Part shown: piece by piece, positions 1-64,000 of the stretch
Numbering within the stretch: the stretch's first letter is position 1
Layout: each line of letters opens with the position of its first letter
Assembly (NCBI GenBank): GCA_902771725.1
Contig: CACXXT010000003.1
Span: forward strand, 1-64,000
Direction of reading: 5' to 3'
From: an uncultured Bacteroidales bacterium
GTDB taxonomy: Bacteria > Bacteroidota > Bacteroidia > Bacteroidales > Bacteroidaceae
DNA length: 64,000 nucleotides
Notes under the pieces: generated by a model
Database searches by the model: none
Seen by the model: only the letters and a program-made list of their open reading frames with translations
Told to the model about the DNA's origin: nothing
Made by a program: the position numbers and the translations under genes

Positions 1-2
1 GC

Positions 3-173
3 GGATATATTCATGAAGGTGCAAACGTAGTCTCTGCGTTCTTCGACTTGGACGGTAACGGAACATGGACGGCTGGCGAACCGTTTGGTGTCGCTCCGGC
101 GGTGAATGTCGGTTGGTGGAAGTCCACCACGGAGATTGAACTTACCGATACGAGCTCGTCGAGCCGGTTGTGA
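3..173 (+). CDS. C-terminal fragment of an unrecognised secreted-type protein (contig edge, foreign)
   Basis: The frame is open from the first bases and ends at TGA 171-173. The peptide contains FFDLDGNGTWTAGEPFGV and a later EIELTDTS, a style I associate with repeat modules of large exported proteins in Verrucomicrobiota/Kiritimatiellota; that attribution is from memory only. Only about 57 codons are present and the N-terminus lies outside the window. The last codons (SSSSRL) do not look like a natural continuation, so the real homologous part probably ends near position 150, where another open frame takes over. I treat it as a fragment joined artificially to what follows. Confidence 0.4.
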   Translation, partial: GYIHEGANVVSAFFDLDGNGTWTAGEPFGVAPAVNVGWWKSTTEIELTDTSSSSRL

Positions 174-244
174 CGATTCGGGGGGCGTTGGACGACGATT
201 CCCGCAATCAGATAAAGGACCTGGCAAAAGCCCTGCTCGGCTAA
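140..244 (+). CDS. C-terminal fragment of an unrecognised protein upstream of the isomerase fragment
   Basis: A second open frame, shifted relative to the first fragment, runs from just after a stop at 137-139 to TAA at 242-244. It encodes a plausible C-terminus (YELVEPVVTIRGAL, then DLAKALLG). It stops 18 bp before the ATG of the glucose-6-phosphate isomerase-like segment, the spacing expected of two neighbouring genes in one operon. The family is not recognised. Its start is missing because it abuts the first fragment at about 148-160. Confidence 0.35.
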   Translation, partial: TYRYELVEPVVTIRGALDDDSRNQIKDLAKALLG

Positions 245-262
245 CGGCGCACTACGGAAAGC

Positions 263-562
263 ATGAAAGATCAGGTGAGGATCATGGAAGACAAGAAGGC
301 TTACCCATCGCGGCAAACGCTCGTAGAAGACCGCGCCGCAAGTCGTGTGTACGCCAAAGACGCGACGCTGTACTCGTTCTCGGAAGAGGCTGAAGAACAC
401 TCCTCCAACTTCATGGGGTGGACCGACCTCGCCACGAACCCGCCCTGCCCCCTCGACGAGATCACGGCGCTCGCCCGGTCGTTCATCGACCGCGGGTTCG
501 AGCTCGCCATCCTGATCGGCCAAGGCGGGTCCACGCAAGCTGCCATGACGATGACCAAGTAC
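263..562 (+). other. N-terminal ~100 residues of a glucose-6-phosphate isomerase, fused in frame to the fasciclin gene
   Basis: This stretch encodes FMGWTDLATNPPCP followed by ILIGQGGSTQAAMTMTK. In the glucose-6-phosphate isomerase (phosphoglucose isomerase) family of Actinobacteria/Coriobacteriia the sugar-phosphate-binding loop reads IGQGGSTQAPMT; that is established family knowledge recalled here. The match stops near position 555-570, where the frame continues without a break into fasciclin sequence. An isomerase has no reason to be fused to a surface fasciclin protein, and the remaining ~400 residues of the enzyme are absent. An assembly join is the simplest explanation. Confidence 0.6.
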
Positions 563-2338
563 TTCAAGGACGAGACCCATCCGATCTCCAAAGCCGACGG
601 AACGCCCTACACTTTCAAGGACGTCCTCAACGGCACGCAGATCCTGACCGTGTTCGCTCCCACGAACAATGCAATCTCCGATGAGGAGTACCAGGAACTC
701 CTCGGCAAGTGCTCCACGGATCCCTATGATGTCTATCTGCGCATCGTCGGAAACCACATCACCAAGAACCGCTACACCGCCACCGGCACGGGCGACGAGA
801 AGCTGGTGATGGTCAACGGCAAGAAGACCTACTTCAGCCGTGACCGCAAGGTGATTTCCGGCACGCAGCTGACCGCAGCCACTGCCAGCCAGCTGATTCC
901 TCTGATGCCGGGATTCTACAATATCCCTGCAGTGAACGGCACCCTGCACGTCATCGACCAGCAGCTGCCCTTCCACTACAACATCTATCAGTACATCAAG
1001 CAGCACCCCGAGCAGTTCGACTCCCTGCGCACCTGGCTCGTCTCGCACGATACCATCTACTTCATACCGAGTATGAGCGTGGAGAACGGTTCCGACGAGA
1101 ACGGCAACCCCGTTTACGTCGACAGCTTCTACACCCGCAGCAACACCCTTTACAGCTTCAGGACTGGCTCCACCAACGGTATCGAATGGCTGATGGACCT
1201 GAAGGGTTTCAGTGGCAACATCGAGCAGGAAGACAGCGTATGGGGCATGATACTGCCCACCGACGAGGCCTGGAGAAACGCCATCGCCTCATACAAGCAG
1301 TACTACAACTACGCTTCCGTTTACCCCAACAAGTACGAACAGGATTCTAACATCGATTCAAAAGAAGAGTTCCAGGTGAACCCCGACTCCATCGCCCGTC
1401 TGGCTATGGATATGGACATCGCCTCGATGCTCCTCTTCAACATCCGCCAGCAGCCCAGGACGCGTCAGCACCCCGGATACTGGAGCGCAGAGGAATTCAT
1501 CCGGACTCCGATGTTCAAGATGTTCAACACCCGCAGGGATACCTTCACCATTGCCAAGGAGGTCTCTTATATGCGCGACACCATCCCCTTCACCAAGTGG
1601 GTAGTGGACTCCACGGCTAATGTCAAGGCATTGCTCACCGACAACGCCACACCCATTGAAGTATCCAACGGTTTGCTCTACCCCGTCAACAACTGGAACT
1701 TCTTCAAGCCCTTCAAGTCGAGGGATGTGGAGATCAAGGTCAGCGGCTACTCCATTTTCCAGCAGACCGAGAAAGGAAATGGTATCACGGAAGTTGAGTA
1801 CAGCTCCTTCCCCAGTGCCAACAGCGCCCTGGTCACCGACAGCCTGCTCGGTTCCGTCAGCGAGGATTACTTCTACAAGTTCTCCAGCACTGGCAATTCC
1901 GTCGTCAAGTTCAAGGTGCGTGACCAGGATATGGAACACGAGATCATGAGCGGTGTCAAGTACAGAGTCGGTTTCGTCATGGTGCCTGACTTCTACTTCT
2001 GGAGCAACGACTACATCGTTCCCGGCACTCAGTTCAAGCATAAGTTCACCGTTTCCATCTCCCAGCTAAGCGAGAAGAATGGTAAGTTCAGTGAGAGCGA
2101 GACCGAATTTCGCAACAAGACCTTCGAGTACAGCGGAGAGCGCGTGGACACCATCTGGCTCGCCGACAGCAAGACGGGCGAAGACATCCTCTTCCAGTCG
2201 AACTTTTCCTACAAGAACCTTACCCGTTCCTACCCTGTGCTGACGCTTACATGCACAGCACCAGGTGTTAAGGAAAGGGAATTTTATAGTAGTGAATTCT
2301 GCATCGACCGAATCATCTTCAGAGCTGTAGATGAATAA
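263..2338 (+). CDS. Fasciclin-domain surface protein of a SusCD locus, N-terminus replaced by foreign sequence
   Basis: From about position 570 the protein is a two-domain fasciclin (FAS1) protein. The first FAS1 core is ILTVFAPTNNAISDEEY (about residues 129-145), with its second conserved segment near NGTLHVIDQQLPF. A second domain contains WGMILPTDEAW. A beta-rich C-terminal region of ~250 residues ends in IIFRAVDE. Fasciclin lipoproteins are common companions of SusC/SusD pairs in Bacteroidales and are thought to sit on the outer surface, although their ligand is not known here. The gene lies 28 bp upstream of susC in the same direction, so it is probably the first gene of that operon. The native signal peptide, lipobox Cys and start of the first FAS1 domain are missing because the first ~100 residues come from a glucose-6-phosphate isomerase-like gene. 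The 263 start is therefore not the real start of this protein. Confidence 0.8.
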   Translation: MKDQVRIMEDKKAYPSRQTLVEDRAASRVYAKDATLYSFSEEAEEHSSNFMGWTDLATNPPCPLDEITALARSFIDRGFELAILIGQGGSTQAAMTMTKYFKDETHPISKADGTPYTFKDVLNGTQILTVFAPTNNAISDEEYQELLGKCSTDPYDVYLRIVGNHITKNRYTATGTGDEKLVMVNGKKTYFSRDRKVISGTQLTAATASQLIPLMPGFYNIPAVNGTLHVIDQQLPFHYNIYQYIKQHPEQFDSLRTWLVSHDTIYFIPSMSVENGSDENGNPVYVDSFYTRSNTLYSFRTGSTNGIEWLMDLKGFSGNIEQEDSVWGMILPTDEAWRNAIASYKQYYNYASVYPNKYEQDSNIDSKEEFQVNPDSIARLAMDMDIASMLLFNIRQQPRTRQHPGYWSAEEFIRTPMFKMFNTRRDTFTIAKEVSYMRDTIPFTKWVVDSTANVKALLTDNATPIEVSNGLLYPVNNWNFFKPFKSRDVEIKVSGYSIFQQTEKGNGITEVEYSSFPSANSALVTDSLLGSVSEDYFYKFSSTGNSVVKFKVRDQDMEHEIMSGVKYRVGFVMVPDFYFWSNDYIVPGTQFKHKFTVSISQLSEKNGKFSESETEFRNKTFEYSGERVDTIWLADSKTGEDILFQSNFSYKNLTRSYPVLTLTCTAPGVKEREFYSSEFCIDRIIFRAVDE

Positions 2339-2366
2339 TTACACTGACCTCTAAAACATAGAAGAT

Positions 2367-5300
2367 ATGAGAATAATATTCTGCAATCCCAGCTTAGAGA
2401 AAGCCATCCGCACCGCTTTCTGCCTCTGCCTGCTGGCAGGATGGAGCGCGACTCCGGTCATGGCACAGGATGATGTAGAAGAAGCCGACGTCGAGGAAGC
2501 TCCCCGCCGCATCGTCCACAAGAAGCCTGCGAAGCAATACCCCACCCAGTCCGTTGCCGGCGTCATCACTGATGCTGCCACGGGAACTCCCATGGGTGGC
2601 GTTCGCGTCCAGGCACTGCAATTGCCCCAGTATTCAACCCTGACGGAAGAAGACGGAACGTACAAACTCGACGTCCCCACCTTCTGCCACGCACTGGTGA
2701 TAGACGCCCCCGGCTATAACATCCAGCAGCTCGCCATCAAAGGCAGCACGGGCCAGGACGCCAAACTGCTCTCCAGCAAATTCCAGAGCTACTACACCGA
2801 CGGCACTACCATCACCTCGCAGCGCACCGTCCACCTCGACGAAACCAGTTCCCTGAGCGTCGAGACCGATATGCAGCGCCTGCTCGAAGGTGACATCCGT
2901 TCCGTCAACCGCAGCGCCCTGCCTGCTCAGGGTTCCTACTTCACCATCCGTGGTGTGAACTCCATCAATGCCAACGCCCAGCCGCTGTTCATCATCGACG
3001 GCAACATCGTTGACCTGGAGCTCGAGCGCACCAGCCTCCACGAAGGTTTCTACAACAACCTCCTCTCGGGCCTCGATCCTGAGAATATCGAGAGCGTGCA
3101 GGTGCTCAAGAATGCCACGGCACTCTATGGTGCCAAGGGCGCCAACGGTGTGGTCATCATCACCACCAAGCGCGGTCACAGCCAGGCCACGAAGATCAAC
3201 GTCCGCATCTACGGCGGCGTGGAACTTGCTCCCAACAAGCTGAAGGTCATGGGCGAAGACGCCTACCGCCGCTACCTCGGCGACCTCACCAGCTCCATCC
3301 AGGACCTGCGTGACAACGGCACCAGCGGCCTCGACCAGATGGCATTCCTCAGCGACAACCCCCAGAACTTCTACTCGCGCGTCTACAGCGGCAACAACAC
3401 CGACTGGCAGAAGGATATGTACCGCACAGCTCTCACGCAGAACTACAAGGTCAGCGTCGAAGGTGGTGACGATATCGGTATGTACGCCCTCTCCCTGGGC
3501 TACACCAACGGCAAGTCCACCCTCAAGGGCAGCGACTTCAACCGCCTGAACCTCCGCTTCAACACGGACATCAAGATGTTCGAGAAGGTCACTGCAGGAC
3601 TGGACATCGCCTACAACCAGACCAGCTACAACGTGCTGGACAACGGTTGGAGCGAGAACTACGAGATGCAGAACATCGGTTCTACCAACGTCCTCGGTCT
3701 GGTGCAGGCTCCGTTCATCTCGCCCTACGCCTACTACTACGACGAGAACACCCGTCGTCTGGAGCTCTCCAACGACTACGCCGGTAAGTACGCCAGCACC
3801 AACCTCTCCGGCCGCTGGGTCCAAAACCCCTTCGTGTTCCCCCGTTCGATGGGCATCAACGAGAGTCTGCGCAACCCCTACTGGGTCATCGAGAATGGTA
3901 AGGGAAAGAACAAGAACTACGCCGAACTGACGCAGATCAACATCAACTTCTCTCCGAAGTATCAGGTGACGAAGCAGTTCTCCATCAGCGACCGCTTCAA
4001 CTACACCATGAACCGCAACAACGAGAAGTACTTCCTCCCCATCGCAGGTACCACTCCCTACCAACTGACGGACCTCGGCACCATCACCTCCGTGCTGAAG
4101 ACCCAGTTCACCAAGGAGACCACCATCAACAACGACCTCCGCATCGAGTGGGCAAACACCTACGGAGCCCACACCATCGATGCCTTCGCCGGCTGGCGCT
4201 ACAACAACTACAGCTACAGCTACACCTACATGCGTGGTTACAATAATGAGAACGACAAGCTGCCCAATATCTCCAAGAACATGCAGTACGTGAACTACGG
4301 AGGTACCAAGGACAACTGGATCGACATGGCCTACTACATCAACGCCGACTACAACTTCATGAACCGCTACTTCGCCCAGTTCACCGCCTCCGCCCAGGCC
4401 AGCAGCCGCTTCGGCAAGGATACCAAGGACGGCCTCAAGCTGGCCGGCGTCAGCTGGGGTCTCTTCCCCAGCCTGCAGCTCGGCTGGCTCATCAGCAGCG
4501 AGCCCTGGTTCAAGACCGGTCGCGGCATTCAGTACCTGAAGCTGACCGCCGGTGTAGACCAGAGCGGTAACGACGGTATCGACTACTACGCAGCCCGCAC
4601 CTACTGGGCCAGCCAGCAGTACAGCCGCAACACCGTAGGTCTGGTGCTGGAGAACATCGAGAACACCGGCATCCAGTGGGAAACCACCACACGCTGGAAC
4701 ATCGCCCTCGAAGGTTCGTTCCTCAACAACCGTCTGACAGCCGGCATTGACCTCTTCTGGGCAAAGACCGACAACCTCCTCACGATGAAGGATCTCGACT
4801 ACGTAGCCGGTGTGCAGCGGTACTGGACCAACGACGGCCAGCTGAAGAACCGCGGTTTCGAATTCCACGCCAACGCCGCCCTCGTCAATGAGAAGGACTG
4901 GAAGTGGGAAGTAGGAGCCAGCCTGGGTCACTACAACAATAAGATCACCAAGCTGCCCGACACCAACATCATCAGCATGAAGGATGTCGACGGCAACGTC
5001 ACTCGCACCATCGCCGGCTACACCAACAGCATCTTCGGCAAGGACAACGTCCTGACCGCCGTGGGCTACGCCGCAGGCTCCTTCTTCGGATGGGAGACCA
5101 AGGGCGTCTACGCCAACGATGCCGAAGCCAGCACCGCTACCCCCGTCGCCCGCAACGGCAACACCTACATGAAGTACCCCACCGGCATCAAGGACGATCC
5201 CTATCGCAACTTCCAGGCTGGTGACGTCCGCTTCGTGGACCAGAACGCCGACGGCGTCATCGACGATGCAGACCGCGTGGTCATCGGCAACCCCAACCCC

Positions 5301-5795
5301 GATATCTATGGTAACATCTTCACCGGCCTGAGCTGGAAGAACCTGCGCCTCGACGCGAACTTCAAGTACAGCCTCGGCAACGACGTCTACAACTACCAGC
5401 GCTCCATCCTCGAGGGTGGCAACACCACCTACAACCAGACCACGGCCATGCAGAACCGCTGGACCTACGAAGGCCAGCGCACCGACATCCCCAAGGCCTG
5501 CTACATGGACAGCGAAGACTGGCGCAACAACGAACGTATGTCTGACCGCTGGATTGAAGACGGTAGCTTCCTCAAGCTGAAGAACGTCCGCCTGACCTAC
5601 ACCTTCCCCGTCAAGAGCGACTGGCTCATGGGTCTGCGCATCTGGGGTGAGGCCAACAACGTCTTCACCGTCACCAAATACCATGGTGTAGATCCCGAGA
5701 CCTCCTGCCGCAACAGCGCCCTCTACCAAGGTATCGACACTGGCCTGCTCTCGCTGGGACGTAACTTCAATCTTGGTGTAACCATCAACCTCTAA
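2367..5795 (+). CDS. susC: SusC/RagA-family TonB-dependent outer-membrane receptor
   Basis: The protein has 1142 residues, within the normal range for SusC-type porins. A signal peptide ends near MAQDD (residues 1-33). It is followed by a carboxypeptidase-D regulatory-like domain (SVAGVITDAATGTPMGGVRV, about 52-71), then a plug domain with the SusC-signature FTIRGVNSINANAQPLFIIDG and the plug end VQVLKNATALYGAKGANGV. The rest is a beta-barrel ending in an aromatic/aliphatic pattern (NFNLGVTINL). It takes up oligosaccharides or other ligands across the outer membrane, powered by TonB, together with the SusD lipoprotein encoded 12 bp downstream. The fasciclin gene lies just upstream. No glycoside hydrolase is in the same operon, so the substrate cannot be assigned. 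Confidence 0.95.
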   Translation: MRIIFCNPSLEKAIRTAFCLCLLAGWSATPVMAQDDVEEADVEEAPRRIVHKKPAKQYPTQSVAGVITDAATGTPMGGVRVQALQLPQYSTLTEEDGTYKLDVPTFCHALVIDAPGYNIQQLAIKGSTGQDAKLLSSKFQSYYTDGTTITSQRTVHLDETSSLSVETDMQRLLEGDIRSVNRSALPAQGSYFTIRGVNSINANAQPLFIIDGNIVDLELERTSLHEGFYNNLLSGLDPENIESVQVLKNATALYGAKGANGVVIITTKRGHSQATKINVRIYGGVELAPNKLKVMGEDAYRRYLGDLTSSIQDLRDNGTSGLDQMAFLSDNPQNFYSRVYSGNNTDWQKDMYRTALTQNYKVSVEGGDDIGMYALSLGYTNGKSTLKGSDFNRLNLRFNTDIKMFEKVTAGLDIAYNQTSYNVLDNGWSENYEMQNIGSTNVLGLVQAPFISPYAYYYDENTRRLELSNDYAGKYASTNLSGRWVQNPFVFPRSMGINESLRNPYWVIENGKGKNKNYAELTQININFSPKYQVTKQFSISDRFNYTMNRNNEKYFLPIAGTTPYQLTDLGTITSVLKTQFTKETTINNDLRIEWANTYGAHTIDAFAGWRYNNYSYSYTYMRGYNNENDKLPNISKNMQYVNYGGTKDNWIDMAYYINADYNFMNRYFAQFTASAQASSRFGKDTKDGLKLAGVSWGLFPSLQLGWLISSEPWFKTGRGIQYLKLTAGVDQSGNDGIDYYAARTYWASQQYSRNTVGLVLENIENTGIQWETTTRWNIALEGSFLNNRLTAGIDLFWAKTDNLLTMKDLDYVAGVQRYWTNDGQLKNRGFEFHANAALVNEKDWKWEVGASLGHYNNKITKLPDTNIISMKDVDGNVTRTIAGYTNSIFGKDNVLTAVGYAAGSFFGWETKGVYANDAEASTATPVARNGNTYMKYPTGIKDDPYRNFQAGDVRFVDQNADGVIDDADRVVIGNPNPDIYGNIFTGLSWKNLRLDANFKYSLGNDVYNYQRSILEGGNTTYNQTTAMQNRWTYEGQRTDIPKACYMDSEDWRNNERMSDRWIEDGSFLKLKNVRLTYTFPVKSDWLMGLRIWGEANNVFTVTKYHGVDPETSCRNSALYQGIDTGLLSLGRNFNLGVTINL

Positions 5796-5807
5796 TACGT
5801 AGTCAAT

Positions 5808-8102
5808 ATGAAAAAGAACATCATTTATATCGTACTTCTTGCGCTGGTCACCAGCATCAGCTTCTCCTCCTGCGAAGATATGCTGACGCCGGATATGGAC
5901 CGCAACGATGAAATAGATGCCGTCGCAGCCGACACCCTCTACTCCTACTGGGGCATCCTCAAGAGCCTCCAGTCCGTAGCCGAGCGCTATGTCATCCTCG
6001 GAGAGTGCCGTGGCGACCTGGTCAGCGGAACAGAATACGTCAGCGACTCTATCCACGCAATCCTGGACTTCCAGACCTCAGACGTGGCCACTGCCGACGG
6101 CGCCTGCCGCTACCTGAAGGCCAGCGACTTCTACCACGTCATCAATTCCTGCAACGCCTACATGGCCAAGTGCGACACCCTTCGCCGCACCGGCACCGAC
6201 CGCAGCTACATGATCAAGGAATATGCTCAGGTCGCCAGCATCCGAGCCTGGGTCTATATGCAACTGCTGCTCACCTACCAGCGCGTGCCGCTCATCGACA
6301 CTCCCGTGCTCTCCACGGAAGATATCGATGCCGTCCACAGCTCTGGCCGCTTCGTCACCATAGATGACTTTGCAGATTCCCCCATCGTGCAGAAGCTGGA
6401 GGAAGTCGCCAATGTGGACTATCCCAACTACGGCGAATACAAGAACCTCGTCCACTCCACCCTCTGCCTGTTCCCGCAGCACCTGGTTCTGGGCGACATC
6501 TACCTCCTCCGCGGCAAGCAGGGCGACAAGGATTCCTACCGCAAGGCTGCCCAGCACTACTACTCCTACCTCAACTCCGAATGGGGCGGCGTCATCCAGA
6601 CCAACACGATGTATGGCCTGATGGAGCGTAACATCGTCACGGACTATTTCGAACTGGGGCTCTCTTCCGGTTGGCCTGGAATGTTCAACACCACCACTGA
6701 GGTCGAGGCCGCCCAGGAAGTCGTCACGGTAATCCCCAGCTCGATGAGTAAGCTCTTCGGCAGCGTGCAGCGCGGCATCCAGCAGCTCTTCGGTTTCGAC
6801 AGCGAGACCTCTGTCCGCACCAATGCAGAGGACACCGTCACCACCGTGGCCGTCACCCTCTACGAGAACTTCAAACATGAGCTCGGAGCCTCCAAATCCT
6901 ACGAGAACCTCAACCATGCTCAGGACTATGAGGCTTACATTGGCACCTCCGATAAAAACGATTGCAAGGTTATCAACGGAGCTGGCGACGCCCGCTACTA
7001 CATGAGCACCAACAATCGTCCTAACTACGAATCGGACGATTCAGAGCTCGTCAACTTCGTCATGAAGCAAAACATGGGTTCTGCTCTCGTATCGGTGAGC
7101 GGCGGCCGTGGAACAGCATTCGTCGGCAGAGTGAACTCCATCGTGTTCCCCTCCGCATATCCCATCATCTACCGCAAGGGCAGCATCTGGCTCCGCTTTG
7201 CCGAGGCCTTGAATGGTGCCGGCTTCCCCGGCTATGCCTTCTCTATCCTGAAGAGCGGTCTCTGCGGCAACGAGGCCTGGGTACCCACGCTCACCACGAG
7301 GTACCAGCCGGATGAGATCCGCTACTTCGGCATCGAGAACGGCGACTCCACCTTCTTCGCTTCTGCCGACGAGCTCAAGGATTCCTACATCCAGCGCGCC
7401 ACCAACGAGGGCTTGGTCTTCAGCGAGGACGAAGCTACCCGCGAGACTGAGTACCAGACCTACCTCACCGACAACGGCATCATGCTCGGTAGTGACACCC
7501 TGTCTTACAATGAGTGGCCCGATGAGGCCTACCCTGAAACTGACCTCGTTTGCTATCACATCGGCCGTCGCGAGACCCGCGAAGCACAGAGCTACCCCTT
7601 CTTCACCTTCCAGACAGACAAAGGCTATCTGCGTGGTTCAGGCACCACCTACCAGTACGCCTTCGGCGGCACAGACCGCGAAATCGCCAGCGGCATGATC
7701 GCAGAGCGGTTTAATGAAGATGCTCTCACCACTGGTATCCACACCCGTGGCTGCGGTCGCGTTAAGCCGTACGAGCGCAACACCGTCTTCAACTATGTCG
7801 ACCAAATCAACAAGATGCTGGCCGAAGACGGCGAAGCTACTCTGACCAAGAAGCAGATCTATCAGGAGGCCAACCTGCCTAAGGTGCAGAAGGCCATTGC
7901 CCACCTCATCCTCGATGAGCTGGCACTGGAAACTGCCTTCGAGGGCAACCGCTTCTTCGACCTCGTCTGCTATAGCCGCTTCTGCGGCAGCGCCGACGAG
8001 CTGGCCAAGCGCGTAGCTTCCCGTTCCGGCACCATGGACGGTGGCTTGCGCACCCGCCTGCAGACCGAGAGCAACTGGTTCTTCAAATTGCCAAATCCCT
8101 AA
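5808..8102 (+). CDS. susD: SusD/RagB-family substrate-binding lipoprotein
   Basis: The protein has 764 residues, longer than the usual 500-650 for SusD. A lipoprotein signal ends SISFSSC, with the acylated Cys near residue 23 followed by EDML. A TPR-like helical N-terminal part (YMIKEYAQVASIRAWVYMQLL is typical) and C-terminal RagB/SusD motifs (LILDELALETAFEGNRFFDLV, about 700-720) support the family. It caps the SusC barrel and binds ligand at the cell surface. The extra length sits in the middle (about residues 230-560), where large insertions occur. It is the last gene of the fasciclin-SusC-SusD unit; a strong terminator begins 24 bp after the stop. Confidence 0.93.
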   Translation: MKKNIIYIVLLALVTSISFSSCEDMLTPDMDRNDEIDAVAADTLYSYWGILKSLQSVAERYVILGECRGDLVSGTEYVSDSIHAILDFQTSDVATADGACRYLKASDFYHVINSCNAYMAKCDTLRRTGTDRSYMIKEYAQVASIRAWVYMQLLLTYQRVPLIDTPVLSTEDIDAVHSSGRFVTIDDFADSPIVQKLEEVANVDYPNYGEYKNLVHSTLCLFPQHLVLGDIYLLRGKQGDKDSYRKAAQHYYSYLNSEWGGVIQTNTMYGLMERNIVTDYFELGLSSGWPGMFNTTTEVEAAQEVVTVIPSSMSKLFGSVQRGIQQLFGFDSETSVRTNAEDTVTTVAVTLYENFKHELGASKSYENLNHAQDYEAYIGTSDKNDCKVINGAGDARYYMSTNNRPNYESDDSELVNFVMKQNMGSALVSVSGGRGTAFVGRVNSIVFPSAYPIIYRKGSIWLRFAEALNGAGFPGYAFSILKSGLCGNEAWVPTLTTRYQPDEIRYFGIENGDSTFFASADELKDSYIQRATNEGLVFSEDEATRETEYQTYLTDNGIMLGSDTLSYNEWPDEAYPETDLVCYHIGRRETREAQSYPFFTFQTDKGYLRGSGTTYQYAFGGTDREIASGMIAERFNEDALTTGIHTRGCGRVKPYERNTVFNYVDQINKMLAEDGEATLTKKQIYQEANLPKVQKAIAHLILDELALETAFEGNRFFDLVCYSRFCGSADELAKRVASRSGTMDGGLRTRLQTESNWFFKLPNP

Positions 8103-8125
8103 TCCGTCACCACATCACTCAAAAA

Positions 8126-8164
8126 CACCCGCCAAGGCAACCAAACCTTGGCGGGTGATTTTTT
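8126..8164 (+). terminator. Rho-independent terminator after susD
   Basis: A 12-bp perfect stem (8126-8137 with 8146-8157, CACCCGCCAAGG/CCTTGGCGGGTG) encloses an 8-nt loop and is followed by ATTTTTT. Its position just after the susD stop fits the end of the SusCD operon. Confidence 0.9.
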
Positions 8165-8190
8165 AAGTACAAGCATGAAGCAGCGGAGTG

Positions 8191-8325
8191 CCCTGAAAGG
8201 GCAGCAAGCAGTCAGCCCAGGGCATCGCCCTGGGTATTGACGATGCGTATATTCCCGCCCTGAAAGGGCAAAAGCATTTGATTTTGAGATGCTTTTGCCC
8301 TTTCAGGGCGCAGCCTTGCTGACTG
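8191..8325. repeat. Nested inverted-repeat block in intergenic DNA
   Basis: Three palindromic pieces are packed together. A perfect 8-bp stem with 3-nt loop lies at 8216-8223/8227-8234. A perfect 22-bp stem lies at 8256-8277/8289-8310 with an 11-nt loop. A 9-bp outer pair GCAGTCAGC/GCTGACTGC lies at about 8208-8216 and 8316-8324. The motif CCCTGAAAGGGC occurs three times (twice direct, once inverted). A 19-nt part of the long stem recurs at 42899-42917, so this is a dispersed family rather than a local terminator. It lacks a T-tract. Confidence 0.75.
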
Positions 8326-8392
8326 CTCATACTTGCGAAAATTAAATTAATTCACACTAAATCAAAAGAACAAAAAAATATATTTTAACATA

Positions 8393-8688
8393 AAAAAGAG
8401 CGCACCTGTCACCAATTCGCATTCCATCCAGCTTGATGAGCCTTTAGATCCAGCTTGATGCTAGCCACCATCCAGCACGCTGAAACGCTCCATCCAGCAC
8501 GCTGAACCTCTCCATCCAGCTTGCTGCATCTTTTTGTCCCACAAGTGGGACTTCCCAACACGTCCGCACGTAATTGCCAACACGTCCGCACGTGTTTGCG
8601 AGAACGTCCGCACGTGTTGGCCGATACATCCGGACGCTCTGCCGAGGCACATTTGCTGATTTGATTGGTGACAGGTGCGCTCTTTTTG
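8393..8688. mobile_element. 296-bp element with perfect 24-bp terminal inverted repeats and internal short repeats (MITE-like)
   Basis: The outer 24 bp (8393-8416 and 8665-8688) are perfect inverted complements, and the match continues imperfectly outward (TTTTAACAT on the left, GTGTTAAAA on the right). The inside has two repeat groups: four or five copies of a unit like CATCCAGC(T/A)(T/C)GCTGA at about 8424-8528, and three or four copies of a self-complementary unit AACACGTCCGCACGTGTT at about 8555-8635, separated by the palindrome GTCCCACAAGTGGGAC. No transposase and no clear target duplication are visible. Short minus-strand open frames across it are Cys/Trp-rich and look like repeat translations, not genes. 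The rest of the 8103-8828 gap holds only the terminator, the inverted-repeat block and the promoter listed separately. Confidence 0.6.
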
Positions 8689-8760
8689 TGTTAAAAAAAG
8701 AAAAATATTCTTGTCCTCAGCACTTTTCTTAGAGCGAAGATGCGTTTTTCTTCGAAAAAC

Positions 8761-8791
8761 TTGGGGCGTGTCTGTTTTTTCAGTATCTTTG
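8761..8791 (+). promoter_or_regulatory. Bacteroidota-type promoter for the GH2 gene
   Basis: TATCTTTG at 8784-8791 matches the -7 consensus TAnnTTTG. TTGG at 8761-8764 lies 19 bp upstream as a -33-like element. The GH2 start codon follows 37 bp downstream. Confidence 0.65.
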
Positions 8792-8813
8792 CACCACAAA
8801 ATATGCTAACTAA

Positions 8814-11983
<3,170 letters not shown>

Positions 11984-11984
<1 letters not shown>

Positions 11985-13957
11985 TGAAGAACAAACATCT
12001 TCTCTATTGGTTAGCCGTCGGCGGCCTTCTGGTCGTCGCCGGCTTTAAGTTGGTAACGAAGGAAAGCGAGCTGCTCTGGCGCGCCCAGGAGCTGAACCTC
12101 TGGCTGCCGACGGAACTGTACTGGAAGACGCTGATGCAGTATCCCGGCGGCGGCGCCTCCTGGCTGGGCACCTTTCTGACCCAGTTCTTCTACTACCCTT
12201 GGCTGGGCACCGCCATCCTCGTCTCGCTATGGTTCGTCATCTGCCTGCTGGCCGCGTGGATCTATCGCCTCCGCGGCCCCTGGGTATGGCTGACGTCGCT
12301 CATTCCCCTCGCCCTGATGGCCTGCTTCGTGCAGACGGGCTACTGGGTTTTCTACCAGAAGCTGCAGGGGCACCTTTTTGTTCCTACGGTGGGCATCCTC
12401 TTTGCCCTGCTCACCCTCGCCGTCCAGCGTCTGTTTGATGCCCACCTTCCCGCCAAGGCTCAGCTCTGGTGCCGCCTCGGCTGGATGGCCCTCGTCTGCA
12501 TCGCGGGCTATCCGCTGTTCGGTGCTTGGGCATTGGGAGCCACGGCACTACTGGGTACTCTCCCCCCGCCCGCCTTGTTCGAGAGGGAGCAGTTACCTTC
12601 CAAGAACAAGGACCAGCAAACGTCAACCGTATTCACCCGCTCCCTGATTGGGAGAGCGGTGGGAGCGCTGTTCTTTGCCCTCCTCCTCATCGCCGCCGTA
12701 CCTCAGGTGTACTACCAGCGCTTCTTCGAAATGACGCAGCGCACTTTTGTCTATGTGGCCGCTCTTCCCTCGCTGCGCTTCAGCCAGGATGTCTTCACGG
12801 AGTACCGCCTGCCCTACTACGGCATCATCGTCGCCTTCGTACTGCTGACCCTGGTGAGCGTGTGCGAAGGTTTTGCCCTCAGCCGTAAACTGAAACTCTG
12901 GCTCCGCAGCGCCATCGCTCTTCTCGTTGTTGCACTGGGCATCATCGGCGTCAGCAAATCCTGGTACCACGATGCCAACTTCCAGAAGGAACTGGCGATG
13001 TACCATGCCATCGAAGACCTCGACTGGGAACGCGTGCTGACCATCGCCCGCGACGGCAGCAGCGACGTGAAGCCCACCCGTCAGATCGTGATGTTCAAGA
13101 ACCTCGCCCTCTTCCGTCTGGGACGTGCCGGCGACGAGATGTTCTTCTACCCCGAGGGTGCCACAAAACAAAATGCCCCCTGGCTCGTACGCATGGCACA
13201 GATTGGCGGCAAGCTCGTCTACTTCCACTACGGCAAGGAAAACTTCTGCTACCGCTGGTGCATGGAAGATGGCGTGGAGTTCGGATGGAAAGCCGAGACC
13301 TTCAAGCTCATGGTGCGCAACTGTCTGCTTAACCATGAATGGACCGTAGCACGCAAGTACCTTGACCTCTTGAAGAAGACCAGTTTCCACCGCCAATGGG
13401 CCGAGCACTACGAGGCTCTCTTGAAGACGCCCGACGCCTTCGACCTCCAGAAGCTCGAAACCTCTGTCAAGGCAGGCAAGCCGCTGATGGGTGAACGCGA
13501 CCTCAAGGAGTTCGCACCCATCATGCATCTCATGACCTATCCCAACCGACTCGACGGCGACAATACCCTCGTGGAGATGTATCTCATGCAGACCTTTGCG
13601 CACGGCAACGGCGACGACCCGCTCTTCCAGGAAATGACGCTCATCAGCGCCATGCAGATGAAGGATATCGACCTCTTCTGGCCCCGCTTCATGCGCTTTG
13701 CCACGATGCACCCCTCCATCCACATGCCGCGCCATTATCAGGAAGCTGCCTACCTGTACGGCCACCTGGAGGACAAGGTCAATATCTCCCGGATGCCTTT
13801 TGACCAGGAGGTGCGCGACTCCTACGACCGCTTCATGGAATTCAACAAGCAATGCGGCCCGATGAGCGAGGAACAGAAAGCCATCGCCTTCTATCCGCAG
13901 TTCGGCAGTACCTTCTATTACTTCTATTTCCTGGTGAGAAACCAAAAGACAAACTAA
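11984..13957 (+). CDS. DUF6057-family integral membrane protein
   Basis: A 657-residue protein with an N-terminal set of hydrophobic helices (first helix LLYWLAVGGLLVVAGF, others to about residue 330), then a soluble C-terminal half rich in aromatic and charged residues (for example FAPIMHLMTYPNRLDG). I recognise it as the DUF6057 family of Bacteroidales, which has no assigned function. The start overlaps the GH2 stop by one base. The next gene encodes a propeller lipoprotein with a CxxCH site, a pairing I recall from other Bacteroidales. Residues about 195-225 (FEREQLPSKNKDQQTSTVF) form a polar, low-complexity stretch between two membrane segments. Confidence 0.7.
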
Positions 13958-13964
13958 AAGAAAG

Positions 13965-14003
13965 CCCCCTCCCCAACCCTCCCCCTGTTAGGGGAGGGGG
14001 AAA
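13965..14003. repeat. C-rich palindromic repeat (CCCTCCCC...GGGGAGGG)
   Basis: CCCTCCCC and GGGGAGGG flank a short TGTTA loop (about 13977-14000), preceded by CCCCCTCCCCAACC. A related sequence in opposite orientation occurs at 37498-37533. The start of the next coding region also carries a related CCCCTCCC/GGGGGG hairpin (14064-14082). It looks like a dispersed repeat and has no T-tract. Confidence 0.5.
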
Positions 14004-14024
14004 GTACCCCAATAAGATAAGCGG

Positions 14025-15698
14025 ATGAATCACATTAGTTATTATCTCCACAAGTTTATCATCCCCTCCCTGACAGGGGGGCTCTTGTTGTTCGTTGCCT
14101 GTTCGTCCCCTTCCGTCCCCGCTTCTTTCACGGAAAGCGATGAACTTCCCTCCATCTATCCGGACTACGTAGGTGTCACCGTGCCGCAGAACATCGCCCC
14201 GCTGCATTTCCATATCGACCACGACAGCACCTTCACCGATTTCGTCACCCGCTTCGCCGCCGGTGAAGAATCGTGGAACATCGCCGGCGAAGACGTCCGT
14301 CCCGGTCTGAAGAAGTGGAATGAGATGAAGGCTGCCGCCCTCGATGCCGACGGGCGCATCACCGTGGAAGTCTTCCAGAAGCAGGCCGACACGTGGCGCC
14401 GCCAGAAGCCCTTCGACATCATCGTTTCCAAGGACAGTATCGACCCCTATATCAGCTACCGCCTGATCTCGCCGTCCTACGTCACTTACGAGGACCTCAC
14501 GCTCAACCAGCGCTGTCTGGAGAACTTCGACGAGAGCCTCATCTACGGCAATATGATCAACAGCGATGAGAAAGACGGACAGTGCATCAACTGCCACCAT
14601 GCCCAGTGGTACAACCCCAAGCGCATCCAGTTCCACGTACGCCAGCACCTCGGAGGAACCGTCATCGCCTACGACGGCAATGTCCAAAAGGTGAACCTCA
14701 AGACCGATTCCACTCTCTCCGCCGGTGTCTATCCCACCTGGCACCCGTCCAAGCCCTGGATTGTCTATTCCACCAACAATACGGGACAGAGCTTTCACAC
14801 GCGCGACATCCAGAAAATCGAGGTGCAGGACACCAAGTCCAACCTCATCTTCTACGACCTCGAGCGCAACGAGGTGCTGCCCATCACCCGCGACACCACG
14901 GACTTCGACTGCTTCCCCTTCTGGAGCCCTGACGGCCGCTATATCTACTACGTCAGCGGCCACTGGGATCACCTCGGCGAGGCAAACCGGGACTTCGAAC
15001 TCATCAAGTACTACACCCAGATGCAGTACAACCTCTACCGCATGCCCTTTGATGAACAGACACGCACCTTCGGTCCTCGCGAACTGCTCTACGACGCAGC
15101 CCTGCGCAACCGCAGCGTCACCCTGCCACGCATCTCGCCCGACGGGCGCTGGCTGATGTTCACCCAGGGGCGCTTCGGCATCTTTCATATCTGGCACAAC
15201 GATGCAGACCTCTATATGATGGATCTCACCAAGGCGGTTCCCGAGCCGGAGCCTGCCGTCAGTCACGTGATTCCGCACTCCCACACCGCAGCGCTCCAGG
15301 AGAACGTCTCGGACGTAGAACTCGCCCACCGCGCCGACAGCATCCGCGAAGCCGAGGGAAGCCTCATCCCCGCGCCCGAGAGCATTTATCCCATTGCAGA
15401 AATCAACTCTCCAGAGGTCGAGAGCTGGCATTGCTGGTCGAGCAATCAGTGCTGGGTGGTATTCTCCAGCCGCCGCGTCGACGGGAACTTCACCCGTCCC
15501 TTCATTGCCCACTTCGACGGTCAGGGGCATTTCACCAAGCCTTTCGAGCTGCCGCAGGACAACCCGCAGTATCACCGCCAGTTCCTCCGCAGCTACAACA
15601 TTCCTGAATTCCTCTCAGGTCCCGTCACTATCACTCCCCAAGAGTTTGCCAAGGTGGTCAAGCAAGAGGCCGCGCCAGCAAAGCTCAGAATGAAATAG
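14025..15698 (+). CDS. TolB/PD40-like beta-propeller lipoprotein with a single CxxCH motif
   Basis: The protein has 557 residues. The hydrophobic N-terminus ends LLFVAC, a lipobox-like site, so it is probably a membrane-anchored periplasmic lipoprotein. Propeller-type repeats are visible as WSPDGRYIYYVSG and ISPDGRWLMFTQG. C187-I-N-C190-H191 is a CxxCH sequence that could attach a c-type haem; HHAQW follows. Binding of haem is inference, because a lone CxxCH can also bind metal. It follows the DUF6057 gene by 67 bp and precedes DPP IV. The first ~15 residues are encoded across a C/G-rich palindrome, so the start region may have been reshaped by a repeat. Confidence 0.65.
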   Translation: MNHISYYLHKFIIPSLTGGLLLFVACSSPSVPASFTESDELPSIYPDYVGVTVPQNIAPLHFHIDHDSTFTDFVTRFAAGEESWNIAGEDVRPGLKKWNEMKAAALDADGRITVEVFQKQADTWRRQKPFDIIVSKDSIDPYISYRLISPSYVTYEDLTLNQRCLENFDESLIYGNMINSDEKDGQCINCHHAQWYNPKRIQFHVRQHLGGTVIAYDGNVQKVNLKTDSTLSAGVYPTWHPSKPWIVYSTNNTGQSFHTRDIQKIEVQDTKSNLIFYDLERNEVLPITRDTTDFDCFPFWSPDGRYIYYVSGHWDHLGEANRDFELIKYYTQMQYNLYRMPFDEQTRTFGPRELLYDAALRNRSVTLPRISPDGRWLMFTQGRFGIFHIWHNDADLYMMDLTKAVPEPEPAVSHVIPHSHTAALQENVSDVELAHRADSIREAEGSLIPAPESIYPIAEINSPEVESWHCWSSNQCWVVFSSRRVDGNFTRPFIAHFDGQGHFTKPFELPQDNPQYHRQFLRSYNIPEFLSGPVTITPQEFAKVVKQEAAPAKLRMK

Positions 15699-15725
15699 TC
15701 CTCATTTCAGCACCGCATAACACCG

Positions 15726-18062
15726 ATGAAACATTCCCTCCTCATCCTTTGTGCTGCAGCGTCGTTGCAGTTTCTCTCCCCTTCCGCAACCCGTGCCCAG
15801 GGCACGCTCGAAGACTACAACCGCGCCTACTCACTCCAGCGCAAGTTCAACTATAATCTGGTCAAGAACCACGTGGACGACGTGCGCTGGCTGCCGGACG
15901 GCCGTTTCCAGTACCGCGTCAGCGACAACGGCCACGGGCTCTGGCACTTCGGGCAAGTCAACTCTGACGGCACCATCACGCTCGCCGACACCACCTCCGC
16001 CCGCCCCGTCGAAGCCTCCGACGGCCGCCAGGGTCCCTGGTCGGGTGCTCGGCGTAATCGCCGCGACCAAGGCACCGCCCGCTTCATTGCCAACCCCAGC
16101 AAGCGCCGTGTGGAACGCCATTGGATGGAAACCGACGACGAGCGCGGTGCAGACCCCATTCCCTCTCCCGACTCCTCCCTCGTGGCCTTCATCCGCAACG
16201 ACAACGTCTATATCGCCAAGCCCGACGGCTCCGGAGCCCGTGCGCTCAGCACCGAGGGAACCATCAGCCACTACTTCAGCAGCTATATCTCCTGGAGCCC
16301 CGACAGCCGCTACGTTGCCGTCCAGCGAATCCGTCCCATCGAGAAACGCTATGTCTACTACATCGAGTCCTCTCCCGCCGACCAGCTTCAACCCATCCTC
16401 CACAAGCAGGAATACGCCAAGCCCGGCGATGAACTCGCACAGAAGACGCCTTACATTTTTGAGGTCGCCACAGGGCGTGCCGTCACCCCCTCTCCGGAGC
16501 TCATCGCCAATCAGTATGACCTCTCCCGCCCCGACTGGTGCGACAATAGCCACGCCATCCGCTTTGAATACAACCAGCGCGGCCATCATCTCTACCGCGT
16601 TTATGAGATGAGTGTCGAGGGCGCTGTCCGCACCCTTATAGAGGAGCGCGAGGAGAAGTACGTGCGCTACTCCAACAATTTCCGCCAGAATCTCTGCGGC
16701 GACAGCCTCATCCTCTGGCTCTCGGAGCGCGACGGCTATCCCCACCTCTACCTCTTTGACACCACCTCCCCCGCCCCAGGCAAAAAGAACCAGAAGCGCA
16801 GCACCTCCCGCGCCAAATCCCCCTCCAGCGCCCCCTCCCCCTCTAAATCCTCCCGCGCCTCCTCCTCCCCCTCCAGCGCCCCCGGTTGGGTGGGCGGCGT
16901 ATTCGCCGCCTCTTCCTCCGAGTGCCCCTCCCGCCAGCTCACCAGCGGCAGCTTCTGTGTCCGCCGCGTGCTCCGCGTGGACGAGGAACGCGGGCACCTC
17001 TTCTTCACCGCCAACGGCCGCAACCCCGGCGAGGACCCCTACCACATCCATTACTATCGCATCAACCTTGACGGCAGCGGCCTCGTAGACCTCACCCCCG
17101 AGCCCGGCAACCACAACGCCCGCTTCAACAGCGACTTCTCTGCCCTCATCGACACCTATTCCACCCAGGACACCCCTCCCACCACCGTGGTACGTTCCTT
17201 AACCGGGAAATCCTTCTCCGCGCAGATCCTCGCCACCTCCGACATTTCCGAGCTGAAAGCCGCCGGCTGGGTGGCTCCTGAGATTTTCGTGGCTCCCGGT
17301 CGCGACGGCGTCACGCAAATGTGGGGCATCATCCAGCGTCCCACGAACTTCGACCCCACGAAGAAGTACCCGGTTATCGAGTACATCTATTCCGGTCCCG
17401 GCGACAGCTATACGCCCAAGTCCTTCCAGCCCTACAACTGGTACACCACCTCGCTGGCCGAACTGGGCTTCATCGTGGTCCAGCTCGACGCCATGGGCAC
17501 CAGCAACCGCGGCAAGAAATTCGAGGAAGTGTGCTACAAGAACCTGAAGGACGCCGGCTTCCCCGACCGCATCGCTTGGATCAAGGCAGCAGCCCAGAAG
17601 TATCCTTATATGGACGCAGACCGAGTGGGTATCTATGGTTGCTCCGCCGGAGGTCAGGAGAGCACCGCCGCAGTCCTCTTCCACGGCGACTTCTACAAGG
17701 CCGCCTACAGTGCCTGCGGCTGCCACGACAACCGCATGGATAAGATCTGGTGGAACGAGCAATGGATGTCCTTCCCCATCGACTCCACCTATTCTGAATG
17801 TTCCAACGTAGATAATGCCTACCGCCTCGAACGTCCTCTGATGCTCGTCGTCGGTGAACTGGATGATAATGTCGACCCCGCCAGCACGATGCAAGTCGCC
17901 AACGCGCTCATCAAGGCCAACAAGCCTTTTGAACTCGTCGTGATTCCAGGAGCTCACCACACTATGGGTGAGTCTTATGGAGAGCACAAGCGCTACGACT
18001 TCTTCGTCAAGAACCTCCTCGGCCTGGATCCTCCGGCCTGGTCTGAAGTAAAAACCAGATAA
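15726..18062 (+). CDS. Dipeptidyl peptidase IV (S9B prolyl oligopeptidase family), exported
   Basis: The 778-residue protein has a signal peptide ending near TRAQG, an N-terminal beta-propeller (DPPIV_N; WSPDSRYVAVQR is typical) and a C-terminal alpha/beta hydrolase. The nucleophile is S640 in GIYGCSAGG, the acid lies in GELDDNVDP (about 713-714) and the catalytic His in GAHHTMGE (about 744-745). It removes Xaa-Pro dipeptides from peptides in the periplasm. Residues about 347-405 are a Ser/Pro/Lys-rich low-complexity insertion inside the propeller, encoding one copy of the palindromic element at 16884-16910. The frame is intact and catalytic residues are kept, so the gene is probably functional. 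Its stop is directly followed by the ATG of nrnA. Confidence 0.9.
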   Translation: MKHSLLILCAAASLQFLSPSATRAQGTLEDYNRAYSLQRKFNYNLVKNHVDDVRWLPDGRFQYRVSDNGHGLWHFGQVNSDGTITLADTTSARPVEASDGRQGPWSGARRNRRDQGTARFIANPSKRRVERHWMETDDERGADPIPSPDSSLVAFIRNDNVYIAKPDGSGARALSTEGTISHYFSSYISWSPDSRYVAVQRIRPIEKRYVYYIESSPADQLQPILHKQEYAKPGDELAQKTPYIFEVATGRAVTPSPELIANQYDLSRPDWCDNSHAIRFEYNQRGHHLYRVYEMSVEGAVRTLIEEREEKYVRYSNNFRQNLCGDSLILWLSERDGYPHLYLFDTTSPAPGKKNQKRSTSRAKSPSSAPSPSKSSRASSSPSSAPGWVGGVFAASSSECPSRQLTSGSFCVRRVLRVDEERGHLFFTANGRNPGEDPYHIHYYRINLDGSGLVDLTPEPGNHNARFNSDFSALIDTYSTQDTPPTTVVRSLTGKSFSAQILATSDISELKAAGWVAPEIFVAPGRDGVTQMWGIIQRPTNFDPTKKYPVIEYIYSGPGDSYTPKSFQPYNWYTTSLAELGFIVVQLDAMGTSNRGKKFEEVCYKNLKDAGFPDRIAWIKAAAQKYPYMDADRVGIYGCSAGGQESTAAVLFHGDFYKAAYSACGCHDNRMDKIWWNEQWMSFPIDSTYSECSNVDNAYRLERPLMLVVGELDDNVDPASTMQVANALIKANKPFELVVIPGAHHTMGESYGEHKRYDFFVKNLLGLDPPAWSEVKTR
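16884..16910 (+). repeat. Palindromic element inside DPP IV coding sequence
   Basis: GGTTGGGTG is followed by a 7-bp stem GGCGGCG (16893-16899), loop TATT and CGCCGCC (16904-16910). It is translated as GWVGGVFAA and lies within a low-complexity Ser/Pro insertion. Similar elements lie at 20384-20410, 22743-22769 and 36471-36501. Confidence 0.65.
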
Positions 18063-19121
18063 ATGACTCCACTACTCTCACCACAGCAAATCGCCCTTTG
18101 GCAGCAGCTCACCGCAGATGCCCGCCACATAATTATCACCTGTCATCGCGGCCCCGACGGCGATGCCATCGGCAGCACCACAGCCCTTGCCTCCTGGATT
18201 CGTCGCCACAATCCCGCTGCCGAGGTACACATCATTGCGCCCAATATCTTCCCGGACTTCCTCAAATGGATCCCCGGGGCAGCAGATATCCTGATCTACG
18301 ACAAGCACGAAGCCGAGGTTCGTGCCTTGGTAGAAGCAGCTGATCTCGTTATTATGTGTGACCACGGCGAGCTCTCCCGTATGTGGACTCTCGGCGATGT
18401 CGTCCGCGACCACGTGTGTCCGCGTATCATGATCGACCATCACCTCAATCCGGAGCCGGATATTGCAGCCTTGGCCATCTCGCTTCCCAACCTATCCTCC
18501 ACCTGCGAGGTGCTCCTTCGCATCCTCCTGGAAATCCGCGACCAGACTGGGGAGCCGCAGGAGGAGTTCCTCACCCACGACGAAGCCGTCAGTCTTTACA
18601 CAGGCATGATGACCGACACCGGGGCCTTCACCTATGCCAGCTCCCGTCCGGAGATCTTCGAACTCATCAGCATCCTGCTCCGCTGTGGTATCGACAAGGA
18701 CAAGATCTACCGCAACGTCTTCTTCACCTACAGCCCCAACCGCCTGAAGTTCCAGGGCTATATGCTCTACGTCAAGCTTGATGTCTGGAAGAAGGCGCAC
18801 GCTTCCATCATGACGCTCACCAACGCCGAGCGCCGCCGCTTCGGCATCCTCAACGGCGACACCGAAGGTCTCGTCAACCTCCCTCTCCAGATTCTGGGCA
18901 TGAAGCTTTCCATCTTTCTCCGCGAAGACACCGAACACCCCTGCATCCGTGTCTCGCTCCGCAGCGTCGACGACTTCCCCTGCAACGAGATGGCGGCAGA
19001 ATTCTTCGGTGGCGGTGGCCACAAGAACGCCGCCGGAGGCGAAATATGGGGCACGATGGACGAGGCTGTCGCCCTCATCAAGAAAGCCGTACAAAAATAT
19101 ATGCCATTTCTCAAGGACTAA
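18063..19121 (+). CDS. nrnA: DHH/DHHA1 phosphoesterase, NrnA-type oligoribonuclease / pAp phosphatase
   Basis: The 352-residue protein matches NrnA in length and motifs: HRGPDGDAIGS (about 28-38) with the metal-binding Asp residues, MCDHG, the DHH motif in MIDHHLNP (about 125) and a C-terminal DHHA1 signature GGGGHKNAAGG. It degrades nano-RNA and 3'-phosphoadenosine 5'-phosphate in the cytoplasm, using Mn2+. The start codon follows the DPP IV stop without a gap, so it is translated from the same transcript despite its unrelated role. Confidence 0.9.
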   Translation: MTPLLSPQQIALWQQLTADARHIIITCHRGPDGDAIGSTTALASWIRRHNPAAEVHIIAPNIFPDFLKWIPGAADILIYDKHEAEVRALVEAADLVIMCDHGELSRMWTLGDVVRDHVCPRIMIDHHLNPEPDIAALAISLPNLSSTCEVLLRILLEIRDQTGEPQEEFLTHDEAVSLYTGMMTDTGAFTYASSRPEIFELISILLRCGIDKDKIYRNVFFTYSPNRLKFQGYMLYVKLDVWKKAHASIMTLTNAERRRFGILNGDTEGLVNLPLQILGMKLSIFLREDTEHPCIRVSLRSVDDFPCNEMAAEFFGGGGHKNAAGGEIWGTMDEAVALIKKAVQKYMPFLKD

Positions 19122-19138
19122 CTAACACCCACTCAAAT

Positions 19139-21649
19139 ATGAAAAAATTCCTCACCCTCCTCGTCCTCTTTGCTGCAACAGTGTTGCAGCCCAACCCCCT
19201 CCTCGCAGCCCCTCACATCACAGGGACTCCCTACACCGAAGCCACCCAGCGTTCCGGCGTAGTCCTTGACCAGATCATCAAGGCCAACAACTACTGGCAG
19301 GCTCACAACACCCCTTACGTCCGTTCCTTCTGGGACCACGCAGCCTACCACACCGGAAATATGGAGGCCTACCGCCTCACCGGCCGTGCCGACTGGTATG
19401 CCTACACCGACAAGTGGTGCCGTCACAACGACTGGAAAGGTGCCAAGTCGGACGATGTCAGGAACTGGAAGTACAAGACCTACGGCGAAGGTCAGGACTT
19501 CGTGCTCTTCGGCGACTGGCAGATCTGCTTCCAGACCTATATCGATATGTACAACCTCGTGCCTGCGCCTTACAAGGTAGCCCGCGCAATCGAAGTGATG
19601 AGCCACGAGTGCTCCATGGAGGACACTCATTTCTGGTGGTGGGCCGATGCACTCTACATGGTCATGCCCGTGATGACGAAGATGTACAAGCTCACCGGCG
19701 AGGTGAAGTACCTGGACAAACTCACGGAAAACTTCCTCTGGAGCGACAGCCTCATGTATGATAAGGACGAGCAGCTCTACTACCGCGACGCCAAATACAT
19801 CTATCCAAAAGTGAAGACGGCCTGCAACGAAGGCAAGAGTTTCTGGGCTCGCGGCGACGGATGGGTGCTCGCCGGACTGGCTAAAGTACTGGCCGACATG
19901 CCGCAAGACTACAAGCACCGCCCCATCTTTGTCCAGCGATTCCGCGAACTGGCAGAAGGCGTGGCCCGCGTGCAGCGCCCCGGCGGCTACTGGAGCCGCA
20001 GCATGCTTTGCGAGGACGACGCTCCGGGTCCCGAGACCTCCGGAACGGCTTTCTTCACCTACGGTATGCTCTGGGGCGTTAACAATGGTTACCTCGACAA
20101 TGCCACCTTTGAGCCGGTCATCCTGAAGGCCTGGAAGTACCTCAGCGAGACCGCGCTCCAGCCCGACGGCAGCATCGGATTCGTGCAGCCCATCGGCGAA
20201 AAACCCGACCCCACCAAGACCGTAGATGCTCATTCCCAGGCTCCCTTCGGCACGGGTGCCTGGCTCCTGGCAGCCTGCGAGATGGTGCGCTACATCAATG
20301 CAGACCCTTTCATCCCGGCAGCTGACCCCAATAAGATTACCAACAGCATCTATCATCACACCCCTGGCACCCCCACCGTCAGCGGTCCTGTGGGCGGAGG
20401 CTCGTCCGCCGAAATCCCCCTCACCGGCGGCGCGCGCGCCGTGCGGCCTATCGACAGGGGTCACGAGAGCTTCTGGTTCATGGAGATCCAGAATCCCACC
20501 AAGGAGAACATTTCGCAGGTGATCGAGATTGCCAAGATGGAGGACTTCAAGAAAGCTAACGTCGCCGTGGCTCGTGAGTTCATCCTCCTGGACAACGACA
20601 ACAACGAGGTTCCCTATCAGATCACCCACGACGGAAAAATTCTCGCATTCTGCACCGTGCGCCCGGAAAGCAGCATCGCCCTCAGCATGATCAAAGGCCA
20701 ACCGCAGGACTACGAACTCACCTGCAACGGCCGCATCTACCCGAACCGCTGGGATGACCTCGTCTGGGAGAACGACCGCTCGGCCTGGCGCTTCTACGGT
20801 CCTGGCGCTCACAAGAATATGAAGAACAACGCCTACGGCTTCGACACCTTTGTCAAGAACACGCCCCACCCCATTCAGGATCAGCTCTACCACAACGAGC
20901 TCACCTCCTATGGCGTGAACTCCGCCATACAGCGCGCCAAGAGCCCACTGGACTGGAATGAGATTCACCGCGGCTACACCTACCACCGCAACCACGGCGA
21001 CGGAATGGACGCCTACACCGTTGGCGCTACCCTGGGTGCAGGAGCTGCAGCCCTGATGAACGGCAACGACCTCCTCTACCCTCTCTACTACGAGAAAGCT
21101 GAGATCCTGGACAACGGTCCCCTCCGCTTCACGGTGCGTATGACCATGCCCAAGCAGAGCCTGAACGGCGACAGCATCCGTGAAGTCCGCCTCATCACCC
21201 AAGACTGCGGCAGCCACTTCGCCCGGGTGGAGATCTCCTACGAAGGTCTCAGCCGGGAGACACCCGTCTGTGCGGGTATCGTCGTGCACGAATCAGCCCC
21301 CAAGGCTTATGTCCTCAATCAGAAAGAAGGGTTCGTGACCTACGCAGAAGCGCTGGATCATCCCAACGCCATGAACGGTGAGCACTACCTGGGCATCTTC
21401 ATTCCCCAGGCAAAAGATAGCAAGAAGAAAGGGATAGTTGAAGTGAAATACCTTCCCCTGGCAGAAAAGCGCGCAGGTGGTGTAGGCCACGCCCTCATCC
21501 AGTCTACGTATGTCCCCGGCCAGCCTTTTGTCTACTACACGGGTTCCGCCTGGAGTCTCTATGATGTTCCCACCCATGCCATCTGGCAGGAGACCCTGTG
21601 CCACGAAGCTGCAATCCTGCAGAATGGGCTGAAATTAGTAGAACACTGA
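19139..21649 (+). CDS. GH105 unsaturated rhamnogalacturonyl hydrolase fused to DUF4861
   Basis: The start is set at ATG 19139 because the following residues MKKFLTLLVLFAATVLQ form a signal peptide; an upstream in-frame start at 19046 lies inside nrnA. The protein has 836 residues. Residues about 20-390 are an (alpha/alpha)6 barrel of the GH105/YteR family with HFWWWADALYM, FWARGDGWVLAG and ETSGTAFFTYGMLWG. Residues about 440-835 match DUF4861. GH105 enzymes remove unsaturated galacturonyl residues left by pectate/rhamnogalacturonan lyases, so pectin side products are the likely substrate. The linker between the two domains (about 400-445) carries a palindromic element. No lyase is in the window. 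Confidence 0.85.
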   Translation: MKKFLTLLVLFAATVLQPNPLLAAPHITGTPYTEATQRSGVVLDQIIKANNYWQAHNTPYVRSFWDHAAYHTGNMEAYRLTGRADWYAYTDKWCRHNDWKGAKSDDVRNWKYKTYGEGQDFVLFGDWQICFQTYIDMYNLVPAPYKVARAIEVMSHECSMEDTHFWWWADALYMVMPVMTKMYKLTGEVKYLDKLTENFLWSDSLMYDKDEQLYYRDAKYIYPKVKTACNEGKSFWARGDGWVLAGLAKVLADMPQDYKHRPIFVQRFRELAEGVARVQRPGGYWSRSMLCEDDAPGPETSGTAFFTYGMLWGVNNGYLDNATFEPVILKAWKYLSETALQPDGSIGFVQPIGEKPDPTKTVDAHSQAPFGTGAWLLAACEMVRYINADPFIPAADPNKITNSIYHHTPGTPTVSGPVGGGSSAEIPLTGGARAVRPIDRGHESFWFMEIQNPTKENISQVIEIAKMEDFKKANVAVAREFILLDNDNNEVPYQITHDGKILAFCTVRPESSIALSMIKGQPQDYELTCNGRIYPNRWDDLVWENDRSAWRFYGPGAHKNMKNNAYGFDTFVKNTPHPIQDQLYHNELTSYGVNSAIQRAKSPLDWNEIHRGYTYHRNHGDGMDAYTVGATLGAGAAALMNGNDLLYPLYYEKAEILDNGPLRFTVRMTMPKQSLNGDSIREVRLITQDCGSHFARVEISYEGLSRETPVCAGIVVHESAPKAYVLNQKEGFVTYAEALDHPNAMNGEHYLGIFIPQAKDSKKKGIVEVKYLPLAEKRAGGVGHALIQSTYVPGQPFVYYTGSAWSLYDVPTHAIWQETLCHEAAILQNGLKLVEH
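20384..20410 (+). repeat. Palindromic element inside the GH105-DUF4861 linker
   Basis: GGTCCTGTG is followed by a 6-bp stem GGCGGA (20393-20398), loop GGCTCG and TCCGCC (20405-20410), translated as GPVGGGSSA. It has the same layout as the elements in DPP IV, UvrA and IlvD. Its stem is the shortest of the four, so it is the weakest member. Confidence 0.5.
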
Positions 21650-21657
21650 TATTGCCA

Positions 21658-24545
<2,888 letters not shown>

Positions 24546-24573
<28 letters not shown>

Positions 24574-24613
24574 AAACTACTCTCAACTCTAAACTCTCAA
24601 CTCTAAACTACAG
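24546..24613. repeat. TAAACTC-type heptamer array between uvrA and the GHL10 gene
   Basis: Degenerate repeats of (T)AAACTC(T) and CAACTCT fill the short gap between two minus-strand genes and run into the uvrA N-terminal codons. The plus strand reads TAAACTC. Similar arrays lie at 26141-26195, 27518-27568, 33470-33490, 35289-35332 and 42064-42110. Confidence 0.7.
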
Positions 24614-26122
24614 TTTCACGCTCTCCTTCACGCCCTTGGATTCATTCTGTAGGCGGTCGAGGGCCGTGACGACGTAAGTCCATTTGGTTTCGCCTGTGGA
24701 ATACGGGAGGAGAATGTGCGTCTCCGGAGTGATGCATACGAGCTGGTTCATATTATTGAGGTCCACCTTCATGCCTTTGGGGAAGACGTAAACAGCATAC
24801 TGCCTTGCGACGTCCATTTCCGTTTTTGCCTTGGGCGCCGTCCAGAAGAGATGCAGTGTTCCATCGTCCATCCGCACGGCCTTGACTTTGCGCGGTTTGC
24901 CGGGGGCTTTCTTATCTATCCAGGGCATCAGGGGCTGCAAGGCCGGACGAGCGTGGTAAACGGTGCGGAGAGTGGTGCCGTAGCCGCCCTTGTCATCGGC
25001 CACCGCACGGGCATACCACTGACAGCTGCCGCTGATGCCGGGGAGTCCGCGCTGGAGTGCCATTTTGGCAGCCATCTGGTGCTGGGCAGGATTGTTGAGG
25101 TCAGCCTTGGCTACCGTTCGGTCAACATCTTGTCCGATGATGAGCGGACGCTGGGTGCAGTTCCGGCTCCACCAACGAATCAGTTCGTCGTAGTCGGCAG
25201 CTTTGTGCCCGATCTCCCAATAAATCTGAGGGATGTTATAATCTACCCACCCTTCACGCACCCAGAGGAGCACGTCGGCGTAGAGGTCATCGTAGTTCTG
25301 CATGCCGTTGGTCTTGGAACCGCCTGCCCAGGACTGCTGGTTGCGGTAGATGCCGAAGGGCGAGACGCCGAACTTCACCCACGGCTTGACGGCACGGATG
25401 GCATCGCGCATCTGGCGGATGAAGAGGTTCACGTTCTGTCGGCGCCAGTCGTTGCGGTCGAGTCCCTGGCCGTAAGCGGCAAAGGCGGCATCATCGGGGA
25501 TGACCTCCCCTGCTACGGGGTAAGGATAGAAGTAGTCGTCGATATGCACTCCGTCGACGTCATATCGACGGACGATATCCTGCGTCACCTGGCAGATGAA
25601 GTCGCGGTTCTCGGGCAGCCCCGGGTCGAAGAGCATTAGGTCTCCGTAGCGGAAGCAGCGCTCGGGATGCTGGATGGCATAGTGTGTGGTGGCCAGCGCC
25701 GTGGTGCCCTTGGTCTTGGCGCGGTAGGGATTGATCCATGCGTGCAGCTCCATTCCTCGTGCGTGGCACTCGTTGACCATCCATTCCAGGGGATCCCAAT
25801 AGGGCGAAGGAGGCGTGCCCTGCTTTCCGGTGAGGTATCGGCTCCAGGGCTCGAGCTGGCTGGCGTAGAGAGCGTCGCCCTCGACTCGGCACTGGAAGAG
25901 GATGACGTTGATGCCATCGGCCTGCAGGGTGTTGAGTTCCCGGGTCAGCTCTGCCTGCATGCGGTCGCGACCCTGACCTTGCCATTGTCCGTTGACGGCC
26001 TGAATCCAGGCTCCGCGAAACTCGCGCTTGGGAGTTTGCGGCATCTGGGCAGAGGCCGAGGAACTGAGGAATGGCAGGTGAAGAATGAATAATAAGGAAA
26101 ACAGGGTAAGGACTTTTTTCAT
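24608..26122 (-). CDS. GHL10 (DUF187) family glycoside hydrolase-like protein, exported
   Basis: The 504-residue protein has a signal peptide (MKKVLTLFSLLFILHLPFLSSSASAQ) and a GHL10/DUF187 TIM barrel: FRGAWIQAVNGQWQGQ at the first strand, INVILFQCRVEGDALY, ELHAWINPYRAKTKG, and DGVHIDDYFYPYP with the Asp pair typical of the family. An Ig/FN3-like segment ends the protein. Family members are thought to act on glycan or peptidoglycan-related polysaccharides, but specificity is unassigned. It lies between gmd and uvrA, all on the minus strand, separated by heptamer arrays on both sides. Confidence 0.85.
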   Translation of the reverse strand: MKKVLTLFSLLFILHLPFLSSSASAQMPQTPKREFRGAWIQAVNGQWQGQGRDRMQAELTRELNTLQADGINVILFQCRVEGDALYASQLEPWSRYLTGKQGTPPSPYWDPLEWMVNECHARGMELHAWINPYRAKTKGTTALATTHYAIQHPERCFRYGDLMLFDPGLPENRDFICQVTQDIVRRYDVDGVHIDDYFYPYPVAGEVIPDDAAFAAYGQGLDRNDWRRQNVNLFIRQMRDAIRAVKPWVKFGVSPFGIYRNQQSWAGGSKTNGMQNYDDLYADVLLWVREGWVDYNIPQIYWEIGHKAADYDELIRWWSRNCTQRPLIIGQDVDRTVAKADLNNPAQHQMAAKMALQRGLPGISGSCQWYARAVADDKGGYGTTLRTVYHARPALQPLMPWIDKKAPGKPRKVKAVRMDDGTLHLFWTAPKAKTEMDVARQYAVYVFPKGMKVDLNNMNQLVCITPETHILLPYSTGETKWTYVVTALDRLQNESKGVKESVKL

Positions 26123-26140
26123 AATGTCAAATCGATAAAA

Positions 26141-26195
26141 CTTTAAACTTTTAAACTCTAAACTCCATAACTACTCTCAACTCTAACCTCAAATC
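26141..26195. repeat. TAAACTC-type heptamer array between gmd and the GHL10 gene
   Basis: The plus strand reads CTTTAAACTTTTAAACTCTA and then degenerates to CTCTCAACTCTAACCTCAAA. It lies 19 bp upstream of the GHL10 start and just after the gmd stop. Confidence 0.7.
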
Positions 26196-26202
26196 TCGAA
26201 TC

Positions 26203-27339
26203 TCACTTCACGATACCCTTCTCGAGGTACTCGGCAAGGTTCGTGCGTACGTGTGCGGCCGCACTGTCGGCAGCCACCTTGGCCATGTCGTGGTCTGTCA
26301 TGAGGTTCACGAGTTGCTCGAAGGTCGTTCGCTGCGGATTCCAGCCCAGCTGTCGCCGCGCCTTCGAGGGGTCTCCCCAGAGGTTAACGACGTCCGTAGG
26401 CCGATAGAAATCCGGCGAGACCTCCACGAGCACTTTCCCTTCGAGCGAAGAGGTGAGTCGTGCGGCAGGGCTGTCCTGACGCACACCGACGCAGACGCCC
26501 TGCTCCTCCGCTCCCTCTCCGCGGAAAGCCAGCTCGATACCTGCGCGACGGAAGGCCAGTTGGCAGAATTCACGCACGCTGTGCTGCTCGCCCGTGGCGA
26601 TGACGAAGTCCTCGGGCTTCGGCTGTTGCAAGATGAGCCACATGCACTCGACGTAGTCGCGGGCGTAGCCCCAGTCGCGCAAGCTGGAGAGGTTGCCCAG
26701 GTAGAGTTTCTCCTGCGTTCCCTGCGCGATGCGCGCTGCAGCGAGGGTGATCTTGCGGGTGACGAAGGTCTCGCCCCGGCGCTCGCTCTCGTGGTTGAAG
26801 AGGATGCCGGAGCAGCAGTACATATTATAGGCCTCGCGGTATTCCTTGACGATCCAGAAGCCATAGAGCTTGGCCACGGCATAAGGTGAATAGGGATGGA
26901 AGGGTGTCTGCTCGTTCTGCGGCACCTGTTCCACCTTGCCGTAGAGCTCGGAGGTGGAAGCCTGATAGATGCGGCACGACTCCGAGAGGCCGCAGAGGCG
27001 CACGGCCTCCAGCACACGCAGCACGCCGGTGGCGTCGACATTTGCCGTGAACTCCGGAGCGTCGAAGCTCACCTGCACGTGGCTCTGTGCGGCGAGGTTA
27101 TAGATCTCCGTGGGGCGCACCTTGCCCACGACTTGCATGATAGACATCGAATCGCCGAGGTCGCCGTAGTGAAGATGAAAATGCGGACGCCCTTCGAGGT
27201 GGGCAATGCGTTCGCGAAAATCCACGCTCGACCGGCGGATGATGCCGTGTACTTCATATCCTTTTTCGAGAAGGAACTCGGAGAGGAACGAGCCGTCCTG
27301 TCCGGTAACTCCCGTGATGAGTGCTACTTTTCTTTCCAT
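26203..27339 (-). CDS. gmd: GDP-mannose 4,6-dehydratase
   Basis: The 378-residue short-chain dehydrogenase has the Rossmann motif [10 protein letters not shown], the catalytic Tyr/Lys unit [15 protein letters not shown], and the Gmd-specific [15 protein letters not shown]. It converts GDP-mannose to GDP-4-keto-6-deoxymannose, the first step to GDP-fucose and related sugars. Compared with typical Gmd the segment after GEGAEEQG carries about 14 extra residues ([17 protein letters not shown] region) before [15 protein letters not shown]. The partner GDP-fucose synthase is not next to it. A divergent mannose-6-phosphate isomerase gene starts 231 bp away, which suits shared mannose-nucleotide supply. 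CAAAGATA at 27371-27378 is a possible -7 box. Confidence 0.93.
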
Positions 27340-27496
27340 TGTTAATGGTATTCCTTATTATAATTGGGCACAAAGATAGCGTTTCTTGGGCAATAATCCC
27401 ACCTTTTCTGTCAAAATCTGCGTTTTTTAGTGCCTTTTGACCAGTAAACGCACAACTTTTGCACAAAATGAAGCATTCGATGTCGCAGAAAAGCCG

Positions 27497-27504
27497 TATC
27501 TTTG
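27497..27504 (+). promoter_or_regulatory. -7 promoter box for manA
   Basis: TATCTTTG matches TAnnTTTG. A clear -33 box is not seen (TTTG at 27458-27461 is too far). The heptamer array lies between it and the start codon. Confidence 0.5.
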
Positions 27505-27517
27505 CAGCCGAAAAAGA

Positions 27518-27568
27518 ACTCTAAACTCTAAACTTAAAAATACTCAAAACTCTAAACTCTAAACTCCA
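27518..27568. repeat. TAAACTC-type heptamer array directly before manA
   Basis: Two blocks of CTAAACTCTAAACT separated by TAAAAATACTCAAA fill the leader and end two bases before the manA ATG. Confidence 0.75.
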
Positions 27569-27570
27569 TA

Positions 27571-28545
27571 ATGTATCCTCTTCTTTTCAAAGACAATCTT
27601 CATGAAATCGTCTGGGGCGGCAGCCGCCTGAAAGCCATCAAGGGTTTGCCTGCCGACGGACGTAATATCGGCGAGAGCTGGGAAATCAGCGCCGTGCGCG
27701 GCAGCGAGTCCGTCGTCAAGAACGGCGAGCTGGCCGGCAGCTCCCTTGGCGAGCTGGTCAACCGCTTTGGCGCAGAACTGATGGGCAAACACATTTTCGA
27801 GGCACACGGAACAGAATTCCCCCTGCTGGTGAAATTCATCGATGCCGCCGGCGACCTCTCTATCCAGGTGCATCCCAACGATGAGCTCGCCCGCGCACGC
27901 CACGGCAAACTGGGCAAGACCGAGATGTGGTATGTGATGGACGCCCGTCCCGGTGCCACGCTGCTGGCCGGCTTCAAGGAGCAGATCCGCCCGGAAGAGT
28001 ATGCCGCTAAAGTGGCCGACGGAAGCATCGTCGACGTACTGGCGCGCCACAAAGTGCATCGCGGCGACGTCTTCTTCATCCCCGCCGGCCGCGTGCATGC
28101 CATCTGCCGCGGCATCCTGCTCTGCGAGATCCAGCAGAGCTCGGACGTCACCTATCGCCTCTTCGACTACAACCGCCTGGGACTCGACGGCCGTCCCCGC
28201 CAGCTGCATACCGAGGAGGCGCGCGATGCCATCGACTACAAGGTCTATGACGACTATCGCACCCACTATCAGCCGGCTGCCGAGTCTGCCGTGAGGATTG
28301 TGGACTGCCCGTTCTTTGTCGTGAACGTCGTCTCCACCTCCTCCCGGCTGCGCCGCAACCTGCTCTCCGAGGACTCGTTCGTCACCCTCTCCTGCCTCTC
28401 CGGCGCCTGCACGATCCAGGCCGGCGGCATTTCCGTCTCCCTGGGAACGGGCAGCTCCTGCCTCATTCCGGCCTCCGTGGCTGATTTCGAAGTGACAGCT
28501 TTCGACGGCCGCGAGGTGCGTCTGCTGGAATCTTGGGCCCGTTAA
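27571..28545 (+). CDS. manA: Mannose-6-phosphate isomerase, class I
   Basis: The 324-residue cupin enzyme interconverts fructose-6-P and mannose-6-P and needs zinc. Visible motifs: FPLLVKFIDAAGDLSIQVHPND with the metal-binding Gln/His, KTEMWYVMDARPGA with Glu, and GDVFFIPAGRVHAICRGILL with the third metal His. A C-terminal cupin half follows. The length is normal for the short bacterial form. It is transcribed away from gmd, so the pair supplies GDP-mannose-derived sugars. Confidence 0.92.
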   Translation: MYPLLFKDNLHEIVWGGSRLKAIKGLPADGRNIGESWEISAVRGSESVVKNGELAGSSLGELVNRFGAELMGKHIFEAHGTEFPLLVKFIDAAGDLSIQVHPNDELARARHGKLGKTEMWYVMDARPGATLLAGFKEQIRPEEYAAKVADGSIVDVLARHKVHRGDVFFIPAGRVHAICRGILLCEIQQSSDVTYRLFDYNRLGLDGRPRQLHTEEARDAIDYKVYDDYRTHYQPAAESAVRIVDCPFFVVNVVSTSSRLRRNLLSEDSFVTLSCLSGACTIQAGGISVSLGTGSSCLIPASVADFEVTAFDGREVRLLESWAR

Positions 28546-28571
28546 AGTTAAAATAATCTAAAAAACAGCCA

Positions 28572-28608
28572 TACCCTTTGGTCGTGCGGCCAAAGGGTAT
28601 TACTTTTG
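28572..28608 (+). terminator. Hairpin after manA overlapping a -7 box for the next gene
   Basis: A perfect 10-bp stem TACCCTTTGG (28572-28581) / CCAAAGGGTA (28590-28599) is followed immediately by TACTTTTG (28601-28608), which fits the -7 consensus. The hairpin could end manA transcripts while the following box starts the beta-barrel gene transcript. Confidence 0.6.
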
Positions 28609-28665
28609 TGGCAGAATACCTTATTCTGAACAGAATAATACCTAATTCTTATAATTAAAAGTGAT

Positions 28666-29157
28666 ATGATGAAAAGAATGATTCTGAGCCTCACCTTGGC
28701 TCTCGTGTGCCTCACCGCCAGTGCGCAGTTCGAGGCAGGTAAGAAGTATGTCAACGCCTCGCTGGCAGGTCTGAACCTCGCCTACAGCAAGAACACCCGC
28801 TTCACGGCAGACATCCAGCTCAACGCCGGTTTCTTCATCGCCCAGGACTGGATGATCCTCGGCCGCATCGGCTACAACCACCCCGGCAAGCACATGGATA
28901 ATTTCGAGATCGGTGCCGGCGGACGCTACTATATCGAGCAGAACGGACTCTCGCTGGGACTGACAGCCAGCTACGAGCACGGCAAGAACTACGGCCTCAA
29001 GACGGACCACGGCTACATCACGCCCGAACTCGGTTACACCTTCTTCCTGAACCGCTACGTAACGCTCGAGCCCGCCCTCTACTATAAGATGTGCCTCGAT
29101 GAATTCTCCGATGCCTCCACCGTCGGCCTGAAACTCGGGCTGGGCATTTTCTTCTGA
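28666..29157 (+). CDS. Small outer-membrane beta-barrel protein
   Basis: A 163-residue protein with a signal peptide (about residues 1-21, ending TASAQF) followed by alternating hydrophobic/polar strands with many aromatic and Gly residues (for example NASLAGLNLAYSKN and ISLGLTASYEHGK-like strands) and a C-terminal strand ending LGLGIFF. The terminal Phe is the usual barrel-assembly signal. The size suggests an eight-stranded OmpA/OmpX-like barrel. Function unknown. Confidence 0.75.
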   Translation: MMKRMILSLTLALVCLTASAQFEAGKKYVNASLAGLNLAYSKNTRFTADIQLNAGFFIAQDWMILGRIGYNHPGKHMDNFEIGAGGRYYIEQNGLSLGLTASYEHGKNYGLKTDHGYITPELGYTFFLNRYVTLEPALYYKMCLDEFSDASTVGLKLGLGIFF

Positions 29158-29193
29158 GAACAAAGACTTCAATTCACCAAACTCAACTAAATA

Positions 29194-31185
29194 ATGAAAA
29201 CCAACCTTAGTTCACAAATCACCCTGGATCGCGTGTCGCCCCGGTACTATCGTCCGGGCGGAAACATCGAGCGTTCCGTGCTCACCCGTTTCGAGAAACT
29301 CCCGACGGATATCTATGCCACCGCCGAGGAAGGTGCTGCGGAAGTAGCACTGAAAATCGCCGCCACCATCCGGCAGCGCCAGCGCGAAATCCGCGCCTGC
29401 ACCATCTGCCTCTCCGGCGGTGCCACACTGACGGAGGTCTTCAACCAGCTCGTGCGCATGCACGAGGAAGAACGCCTGAGCTTTGCCAATGTCGTCGTCT
29501 TCGTCGCATACGAGTACTACCCCCTGCCGGCAGACAGCGTGCAATCCAACCTGAAGATCCTGAAGGAAGAGTTCTTCGACCGCGTGGACATTCCCGCACA
29601 GAACATCTATCCGCTGGACGGCTCCACTCCGCAGGAACGCGTCAACGAGCACTGCCTGGCCTACGAAAAACTCATCGAGGACATGGGCGGTATCGATATC
29701 TGCCTGCTCGGAATAGGACGAATGGGAAATATCGCCATGAACGTCACCGGCTCGCAGCGCAACAGCCACACGCGACTGGTGCTGCTCGACCCCACCTGCC
29801 GCAACGAGGCCGTCAAGGTCTTCGGCAGCGAGCAGAACGTGCCCGTATGCGCCATCACGATGGGTGTCAGCACCCTCCGCAAGGCACGTAAGATATTCCT
29901 CCTGGCCTGGGGCGAAGAGAAGGCAGAGGTCATCAAGGCCGCCGTAGAAGGCGAGATGACCGACGCCCAGAGCGCCACCTTCCTGCAGATGCACAGCAAT
30001 GTGCAGGTCGTCCTAGACCTCTCCAGCGCCGCCAACCTCACGCGCATCCGCCGCCCGTGGCTGGTGACCTCCTGCGACTGGAACGACAAGCTCATCCGCT
30101 CCGCTATCGTTTGGCTCTGCCAGAAGACCGGCAAGCCCATTCTGAAACTCACCAACAAGGACTATAACGAGCATGGCCTGGGCGAACTGCTGGCCATCTA
30201 CGGTTCGGCCTACGAGGTGAACATCAAGATCTTCAACGACCTGCAGCACACCATCACCGGATGGCCGGGCGGCAAACCCAACGCCGACGACAGCAACCGT
30301 CCCGAGCGCGCCAAGCCCGCACAGAAGCGCGTCATCATCTTCTCGCCGCACCCCGACGACGACGTCATCTCCATGGGAGGTACCCTGCAGCGTCTGGTGA
30401 AGCAGAAGCACGAGGTACACGTAGCCTACGAGACCAGCGGCAACATCGCCGTGGGCGACGAAGAGGTGTTCCGCTTCATGCACTTCATCAACGGCTTCAA
30501 CGAACTCTTCGACGAGGGCAAGAACGAGGTCATCAACGCACGCTACAAGGAGTTCATCGACTTCATCAACAAGAAGAAACCCGAGGATTTCGACACCCGC
30601 GACATCCTCGAGGTCAAAGGACTCATCCGCCGCGGCGAGGCCCGCATGGCATCCATGTACAGCGGCATACCCTTGGAGCGCGTTCACTTCCTGAACCTGC
30701 CGTTCTACGAGACGGGCAAGATTCAGAAGAACCCCATCTCCGAGGCTGATGTGGAGATTGTCCTGAACCTGCTGCGCGAGGTGAAGCCTCATCAGATCTT
30801 CGTGGCAGGCGACCTTGCTGACCCCCACGGCACACATCGCGTATGCACCGATGCCGTGCTCGCTGCCATCGATATCGAGAAGGAGGCCGGGGCAGAGTGG
30901 CTTAAGAACTGCCGCATCTGGATGTATCGCGGTGCTTGGGCAGAGTGGGAGATTGAGCATATCGAGATGGCCGTGCCCATCAGCCCCGAGGAGCTGCGCA
31001 CCAAGCGCAACGCCATCCTCAAGCATGCCAGCCAGATGGAGTCCGCACCATTCCTGGGCAACGACGAGCGCCTGTTCTGGCAACGCGCCGAGGACCGCAA
31101 CCACGCCACCGCCGAACTCTACAACAACCTCGGCCTGGCTGCCTACGAGGCTATGGAAGCCTTCGTGCAGTACCATCCCCTGTAA
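29194..31185 (+). CDS. NagB-like domain fused to LmbE/PIG-L deacetylase domain
   Basis: The 663-residue two-domain protein is a form typical of Bacteroidales and usually annotated glucosamine-6-phosphate deaminase. Residues about 30-310 have the NagB/isomerase fold (ICLSGGATLTEVFNQL for the phosphate loop, LLGIGRMGNIAMNVTG). Residues about 380-660 are a PIG-L/LmbE N-acetylglucosamine deacetylase-type domain with an intact metal site IIFSPHPDDDVISMGG and DPHGTHRVC. In E. coli NagB the loop reads GxGxDGHIAFNEP with catalytic Asp, His and Glu; here those positions are Met, Asn and Thr or Val. The N-terminal domain may therefore have lost deamination, while the LmbE half looks active. It may sense or process amino-sugar compounds. 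Confidence 0.8.
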   Translation: MKTNLSSQITLDRVSPRYYRPGGNIERSVLTRFEKLPTDIYATAEEGAAEVALKIAATIRQRQREIRACTICLSGGATLTEVFNQLVRMHEEERLSFANVVVFVAYEYYPLPADSVQSNLKILKEEFFDRVDIPAQNIYPLDGSTPQERVNEHCLAYEKLIEDMGGIDICLLGIGRMGNIAMNVTGSQRNSHTRLVLLDPTCRNEAVKVFGSEQNVPVCAITMGVSTLRKARKIFLLAWGEEKAEVIKAAVEGEMTDAQSATFLQMHSNVQVVLDLSSAANLTRIRRPWLVTSCDWNDKLIRSAIVWLCQKTGKPILKLTNKDYNEHGLGELLAIYGSAYEVNIKIFNDLQHTITGWPGGKPNADDSNRPERAKPAQKRVIIFSPHPDDDVISMGGTLQRLVKQKHEVHVAYETSGNIAVGDEEVFRFMHFINGFNELFDEGKNEVINARYKEFIDFINKKKPEDFDTRDILEVKGLIRRGEARMASMYSGIPLERVHFLNLPFYETGKIQKNPISEADVEIVLNLLREVKPHQIFVAGDLADPHGTHRVCTDAVLAAIDIEKEAGAEWLKNCRIWMYRGAWAEWEIEHIEMAVPISPEELRTKRNAILKHASQMESAPFLGNDERLFWQRAEDRNHATAELYNNLGLAAYEAMEAFVQYHPL

Positions 31186-31218
31186 CAACCCGCTGCACAC
31201 GAAGGAGAATAGACAGAA

Positions 31219-31252
31219 ACAGCCGCCCGCAAGTGAAATTGCGGGCGGCTGT
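31219..31252. terminator. Bidirectional terminator between convergent nagB-like and gpx genes
   Basis: A perfect 14-bp stem (31219-31232 with 31239-31252, ACAGCCGCCCGCAA) with a 6-nt loop lies between two convergent genes. T-rich flanks are weak, so efficiency is uncertain. Confidence 0.75.
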
Positions 31253-31271
31253 GGTGTTCATCGCAGGCAGC

Positions 31272-31934
31272 TTAGAGCAGTTTCTCGACCTGTGCCTCGA
31301 CGTCTGCCATATCGTGGGTGGGCTCGAATCGGGCAACGACGTTGCCCCCGCGGTCGATGAGGAACTTGGTGAAGTTCCATTTGATGTCAGGCTTCTGGGC
31401 AAAATCGGGGTCCGCCTTGGCCAGCATGTCGTTCAGCAGCGGCGTGAGCTGGTTGCCCTCGTCGAAGCCTTCGAAGCCCTTCTGCTCCTTGAGCCAGGTA
31501 TAGAGAGGCATCTCGTCGGCACCATTCACGTTGGCCTTGGTGAACTGGGGGAACTTGGTGCCGTAGGTGAGCTGGCAGAACTGGGTGATTTCCTCGTCGG
31601 TGCCCGGAGCCTGCTGCCCGAACTGGTTGCAGGGGAAGTCCAGGATCTCGAAGCCGCGCTCGTGCAGCCGCTCGTACATCGCCTCCAGCGCTTCGTACTG
31701 CGGAGTGAAGCCGCAGCGGCTGGCGGTGTTGACCACAAGCAGCACCTGACCCTTGTACTGGCTCAGGCTGACATCATTCTTTTTCTTGTCCTTGACGGTG
31801 AAGTCATAGATTGTCTTCATAGGCGTTTCATTTTGGGTTATGGAATCTGTGGATTGTTCGCCGGAAGCGGTCTTGGCGCCGCAGGCCGAGAGGGTGATGA
31901 CGGCAGCGGCCAGGAAAGGAAGAATCTGTTTCAT
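31272..31934 (-). CDS. Glutathione-peroxidase-family lipoprotein (Cys type)
   Basis: The 220-residue protein starts with a lipoprotein signal (LPFLAAAVITLSAC, acylated Cys18) and a linker, then a thioredoxin-fold GPx domain. The peroxidatic residue is Cys74 in TASRCGFTPQY, with FPCNQFG (Gln104 region) and WNFTKFLIDRGG completing the active site. Cys-type bacterial GPx enzymes reduce peroxides with thioredoxin rather than glutathione. The lipobox suggests a periplasmic, membrane-tethered form; an internal Met39 could give a cytoplasmic form. It is 26 bp downstream of cstA on the same strand. Confidence 0.88.
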   Translation of the reverse strand: MKQILPFLAAAVITLSACGAKTASGEQSTDSITQNETPMKTIYDFTVKDKKKNDVSLSQYKGQVLLVVNTASRCGFTPQYEALEAMYERLHERGFEILDFPCNQFGQQAPGTDEEITQFCQLTYGTKFPQFTKANVNGADEMPLYTWLKEQKGFEGFDEGNQLTPLLNDMLAKADPDFAQKPDIKWNFTKFLIDRGGNVVARFEPTHDMADVEAQVEKLL

Positions 31935-31960
31935 AGTGTTTGTTTTTTTTAAGGTGGGGA

Positions 31961-33463
31961 TTATTCAAGTTTTTTGGATGCCTTCGCCTTGTTCTTGTAG
32001 CTCAGGAACCAAACCGCCAGAACCACCGAGAGGACGAAACCGGCGACGAGGCTGGGAACCAGAGGCAGCTGGAAACCCTCGGGAGCCGCAAGGATATAGG
32101 AGGTCACCACCACGGTCATGAACACGGCCGGCAGGAAGGCTATCCAGCAGTTGCGCCGGTGGTGCAGCAGCCATACGGCAGCCGTCCAGAGGAAACAGGT
32201 GGCCAGCGTCTGGTTGGTCCAGGCGAAGTAGCGCCAGAGCACGTCGAAGTCCACGAAGACCAGGGCGGCCGAGATGGCGAAGAGCGGCAATGCCAGCAGC
32301 AGGCGGTTCACGATCTTCTTCTGATTGAGGTGCATGAAGTCGGCCACGATGAGGCGGGCGCTGCGGTAGGCGGTGTCGCCGGAGGTGATGGGGGCTGCCA
32401 CCACGCCCAGCACGGCGAGGAGGGCACCGATGCGACCCATCCAGGTCGAACAGATCATGTTCACGAGGATGGCAGGATTGCTGGAGGTGTTGCCGCCGTC
32501 CGTCAGCAGCTGCATCAGGTTGCCGTAGGCGTCGGGGGAGCCGTTGGGATGTTCTGCGCTGGCACCGAAGCCGCTGGCAAACTTGATGGCAGCGGCTGCC
32601 CAGATAAGTGCCACCACGCCCTCGGTGATCATGGCGCCGTAGAAGACGAACCGTCCGCGACGCTCGTTCTCCAGGCAGCGCGACATCAGGGGCGACTGCG
32701 TGCCGTGGAAACCGCTGATGGCTCCGCAGGCAATGGTGATGCAGAGGAAGGGAAAGATGGGCAGCCCTTTGGGATGATGACTGGTGAAGGGCGCGTCCGT
32801 CAGCTCAGGCAGCAGGCCGTTCTTCGCGAAGAGGGCGACGCCTACGCCGATGGCCATGATCAGCAGGGCGGCACCGAAGAGGGGGTACAGCCGACCTATC
32901 AGCGTGTCGATGGGCAGCAAGGTGGCCAGCACACAGTAGAGGAACACCAAGCCCAGCCACACCCAGCGCCACGCCGTGAGATCAAGTCCCCAGGCGCCGT
33001 CGGTCATCGTGGAGAGCAGTCCAGCAGAGGTGGTGACGAAGACCGTGCCCACCAGCACCAGCAGGACGATGGACAGCACGCGCATGGCCTGACGCGCACC
33101 ATTGCCCAACTCATTGCCCACCATCTCGGGCAGCGAGGCGCCGTCCTGCCGCAGCGAGATCATGCCGCACAGGTAGTCGTGGACAGCACCCATGAAGATG
33201 CAGCCAAAGACAATCCACAGGTAGGCGGCAGGACCGAAGAGGATGCCCATGATGGCACCGAAGATGGGACCCGTGCCCGCAATGTTCAGAAACTGAATGA
33301 GATAGACGCGCCACGTGGGCATGGGGATATAGTCCACGCCGTCCTTCAACCGATAGGAGGGCGTCTCACGTTCCGGTTGCACGCCAAAGATTTTTTCCAC
33401 AAAGGCTCCGTAGAGGAGATAGCCGAGCAGGAGGGCTACGAGGGCAATGGAGAAGGTGATCAT
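31961..33463 (-). CDS. cstA: CstA-family peptide/pyruvate transporter
   Basis: The 500-residue protein has about 13-16 hydrophobic helices and the CstA N-terminal signature (YRLKDGVDYIPMPTWRVY, then NIAGTGPIFGAIMG). CstA proteins import peptides or pyruvate across the inner membrane under carbon limitation. This is the shorter Bacteroidota form compared with ~700 residues in E. coli. A good promoter lies upstream (33526-33557), and a heptamer array immediately precedes the start. gpx follows in the same direction. Confidence 0.9.
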   Translation of the reverse strand: MITFSIALVALLLGYLLYGAFVEKIFGVQPERETPSYRLKDGVDYIPMPTWRVYLIQFLNIAGTGPIFGAIMGILFGPAAYLWIVFGCIFMGAVHDYLCGMISLRQDGASLPEMVGNELGNGARQAMRVLSIVLLVLVGTVFVTTSAGLLSTMTDGAWGLDLTAWRWVWLGLVFLYCVLATLLPIDTLIGRLYPLFGAALLIMAIGVGVALFAKNGLLPELTDAPFTSHHPKGLPIFPFLCITIACGAISGFHGTQSPLMSRCLENERRGRFVFYGAMITEGVVALIWAAAAIKFASGFGASAEHPNGSPDAYGNLMQLLTDGGNTSSNPAILVNMICSTWMGRIGALLAVLGVVAAPITSGDTAYRSARLIVADFMHLNQKKIVNRLLLALPLFAISAALVFVDFDVLWRYFAWTNQTLATCFLWTAAVWLLHHRRNCWIAFLPAVFMTVVVTSYILAAPEGFQLPLVPSLVAGFVLSVVLAVWFLSYKNKAKASKKLE

Positions 33464-33469
33464 TATTTT

Positions 33470-33490
33470 AGTTTAGAGTTTAGAGTTTAA
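33470..33490. repeat. TAAACTC-type heptamer array directly before cstA
   Basis: Read on the minus strand it is TTAAACTCTAAACTCTAAAC, ending 6 bases before the cstA ATG. Confidence 0.7.
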
Positions 33491-33525
33491 AGAGCGCAGA
33501 GCAGTTCTTTATGTGCTTTTGGGTG

Positions 33526-33557
33526 CAAAATTACGCTAAAGCAAAAGCAAAAGCAAA
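33526..33557 (-). promoter_or_regulatory. Promoter for cstA
   Basis: On the minus strand TAATTTTG (plus 33526-33533) matches the -7 box, and TTTG (plus 33554-33557) lies 20 bp upstream as the -33 box: a full Bacteroidota consensus. Confidence 0.75.
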
Positions 33558-33597
33558 TTTATGAGCCATTTTGTGTGACAAGACGAAGAAAAAAACG

Positions 33598-33605
33598 TAA
33601 CTTTG
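33598..33605 (+). promoter_or_regulatory. -7 box for the SlyD-like gene
   Basis: TAACTTTG followed by C fits TAnnTTTG. A TTTG at 33570-33573 is 24 bp upstream, slightly beyond the usual spacing. The start codon is 50 bp downstream. It is divergent from the cstA promoter. Confidence 0.6.
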
Positions 33606-33655
33606 CGCGCAAAATAAAAAAAGAACGTCATATACATTAAAAACCTCTCACAATA

Positions 33656-34195
33656 ATGCAAAGATTCCTTGTCGTTTCCTACCGTATGCTGACGCACACC
33701 GCGGCCAGCCACAAATTGCTTTACGAAACTCCCAACGACCGCCCCGTGGCCTTCGTCACAGATATGGGTCTGATGATCGACGCTTTCGAACAGCGGCTGT
33801 CTGAACTCCAGCCGGGCGACAGCTTCGACTTCGCGCTGAAGGATGCCTTCGGGCAGCGCGATGAAGACCTCGTGCGCGCTGTGCCTCGCAAGACTTTTGA
33901 GATCAATGGCAAGTTCATCGAGGAAGAGGTCTATCCGGGAGCCGAAGTACCCCTGATGGACAACGAGGGCAACCACTTCCAGGGAACCATCGTGCAGGTG
34001 ACGGACAAGGAAGTGACCGTGGACCTCAACAACCCGCTGGCCGGACGCGAAATACAGTTCACAGGACGCGTGCTGGAAAACCGCGAAGCCACGCTGAAGG
34101 AAATCGAACAGACCGCAAAAATACTCGCTGGCGAATGTGGCTGTGGAGGCGACTGCGACGGATGCGGAGGAGGAGGATGCGGCGGATGCCAATGA
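33656..34195 (+). CDS. SlyD-like FKBP-type peptidyl-prolyl isomerase with metal-binding tail
   Basis: The 179-residue protein shows the SlyD layout: FKBP half-domain (SHKLLYETPNDRPVAFVTD), the IF chaperone insertion (DLVRAVPRKTFEINGKFIEEEV, then FQGTIVQVTDKEVTVDLNNPLAG), return to FKBP (IQFTGRVLENREAT), and a Cys/Gly-rich C-terminus with seven Cys (CGCGGDCDGCGGGGCGGC). SlyD catalyses prolyl isomerisation and binds nickel. The usual N-terminal strand is changed (QRFLVVSYRML), so isomerase activity is likely but not certain. aroC follows 28 bp downstream. Confidence 0.88.
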   Translation: MQRFLVVSYRMLTHTAASHKLLYETPNDRPVAFVTDMGLMIDAFEQRLSELQPGDSFDFALKDAFGQRDEDLVRAVPRKTFEINGKFIEEEVYPGAEVPLMDNEGNHFQGTIVQVTDKEVTVDLNNPLAGREIQFTGRVLENREATLKEIEQTAKILAGECGCGGDCDGCGGGGCGGCQ

Positions 34196-34223
34196 GCGCA
34201 AACCTGATATTTGAACCTACAGA

Positions 34224-35291
34224 ATGAATACATTTGGAACGCTATTTCGTCTGACGACTTTCGGTGAGAGCCACGGCGCTGCCATCGGCGGGGTCGTGGA
34301 CGGCTGCCCGGCGGGCATCGCGCTGGATCTCGATTTCATCAAGGCAGAACTGGACCGTCGCCGTCCCGGCCAGAGCCGTCTGACCACCGCCCGCAAGGAA
34401 GGCGACCGGGTGGAAATCCTCTCCGGCGTCTTCGAAGGACAGACGACGGGGCAGCCCATCGGCTTCATAGTGCGCAACGAGAACCAGCACAGCAACGACT
34501 ACGACGACCTGCGCGACGTCTTCCGTCCCTCGCACGCAGACTACACCTATTATATGAAATATGGCGTGCGCGACCATCGTGGCGGCGGACGCTCGTCGGC
34601 GCGCGAGACCATCAGCCGGGTGGTGGGCGGTGCCATCGCCAAGCTCTGCCTGCGCCAGCAAGGTATCGGCATCAAGGCCTGGACACAGCAGGTGGGCAAC
34701 ATCGCCTGCGACCGCGACTGGAGCCGTCTGGACCTCAGCCTCATCGAGACGAATGCCGTGCGCTGTCCCGACCCAGAAGTGGCACAGCAGATGGAGGACC
34801 TCATCCTGCAGGTGAAGGGCGAAGGCGACACCATCGGAGGCATCATCGCAGCCGTCATCACCGGGTGCCCCGTGGGACTAGGCGAACCGGCTTTCGGCAA
34901 ACTCCACGCACAACTGGGTGCAGCCATGCTCAGCATCAACGCAGCCAAGGGATTCGAATATGGCGAGGGCTTCGCCGGCGTCGCTCAGCGGGGCAGCGAG
35001 CAGAACGACATACTCACCCCCGCGGGGTGGCTCTCAAACCACTCGGGTGGCATCCAGGGCGGCATCAGCAATGGCCAGCCCATTCCCTTCCGTGTGGCTT
35101 TCAAGCCCGTAGCCACCCTGCTTCGACCCCAGCAGACCATCGACATCCACGGCAACGTCGTCACCATCCATCCCCGTGGACGCCACGACCCCTGCGTACT
35201 GCCCCGCGCAGTGCCCATCGTGGAAGCAATGGCAGCAATGGTCATCCTCGACAACTTCCTCCAGCACACCGCAAGAACCTCTAAAATCTAA
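34224..35291 (+). CDS. aroC: Chorismate synthase
   Basis: The 355-residue enzyme makes chorismate from EPSP using reduced FMN, the last shared step of aromatic amino-acid synthesis. Signatures: [19 protein letters not shown] near the N-terminus, [29 protein letters not shown], and the C-terminal [19 protein letters not shown]. Length and ends are normal. It lies between the SlyD-like gene and ilvD, probably in one operon. Confidence 0.96.
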
Positions 35292-35332
35292 TAAACTCTA
35301 AACTCCAAAACTTCTCTAAACTCTAAACTTTT
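35289..35332. repeat. TAAACTC-type heptamer array directly before ilvD
   Basis: Copies of CTAAACTC and a degenerate middle fill the 43-bp aroC-ilvD gap and end at the ilvD ATG. Confidence 0.75.
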
Positions 35333-35334
35333 AT

Positions 35335-37212
35335 ATGTCACACCCTCTTCGCAGCTCAGTCTGCACCGAAGGACGCCGCATGGCAGGAGCCCGCGCACTA
35401 TGGGTCGCCAACGGCATGAAACGCGAACAATTCGGGCGCCCCATCATCGCCATCGTCAATAGCTTCACCCAGTTCGTGCCCGGTCACACACACCTCCACG
35501 AAGCCGGACAAATCGTCAAACGCGAAATTGAAAGCCTCGGCTGCTATGCCGCAGAGTTCAACACCATCGCCATCGACGACGGCATCGCCATGGGCCACGA
35601 CGGCATGCTCTATTCCCTACCCTCCCGCGACATCATCGCAGACTCCGTGGAATATATGGTCAACGCCCACAAGGCCGATGCCATGATCTGCATCTCCAAC
35701 TGCGACAAGATCACCCCTGGAATGCTCATGGCTGCTATGCGGCTGAACATCCCCGCCATCTTCGTCTCCGGAGGACCCATGGAAGCCGGAAAGTACAAGG
35801 GCGAGAACCTCGACCTCATCGCGGCCATGGTCAAGGGCGCTGACGCCACCGTCTCCGACGACGAACTGGCAGAGGTCGAGCAGCGCGCATGCCCCGGATG
35901 CGGATGCTGCTCCGGTATGTTCACCGCAAACTCCATGAACTCTCTCACCGAAGCCATAGGACTGGCACTGCCCGGCAACGGCACCGTACTCGCCACACAC
36001 AAGAACCGCGTACGACTCATGCAGCAGGCCGCACGACAGATCGTCAGGAACGCACTCGCCTATTACGAGGACGACGACGAGAGCGTGCTGCCACGCAGCA
36101 TCGCCACACGCCAGGCCTTCCTCAACGCCATGACACTCGACATCGCCATGGGAGGCAGCACCAACACCATCCTCCACCTGCTCGCCATCGCCCAGGAGGG
36201 AGAAGTGGACTTCACCATGAAGGATATCGACGCCCTCTCGCGCCGCGTGCCCTGCCTCTGCAAGCTCGCACCCAACACACAGATGTACAGCGTCGAAGAC
36301 TGCAACCGCGCCGGAGGCATCCTCGGCATCCTTGCCGAGCTCAACCGCGGAGGACTCATCGACACCGACGTCCTCCGCGTGGAAGGCGGCACCCTCTCCC
36401 GCGCCCTCGCCACCCACGACCTCTGCTCCCCCTCCGCCCCTTCCCCCTCCGCCCCTTCTCCCTCCTCTCCGGTGAGTGTGGGCGACGGTTTTCCCGTCGC
36501 CTCCCCCTCCTCCCCCTCCCCAATCGCCTCCCTCTACCTCTCCGCCCCCGGCGGCCGCTTCTGCAACCAACTCGGCGCCCAGGAGAACTACTACGACACC
36601 CTCGACACCGACCGCACCTGCGGATGCATCCGCGATATCGAACACGCCTACACCCGCGACGGTGGCCTGGCCGTGCTCTTCGGTAACATCGCCCAGGACG
36701 GCTGCGTCGTCAAGACCGCCGGCGTCGACGAGAGCATCTGGCACTTCCGCGGCCCCGCCGTGGTCTTCGACAGCCAGGAAGACGCCTGCGAGGGCATACT
36801 CGGAGGGCGTGTCAAGGCTGGCGATGTCGTCGTCATCACCCACGAAGGCCCCAAGGGCGGACCCGGTATGCAGGAAATGCTCTACCCCACCTCCTATATC
36901 AAGAGCATGCATCTCGGCAAGGAATGCGCCCTCATCACCGACGGCCGTTTCTCCGGCGGCACCAGCGGACTATCCATCGGACACGTCTCGCCAGAGGCTG
37001 CCAGCGGAGGCAACATCGGAAAACTCGTGGACGGCGACATCATCGAGATCGACATCCCATCCCGCACCATCAACGTCCTCCTCTCCGACGAGGAACTCGC
37101 AGCACGTCCCCAGCAGCCACTCCGCCGCCACCGCGTCGTCAGCAAGAGCCTGCGCGCCTACGCACAGAGTGTCTCCAGCGCCGACAAGGGCGGTGTCCGC
37201 TTCATCGACTGA
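35335..37212 (+). CDS. ilvD: Dihydroxy-acid dehydratase
   Basis: The 625-residue Fe-S enzyme dehydrates 2,3-dihydroxy-isovalerate and -methylvalerate in branched-chain amino-acid synthesis. Visible signatures: [18 protein letters not shown] and [17 protein letters not shown], both with Fe-S ligand Cys, [14 protein letters not shown], and the C-terminal [14 protein letters not shown] and [14 protein letters not shown]. Residues about 365-400 are a Ser/Pro-rich insertion ([15 protein letters not shown], then [14 protein letters not shown]) where other IlvD proteins have a short charged loop; it carries a palindromic element. Conserved catalytic segments lie either side and the frame is intact. 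Confidence 0.95.
36471..36501 (+). repeat. Palindromic element inside ilvD
   Basis: GGTGAGTGTG is followed by an 8-bp stem GGCGACGG (36481-36488), loop TTTTC and CCGTCGCC (36494-36501), translated [10 protein letters not shown]. It has the longest stem of the four elements and lies between CCCCCTCC-rich tracts on both sides. Confidence 0.7.
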
Positions 37213-37267
37213 CTCCGTCCCCGCTCCCCCGCATTTATCCCTATTTTCCAGTGCAAGGCAGACAAAA

Positions 37268-37302
37268 AAGCCCCGCCGTGTCATCTCGACAGGGCGGGGC
37301 TT
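37268..37302 (-). terminator. Rho-independent terminator after the smalltalk-like gene
   Basis: A 10-bp perfect stem AAGCCCCGCC (37268-37277) / GGCGGGGCTT (37293-37302) with, on the minus strand, a run of T residues immediately after. It lies 24 bp beyond the stop of the minus-strand small gene, and also 56 bp after ilvD on the other strand. Confidence 0.8.
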
Positions 37303-37325
37303 CATTGATGAGTTGCGGACGTGCG

Positions 37326-37436
37326 TCATTGCACGATTCCGGCGGCGTGTGCGCCCACGTTGGTGAGCAGTGCGGTGATGATGGTGACGATAATCTCACT
37401 AATCCGCTTCAAGGTTTTCTTGGTACTGTCTTTCAT
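37326..37436 (-). CDS. Smalltalk-like small protein (36 residues)
   Basis: Too short for routine gene finding, this frame begins ATG at 37436 and encodes MKDSTKKTLKRISEIIVTII and then TALLTNVGAHAAGIVQ. A basic N-terminus followed by one hydrophobic helix is the pattern of the smalltalk proteins annotated in Bacteroides and Prevotella (about 30-36 residues, unknown function, often beside an HU-family gene and an amidase). A terminator follows directly. Neither usual partner is complete here, though a possible remnant lies just upstream. Confidence 0.65.
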   Translation of the reverse strand: MKDSTKKTLKRISEIIVTIITALLTNVGAHAAGIVQ

Positions 37437-37455
37437 GGTGGGATTTTTTTTATGG

Positions 37456-37632
37456 TTAATACTGACGTTGTTCTCTTTTAAAACTCCATCCCGCAGGCCC
37501 CTCCACTCCCTGGGAGGGGTTGGGGGTGGGTCTTCTTTTCGGCTCCTCGTTGCCTTCGTCCTCCTTGGGCGTCCAGTCGACGTTGGTCTTACATGAATTC
37601 AAGACATGAATGGGCACTCCGGTGGAGTGCAT
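37456..37632 (-). CDS. Hypothetical 58-residue frame, possibly a gene remnant
   Basis: An ATG at 37632 opens a frame containing SCKTNVDWTPKEDEGNEEPK, which has acidic/Trp character unlike random translation, followed by RRPTPNPSQGVEGPAGW encoded by a dispersed C-rich palindrome (37498-37533). It ends 20 bp before the smalltalk-like gene. It may be the tail of a degraded HU-type gene truncated by the repeat, or no gene at all. No family recognised. Confidence 0.3.
   Translation of the reverse strand: MHSTGVPIHVLNSCKTNVDWTPKEDEGNEEPKRRPTPNPSQGVEGPAGWSFKREQRQY
37498..37533. repeat. C/G-rich palindromic repeat
   Basis: CCCCTCCACTCCCTGGGAGG followed by GGTTGGGGGTGGG; its reverse complement resembles the repeat at 13965-14003 (CCCCAACCC.TCCC...GGGAG.GGGG). 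The rest of 37213-37759 holds the terminator, the small frames listed and about 120 bp of AT-rich DNA before the AAA gene, with no clear TAnnTTTG box. Confidence 0.5.
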
Positions 37633-37759
37633 GCGAAACTACAGATGGTAATTTACACAAAAAACAATAGTAGCATAAAAAAATAATGCCCCAGATGATT
37701 AAATATTCTGCGGGAAGGCTCTATATTAATTGCGTGAACCTTAAAAAAAGCGATTGATT

Positions 37760-39436
37760 ATGGCAAGAAAGACAGAGACCAAGGATGCTACACGCCAGAC
37801 GACTGGCAAGAAGAAGAAGACGTTGCTCGGTGCCATCGAGCACATTGTACAAGAGTCCAGAGACTCCAAGCTGAGCGCCGAGGCCATGGCGAGGATGGCC
37901 AAGGATACGCGATTCCTGGCCAAGAGTTTCGGCATCACCCCCCGACAAGCTGTGCTGTTCAGCATCTGCATGGAGAAAGGCCCGCGGCGCGTGGACTTCG
38001 ACGACCTGGCCACGTTCCTGGATGTCAGCAACATCCGCATCCTCACCTACGGCGATGACATTGATGCACTGGTGCGCCGCCGCCTGCTGCGCTACCGCGA
38101 CGTGAAGGACGAGGACGAATTCGACGTGCCGCAGCCGGTCATCAAGGCGCTGAAGCACAACGAGGTCTACGAGATGCCGCCGCGCACCGGCCTGGACTGC
38201 TACGAGCTCTTCGAGCGAATCAATCAACTCTTCGAGGACCTCAACGACGACGCCATCGACGCGGGCACGCTGTACCACGAGCTGGACTTGCTGATGAACG
38301 ACAACCCGCAGGTGAACTTCGTCGCCCAACTGGACGACCTCGAAATCGGAGACAAGGACGACTGGCTGCTGCTGGTGCTCTTCTGCCACCTGCTGGTGAA
38401 CAAGGACGACGACGATATCCGCTTCGGACAGATGGAGAGCATCTTCGAGTACACCTCGGACTTCAACTACGCCCGCGGAGAGCTGCGCTCCGGCACCCAC
38501 TCGCTGATGCTCTCCGGACTGATAGAGCACATCTGCGAGGACGGCATCGCCTCCCCCACCCGATTCCATCTCAGCGACAGCGCCAAGCGCAGGCTGCTCA
38601 GCGAACTGAAGCTGAATGCCGGCGATGACAAGATTGCCGACGTGGTCAAGGCCAAAGACTTGACGGCCAAGGAGTTGTTCTACGTCGGCGAGAACGTTCG
38701 CCAGGTGGAGGAACTCCGCTCGCTGCTCGAGCCCGGGAAGTACCAGGAGGTCCTCGAGCGCATGAAGCAGCACGGCTTCCGCACGGGGTTCACCTGCCTG
38801 TTCTACGGGGGCCCCGGCACGGGAAAGACCGAGACGGCCTACCAGCTGGCACGACAGACGGGGCGAGACATCCTGGTCGTGGACGTGCCGCAGATCAAGA
38901 GCAAGTGGGTGGGCGACTCGGAGAAGAACATCAAGGCGCTGTTCGACCGCTACCGCGAGCTGGTGCGCCGCTCGGAGCAGGCGCCCATCCTGCTCTTCAA
39001 CGAGGCCGACGCCATCATCGGCATCCGCAAGCAGGGTGCCTCCAGTGCCGTGGACAAGATGGAGAACAGCCTGCAGAACATCATCCTCCAGGAGATGGAG
39101 ACACTGGACGGCATCATGATTGCCACGACGAACCTGACGCAGAACCTGGACACGGCCTTCGAGCGCCGCTTCCTCTACAAGATCAACTTCGTCAAACCCG
39201 ATGCCGGCGTGCGTCAGCGCATCTGGCAGACGATGATGCCCTCGCTCTCGGAGTCCGACGCCCGCGCACTGGCCACGAGCTACGATTTCAGCGGCGGACA
39301 GATCGAGAACATCACCCGCAAGGCCACCGTCAACGCCATCCTCCACGGCGACGAAGCCAACGACCTGGCACGACTCACGGACTACTGCAACGCCGAACGA
39401 CTCGACGGCAGCGAACGACGCAAGGTCGGATTCTGA
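37760..39436 (+). CDS. AAA-family ATPase
   Basis: The start is set at ATG 37760 (MARKTETKD), since the longer frame begins with TTG six bases earlier. The 558-residue protein has a basic N-terminus and a ~320-residue helical region without a recognised domain (HTH-like segment about 50-100). A C-terminal AAA module follows: Walker A YGGPGTGKTETA (about 350), Walker B-like PILLFNEADAI (about 411-420, Asn before Glu instead of Asp), sensor 1 IATTNLT, arginine-finger region FERRFLYKI. The form resembles single-AAA proteins of Bacteroidota with unknown role. A strong terminator closes the gene. Confidence 0.85.
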   Translation: MARKTETKDATRQTTGKKKKTLLGAIEHIVQESRDSKLSAEAMARMAKDTRFLAKSFGITPRQAVLFSICMEKGPRRVDFDDLATFLDVSNIRILTYGDDIDALVRRRLLRYRDVKDEDEFDVPQPVIKALKHNEVYEMPPRTGLDCYELFERINQLFEDLNDDAIDAGTLYHELDLLMNDNPQVNFVAQLDDLEIGDKDDWLLLVLFCHLLVNKDDDDIRFGQMESIFEYTSDFNYARGELRSGTHSLMLSGLIEHICEDGIASPTRFHLSDSAKRRLLSELKLNAGDDKIADVVKAKDLTAKELFYVGENVRQVEELRSLLEPGKYQEVLERMKQHGFRTGFTCLFYGGPGTGKTETAYQLARQTGRDILVVDVPQIKSKWVGDSEKNIKALFDRYRELVRRSEQAPILLFNEADAIIGIRKQGASSAVDKMENSLQNIILQEMETLDGIMIATTNLTQNLDTAFERRFLYKINFVKPDAGVRQRIWQTMMPSLSESDARALATSYDFSGGQIENITRKATVNAILHGDEANDLARLTDYCNAERLDGSERRKVGF

Positions 39437-39437
39437 G

Positions 39438-39476
39438 ACAGCGAGGGCTGCCGGAATAGCCGGCAGCCCTCGCTGT
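39438..39476. terminator. Terminator between convergent AAA ATPase and ion-channel genes
   Basis: A perfect 17-bp stem (39438-39454 with 39460-39476) with loop AATAG, followed by TTTATTTTA. It serves two convergent genes. Confidence 0.88.
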
Positions 39477-39491
39477 TTATTTTACATGACA

Positions 39492-40304
39492 TCAGAGTTT
39501 CTCGCCGCAATGCGAGCAGTAGCGGTCTGACTTGCGCACCTTGTAGTCGCAGCGGGGACAGTGGCCTTCGCGCACGGGCTCACGCGTCTCGTCGATGAAG
39601 CTGGCGCTGACGATACCTGTGGGGATGGCGATGATCGTGTAGCCCAGCAACATGATGAATCCGCTGAGCAGGCGGCCCAGGTGCGTGACGGGCGTGATGT
39701 CGCCGTAGCCCACGGTGCTCAGCGTGGTGATAGCCCAATAGATACTCGTGCCGATATCCGTGAACCCGGAACCGGGCTGACCCGATTCGATGATGAACAT
39801 CAGCGTGCCCAGCACACAGGTAAGCACGAGCACAAAGAGGAAATAGACGGCAATCTTGTGCATACTCTTGCCCACGGCACGCAGCAGCAGATGACCCTCG
39901 TTGATGAACGCAAACAGACGGAAGATGCGGAAGATACGCAGGAAACGTACGGCCCTCAGCACCAGCATATAGCGCGCCCCGGGCAGGAAGAAGGTCAGGT
40001 ACGGAGGCAGCACGGCCACGAGGTCGATGATACCCCAGAGCGAGAGGGCGTAGCCGCGAGGGCTCTCGGCACAATAGAGGCGCAGGATATACTCTGCGGT
40101 GAAGAGCACCGTCAGCAGACCCTCCAGGATGTTCAGCACCAGCCGCACCGTGGGGTGCAGCGAGGGCATACTCTCCACAAAGAGGGTCAGCAACGAGAGC
40201 ACGATGGCCACCAGCACACCGATATCGAAGGCGCGCCCGCTGCGGGTGTCGTCGTTGAAGAAGATCTCGCGAAGCCTCTCGCGCCGTGTAAGTTCCTTTT
40301 CCAT
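39492..40304 (-). CDS. Voltage-gated-type potassium channel with C-terminal zinc ribbon
   Basis: The 270-residue protein has six transmembrane segments of the ion-transport family: S4-like VLRAVRFLRIFRIFRLF with regularly spaced Arg, then pore helix and selectivity filter TTLSTVGYGD, and the inner helix. The C-terminus has two CxxC pairs (CPRCDYKVRKSDRYCSHCG), forming a zinc-ribbon-like end. The filter indicates K+ selectivity. It lies 34 bp downstream of the kinase-like gene on the same strand and is probably co-transcribed. Confidence 0.9.
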   Translation of the reverse strand: MEKELTRRERLREIFFNDDTRSGRAFDIGVLVAIVLSLLTLFVESMPSLHPTVRLVLNILEGLLTVLFTAEYILRLYCAESPRGYALSLWGIIDLVAVLPPYLTFFLPGARYMLVLRAVRFLRIFRIFRLFAFINEGHLLLRAVGKSMHKIAVYFLFVLVLTCVLGTLMFIIESGQPGSGFTDIGTSIYWAITTLSTVGYGDITPVTHLGRLLSGFIMLLGYTIIAIPTGIVSASFIDETREPVREGHCPRCDYKVRKSDRYCSHCGEKL

Positions 40305-40338
40305 AGTTTCCTTTTCAGGCCGCAGCCTTCAGTTTCAA

Positions 40339-41844
40339 TTACACTTGCAGGTCCAACACGAATCGTGTGCCGCGGGTGAACTGTGGATCGATATTCAGGT
40401 CTCCGTTCATGCGCAAGGCCATCTGGCGGCAGATGGGCAGTCCCAGTCCGTCGCCCTGGGTGAGGTCATGGATTTCCAGGAAGGGTTTGAAGACATCCTC
40501 ACGCTTCTCCTCGGGAATGGAGGAACCGGTATTCGACACCAGGAACTGCAGCTTGTGGGGACCTCGTTTCTTGAATTCCAGCGTGATGTTGCCGCCCTCG
40601 GGAGTGAAGTCGGCAGCGTTGCCCAGCAGGTGCAGCAGGATGTGGCGCACGTAGTCGCGGCAGAGCGGTGCACTCATGTGCGGAGCGTCTACCTTCAGGT
40701 GTACTCCCTGCTTGATCTGAGGCTTCACGGCCGCTGCCACCTCGTCGCAGAAGAGAGGAATCTGTGTGTCCTCCGGCTGCGGGGCATCGTCCGCGGAGCG
40801 TTCCAGCTGCGAGAGCGTCTGGATATGATTGGAGAAATCCAGCAGCGCGCGCACCTCCGGCTGATTGCTATTGAGTTTCTGCAGCGTCGGTTCCAGTTGG
40901 GCAGAGATATTGCTGATGAACTGCGCCTTCAGCGCGTTGTTCTCGTTGGCCAGACGGATGGTGCGCTTCTGCTTGCGAGTCAGCACGATGAATCGCAGCA
41001 GCACCAGGATGGCCAGCACCAGCGCCGCTGCCAGGATGGCAGAGAGGACCCCCAGCCCCGTGATGACGGCAGCGCGGGACTTCAGCGAGCTGTCGCGCTC
41101 CGCGATGGTAGCCTCGCCCGCCTCGATCTGCTGCTTCAGTGCACCCACCTCGTCGGCACGCTTGAGTTCGCTGACGGAGTCCTTCCAGGCGATGTAGCTG
41201 CTGTAGGCCTGGGCCACCATATTCGAGTTGCCGGAGCGGCGGCCGTTGGTAATCAGGGTCTGATAGGCATCGTCCACCTTGTCGTAGGCCTTCGAGGCCG
41301 TCAGCTTCGACGTCATCTCGCCGAAGACTGCGTTACCCTTCTCGTTCATCCCGAACGTGTAGTAGTAGATGGCCTTGGTGTAGAGCAGGTCGTCCTTCAC
41401 GCGCTCGTCCTTCGTGGTGGCAGCCTCGCGGTCCATGATGGCCAGTTGCTCCTGGGCGTTGGCAACCTTGCGGAGCTTCATGTACATCTGCAGACGTTCT
41501 TTCGTCGTGTAGTACTGCAGTGCGGACTTGTCCGCGTTCGGAGCGTTGTTGATGCTGGCGTCGATACGTCGCAGCAGGTCGAAGGCTTCCTTGTAGAAGT
41601 TCTCCTTGTAGTACAGCGCAGCACCCTTGGTACCGCATTCCACCGCCTGCTGCATCTGCCCCTTTGCGGCATAGTCCTCGAAGGCACGGATATAAAGCGA
41701 GCGTGCCTGGGCGATGTTCTCCTTGACGTTGACAGCTTCGGCGCGTTGCTGCAGATCACTCTTTGCCGGCTCCTCTGCGCCGGCCACGGCGCAGCAGAGT
41801 AGCAGATTCACGAATACTATCAGAAAATTTTTTCTAATCATCAT
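40339..41844 (-). CDS. Membrane sensor with histidine-kinase-type ATPase domain, phosphoacceptor His missing
   Basis: The start is taken at ATG 41844 (MMIRKNFLIVFVNLLLC, a signal peptide), because a promoter lies just upstream and an earlier in-frame start at 41946 would precede it. The 501-residue protein has a TPR-like periplasmic part (about 25-250), one transmembrane helix (VLSAILAAALVLAILVLLRF), a helical dimerisation region and a HATPase_c domain: N box HILLHLLGNAADFTPEGG, G1-like VSNTGSSIP and G2 GDGLGLPICRQM. Where kinases read NISHELRTPL, this reads NISAQLEPTL, so the His is Ala or Gln. It may signal without autophosphorylation, or dimerise with another kinase. No response regulator is adjacent. 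Confidence 0.8.
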   Translation of the reverse strand: MMIRKNFLIVFVNLLLCCAVAGAEEPAKSDLQQRAEAVNVKENIAQARSLYIRAFEDYAAKGQMQQAVECGTKGAALYYKENFYKEAFDLLRRIDASINNAPNADKSALQYYTTKERLQMYMKLRKVANAQEQLAIMDREAATTKDERVKDDLLYTKAIYYYTFGMNEKGNAVFGEMTSKLTASKAYDKVDDAYQTLITNGRRSGNSNMVAQAYSSYIAWKDSVSELKRADEVGALKQQIEAGEATIAERDSSLKSRAAVITGLGVLSAILAAALVLAILVLLRFIVLTRKQKRTIRLANENNALKAQFISNISAQLEPTLQKLNSNQPEVRALLDFSNHIQTLSQLERSADDAPQPEDTQIPLFCDEVAAAVKPQIKQGVHLKVDAPHMSAPLCRDYVRHILLHLLGNAADFTPEGGNITLEFKKRGPHKLQFLVSNTGSSIPEEKREDVFKPFLEIHDLTQGDGLGLPICRQMALRMNGDLNIDPQFTRGTRFVLDLQV

Positions 41845-41868
41845 TCTTATGCTTTTGGTTTCGTAGTG

Positions 41869-41899
41869 CAAAAGTAGGCATTTATTCTTTACGAACAAA
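41869..41899 (-). promoter_or_regulatory. Promoter for the kinase-like gene
   Basis: On the minus strand TACTTTTG (plus 41869-41876) is a -7 box, with TTTG (plus 41896-41899) 19 bp upstream. The start codon lies about 25 bp downstream. Confidence 0.8.
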
Positions 41900-41938
41900 A
41901 TATTTTGGGGATAATGTGCGTTAAAAGATGCTTTCTCC

Positions 41939-41969
41939 TTGGTCACCTCGACGAAAAAGAGTATTTTTG
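41939..41969 (+). promoter_or_regulatory. Promoter for the steroid-reductase-family gene
   Basis: TTGG at 41939-41942 and TATTTTTG at 41962-41969 are 19 bp apart. The leader to the ATG is about 140 nt and contains two repeat types. Confidence 0.7.
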
Positions 41970-42026
41970 CACATCCTTTCTATCATCTTATCCTTCTTTG
42001 ACAAGTATGAATACACAGGGAATAAG

Positions 42027-42056
42027 CCCCGTAGGGGCGACACCCTTCGGGGTTTT
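42027..42056. repeat. CCCCGTAGGGGCGACACCCT-type hairpin repeat in the 5' leader
   Basis: Two adjacent small hairpins, CCCCGTAGGGG and CCCTTCGGG (inside CACCCTTCGGGGT), lie within the transcribed leader. I recall similar sequences dispersed in Bacteroides intergenic DNA. Confidence 0.5.
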
Positions 42057-42063
42057 ACCTGCG

Positions 42064-42110
42064 AAACTCTAAACTCTAAACTTAAAAACTACTCTAAACT
42101 CTAAACTAAA
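42064..42110. repeat. TAAACTC-type heptamer array before the steroid-reductase-family gene
   Basis: Two blocks of ACTCTAAACTCTAAACT separated by TAAAAACT occupy the last part of the leader, ending 7 bases before the ATG. Confidence 0.75.
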
Positions 42111-42117
42111 TAACATA

Positions 42118-42876
42118 ATGATCACCTTCTCCCTCCTCACCTACGGGATGCTCGTGCTGGCCGCCGTGGTCTTCATCTCGCTCTACTTCGTCACTGCCGG
42201 CTATGGTCAGTTCACCTCTCGCCGCTGGGGTCCCTCTCTGGACAACCGCGTTGGGTGGACGCTGATGGAAGCGCCCGTCTTCTTCGTGATGCTCGCCATC
42301 TGGTGGAGTAGCGGCGCCAGCCTCTGCCTGCCGCAGCTGGTGCTGCTGGTGCTGTTCGAGCTGCACTACTTCCAGCGGAGCTTCGTGTTCCCCTGGCTGA
42401 TGACCGGCAGGAGCCGTATGCCGGTGGCCATCATGCTGATGGGCATCCTCTTCAACGTCCTCAACGGCATCCTCCAGGGGGGCGGCCTGTACTGGTTCCC
42501 GAGTGCAGCCTACGGCGAGGGGGCGACGTACCTCCTGCGCTGGAACGCCGTGCTGGGCATCCTCCTCTTTGTGGTGGGCATGGCCATCAACCTCCATTCC
42601 GACCACGTTATCCGCCACCTGCGTCAGCCCGGCGACACGCGGCACTACCTGCCTTCGCGCGGCCTCTACCGCTACGTCACCAGTGCCAACTACTTCGGCG
42701 AGCTTGTGGAGTGGACAGGCTTTGCCCTCGCCGCAGGCACCCTCGTGGCCTGGGTATTCCCCATCTGGACAGCGGCCAACCTCGTCCCGCGCGCGCACGC
42801 AATTCATAAGAGGTATCGCGCGGAATTCGGTTCCGCCGTCGGTGCCCGCAAGCGCGTCATCCCCTTCATCTACTGA
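42118..42876 (+). CDS. Steroid 5-alpha-reductase family (DUF1295-type) membrane protein
   Basis: The 252-residue protein has about six transmembrane segments and the C-terminal family signature LYRYVTSANYFGELVEWTGFA followed by a conserved HKRYRAEF segment; LFELHYFQRSFVFP is also typical. Eukaryotic members reduce the 4,5 double bond of 3-oxo-steroids with NADPH. In gut Bacteroidales such homologues have been connected with steroid or bile-acid reduction, but the substrate here cannot be told from sequence. Confidence 0.85.
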   Translation: MITFSLLTYGMLVLAAVVFISLYFVTAGYGQFTSRRWGPSLDNRVGWTLMEAPVFFVMLAIWWSSGASLCLPQLVLLVLFELHYFQRSFVFPWLMTGRSRMPVAIMLMGILFNVLNGILQGGGLYWFPSAAYGEGATYLLRWNAVLGILLFVVGMAINLHSDHVIRHLRQPGDTRHYLPSRGLYRYVTSANYFGELVEWTGFALAAGTLVAWVFPIWTAANLVPRAHAIHKRYRAEFGSAVGARKRVIPFIY

Positions 42877-42898
42877 TTAGTATTTCAACTATCGCAAA

Positions 42899-42955
42899 CA
42901 AATGCTTTTGCCCTTTCTTCAAGTGTGAAACGTCCCTTTGGGCCGAGCGCAGGGC
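42899..42955. repeat. Degenerate copy of the 8.2-kb inverted-repeat family
   Basis: The 19 nt at 42899-42917 are identical to the reverse complement of 8262-8280. Downstream CCCTTTGGGCC and CGCAGGGCG look like decayed partner arms. It lies between the steroid-reductase gene and the next promoter. Confidence 0.55.
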
Positions 42956-43004
42956 GTTAAATACCACCTTAGGAACTTAAATATTTAATTTTTTTAGCAA
43001 TTTA

Positions 43005-43036
43005 TTTGGTAGTTAAACAACTTTTTACTATCTTTG
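43005..43036 (+). promoter_or_regulatory. Consensus promoter for the GldB-like/methyltransferase/acyltransferase operon
   Basis: TTTG at 43005-43008 and TATCTTTG at 43029-43036 with 20 bp between: a full Bacteroidota consensus. The start codon lies 31 bp downstream. Confidence 0.85.
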
Positions 43037-43067
43037 CGGCGGAAATTAACAAAGATAAAGAATTTCT

Positions 43068-43685
43068 ATGAAGCGCCGGCATGTCCTTTTCTGTCTGATT
43101 CTGCTACTCATTGCAGCCTGTGCTGTAGGGGTATGGGGATGGGGCATGCTACGCGGCAGCCGCGAGGATGTGGCGGTGCATATCGACCGCTTCGACTGGG
43201 TGCTGGACGAATACGTGTCGCTGGGCAGCGGAACGGCGCTGCACCGCATGAACACAGAGTACCCGCAGCAGACGAAGCTGCTGATAGAGGACGTGTTGGA
43301 GCTGGGAGAGGTGGACGACCCAAATGTGGAACGCGAGTTGCGACAGTACTACCTCGACAGCACGGTGCAAGTGCTGCTGGACGAGGTACACCACCAGTAC
43401 GCGGACATCAGCGACCTGGAGCGCGACTTCACACGGGTGTTCGAGGCGCTGAAGAAACAGGATCCCGACTTCCGGCCGCCACACGTGTACGCCCAGATTT
43501 CGTGCCTCAGACAGAGCATCGTGGTCAACGACACGCTGCTGGGCATCAGCCTGGACAAATACCTCGGCACCGACTTCCCCCTCTATCAGGAATTCTACAC
43601 ACCCGAACAGCGCCAGCAGATGCGCCGCAGCGCCATCGTCACGGATGCCGTGAGCACGTATCTGCAAGCGAGAAAAGAGAAGTAA
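43068..43685 (+). CDS. GldB-like lipoprotein/membrane-anchored protein
   Basis: The 205-residue protein has an N-terminal hydrophobic segment (VLFCLILLLIAACAVGVWGW) containing a Cys, followed by features of the GldB family: VAVHIDRFDWVLDEY, TEYPQQTKLLIEDVLELG, and the C-terminal LLGISLDKYLG. GldB was first described in gliding motility of Flavobacteria; homologues in non-gliding Bacteroidales are of unclear role. It is shorter than classical GldB (~320 residues). It is first in a three-gene operon, 4 bp from the next gene. Confidence 0.65.
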   Translation: MKRRHVLFCLILLLIAACAVGVWGWGMLRGSREDVAVHIDRFDWVLDEYVSLGSGTALHRMNTEYPQQTKLLIEDVLELGEVDDPNVERELRQYYLDSTVQVLLDEVHHQYADISDLERDFTRVFEALKKQDPDFRPPHVYAQISCLRQSIVVNDTLLGISLDKYLGTDFPLYQEFYTPEQRQQMRRSAIVTDAVSTYLQARKEK

Positions 43686-43689
43686 AACC

Positions 43690-44397
43690 ATGCTCCCTGC
43701 CCTGTATCTCATACCCGTCGAGCTGGGCGACACGCCGCAGGAGCGGGTGTTGCCTGCATACAACCGCGAGTTGATTCTCGGCATCCGCCATTTCATTGTG
43801 GAGGAGGTGCGGTCGGCACGGCGATTCCTCAAGCGCGTGGACCGCGACATCAATATCGACGAACTGACGTTCTACCCCATGGGCAAACACGCAGACGCCC
43901 AGCGCTTTGCCGAATACCTGCGACCGCTGGAGCTGGGACTGCCGATGGGGGTGATTTCCGAGGCGGGCTGTCCTGCTGTCGCCGACCCGGGAGCAGACCT
44001 CGTGGCCATAGCCCAGCGAAAAGGACTGCAGGTGGTGCCGCTGGTGGGACCCTCGTCGATGATCCTGGCGGTGATGGCATCGGGGCTGAACGGCCAGAGC
44101 TTCGCCTTCCACGGCTACCTGCCCATAGACCCGGCAGAGCGCACCAAGCGGCTGAAGGTGCTGGAGACACGGGCGCAGCAGGAGCACCAGACGCAGCTGT
44201 TCATCGAGACGCCCTATCGCAACCACAAGCTCTTCGAGACGCTGTGCCAGACGCTGCGACCGCAGACGCGCATCTGCGTGGCCGCGGGCATCACGACGGA
44301 GCAGGAGTGGATTCGCACCCGCACCGTTTCGGAATGGCGACGCCACCCGTTGCCGGATATGTCGAAGACCCCCGCGATATTCCTGATGGGTATTTAA
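43690..44397 (+). CDS. RsmI-like tetrapyrrole-methylase-fold SAM methyltransferase
   Basis: The 235-residue protein has the family motifs MGVISEAGCPAVADPGADLVAIA and PLVGPSSMILAVMASGL, with a C-terminal ETPYRNHKLFETL. The fold is shared with RsmI (16S rRNA C1402 2'-O-methyltransferase). This short Bacteroidota form is a paralogue or alternative of RsmI, so rRNA as target is likely but not certain. Start and stop fit the gaps of 4 and 18 bp to its neighbours. Confidence 0.82.
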   Translation: MLPALYLIPVELGDTPQERVLPAYNRELILGIRHFIVEEVRSARRFLKRVDRDINIDELTFYPMGKHADAQRFAEYLRPLELGLPMGVISEAGCPAVADPGADLVAIAQRKGLQVVPLVGPSSMILAVMASGLNGQSFAFHGYLPIDPAERTKRLKVLETRAQQEHQTQLFIETPYRNHKLFETLCQTLRPQTRICVAAGITTEQEWIRTRTVSEWRRHPLPDMSKTPAIFLMGI

Positions 44398-44415
44398 GGT
44401 GTGTTTTTTAAAATT

Positions 44416-45423
44416 ATGAAAGGAAGGCAGTCGAATTTTGAGGTGCTACGGATTGTGGCCATCGTGCTCATCGTGGCCATGCACGCCGTGGGGTGCCTGC
44501 TGGGAACCGCCAACGAGTGGAACCGGTTGGGACTGACGGCGGTGAATGCTATCGGGAATATGGGCGTGACGACATTCATGCTCATCTCCGGTTATTTCGG
44601 CATTCATTTCCGATGGTCCAAGCTGCTGACGCTGTGGCTGATAGCCCTCTTCTATTCCTTCATCGCCACGGCCGCGGACTGGCTGCTGGGAGCCGAGGCG
44701 TCCGGCGCGCTGCTCTATGGTGCACTGACACCCGTGACGTCCCGCCGCTGGTGGTTCCTGACGTACTACCTGATTATCTTCTGCCTGTCGCCGGTGCTGA
44801 GCCGGATGATGGACCTGCTGTCGCGCCGCCAGCTGGAATGGCTGCTGGGGGTGCTCATCTGCTGCTTCATCCTCTCCCCCACCCTGCTGCAGCATCCCCT
44901 GACGGGCGATGCCGAAGGCAAGGGACTGGCGAACCTGCTTACAGCTTACCTCGCGGGACAATACGTAGGTCGCTACGGCTTCCCGGACTGGCTGCGCCGC
45001 CACTGCGGCAAGGTGCTGGTGGGCTGCTTCGTGCTGGCCTTTGCCGGCAGCTTTGCGGCCGGATGCATCCGCCCTGCCGCCACCATCGTGCTCTGCAAGG
45101 ACAACAACGTGCTGATGGCTCTGGGTGCCCTGTCGGCTCTCTGCTTGACGGCCCAGCACCCCACGAGCAATGCCGCCGCCAACTGGCTGGGCGGCTTTGC
45201 CTTTCCGCTCTACCTGTCAAACTGGGCGGTGCTGCGTCTGCTGCTGCCCCACTACGCGGGCCACACTGACGAAATCTGTATCTGGGGATATCTGGCGGCG
45301 GCGCTGCTGGCCACACTGGTGGCCGCCTGGGCACTCGAGAGCCTGCGCCGCCTGCTCCTGGACCGCTGGACGGACAGGCTGGGGCGCTGGGCGGACGGTC
45401 ACTTGCCCTCCTGCTCCACGTAG
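44416..45423 (+). CDS. Acyltransferase-3 family membrane protein
   Basis: ATG 44416 (MKGRQSNFEVLRIVAIVLIV) is preferred over an upstream GTG at 44401. The 335-residue protein has about ten transmembrane helices and the family signature RQSNFEVLRIVAIVLIVAMH with the key His. These enzymes O-acetylate extracellular polysaccharides or lipids. It closes the operon. Its last 25 bp overlap, tail to tail, with the 3' end of the propeller/AraC regulator on the other strand. Confidence 0.85.
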   Translation: MKGRQSNFEVLRIVAIVLIVAMHAVGCLLGTANEWNRLGLTAVNAIGNMGVTTFMLISGYFGIHFRWSKLLTLWLIALFYSFIATAADWLLGAEASGALLYGALTPVTSRRWWFLTYYLIIFCLSPVLSRMMDLLSRRQLEWLLGVLICCFILSPTLLQHPLTGDAEGKGLANLLTAYLAGQYVGRYGFPDWLRRHCGKVLVGCFVLAFAGSFAAGCIRPAATIVLCKDNNVLMALGALSALCLTAQHPTSNAAANWLGGFAFPLYLSNWAVLRLLLPHYAGHTDEICIWGYLAAALLATLVAAWALESLRRLLLDRWTDRLGRWADGHLPSCST

Positions 45424-48095
45424 TCACGCGGCGAGACGCCGAAGTGCTTGTGGAAGACGGTGGAGAAGTAGCCCTGGTTGGAGAAGCCCACGGAGTAGGC
45501 CACCTGAGTGATATTCAGCTTGCGCTCGCGCAGCAGGCGGGCGGCCTGCTCCAGGCGTATGTTGCGGATGAATTCCGTGATGGGCATTCCCGTCATTTCC
45601 TTCATCTTACGGTGCAGATGAGCGCGGCTGATGCCAGCCTCGCTGCATAGCTGTTCCACACTGAACTCACTGTCGCCGAGATGGCGGTTGACGCTCTGTA
45701 CGATGCGCTCCATGAGTGCCTCGTCGTTGCCGCGCACCTCGGGGGTGTCGAGCCGGTCGACCACGGCAGCGCTGTTGCCATAGAGGCTGCGCTGGTGTTT
45801 GCGGCTCTGGACGAAGCTGCTGATGGCACGCTTCATGTCGTCGAGGGTGAGCGGCGTGTCCTGTGTGTTGATGGCAGACATGAGGAAATGCAGCTTCTCG
45901 CGGTTGAGCTGATGGAGGACGTGGCGCTGGTAGGCATAGATCACGGCAGCGACACCCGCCAGGAAGAACAGGGCATAGATGACATAGGCTAGCTTGGTCT
46001 TCCACCAGGGCGGGCGCACCTGAATGACATACGTCTCGGTGGGCGTGTAGGTGCCGGCAGAGAGGGCCCGCACCTCGAGGTCGTAGGTACCGGAGGGCAG
46101 GTGGCTAAAGGTGATGGTATTCTCGCCCTTGGCGGTCTGGCGCCATCGCTCGTCGCCCTGCATACGATATTCGAAGCTGACGCCTCCGGCCGTGGCGAAG
46201 TCCAGGAGGGAAAATTCCATGCGGAAGGCAGCGTCGATATAGCTGAGGCTGAATTCATGGGAGTCTGCCAGCGGAGAATCGATGACAGCCCGGCCTCCAC
46301 TGCGCGTCTGGGTGTTCACGGCCTGTCCGCCCAGCACAAAGGCCGTCAGCTGCACGCGTCCCTCCCCGGCACGCAGGTCCAGCAGGCTGTCGGGGCTGAA
46401 GCCGGTGACGCCGTCGGCCGTGCCGAAGTAAATGTGTCCGTCGGGGGTCTGCATGCCGGCACCCTGCACGAACTCGCGTTCCCGGAGTCCGAAGACACCG
46501 ACGTATGCCACCAGCTTCTGCTGCTGGGGCGACCAGCTCCAGACGCCCTCGTCAGTGCTCATCCAGATGGTGCCGTGGTTGTCCTCGACGATGTAGCCGA
46601 TGCGCTTGCCCTGCATCGGTTCGGTGCCGGTTTCCTCCCGCAGTCCCTGCTTCGGAGACCAGCGCCAGAGCCCCCGCTCGCGGGCGAGGATGACGTCGCC
46701 GGAGGCCAGCACGCGCAGGGCACGGCAGTGTTCCGACTCGGCCAGCACCTGCCAGCCCTCGGTGGTGAAGCTGCGGTGCACAGGGTCGTAGCAGCAGATA
46801 CCGGACGAAGTGCCCATCCAAATACGGCCACTCGCATCGATATCGAGGCTGTAGATCCAGTCGTTGGCCAGACGGCCGCGACCCACGGTATCCGTGGCGT
46901 GCATACTCAGGTGTTCCACGGTTACGCCCGTGGTCTTGTCGAGGAGATAGAGGCCATCGCCGAAGGCGGAGACGGCCAGGCGGCCGTCGGGCAGTTCGCG
47001 GATGATGTTGACGCGCTCCGTCTTGAAGGAAGCCATGCGGCGGGCAGCACCGGTGGCGGGGTCGTAGCTCCAGAGGCCGTAGTTGGCACCGAGCCAGTAG
47101 TGTCCCTGGCTGTCGCGCGTCAGGGTCTCGGGCCCCGCAGGCGCAGAGGGATTGGCAACGATGCGTCCCTCGGCCGAGAAACCATAGATGCCATCGCCCT
47201 GTACGGCACACCAGAAAGCGGGTTCGGAGGCACCAGGCACTGCTGGCGCTATGGCCGAAACGCCGGTGCCCGTCTCGCGGTGTTGCTCAAGGAAGCTCCA
47301 GGTGGTGAACAGCGGACGGCGCTGCAGGGGCACCATCAGCAGTCCTTTCTGCTGACAGCCTGCCCAGAGGTTACCCTGGCGGTCGATAAACAGTGACTGC
47401 ACGCGGGCACGGCTGAGGTCGAAGCCCGCCACCGTCAATTCCAGGCGCTTCATCGTCGGGGAACCTGCGGGCACCCAGTAGATGCCGTCGCCGCGAGTGC
47501 CGATGTACTCATTGCCCGCAGCATCGCGCACGGAGCACGTCAGGGGGATTCCCTGAGGAGCCATGGCCAGCAGCTGCGGCGAGGGCTGCCAGGCAGAGAC
47601 GAAAGCCTCGTCGCCACGGGGGATGAAGCCGTTCTGGGGCTGTGCGGTCATGCTATTGGGATCCACGATGAACGAGCCATAGCCGGAGGTGCCGGCCAGC
47701 AGCAGTCCGTCGGGCTGCAGGCGGATGGTCACCACGCGCGGCGCCAGACTGTCGGGGAAAGCCACCGGCAGCAGGCAGTCCGTGCCGCGGTCGTGGAGGA
47801 AAAGGCCACGTGCCGTACCCACCCAGAGGCGACCTACGCTGTCGGGGTAGAGTGCCGAGATATCCGGATGGCTCTGCTGGAGGCTGTTCTCCGGAGCAGC
47901 AATGGGCGTGAAGCGGTAGCCGTCGAAGCGGCAGAGACCGCGTTCCGTACCCACCCAGAGCAGGCCGTCGGGTGTCTGGCTGATGGTGGTGATGAGGGAA
48001 CTGCCAAGGAGGTTGGCGCTATAGAAAAAAGACTGTTGGGCGATGGCGGCGGCAGCCAGCCACACCCCGAGGAGTGCGGAGAGGAGTTTCTTCAT
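45399..48095 (-). CDS. Propeller/Y_Y_Y sensor with AraC-type DNA-binding domain and no kinase
   Basis: The 898-residue protein has a signal peptide, many two-component-regulator-propeller repeats (ISQTPDGLLWVGTERGLCRFDG first), a Y_Y_Y domain (ITFSHLPSGTYDLEVRALS), one transmembrane helix (LAYVIYALFFLAGVAAVIYAY, about 700-720) and a C-terminal AraC HTH (FSVEQLCSEAGISRAHLHRK, VAYSVGFSNQGYFSTVFHKHFG). Hybrid two-component sensors of Bacteroidales have a kinase and receiver between the helix and the HTH; both are absent here, giving a SusR-like layout. It is the last gene of the minus-strand operon (ATGA overlap with the GH27 gene) and probably controls that locus in response to a glycan in the periplasm. 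Confidence 0.88.
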   Translation of the reverse strand: MKKLLSALLGVWLAAAAIAQQSFFYSANLLGSSLITTISQTPDGLLWVGTERGLCRFDGYRFTPIAAPENSLQQSHPDISALYPDSVGRLWVGTARGLFLHDRGTDCLLPVAFPDSLAPRVVTIRLQPDGLLLAGTSGYGSFIVDPNSMTAQPQNGFIPRGDEAFVSAWQPSPQLLAMAPQGIPLTCSVRDAAGNEYIGTRGDGIYWVPAGSPTMKRLELTVAGFDLSRARVQSLFIDRQGNLWAGCQQKGLLMVPLQRRPLFTTWSFLEQHRETGTGVSAIAPAVPGASEPAFWCAVQGDGIYGFSAEGRIVANPSAPAGPETLTRDSQGHYWLGANYGLWSYDPATGAARRMASFKTERVNIIRELPDGRLAVSAFGDGLYLLDKTTGVTVEHLSMHATDTVGRGRLANDWIYSLDIDASGRIWMGTSSGICCYDPVHRSFTTEGWQVLAESEHCRALRVLASGDVILARERGLWRWSPKQGLREETGTEPMQGKRIGYIVEDNHGTIWMSTDEGVWSWSPQQQKLVAYVGVFGLREREFVQGAGMQTPDGHIYFGTADGVTGFSPDSLLDLRAGEGRVQLTAFVLGGQAVNTQTRSGGRAVIDSPLADSHEFSLSYIDAAFRMEFSLLDFATAGGVSFEYRMQGDERWRQTAKGENTITFSHLPSGTYDLEVRALSAGTYTPTETYVIQVRPPWWKTKLAYVIYALFFLAGVAAVIYAYQRHVLHQLNREKLHFLMSAINTQDTPLTLDDMKRAISSFVQSRKHQRSLYGNSAAVVDRLDTPEVRGNDEALMERIVQSVNRHLGDSEFSVEQLCSEAGISRAHLHRKMKEMTGMPITEFIRNIRLEQAARLLRERKLNITQVAYSVGFSNQGYFSTVFHKHFGVSPRDYVEQEGK

Positions 48096-49885
48096 GGTGC
48101 AACTTTCACTTTCTTACCACCCACGACCATGATACCGGTAGCAGGTGTCTTGCTGATGCGGCGACCCGCGATGTCGTAGGCATCCTGCTTACCGGCCTGA
48201 GAGGCATCGGCGGAGATGTCCTCCACGGCGTCGGCCTCCTGGAGTTCTACTTTCATGTAGTCCAAGTCGGGCATCCAGGAAGAGGTGTTGCAGAGGCGGA
48301 CGATGTTGACACCCTCGTTGAGATGGACGCTGACACTGCGTGTGGCAACCTTATTGAAGCTGCCGGAGTTCAGCGAGGTGAAGTTCTGGATACGCTCGCC
48401 GTTGACATACAGTTGCATGGAGCGGTTCTCGCTGGAGAGGAAACCGAAGGTCAGCCGGTACTTGCCGGCCACGGGGCAGTGGACATCGCGCCACTGGAGG
48501 TCGTTGTCGGCGGAGCGTCCCAGCCAGTTGACCTTACAGCCTCCGGAGCAGGAGGTGGCACCGTCGTCGTAGGTTCCGTTGGGGACGACCTGATTGTTCT
48601 GGAGCTCCTGGTAGCTGCCGATGAAAGCCGTCTCGGCCTCATAGAGGGTGCGCGGCAGGCGCTCCTCGGCGGTGGCGGTGAAGATGGCAGTGCCGTGGGC
48701 AGGAACGGTGACCTCGTAGGTGCCCTCGGCCGAGCCTACGTTGCGCCGCTTGAAGCAGTCGTGGAGCTCTACGGTGCCGCCCAGCTGCATGGCGGTGAGA
48801 TCCACCTGCACGGTCTGCTGCTGCTCCGAGGGGTTGTACACGGCAAAGGCGCGCTTCAGTCCCCAGCGCTGCTCGATGTCCTTGACCAGGACGTAGCAGT
48901 CGGCGGTGCGCTGGCAGACGTAAGCCTGCAGGTGAAGGGGATCCTGGTTGAGGGCGATGAGATCCTTGTTCTTCAGCAGGGCGAGCGGGGTGTCCTTGAT
49001 GTTGCTCAGGTTGCATCCGATGAGCAGCGGCGAGGACATGATGCACCACAGTCCGAAGTGCGTCTTGTCCTCCTCGGTGCTGAGCGAGCGACCCACCTCG
49101 AGCATATCCATGTCGTTGTAGTGCCCGTCGTAGCAGTAGGCGCTGAGGTAGAGGTTCTCCTTGATGATGTTGCGGACGCTCTCCCAGCTGTCGTTGATGT
49201 CGCCCGTGGTGCGCCAGGAGAAGGCCACATCGTTGATCCACGTGCCCGGGTAAGCCCAGCGGCAGGCGTTCATGCGGACGTCCGTGCGCCCGGTGTTCCG
49301 GATGGCCTCGGCGATGGCGGTGTAGCGCTGGCGCTCGTTGAGGACCAGATGATCCTCATTGTGGTAGTACGAGCCTCCGCAGAAATCCACCTTGATGAAG
49401 TCGAAGTCCAGCTCCTTGAAGAAGAAGTCGGCATCCTGCTGGTCGTGACCGTAGAAGCCCACGCCCTTGCCGATGGCGTCGCCATTGAACATACTGCCGC
49501 AGGTGTTGCGGCCTGCGTCGGAGTAGATACCAGCCTTCAGCTTCTTGGTGTGGATGTAGTCCACCACGCCCTTAAGTCCGTTGGGGAAGCGTGTGGGATG
49601 CACGAGGAGGTGCCCCGTCTCGGGGTCGCGCCCTCCGAAATAGCCGTCGTCGATATTGATATAGAGGTATCCGCAGGCGCGCAGTCCCTTGGACACCATG
49701 GCAGCAGCCTGCTGGCGGATGAGGTTCTCGTTGATATTCACGCCGAAGGTGTTCCAGGAGGACCAGCCCATAGTGGGGCCTTCGGACACCGGTTCCTCGT
49801 CCTGTGCCTGCGCGGGTGCAGGCAGCAGGACGACGAAGGCGGCAAGGGCGGCAGCGAGCGCTGCCACGTTGGTTCGGTGGTTCAT
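48092..49885 (-). CDS. GH27 alpha-galactosidase with C-terminal carbohydrate-binding domain, exported
   Basis: The 597-residue protein has a signal peptide, then a GH27 TIM barrel starting MGWSSWNTFGVNINE. The nucleophile is D167 in FIKVDFCGG and the acid/base D229 in TTGDINDSW; SPLLIGCNLSNI is typical. A C-terminal beta-sandwich (about 415-560; YEAETAFIGSYQELQNNQVV, ENRSMQLYVNGERI, LDYMKVEL) is CBM35/6-like. The tail YDIAGRRISKTPATGIMVVG ends in a basic segment resembling the short sorting-type tails of secreted Prevotella enzymes. It releases terminal alpha-galactose (galactomannan or raffinose-type side chains). Confidence 0.9.
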   Translation of the reverse strand: MNHRTNVAALAAALAAFVVLLPAPAQAQDEEPVSEGPTMGWSSWNTFGVNINENLIRQQAAAMVSKGLRACGYLYINIDDGYFGGRDPETGHLLVHPTRFPNGLKGVVDYIHTKKLKAGIYSDAGRNTCGSMFNGDAIGKGVGFYGHDQQDADFFFKELDFDFIKVDFCGGSYYHNEDHLVLNERQRYTAIAEAIRNTGRTDVRMNACRWAYPGTWINDVAFSWRTTGDINDSWESVRNIIKENLYLSAYCYDGHYNDMDMLEVGRSLSTEEDKTHFGLWCIMSSPLLIGCNLSNIKDTPLALLKNKDLIALNQDPLHLQAYVCQRTADCYVLVKDIEQRWGLKRAFAVYNPSEQQQTVQVDLTAMQLGGTVELHDCFKRRNVGSAEGTYEVTVPAHGTAIFTATAEERLPRTLYEAETAFIGSYQELQNNQVVPNGTYDDGATSCSGGCKVNWLGRSADNDLQWRDVHCPVAGKYRLTFGFLSSENRSMQLYVNGERIQNFTSLNSGSFNKVATRSVSVHLNEGVNIVRLCNTSSWMPDLDYMKVELQEADAVEDISADASQAGKQDAYDIAGRRISKTPATGIMVVGGKKVKVAP

Positions 49886-49888
49886 CAG

Positions 49889-52800
49889 TTATCGTGTTTT
49901 AAGTATTTTGCGGCCTCCCACGAGGTAGACACCTGCGGGCAGTCCTTCGAGGGCTTGGCGGCGCTGTACGTTGCGGCGCACGAGCTGGCCGGAAAGCGAG
50001 TAGACGGAAGTGATGCCCGAGGGCTCCTCGCCCACGAGGTCCACGACACCCGTCGGCGCGTACTGGCTGTCGTTGCTCAGGAACATCTCGCTGATGTACA
50101 GCGGCTTGTTGGCGATGCTGCCCGTGAAGGTGATCATCTGAACCTTGGACTTCTCCAGCGGCTTGCCGCGCTTGGACTTGGAAGTGTAGACAGCAGAGTC
50201 GAGGTTGACCACGATCTGGAGGCTGTCGCCGAACTTCTCGGTGGAGTGGCAGGCACCCGTGATCTTATTCGTGGTGTAGATATTCAGGTGGGCGTCGGCC
50301 GTCTGTTTCTTATAGAGTTTGACGACCAGGTAGCGGAAGTCGGTGAGGTCCACGCCGTTGGGATAGACCCAACCCATCTGGCCTTCCTCGCTGAACTTGA
50401 AGATGCCGTAGCGGGCACTGGGGGTGAAGGTGTTCTTGCCGGCGATGTCGGTGGTGATGAACATCGCGTCGAGCGGGAAGTAGCTGGACTTGGCGGTGAA
50501 GGCGGTGTCCACGCGGTGGCCGAAGGCGTCGGTGTAGGAGCAGCCCACGCGGGTCTCGCCCTGGCCTACGCCCACCATCTGTCCGCCGCGGAATTCCACG
50601 ATACCGGACTGCTCGGGTTCGAAGCTGGTCTGCGTGCTGACGTTCTCCTTGTGCTTGTCGAGGAAGGTGGCCGTGATGCCCGGCGAGCACCAGCCGCCGA
50701 CCATGGCCTCGAGGATGCGCTTGGCAGGAACGATATTCTTGACGGTGAACATCTTCTCGTCCAGGCTGGCCTTGAATTCCGGATAGATGGTCTCCTCGTC
50801 GAAGTCCTCCTCGGTGGTGAACCAGTCGAAGTCAGCCACACCGCCGGCAGCCTTGGTGGAGTAGCAGTAGAGGCCGAAGCGGGCACCGACGAAGACCGTC
50901 AGGTTGAAGCCCAGGCGCGTCTCGCTGCCCAGTGACGTCCAGCGCTTGCCGTCGAGCGAGAAGTAGAATTTGGCGTTGCTGGTGGAATAGTCCACGGAAG
51001 CGCGCAGGTAGACGATGCTGTCCACCTCTAGGCTGCGGGTGGTCTCCTTCGGAGTGAAGTTCTTGTCCACGCGCAGGGTGTCCTGACGCCAGAAGAGCTG
51101 GTGCTTGCCGCCCTTGACCTCCACACCGATCATGGCGTAGGGATCCTGCAGCACGCAGATTCCGGCGCGGTCGCCTTCCTGCAGACGGCTGGCGTCCAGA
51201 CGGACGGTGCCCGTGGTGGCCTTGTTCTTCTTCATGAAGATGCGCTGCGTCAGCATGTTGCGTGCCTGGGTGAGGCGTTCGACGACGTTGTTGGTCTTGA
51301 TGCGGAACCATCCGGGACGCTCGAAGAGGCTCCAGCCGGTGTTGTCGGGATTGTGGTTCCACTCCCACTGCTGCCCGAGGGGGTACTCGCGGAAGTTATC
51401 GGTGGTGGGCAGGTACTTGACGGAGATGTCACCCTCGCCGTGAGGCTTCGTATACGAGTCGTAGGGGATTCCGTTGTTGCCCACGATGGGCCAGTCGTCC
51501 GACCACTTCACGGGCTGCAGGTTCGGGAAGCGGCCCAGGCAGCCGAGGTCCTGCTGCATGATGGTCCACCACTTGCCCTGCGTGTCCTCAATCAGAGCGC
51601 CCTGGTGTATGGTGTTCGGAGCGCCGTTGATGGTCTTCTCCACCAGCATCTTCTCCTCGTAGGGGCCGAAGATGTTCTTCGAGCGGAAGGCAGCCTGACC
51701 GCTGGGCCAGCCACCATAGGTGGCGTAGATGTAGTAGTAGTCGCCGTGCTTGTAGACGTGGCATCCCTCGAGTCCGGACTTGTCGGAGATGACCTTCTGC
51801 TCGCGGATGAAGTTGAAGTTCTTGTCGAGCTCACACATGTAGATATTACCGATGCCGCAGGCGATGTACACCTTGTCGCCCTCGAAGAGCATTCCGGGGT
51901 CATAGTAGATGCGCGAGAGTTTCTTCTTCTGCCAGGTGCCCTCAGGAGTGGAGGTCGTCAACAGCCACCCGCCGGTGTCGTTGCCGTTGATGAGGAGGTA
52001 GAACTTGCCGTCGTGGTATTTCATCGAGCAGGCCCACATGCCGGCGGCGTAGGCGTTCTTGTCGTTCTGCAGGTTGTAGCGGTCGTTGTCGGTCAGCTGG
52101 GTCAGCGGCTGAGCGCAGTACTCCCAGTTGACCATATCCTGGGACTTCAGGATGGTGGCTCCGGGGAAGTGGTGCATCGTGGTACTGACCATATAATAGG
52201 TATCACCCACACGGATGACATCCGGGTCGGGGAAGTCTGCACGCACGATGGGGTTCTGGTACTTGGCACCCATATCGCTGACAGGCACGCTGGCGAAGTC
52301 GGCCTTCGGATAGTTCACCTTGTAGTACTCGGCATACCAGTCCATACAAGCCTTGCCGCTGGCTTCCTCCAGTCCATCGAAGGCGGGCACCACCTTATTC
52401 TTATTGATGAGCGTGTCGACGTCGATGAGGCAGTGGCTGCCGGAGAGGGTCATCGAGACGTTGCCGTAGTGGTCATAGACGTTCTTGGTGATGGTGCCCC
52501 AGACGGACGTTCGTCCCGTGGCCCACGTGCCGTAGTTGGATTCCACCCATTCGTTGTGCTCGTTGTAGTGACCGCTGCCGGGCTTGAAGGGGCTCCAGTC
52601 GATTTCGGTGATGATGATGGGGTTGGTGTCCACCACGGGCACCTGGTTGTGGAACTGGGTGATCTTCCGCTGCGTGGCGGACTTCACGTCGTTGGCAGTG
52701 AGGTTCTTGTCGTCGCAGCCGTACCAGCCGTTGTAGTCGTGCACGGCATAGCCGAAGTTGACATCCTCGATGGGGAAGGTGGCGTAGTCGGCGTACGAAG

Positions 52801-53581
52801 CCTGCCAGCCGGCACCGGGAACCCAGATGACACCCGTGAAGCCGTTCTCGCGGATCTTGTTGACCACGGGCTGGAAGAAGTCGCGCATGGCGGCCTTGTT
52901 ATTGGCGCCGGTGGCATCCTTCACGCTGACGGGTTCGTTGGCCAGCTCGATGCTGATCTGTCCCGGGTAGCGGCGGATGGAGTCGTTCTGCGTGAAGATG
53001 TCCCAAACCGTCGTCAGGTACTTCTGATAGTAGTCGTCCACGCGGATCTCACCCGGACACACTCCGGGAGGACGCACCACGACGTAGAGGCCGTGGGCCA
53101 TGGCTTTCTGCATGAGCGGGAAATAGAGGGATTTCAGGTAGGTCCTCAGGCGAGCCTCGCTGAAGTGCGAGATGTCGGCCTCGCCGCCTACTTCATGACC
53201 CAGCGGGTCGTAGGTCTTGCCGTCTTTCTTGGTGAAGCCTTCGGCGGTGATGTTGCCGTCGTTGGTCCACGCGGGCTCCAGGTGCAGGCGGAACACGGTG
53301 CAGTGTGCCTGCTCGAAAGCCGTGAAGAGTTTCTCGAAATAGTCCAGGCAGCGCTTGCGACCGGCATCGTCGTAGCTCCAGCCCCAGCGACCGTTGTTGA
53401 ACCACGCACTCGGGGTGTCCATCACTCCGTGGAGCACCACATGATTGCCGTGGGTGTCCACCAGCCAGCGGCCGTCGACATGAATCGAGGGCAGCGGTTT
53501 CACGCCCTGCGCCATCACGAGGCCTGCCGTCAGCATGAACAGCAGACCAAAGACCATTCGTCTTGTCATTGTTGTTTTCAT
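49889..53581 (-). CDS. Two-catalytic-domain glycoside hydrolase, GH5 fused to GH43, exported
   Basis: The 1230-residue protein has a signal peptide (ending MAQG). Residues about 30-420 are a GH5 barrel (LPSIHVDGRWLVDTHGNHVV), with acid/base E216 in ELANEPVS and nucleophile E326 in IIITEIDWSP. Residues about 440-740 are a GH43 five-bladed propeller (RADFPDPDVIRVGDTYYMVS, base D452; later SGLEGCHVYKHGDYYYIYAT). A beta-sandwich typical of GH43 C-termini follows (about 745-960), then Ig-like and carbohydrate-binding-like parts, and a tail (TSVYSLSGQLVRRNVQ) resembling sorting tails. GH5 would cut a backbone and GH43 remove arabinose or xylose side groups, so hemicellulose is the likely substrate. 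It is the first gene of the operon with GH27 and the regulator. Confidence 0.9.
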   Translation of the reverse strand: MKTTMTRRMVFGLLFMLTAGLVMAQGVKPLPSIHVDGRWLVDTHGNHVVLHGVMDTPSAWFNNGRWGWSYDDAGRKRCLDYFEKLFTAFEQAHCTVFRLHLEPAWTNDGNITAEGFTKKDGKTYDPLGHEVGGEADISHFSEARLRTYLKSLYFPLMQKAMAHGLYVVVRPPGVCPGEIRVDDYYQKYLTTVWDIFTQNDSIRRYPGQISIELANEPVSVKDATGANNKAAMRDFFQPVVNKIRENGFTGVIWVPGAGWQASYADYATFPIEDVNFGYAVHDYNGWYGCDDKNLTANDVKSATQRKITQFHNQVPVVDTNPIIITEIDWSPFKPGSGHYNEHNEWVESNYGTWATGRTSVWGTITKNVYDHYGNVSMTLSGSHCLIDVDTLINKNKVVPAFDGLEEASGKACMDWYAEYYKVNYPKADFASVPVSDMGAKYQNPIVRADFPDPDVIRVGDTYYMVSTTMHHFPGATILKSQDMVNWEYCAQPLTQLTDNDRYNLQNDKNAYAAGMWACSMKYHDGKFYLLINGNDTGGWLLTTSTPEGTWQKKKLSRIYYDPGMLFEGDKVYIACGIGNIYMCELDKNFNFIREQKVISDKSGLEGCHVYKHGDYYYIYATYGGWPSGQAAFRSKNIFGPYEEKMLVEKTINGAPNTIHQGALIEDTQGKWWTIMQQDLGCLGRFPNLQPVKWSDDWPIVGNNGIPYDSYTKPHGEGDISVKYLPTTDNFREYPLGQQWEWNHNPDNTGWSLFERPGWFRIKTNNVVERLTQARNMLTQRIFMKKNKATTGTVRLDASRLQEGDRAGICVLQDPYAMIGVEVKGGKHQLFWRQDTLRVDKNFTPKETTRSLEVDSIVYLRASVDYSTSNAKFYFSLDGKRWTSLGSETRLGFNLTVFVGARFGLYCYSTKAAGGVADFDWFTTEEDFDEETIYPEFKASLDEKMFTVKNIVPAKRILEAMVGGWCSPGITATFLDKHKENVSTQTSFEPEQSGIVEFRGGQMVGVGQGETRVGCSYTDAFGHRVDTAFTAKSSYFPLDAMFITTDIAGKNTFTPSARYGIFKFSEEGQMGWVYPNGVDLTDFRYLVVKLYKKQTADAHLNIYTTNKITGACHSTEKFGDSLQIVVNLDSAVYTSKSKRGKPLEKSKVQMITFTGSIANKPLYISEMFLSNDSQYAPTGVVDLVGEEPSGITSVYSLSGQLVRRNVQRRQALEGLPAGVYLVGGRKILKTR

Positions 53582-53618
53582 TCTAATTTGTATTTAGTTT
53601 GTCTGTCGGAATCGTTAG

Positions 53619-58409
<4,791 letters not shown>

Positions 58410-58467
58410 CATGGAGGAGAAATAACCAATATTTTTGAATTCGTGAACAACTTTCACGATTTCTTTG

Positions 58468-58475
58468 TACTTTTG
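58468..58475 (+). promoter_or_regulatory. -7 box immediately before the HIRAN-like gene
   Basis: TACTTTTG followed by C fits TAnnTTTG and lies only 5 bp before the ATG at 58481, so the transcript would be nearly leaderless. No TTTG is found at the right distance upstream. Confidence 0.5.
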
Positions 58476-58480
58476 CACCC

Positions 58481-60001
58481 ATGAAAACATTCTGGATTGA
58501 CATAGTCGGACTCACGCACTGCGGCGTGGAATCCTACTACAAAAACTACATCGAGGACAGCATCGGCAAGCGCCTGACGCTACTGCGCGATGAAATGAAT
58601 CCCTCTGACCCCTTTGCCTTGAAAGTGAAAGACCGCGAGACCACCGTGGGCTACGTGGCTGCCACGGACCTCGACATCGTGCACCAAGCACTGCACGCTA
58701 CTGGCCGCAAGCGACTGACTGCACGCGTGATAAATATCTCCACCGACCCGCCGCAACTCCGCGCGGAGGTGCAGTGCGAAGCTATCGACACAGACTTCGA
58801 CCCTTATGCCCAGCTGCCCTATGAGCAGTGGGAGTGGCCTGCCCTGATGCTGCTGCCGCAATCGCTGGCGAGCGTCAGCGAACGCGCCGACGACCTGATA
58901 GAGCTCTTAGAGAGCGGGCAGCCCGACTGGAACAGCGTGCGCACATTGTTCCTGGAATTCCTGACGGACAGCCCCTCGGACACCAGCCGCGAGATGAACA
59001 CCACCCGCCTGCGCGTTCTCCAATTGCTGGAACAGCAGGCACAGCAGGCAGCTACGGACGAGGAGAACAGCCGCTGGCTGGAACTGGCCCTGCAGCTGCA
59101 CACGCAGAAGGGTCAGCTGATGAACCACGACACGCGCTACGCCACCGCCCGGAGGCTCTTCATCCTCTGGCCTCAGCAGCTGAAGCGCCAGCGCTTCGAA
59201 CAGTCCCACTACACCTTCGACAACCGCCTCGACGAGCTGGAGGCGCAGCTGCAAGCATTTCCCTTCCACCTCTACGACACCTTCCTCAACGACCCCGTGG
59301 ACTTCCTGCGCGAGACGTTCTACAAGCATGTGCCGCGCCGCCAGTTGTACGGGCTGCTGTCGGGAATCGTGCTGATGGTGCTGAAGGGCAGAGTCAGCAT
59401 TCGACGCTGGGGCAGGGATGACGATCTGGAGATGCGCCGGCAGCTGGAAGACGTGGTCAACTTCAAGGAGGAAGAAACCGCTGACCGCGCTGACCGCCCT
59501 GACCACACTGACCAAAACTCTGAGGAAAACGCTGAGCAGAATTCCGCAGAAAACAGCGAACAGAATTCCTCAGAAAACACTGAGCAGGGAACCGCAGAAA
59601 CCGCTGACCGCGCTGACCGCCCTGACCAGAAAACCATCCTGAAGAATGCCCTCCACCGCCTGCTGACCGAGAAGGGCGTCACCTCCAAACCGCTGGTGCA
59701 ATGCCAGAACCAGTGGGCAGCCATCGCCTATGTGCTCATCAACGAGTACGACCTCCCCTTCGAGCTGACGGATTTCTGCCGGGAAATGGAGGCGTGGGGC
59801 TTTGGCACGGACAGCCACTACCCCGTGCCCTGCGTCTATTCGAGCGTGGCGAAGTACAGCATCTACATCGAGCCGAATTTCGAGAAGCGCGAAAAAAAAT
59901 CCCTCGCGGACAAGCGCCAGTGGGCTGTCGTTGAGGGACTCCGGAAGCGGATAGCGGAGGAGCAGGCTAAGCCGCACTCTTCATCGCCTGCGGCGTGCTG
60001 A
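58481..60001 (+). CDS. HIRAN-like domain protein of unknown function
   Basis: The 506-residue cytoplasmic protein begins MKTFWIDIVGLTHCGVESYY; residues 1-95 with DEMNPSDPFALKVKD and TVGYVAATDL resemble a HIRAN domain, a small DNA-binding fold found with helicases and nucleases. The middle is helical without a recognised domain. Residues about 328-385 are an acidic repeat linker (ADRADRPD, EENAEQNSAENSEQNSSEN, ADRADRPD) encoded partly by TGACCGCGC units. The C-terminal ~120 residues form an unrecognised domain. Its last 35 bp overlap convergently with the primase-like gene. A role in DNA metabolism is inference. Confidence 0.6.
   Translation: MKTFWIDIVGLTHCGVESYYKNYIEDSIGKRLTLLRDEMNPSDPFALKVKDRETTVGYVAATDLDIVHQALHATGRKRLTARVINISTDPPQLRAEVQCEAIDTDFDPYAQLPYEQWEWPALMLLPQSLASVSERADDLIELLESGQPDWNSVRTLFLEFLTDSPSDTSREMNTTRLRVLQLLEQQAQQAATDEENSRWLELALQLHTQKGQLMNHDTRYATARRLFILWPQQLKRQRFEQSHYTFDNRLDELEAQLQAFPFHLYDTFLNDPVDFLRETFYKHVPRRQLYGLLSGIVLMVLKGRVSIRRWGRDDDLEMRRQLEDVVNFKEEETADRADRPDHTDQNSEENAEQNSAENSEQNSSENTEQGTAETADRADRPDQKTILKNALHRLLTEKGVTSKPLVQCQNQWAAIAYVLINEYDLPFELTDFCREMEAWGFGTDSHYPVPCVYSSVAKYSIYIEPNFEKREKKSLADKRQWAVVEGLRKRIAEEQAKPHSSSPAAC
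59479..59627. repeat. TGACCGCGC tandem units within the HIRAN-like gene
   Basis: CGCTGACCGCGCTGACCGCC occurs twice (59479-59512 region and 59601-59627), translated TADRADRPD. Between them lies an AACTCTGAGGAAAA-type Asn/Glu/Ser repeat. The same unit appears in non-coding DNA at 62942-62966 and 63155-63179. Confidence 0.65.
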
Positions 60002-62399
60002 GGTAGTACTCAGTCTTCGTGTAGAGAAGCGTGGCGGGGTCGTAGGTGACATAGCCCCGGCGCTTCCAGTTGCGCAACTGTTCCTTGGGGTCGGGCTCCA
60101 TACCCTGAGCTGCGCGCACAATCTTCAAATCTTCTTCCGTAAAGTTCTGGGGCAGGCAGTTCAGCAGGTTGCCCACACCGCCCATGGGCTGGCAGTTCTC
60201 CTGCTCCATCTGGCGGCGCATGTCCTTGCCGAAGAGCCACATCTTGCACCACATATCGTAGCGGAGGCTCCAGCGCACAAACTCCTCAATCTCCTTCGAC
60301 CAGCGGTTGCCCTCGATGATGTATAGCACCATGGCACGCTTGAAGGCAGCCACCGTAGCACGGAACGAGAGCTCGCGCCACGCCTCGTCGCCGCTGAGGG
60401 CTGCGTAGGCGCTGTTTTCCTCTAAGATTTCGCTTATCAGCTGGTTGGCTCGTCGGCAGACGATGAGTCCGCTGGCGTCTGAAGCACGCTGGATGTAGGG
60501 ATTCACCAGCTGCTGGAAGCGCTCGTCGTAGGTGCCGTACACGGGCAGGTGGTCATCTTCCGTGTAGATGGTGGAGAAGGTCACGCGCGAGACGGTGCCG
60601 TTCATGATGCCCTCGCGGAAGAATCGGCGACACTTCTGGGGAGTGGTCGAGGCGTTGAAGTTCCAGCGCAGGTTCACGGTAGCCGTCACCGACTGCACTC
60701 CCACACGCTCCTGCCCGTACTCCGCAGCATCCCAGGCCAGGCGCAGGATTTGAGATACCTGGTCGCCGCGTCCGTTGGTGCGCAGGTTGTTCAGCAGCTC
60801 TATCTCATCCATGCGCGAGTAGATGGGGCGTCCGCAGGCATCGGCAAGCTTCTGCACCAGCGCGGCATTGGTCATGTCGGGCTGCACCCACTGCACACAC
60901 AGCCCCTCGGGTCGGGCAGGCTTCTGGCTGTTGGCGGGGGCAGCAGCACACTCGCTCTTCCAATCCTGCTCGGCAGCACGTGCCTCGGCATCGCGCACCT
61001 TGATGTCCGCCATGATGGCATCGATGGGCTTGTTCACGCAGCTCTTGCCGCTGGACATCTTGGCCACCAGCACCACCTGGAAGGTAGGTTCCAGCTCGGA
61101 ATTGTCGTTGTAGCGGAAGCGCACGCCGTGCAGGTGGGTGGCGATGGAGGGGAAGACACCCATGGCCACGGCAGGCTTCAGGTGGTCGGGCACCTTGGAA
61201 GTGAGCAGGCGCAGCGAGCGGGGCAGGCTCTCAGGAAACGTGGGAGGCACAGCCTGCTCCACTCCGCTCTCCAGCCGGAACTGCTCTGCCTGATGACGCT
61301 TGCGGGCGACCTCCAGCGCACGCAGCAGCACGGCAGGCTTCGCCAGCGTCTGCGCACGGTTGGCGGCAGAGTGGATGGTCGTGCGCCAGCGCTCTTCGGC
61401 CTCGCCGTAGTTGGGCAGCACCTGCTGAATCCAGCGCTCGTCATCGTTGCAGATGTAGCGCAGGGCGCAAGCCATCGCGTAGATGAAGTTGTTGCGCGAG
61501 CCGTGGACGGGTATGCCGCCCAGCTGCTCCTCCAGCGCGTGGACGATGGTCTCATAGGGAATGCCCTCATAATCAGTCTCGTACACGTCCTTTCGCTCAG
61601 GCTCACACGTCCGTTCGTGTGCGCCATCACGTCCGTTCGTGTCGGCGTTTGCAGCAGGCTCCTCGGACGTTTGCAGCTGGCTGTGTGGCGCTTCGGAGCA
61701 GGCTTCGTCGGGCGTCGCAGCAGGCTTACCCGCCTGAGCCGGATTGGGAGCAAACAGCGCAGCCTCATCTATATAAATAAGGTACGCGCGAGGAACGGCA
61801 AAGCTGCAACGGGCAAAGTCCTTCACACAAGCATCGAACACCTTGCAGCCGATGGCCTCCGCCACACGGCGCTGAGCCAGCTCCAGCGTCTCGCAGCCGC
61901 CCATGCGGAACACCAGGCGCAGCCCCTCGCCGCTGGGCGAGACGTGAGCCAGGCAGATGCCCAGCTCCTGCTCGCGCCCAGCCACCTGCTGGAAGTAGAA
62001 CTCGCGAGGAGCCAGCTCCAGATGATCCAGGTCGAGGATGCTAAGACCGCTGGGAACAGCACTCTCGTTCGAGCGGTGACCGTCGCGGAAGGTGGCGTGG
62101 AAGCAGAACACGGGCAGGCGGCGCTTCAGCTCACCCTTGCGGCGTTCGAACTCCTCAGCCGTGATTTCTCCAGCCTGCCATCGTGCGCGTACCTTAATGA
62201 TATCTGCGCATACGCTGGCGGTGGTCATGTCGTCGAGGATACGGCTGAAATCCTCTGGCGAGCAGGGTGCCATGCAGTTCGTGTGCATGACGTTGGAGGC
62301 AAAGCTCCATGGAAAATTCATAATTTCCGTCATTTTTTCATAGTAGTCGAAAAGGTTGCGGCACTGATGATTAACGACAATCCTCCATTCAGTGGTCAC
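59967..62399 (-). CDS. VirE-N / DUF3987 primase-helicase-like protein
   Basis: The 810-residue protein combines an N-terminal BT4734/VirE-N-like primase region (about 60-230; LSILDLDHLEL and HVSPSGEGLRLVFRM are characteristic) with a DUF3987 ATPase-type half (about 400-740; a P-loop-like VAKMSSGKSC, then LYIIEGNRWSKEIEEF). Such proteins are common in Bacteroidales, often beside DUF4248, HU, smalltalk and amidase genes or in mobile elements; none is adjacent here. The frame starts with GTG at 62399; Met codons at 62333 and 62321 are alternatives. A Ser/Glu/Pro-rich linker (about 225-270) is encoded by CACGTCCGTTCGTG repeats. A role in DNA priming is inferred from the family. Confidence 0.75.
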   Translation of the reverse strand: MTTEWRIVVNHQCRNLFDYYEKMTEIMNFPWSFASNVMHTNCMAPCSPEDFSRILDDMTTASVCADIIKVRARWQAGEITAEEFERRKGELKRRLPVFCFHATFRDGHRSNESAVPSGLSILDLDHLELAPREFYFQQVAGREQELGICLAHVSPSGEGLRLVFRMGGCETLELAQRRVAEAIGCKVFDACVKDFARCSFAVPRAYLIYIDEAALFAPNPAQAGKPAATPDEACSEAPHSQLQTSEEPAANADTNGRDGAHERTCEPERKDVYETDYEGIPYETIVHALEEQLGGIPVHGSRNNFIYAMACALRYICNDDERWIQQVLPNYGEAEERWRTTIHSAANRAQTLAKPAVLLRALEVARKRHQAEQFRLESGVEQAVPPTFPESLPRSLRLLTSKVPDHLKPAVAMGVFPSIATHLHGVRFRYNDNSELEPTFQVVLVAKMSSGKSCVNKPIDAIMADIKVRDAEARAAEQDWKSECAAAPANSQKPARPEGLCVQWVQPDMTNAALVQKLADACGRPIYSRMDEIELLNNLRTNGRGDQVSQILRLAWDAAEYGQERVGVQSVTATVNLRWNFNASTTPQKCRRFFREGIMNGTVSRVTFSTIYTEDDHLPVYGTYDERFQQLVNPYIQRASDASGLIVCRRANQLISEILEENSAYAALSGDEAWRELSFRATVAAFKRAMVLYIIEGNRWSKEIEEFVRWSLRYDMWCKMWLFGKDMRRQMEQENCQPMGGVGNLLNCLPQNFTEEDLKIVRAAQGMEPDPKEQLRNWKRRGYVTYDPATLLYTKTEYYLSTPQAMKSAA

Positions 62400-62576
62400 G
62401 AGTTCCCCATTTACAGGGGATGAGCCGGTTGCGTGGACTGCATCGCTGGGATGAGTCGGTCGGGAGCGCTTTTTGATTTTGGCGCTCGGCTCTGAACCTT
62501 GGAGCCGCGGTGGTTTGTATTAGGTTATAGAACTCGGCGTCGCATCTCGCGCTGGCCAGCATTCGAATTGACGATG

Positions 62577-62584
62577 CAAAGGTA
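62577..62584 (-). promoter_or_regulatory. -7 box upstream of the primase-like gene
   Basis: On the minus strand TACCTTTG followed by C fits the consensus, with TTGG (plus CCAA 62604-62607) about 19 bp further upstream. It implies a leader of about 170 nt. Confidence 0.6.
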
Positions 62585-62636
62585 CAAAAAAATTGCGAGA
62601 ACGCCAAGCTCCTGGCCCCCTTTAGCAGCAAATTGA

Positions 62637-63117
62637 AAAGGTATTGGAAAGGTATTGGAAAGTTTTTCCGAAGCTACGGGAAAGTTTGCGAAGTTCTGGA
62701 AAGGTATTGGAAAGTTTTTCCTGAGCGCTGGAAAGATATTGGAAAGTTTTGCCGCAAATCACTCTGAACGGCGGAGGCGCAAAATCTTCTTTGGGCAGCG
62801 GAGGAGGAAACCTTCCCGAAAGGCACATCCTGCACCACGAAGCAAGGGGAAACGCATACTACGCTGACTATCAGCAATCTGCGACACCGCCCCGCCCCAC
62901 GGCGCACCCAATCCACCGCCAATCTGCCACTAATCAGCTGTGGTCACCGCGGTCAGCGCGGTCACCCCTTTTTTGCGTCCCCGAAAAAGTTTCCAACGCC
63001 TACAACTATTTATAACTACTTTATATACAAATAATTATAAATATATATCATCTCTCTTATCTATCTCTTATCTCTTCTTATCTTAAAAACTTTCCAATAC
63101 CTTTCCAATACCTTTCC
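62637..63117. repeat. Inverted GGAAAGGTATT repeat arrays flanking ~420 bp of non-coding DNA
   Basis: The 31 nt at 62637-62667 are a perfect inverted match to 63085-63115; each arm contains two 11-bp units TTGGAAAGGTA. Further units (TGGAAAGGTATTGGAAAG, TGGAAAGATATTGGAAAG) continue to about 62750. Between the arms are a GC-rich piece with TGACCGCGC-type units (62942-62966) and an AT-rich tract. The wider 62400-63667 stretch shows no convincing gene. Confidence 0.7.
63005..63084. other. AT-rich tract with TATCTCT microsatellite
   Basis: About 80 bp of nearly pure A/T including TTATATACAAATAATTATAA followed by repeats of (C)TCTTATCT. It is strikingly AT-rich in a GC-rich window and lies just inside the right repeat arm. 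No gene or clear regulatory box is seen. Confidence 0.5.
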
Positions 63118-63154
63118 AGAAACCTTCCATCGCCCTCCAAACACCCAAGAAACC

Positions 63155-63179
63155 ACTGACCGCGCTGACCGCGCCGACC
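63155..63179. repeat. Intergenic TGACCGCGC units
   Basis: ACTGACCGCGCTGACCGCGC, then CGACC, matches the units in the HIRAN-like gene. An inverted copy lies at 62942-62966 (GGTCACCGCGGTCAGCGCGG, then TCACC). Confidence 0.6.
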
Positions 63180-63449
63180 AGCCCACCTGGTTTCCGCTTG
63201 CATCCCATGTGCTGGGTAGTCCTCAATTATTCTTTTTCCAATTGTTCGTATTTGATTTCTTTGACGGGGCAGACCACTATCGCCCAATTGACACACCCGA
63301 CAATTTTTTATTGGCATTTGTGTTTGCATGACAATTATATGCCTTTCCTGTTGACACTTTTAGCATCATAATCCAAGAAAAAATCTCATTTAGGAGGAAT
63401 CCCATTGTTTTTTTTTCTTGAAAATCAACTGAGGAAGAAGAATAATGTG

Positions 63450-63457
63450 TATATTTG
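63450..63457 (+). promoter_or_regulatory. -7 box for the structured RNA
   Basis: TATATTTG followed by C matches TAnnTTTG and sits 4 bp before the first hairpin of the RNA. No good -33 box is visible. Confidence 0.55.
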
Positions 63458-63460
63458 CAG

Positions 63461-63641
63461 CGTGTTTCGAAAGAGACACGACTTTATTTGCTCATATTCC
63501 CAGACGAACTGCAACACCGAAAGGAAATAACGGGCAATCACTACATGAAAGGAGCTTGTGCCTAAAGCGCAGGCTAATCCATAATATGTAGTGAGGTTGT
63601 TGCAGACCTGTCTGGGATTATGTGAGAGGTCTGCGCTTTTT
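63461..63641 (+). ncRNA. Structured ~180-nt RNA, 6S-like or a transcription-attenuating leader
   Basis: After a promoter box and a 5' hairpin (63461-63480, GAAA loop) three long-range stems form a rod: 63499-63505 with 63610-63616, 63509-63515 with 63599-63605, and 63539-63546 with 63586-63593. A terminal stem uses 63553-63561 and 63567-63575, and an asymmetric internal bubble (63516-63538 opposite 63594-63598) lies in between. This rod with a central bubble and the length resemble 6S RNA. The 3' end has a terminator, 63602-63609 with 63627-63634 followed by TTTTT. That stem competes with the two outer rod stems, so it could instead be a switch controlling the lipoprotein gene 27 nt downstream, which shows no promoter of its own. 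Confidence 0.5.
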
Positions 63642-63667
63642 GTTGCATACACTTTAAATAGACGTAT

Positions 63668-64000
63668 ATGAAGAAATTGCTCTTATTGTATTTATTATTA
63701 CCCATTTCCTTTTGCGGATGCTCGAATAATTCGAACAACGGTCAAGGGCAAAGTGGGATTCTGACCGAATTGTTTGGGGGCATGAATAAGAAGAGTCCTA
63801 AAGATATTCAGCCAGAAGGTACTTTCGTTTCAGAAGACAACCCTTTATACAAGTCCTTGACGTTTAAGGGTAGGAAAACCGTTGTCATTCAGGATGGCAT
63901 TATAGGAATGGATTTTGTTACAGAGTATGATAAAGATGAAGAGTTCCTGCGTGTTAAGACTGACAAATCAGATTTGCTTTTTGAGATTATTACAGAGGAC
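63668..64000 (+). CDS. Lipoprotein of unknown function, truncated by the window end
   Basis: ATG 63668 opens a frame still open at the window end (111 codons). The signal MKKLLLLYLLLPISFCGC gives a lipobox with Cys at 16 or 18, followed by an Asn/Gly/Gln-rich linker and then a more structured part (TFVSEDNPLYKSLTFKGRKT, VVIQDGIIGMDFVTEYDKDE). No family recognised. Codon use is clearly more AT-rich than the rest of the window (many TTA, TTG, AAT, AAA codons), hinting at different origin. It lies just after the structured RNA. Confidence 0.75.
   Translation, partial: MKKLLLLYLLLPISFCGCSNNSNNGQGQSGILTELFGGMNKKSPKDIQPEGTFVSEDNPLYKSLTFKGRKTVVIQDGIIGMDFVTEYDKDEEFLRVKTDKSDLLFEIITED

Follow-up and report, generated by a model that had tools for sequence, protein, structure and literature searches.

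A covarying structured RNA leader of Bacteroidota as a probable transcription attenuator

The window, by which we mean the whole 64,000-nucleotide stretch of DNA analysed here, contains at positions 63461-63641 a predicted structured RNA that comparison with related loci confirms as real and as one copy of a multi-copy family. This RNA probably acts in cis, as a transcription attenuator within the 5' leader of the gene that follows it (Table 1). The family to which it belongs is large, consists of structured mRNA leaders spread across Bacteroidota and is apparently uncatalogued. In the window, the stretch 63461-63667 folds to -77.4 kcal/mol compared to -47.8 +/- 4.1 kcal/mol in 200 dinucleotide shuffles (z of -7.2), none of which is as low.

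Table 1. Elements of the leader copy in the window, with its promoter and downstream gene
Feature	Position	Strand	Basis
Possible -33 element TTG	63418..63420	+	Position relative to the -7 motif and general consensus
-7 promoter element TATATTTG (TAnnTTTG, Bacteroidota form)	63450..63457	+	Motif also upstream of most copies
P0, 5' hairpin CGTGTTTCGAAAGAGACACG, presumed transcript start	63461..63480	+	Predicted fold; sequence varies between copies
A5, TTTGCTC; can pair with GGGCAA at 63532-63537	63487..63493	+	95 % of cells paired in the genus
H2 5' strand ATTCCCAGAC; first half is X of the alternative 5' hairpin	63496..63505	+	Covariation; X:Y permutation
GAA side of the conserved internal loop, candidate sensor	63506..63508	+	Invariant in the genus; near-invariant in 100 copies
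H3 5' strand CTGCAAC	63509..63515	+	99.5 % paired, two-sided changes in 7/7 pairs
Y and A3 GGAAATAACGGGCAA, partner strand of the 5' hairpin competing with H2	63523..63537	+	X:Y permutation; A5:A3 pairing
H4 5' strand TCACTACAT	63538..63546	+	Rod covariation; own partner better than swapped in 97 %
H5 5' arm GGAGCTTGTGC, apical hairpin, putative antiterminator strand	63551..63561	+	Rod covariation, partner swaps
H5 3' arm GCGCAGGCTAATCCATAAT, also 5' strand of putative terminator T1	63567..63585	+	Covariation, swaps, permutations
H4 3' strand ATGTAGTGA	63586..63594	+	Covariation, partner swaps
H3 3' strand GTTGCAG	63599..63605	+	Covariation, partner swaps
ACCT side of the conserved internal loop; overlaps the terminator stem of the earlier note	63606..63609	+	CC invariant in 29 genus copies
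H2 3' strand GTCTGGGA	63610..63617	+	Covariation
Tail TTATGTGAGAGGTCTGCGC and T-run, 3' strand of T1	63618..63641	+	Covariation, swaps, T excess
Downstream gene, 126-aa signal-peptide protein, probable lipoprotein	63668..64000	+	Stop beyond the window

A BLASTN search of the genus found 47 similar sites in 30 of 139 genomes, a count that, like those that follow, is inflated by near-duplicates (for example L130/L131 and L079/L080) among loci many of which are metagenome-assembled. A covariance model built from 29 copies (R1) has matches in 80 of the same 139 genomes (rumen and gut Prevotellaceae). Among 393 genomes of the order, a model built from 100 copies (R2) finds the RNA in 50. A third model, trained on the divergent clade 2 (R3), finds it in 73 of 295 sampled genomes of the class, about one quarter, and also in a small number from other classes of Bacteroidota. 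When the phylum was searched with the genus-trained model only the window's own genome was returned, which marks the sensitivity limit of that model, as the clade 2 model then found many. Exact pattern matches on named contigs come from rumen or gut Prevotella and Prevotellaceae MAGs. The window's genome alone holds at least eight copies, on contigs C3 (the window), C29, C5, C45, C39, C11, C8 and C19. For the queries tried, phage and plasmid collections contained no similar DNA, and viral contigs yielded nothing with one divergent-form pattern and no relatives of the window's lipoprotein.

An earlier note, made from the letters of the window, had proposed a rod whose two outer stems pair just as it had drawn them, 63499-63505 (CCCAGAC) with 63610-63616 (GTCTGGG) and 63509-63515 (CTGCAAC) with 63599-63605 (GTTGCAG). 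The covariation in relatives that it had named as a check is very strong: pairing holds in 92 % of the 936 cells of the genus alignment, and 29 of the 34 rod pairs have two-sided changes, with a covariation score of 0.499 compared to 0.191 after shuffling and none of 500 shuffles reaching the observed value. As a control, sliding the partner strand by 1 to 3 columns reduces pairing to 30-49 %. Helix H2 is 100 % paired in the genus alignment, with two-sided changes in seven of its eight pairs, and for H2, H3 and H4 the own partner beats a swapped one in 95-97 % of comparisons. Between H2 and H3 lies an internal loop, GAA opposite RCC(U), that is nearly invariant while the helices flanking it vary freely. 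This GAA/RCC loop is likely to be the sensor of the leader.

The same note had described rod and terminator as mutually exclusive folds. Its terminator stem can indeed be drawn, 63602-63609 (GCAGACCT) pairing with 63627-63634 (AGGTCTGC), and 63602-63609 is common to the outer rod. The exclusivity holds and the exact stem does not: taken as a conserved terminator, it is 84 % paired with zero compensatory pairs and scores below shuffles, and in several relatives it cannot form fully. The helix that covaries is a different one, T1, whose 5' strand comes from the 3' arm of the apical hairpin and not from the 3' strand of the outer rod, and in which GCGCAGGC (63567-63574) pairs with GTCTGCGC (63629-63636) and CATAAT (63580-63585) with ATTATG (63617-63622). 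T1 is 93 % paired in the genus alignment with two-sided changes in five pairs, and its mean duplex energy is -23.5 kcal/mol with the own partner compared to -20.5 kcal/mol with swapped partners and -12.2 kcal/mol for the earlier stem. Relative to permuted partners z is about -7 in clade 2 and about -12 class-wide, figures that, like all our helix permutations, ignore the relatedness of copies by common descent. T1 stops exactly at the T-run, where the last 12 nt hold about 7.5 T as a mean over copies compared to 3.2 expected. H5 and T1 share 63567-63585 and both covary, as befits a mutually exclusive antiterminator and terminator. By its predicted pairing, T1 is in direct competition with H5, the apical hairpin; topology sets it against H4 as well, and probably against the outer rod.

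A third helix on the 5' side competes with the rod. The segment X, the first half of the H2 5' strand, can pair either with the H2 3' strand or with the nearby Y, and its own X:Y pairing has an energy of -3.83 compared to -2.61 +/- 0.15 for permuted pairings, a difference of about 8 SD. Adjoining X:Y, the A5:A3 pairing (TTTGCTC:GAGCAAA) is almost always present in the genus (95 % of cells), with no compensatory change within the genus and too little variation for a test. In clade 2 a leader segment PB (AGCGTTA) pairs with the H5 5' arm (TAACGCT), with a z of about -7 in that clade and -11.5 class-wide compared to permuted partners. The predicted 5' competitor helix thus covaries and has two clade-specific forms. 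Both forms would block the rod and free an arm for T1, acting as an anti-antiterminator.

The earlier note had stated that the gene lacks a promoter of its own after the T-run, and the 26 nt from the end of the T-run (63641) to the ATG (63668) contain no promoter motif; TATATTTG is instead found upstream, at 63450-63457. Judging from this -7 element, transcription probably starts near 63461, and a transcript that stops at the T-run would then measure about 180 nt. Across the family, 103 of 122 copies have TAnnTTTG within the 70 nt that precede the core, compared to 2.8 expected, and the P0 region folds to -8.9 kcal/mol compared to -3.4 kcal/mol when shuffled. The -33 consensus to which we refer the upstream TTG is established knowledge of Bacteroidetes promoters. 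The distance from the end of the RNA to the ATG has a median of 73 nt and a 10-90 % range of 59-108 nt. Beyond the T-run lies a further hairpin with an energy of -11.4 for the own partner compared to -8.6 +/- 0.25 for permuted ones, about 11 SD; it covaries, and the read-through RNA is therefore probably under selection. In the window copy, with just 26 nt before the ATG, this hairpin is mostly lost. Taken together, the predicted promoter, the spacing to the ATG and the hairpin after the T-run favour a leader over a free-standing RNA. The attenuator layout suggested earlier for the lipoprotein gene is supported, with a promoter upstream, T1 with its T-run, and then the gene. The lack of a conserved short ORF in the leader speaks against a leader-peptide attenuator: an ATG ORF of at least eight codons is present in 59 of the 122 copies, with starts scattered over two broad zones.

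We propose that transcription would begin near 63461 and that the nascent leader would adopt one of two states. In the read-through state, the long rod H2-H3-H4-H5 would keep the 3' arm of the apical hairpin off the tail. In the terminated state a 5' element would capture a rod strand; in clade 1 this element would pair locally with Y/A3 and take the H2 5' strand, and in clade 2 PB would take the H5 5' arm. The freed 3' arm could then pair with the tail just before the T-run to form T1, so that the transcript would stop as a leader of about 180 nt and the mRNA would not be made. The choice between the folds would fall to a ligand or protein recognised at the GAA/RCC loop. The comparison of copies brings out three competing predicted helices, the sharing of strands between them, the T-run, the promoter and the gene, and we infer that the helices govern termination and that the loop senses something. 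Nearest-neighbour energies place the rod first, or within 1 kcal/mol of the best fold, in 93 of 100 copies; the state with T1 lies about 13 kcal/mol above the rod in the mean and is the best fold in none. Because the rod is more stable by this amount, the equilibrium default would be read-through. Termination would therefore need co-transcriptional (kinetic) trapping by the 5' competitor, or a factor.

To see which genes the leader precedes, we compared the proteins encoded downstream. Neither Pfam nor PADLOC gives a match for the window's own downstream protein. Of 108 downstream proteins in clade 1, 87 look exported or lipoprotein-like, compared to 34 of 126 other ORFs of the same loci (p=8e-17), export being called by a simple rule with a crude hydrophobicity test. 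These proteins belong to several families (BspA-type leucine-rich repeats, Big_2, lipocalin-like, CsgG), and many have no domain. The excess of exported proteins is weaker class-wide (34/66 compared to 30/89, p of 0.03). Restriction-modification and helicase-type defence genes recur downstream of the leader class-wide, although the upstream control genes, a background that is not fully matched, also include some restriction-modification matches. They comprise type III methyltransferases (L209, L215, L239), type IIG enzymes (L235, L237, with the L256 protein beginning alike), HKD+Snf2 proteins (L264 and L265, both in the window's genome) and a methyltransferase-like protein (L262). Other downstream genes encode a sigma factor and response regulators. 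There is no common pathway among the target genes that hints at the signal. Single copies also stand before an apparent adenine methyltransferase gene (L151) and, in the window's genome, before an apparent C5 cytosine methyltransferase gene read from sequence (L185, contig C39) and a gene for a DUF723 protein (L040, contig C45).

Several loci depart from the common arrangement. One carries tandem copies 1.1 kb apart (L170, 1259-1415 and 2384-2540), each before a paralogous exported protein, which suggests that leader and gene were duplicated as a unit. In another (L018, near 1501-1548) an internal deletion fuses the apical GGGGC to CCTGCGC, so that the 3' half of the rod is gone, with an LRR gene behind it. 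A third (L017, around 1460-1495) has an inserted hairpin of about 30 nt right behind the 5' competitor strand and an otherwise intact rod. On contig C53 of the window's genome (L003, 19701-19730, minus strand) the promoter and 5' hairpin are 97 % identical to the window's over 30 nt and the sequence that follows is not rod-like. A FopS small RNA (RF04319, 72.6 bits) lies about 0.75 kb upstream of one leader copy (L055, 682-750, + strand). In the window, the gap upstream of the promoter (62630-63130) holds short repeats GGAAAGGTATTGGAAAG followed by an inverted form CTTTCCAATACCTTTCC.

Two explanations of what the attenuator responds to are sub-cases of the reading we prefer. It may be a riboswitch proper, in which a small metabolite binds directly to the rod and its GAA/RCC loop and thereby decides termination. 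A highly conserved loop set between freely varying helices and coupled to an expression platform is consistent with this, as is the wide distribution in the phylum; the downstream genes, however, are accessory and unrelated (exported proteins, restriction-modification, sigma factor, response regulators) and suggest no metabolite, and the invariant nucleotides are few for an aptamer. A search for known aptamers gave no Rfam match at the gathering threshold and none relevant at a relaxed E-value, and we regard a metabolite sensor as possible, if rather doubtful. Alternatively an RNA-binding protein, a NusG paralogue or the elongating polymerase could read the rod or its loop and favour or block T1. 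The rod carries a small conserved asymmetric loop, the unrelated genes across the genome would form a regulon, and with the rod as the default fold a factor would be required to stop transcription. We hold this as a tentative candidate, short of a preference.

The remaining explanations dispense with attenuation. A stable rod bracketed by promoter and terminator could be a 6S-like RNA or some other small RNA acting in trans, free-standing and about 180 nt long, which lies before the lipoprotein gene by chance. This is improbable given the absence of 6S by Rfam, the many copies in one genome, most at a fixed distance before an ORF, and the covarying hairpin kept beyond the T-run. It is similarly improbable that the leader affects mRNA stability or translation only, its terminator-like helix being non-terminating: the 5' hairpin, the post-terminator hairpin near the start codon and the DUF805 RNA that directly follows the T-run in three loci would suit such a role, yet T1 covaries and ends exactly at the T-run. 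Finally, the many copies per genome, the tandem pair and the internally deleted copy might reflect a dispersed DNA repeat kept alike through gene conversion or mobility, with no RNA function. Diverged copies, however, keep their pairing by compensatory changes, which strongly disfavours a repeat, and promoter and orientation to the gene are fixed; this explanation has very little chance of being right.

Going beyond the attenuator itself, we speculate, with considerable reserve, that the leader is a bistable, Bacteroidota-wide orphan switch that places exported and surface proteins and defence genes (restriction-modification and helicase-type) under the joint control of one common signal, for example envelope stress or phage attack. 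To our knowledge few regulatory leaders are known in Bacteroidota. If our reading is true, the leader would rank with the more widely distributed cis-regulatory RNAs of this phylum, which is central to the ecology of gut and rumen, and it would give a handle on the joint switching of unrelated exported proteins and defence genes. It would be an orphan switch whose candidate sensor loop is sharply defined and whose helices can be tested, and it could serve as a native expression-control part for bacteria without Shine-Dalgarno-based control.

We compared the leader with known RNAs. The window RNA and about 50 related loci have no match in Rfam 15 (4227 families, 6S models included) at gathering or relaxed thresholds. 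6S RNA (RF00013) and 6S-Flavo (RF01685) resemble it in rod shape and in length, and the earlier note had read the rod as 6S-like. That reading is not supported: no covariance model matches, a genome can hold many copies, almost every one of them immediately 5' of a gene and thus cis to it, and a small conserved 3x4 loop stands where 6S has a large open promoter-like bubble. A free-standing 6S gene does not fit either, as copies sit a median of 73 nt before an ORF. A 6S-Flavo search of the window's genome found no match anywhere, and controls likewise had none. The leader is not 6S RNA.

DUF805 RNA (RF03081), a candidate cis-regulatory motif, is like the leader an element of Bacteroidota 5' leaders. 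It is a separate 68-nt element downstream of the attenuator, about 40-50 nt after it, and all covariance-model matches fall after the attenuator and none on it, which rejects DUF805 RNA as the identity of the leader. It lies between the T-run and the gene at L159 (1387-1455, - strand), L172 (2380-2445, +; a second one at 3344-3412) and L225 (597-663, +). In many cases the motif may form the second half of a compound leader.

We found no publication naming the leader; an earlier numbered mention may exist among the supplementary candidates of PMC8040213 and PMC9723704. Flavo-1, Bacteroidales-1 and Bacteroid-trp are candidate structured RNAs of Bacteroidetes (PMC2864571), and 64 structured 5' regions have been described in F. 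psychrophilum (PMC9723704). All are structured RNAs of the same phylum and some are 5' leaders, but the Rfam families of the first three give no match to the leader. Intrinsic-terminator attenuators and riboswitch platforms share with it the order of promoter, long structured leader with strand-sharing antiterminator and terminator, T-run and gene, together with a 5' anti-antiterminator strand. The window leader differs from the known attenuators in having no known aptamer, leader peptide or T-box and in having a long rod as its antiterminator; moreover, the same Bacteroidota leader stands before unrelated exported and defence genes.
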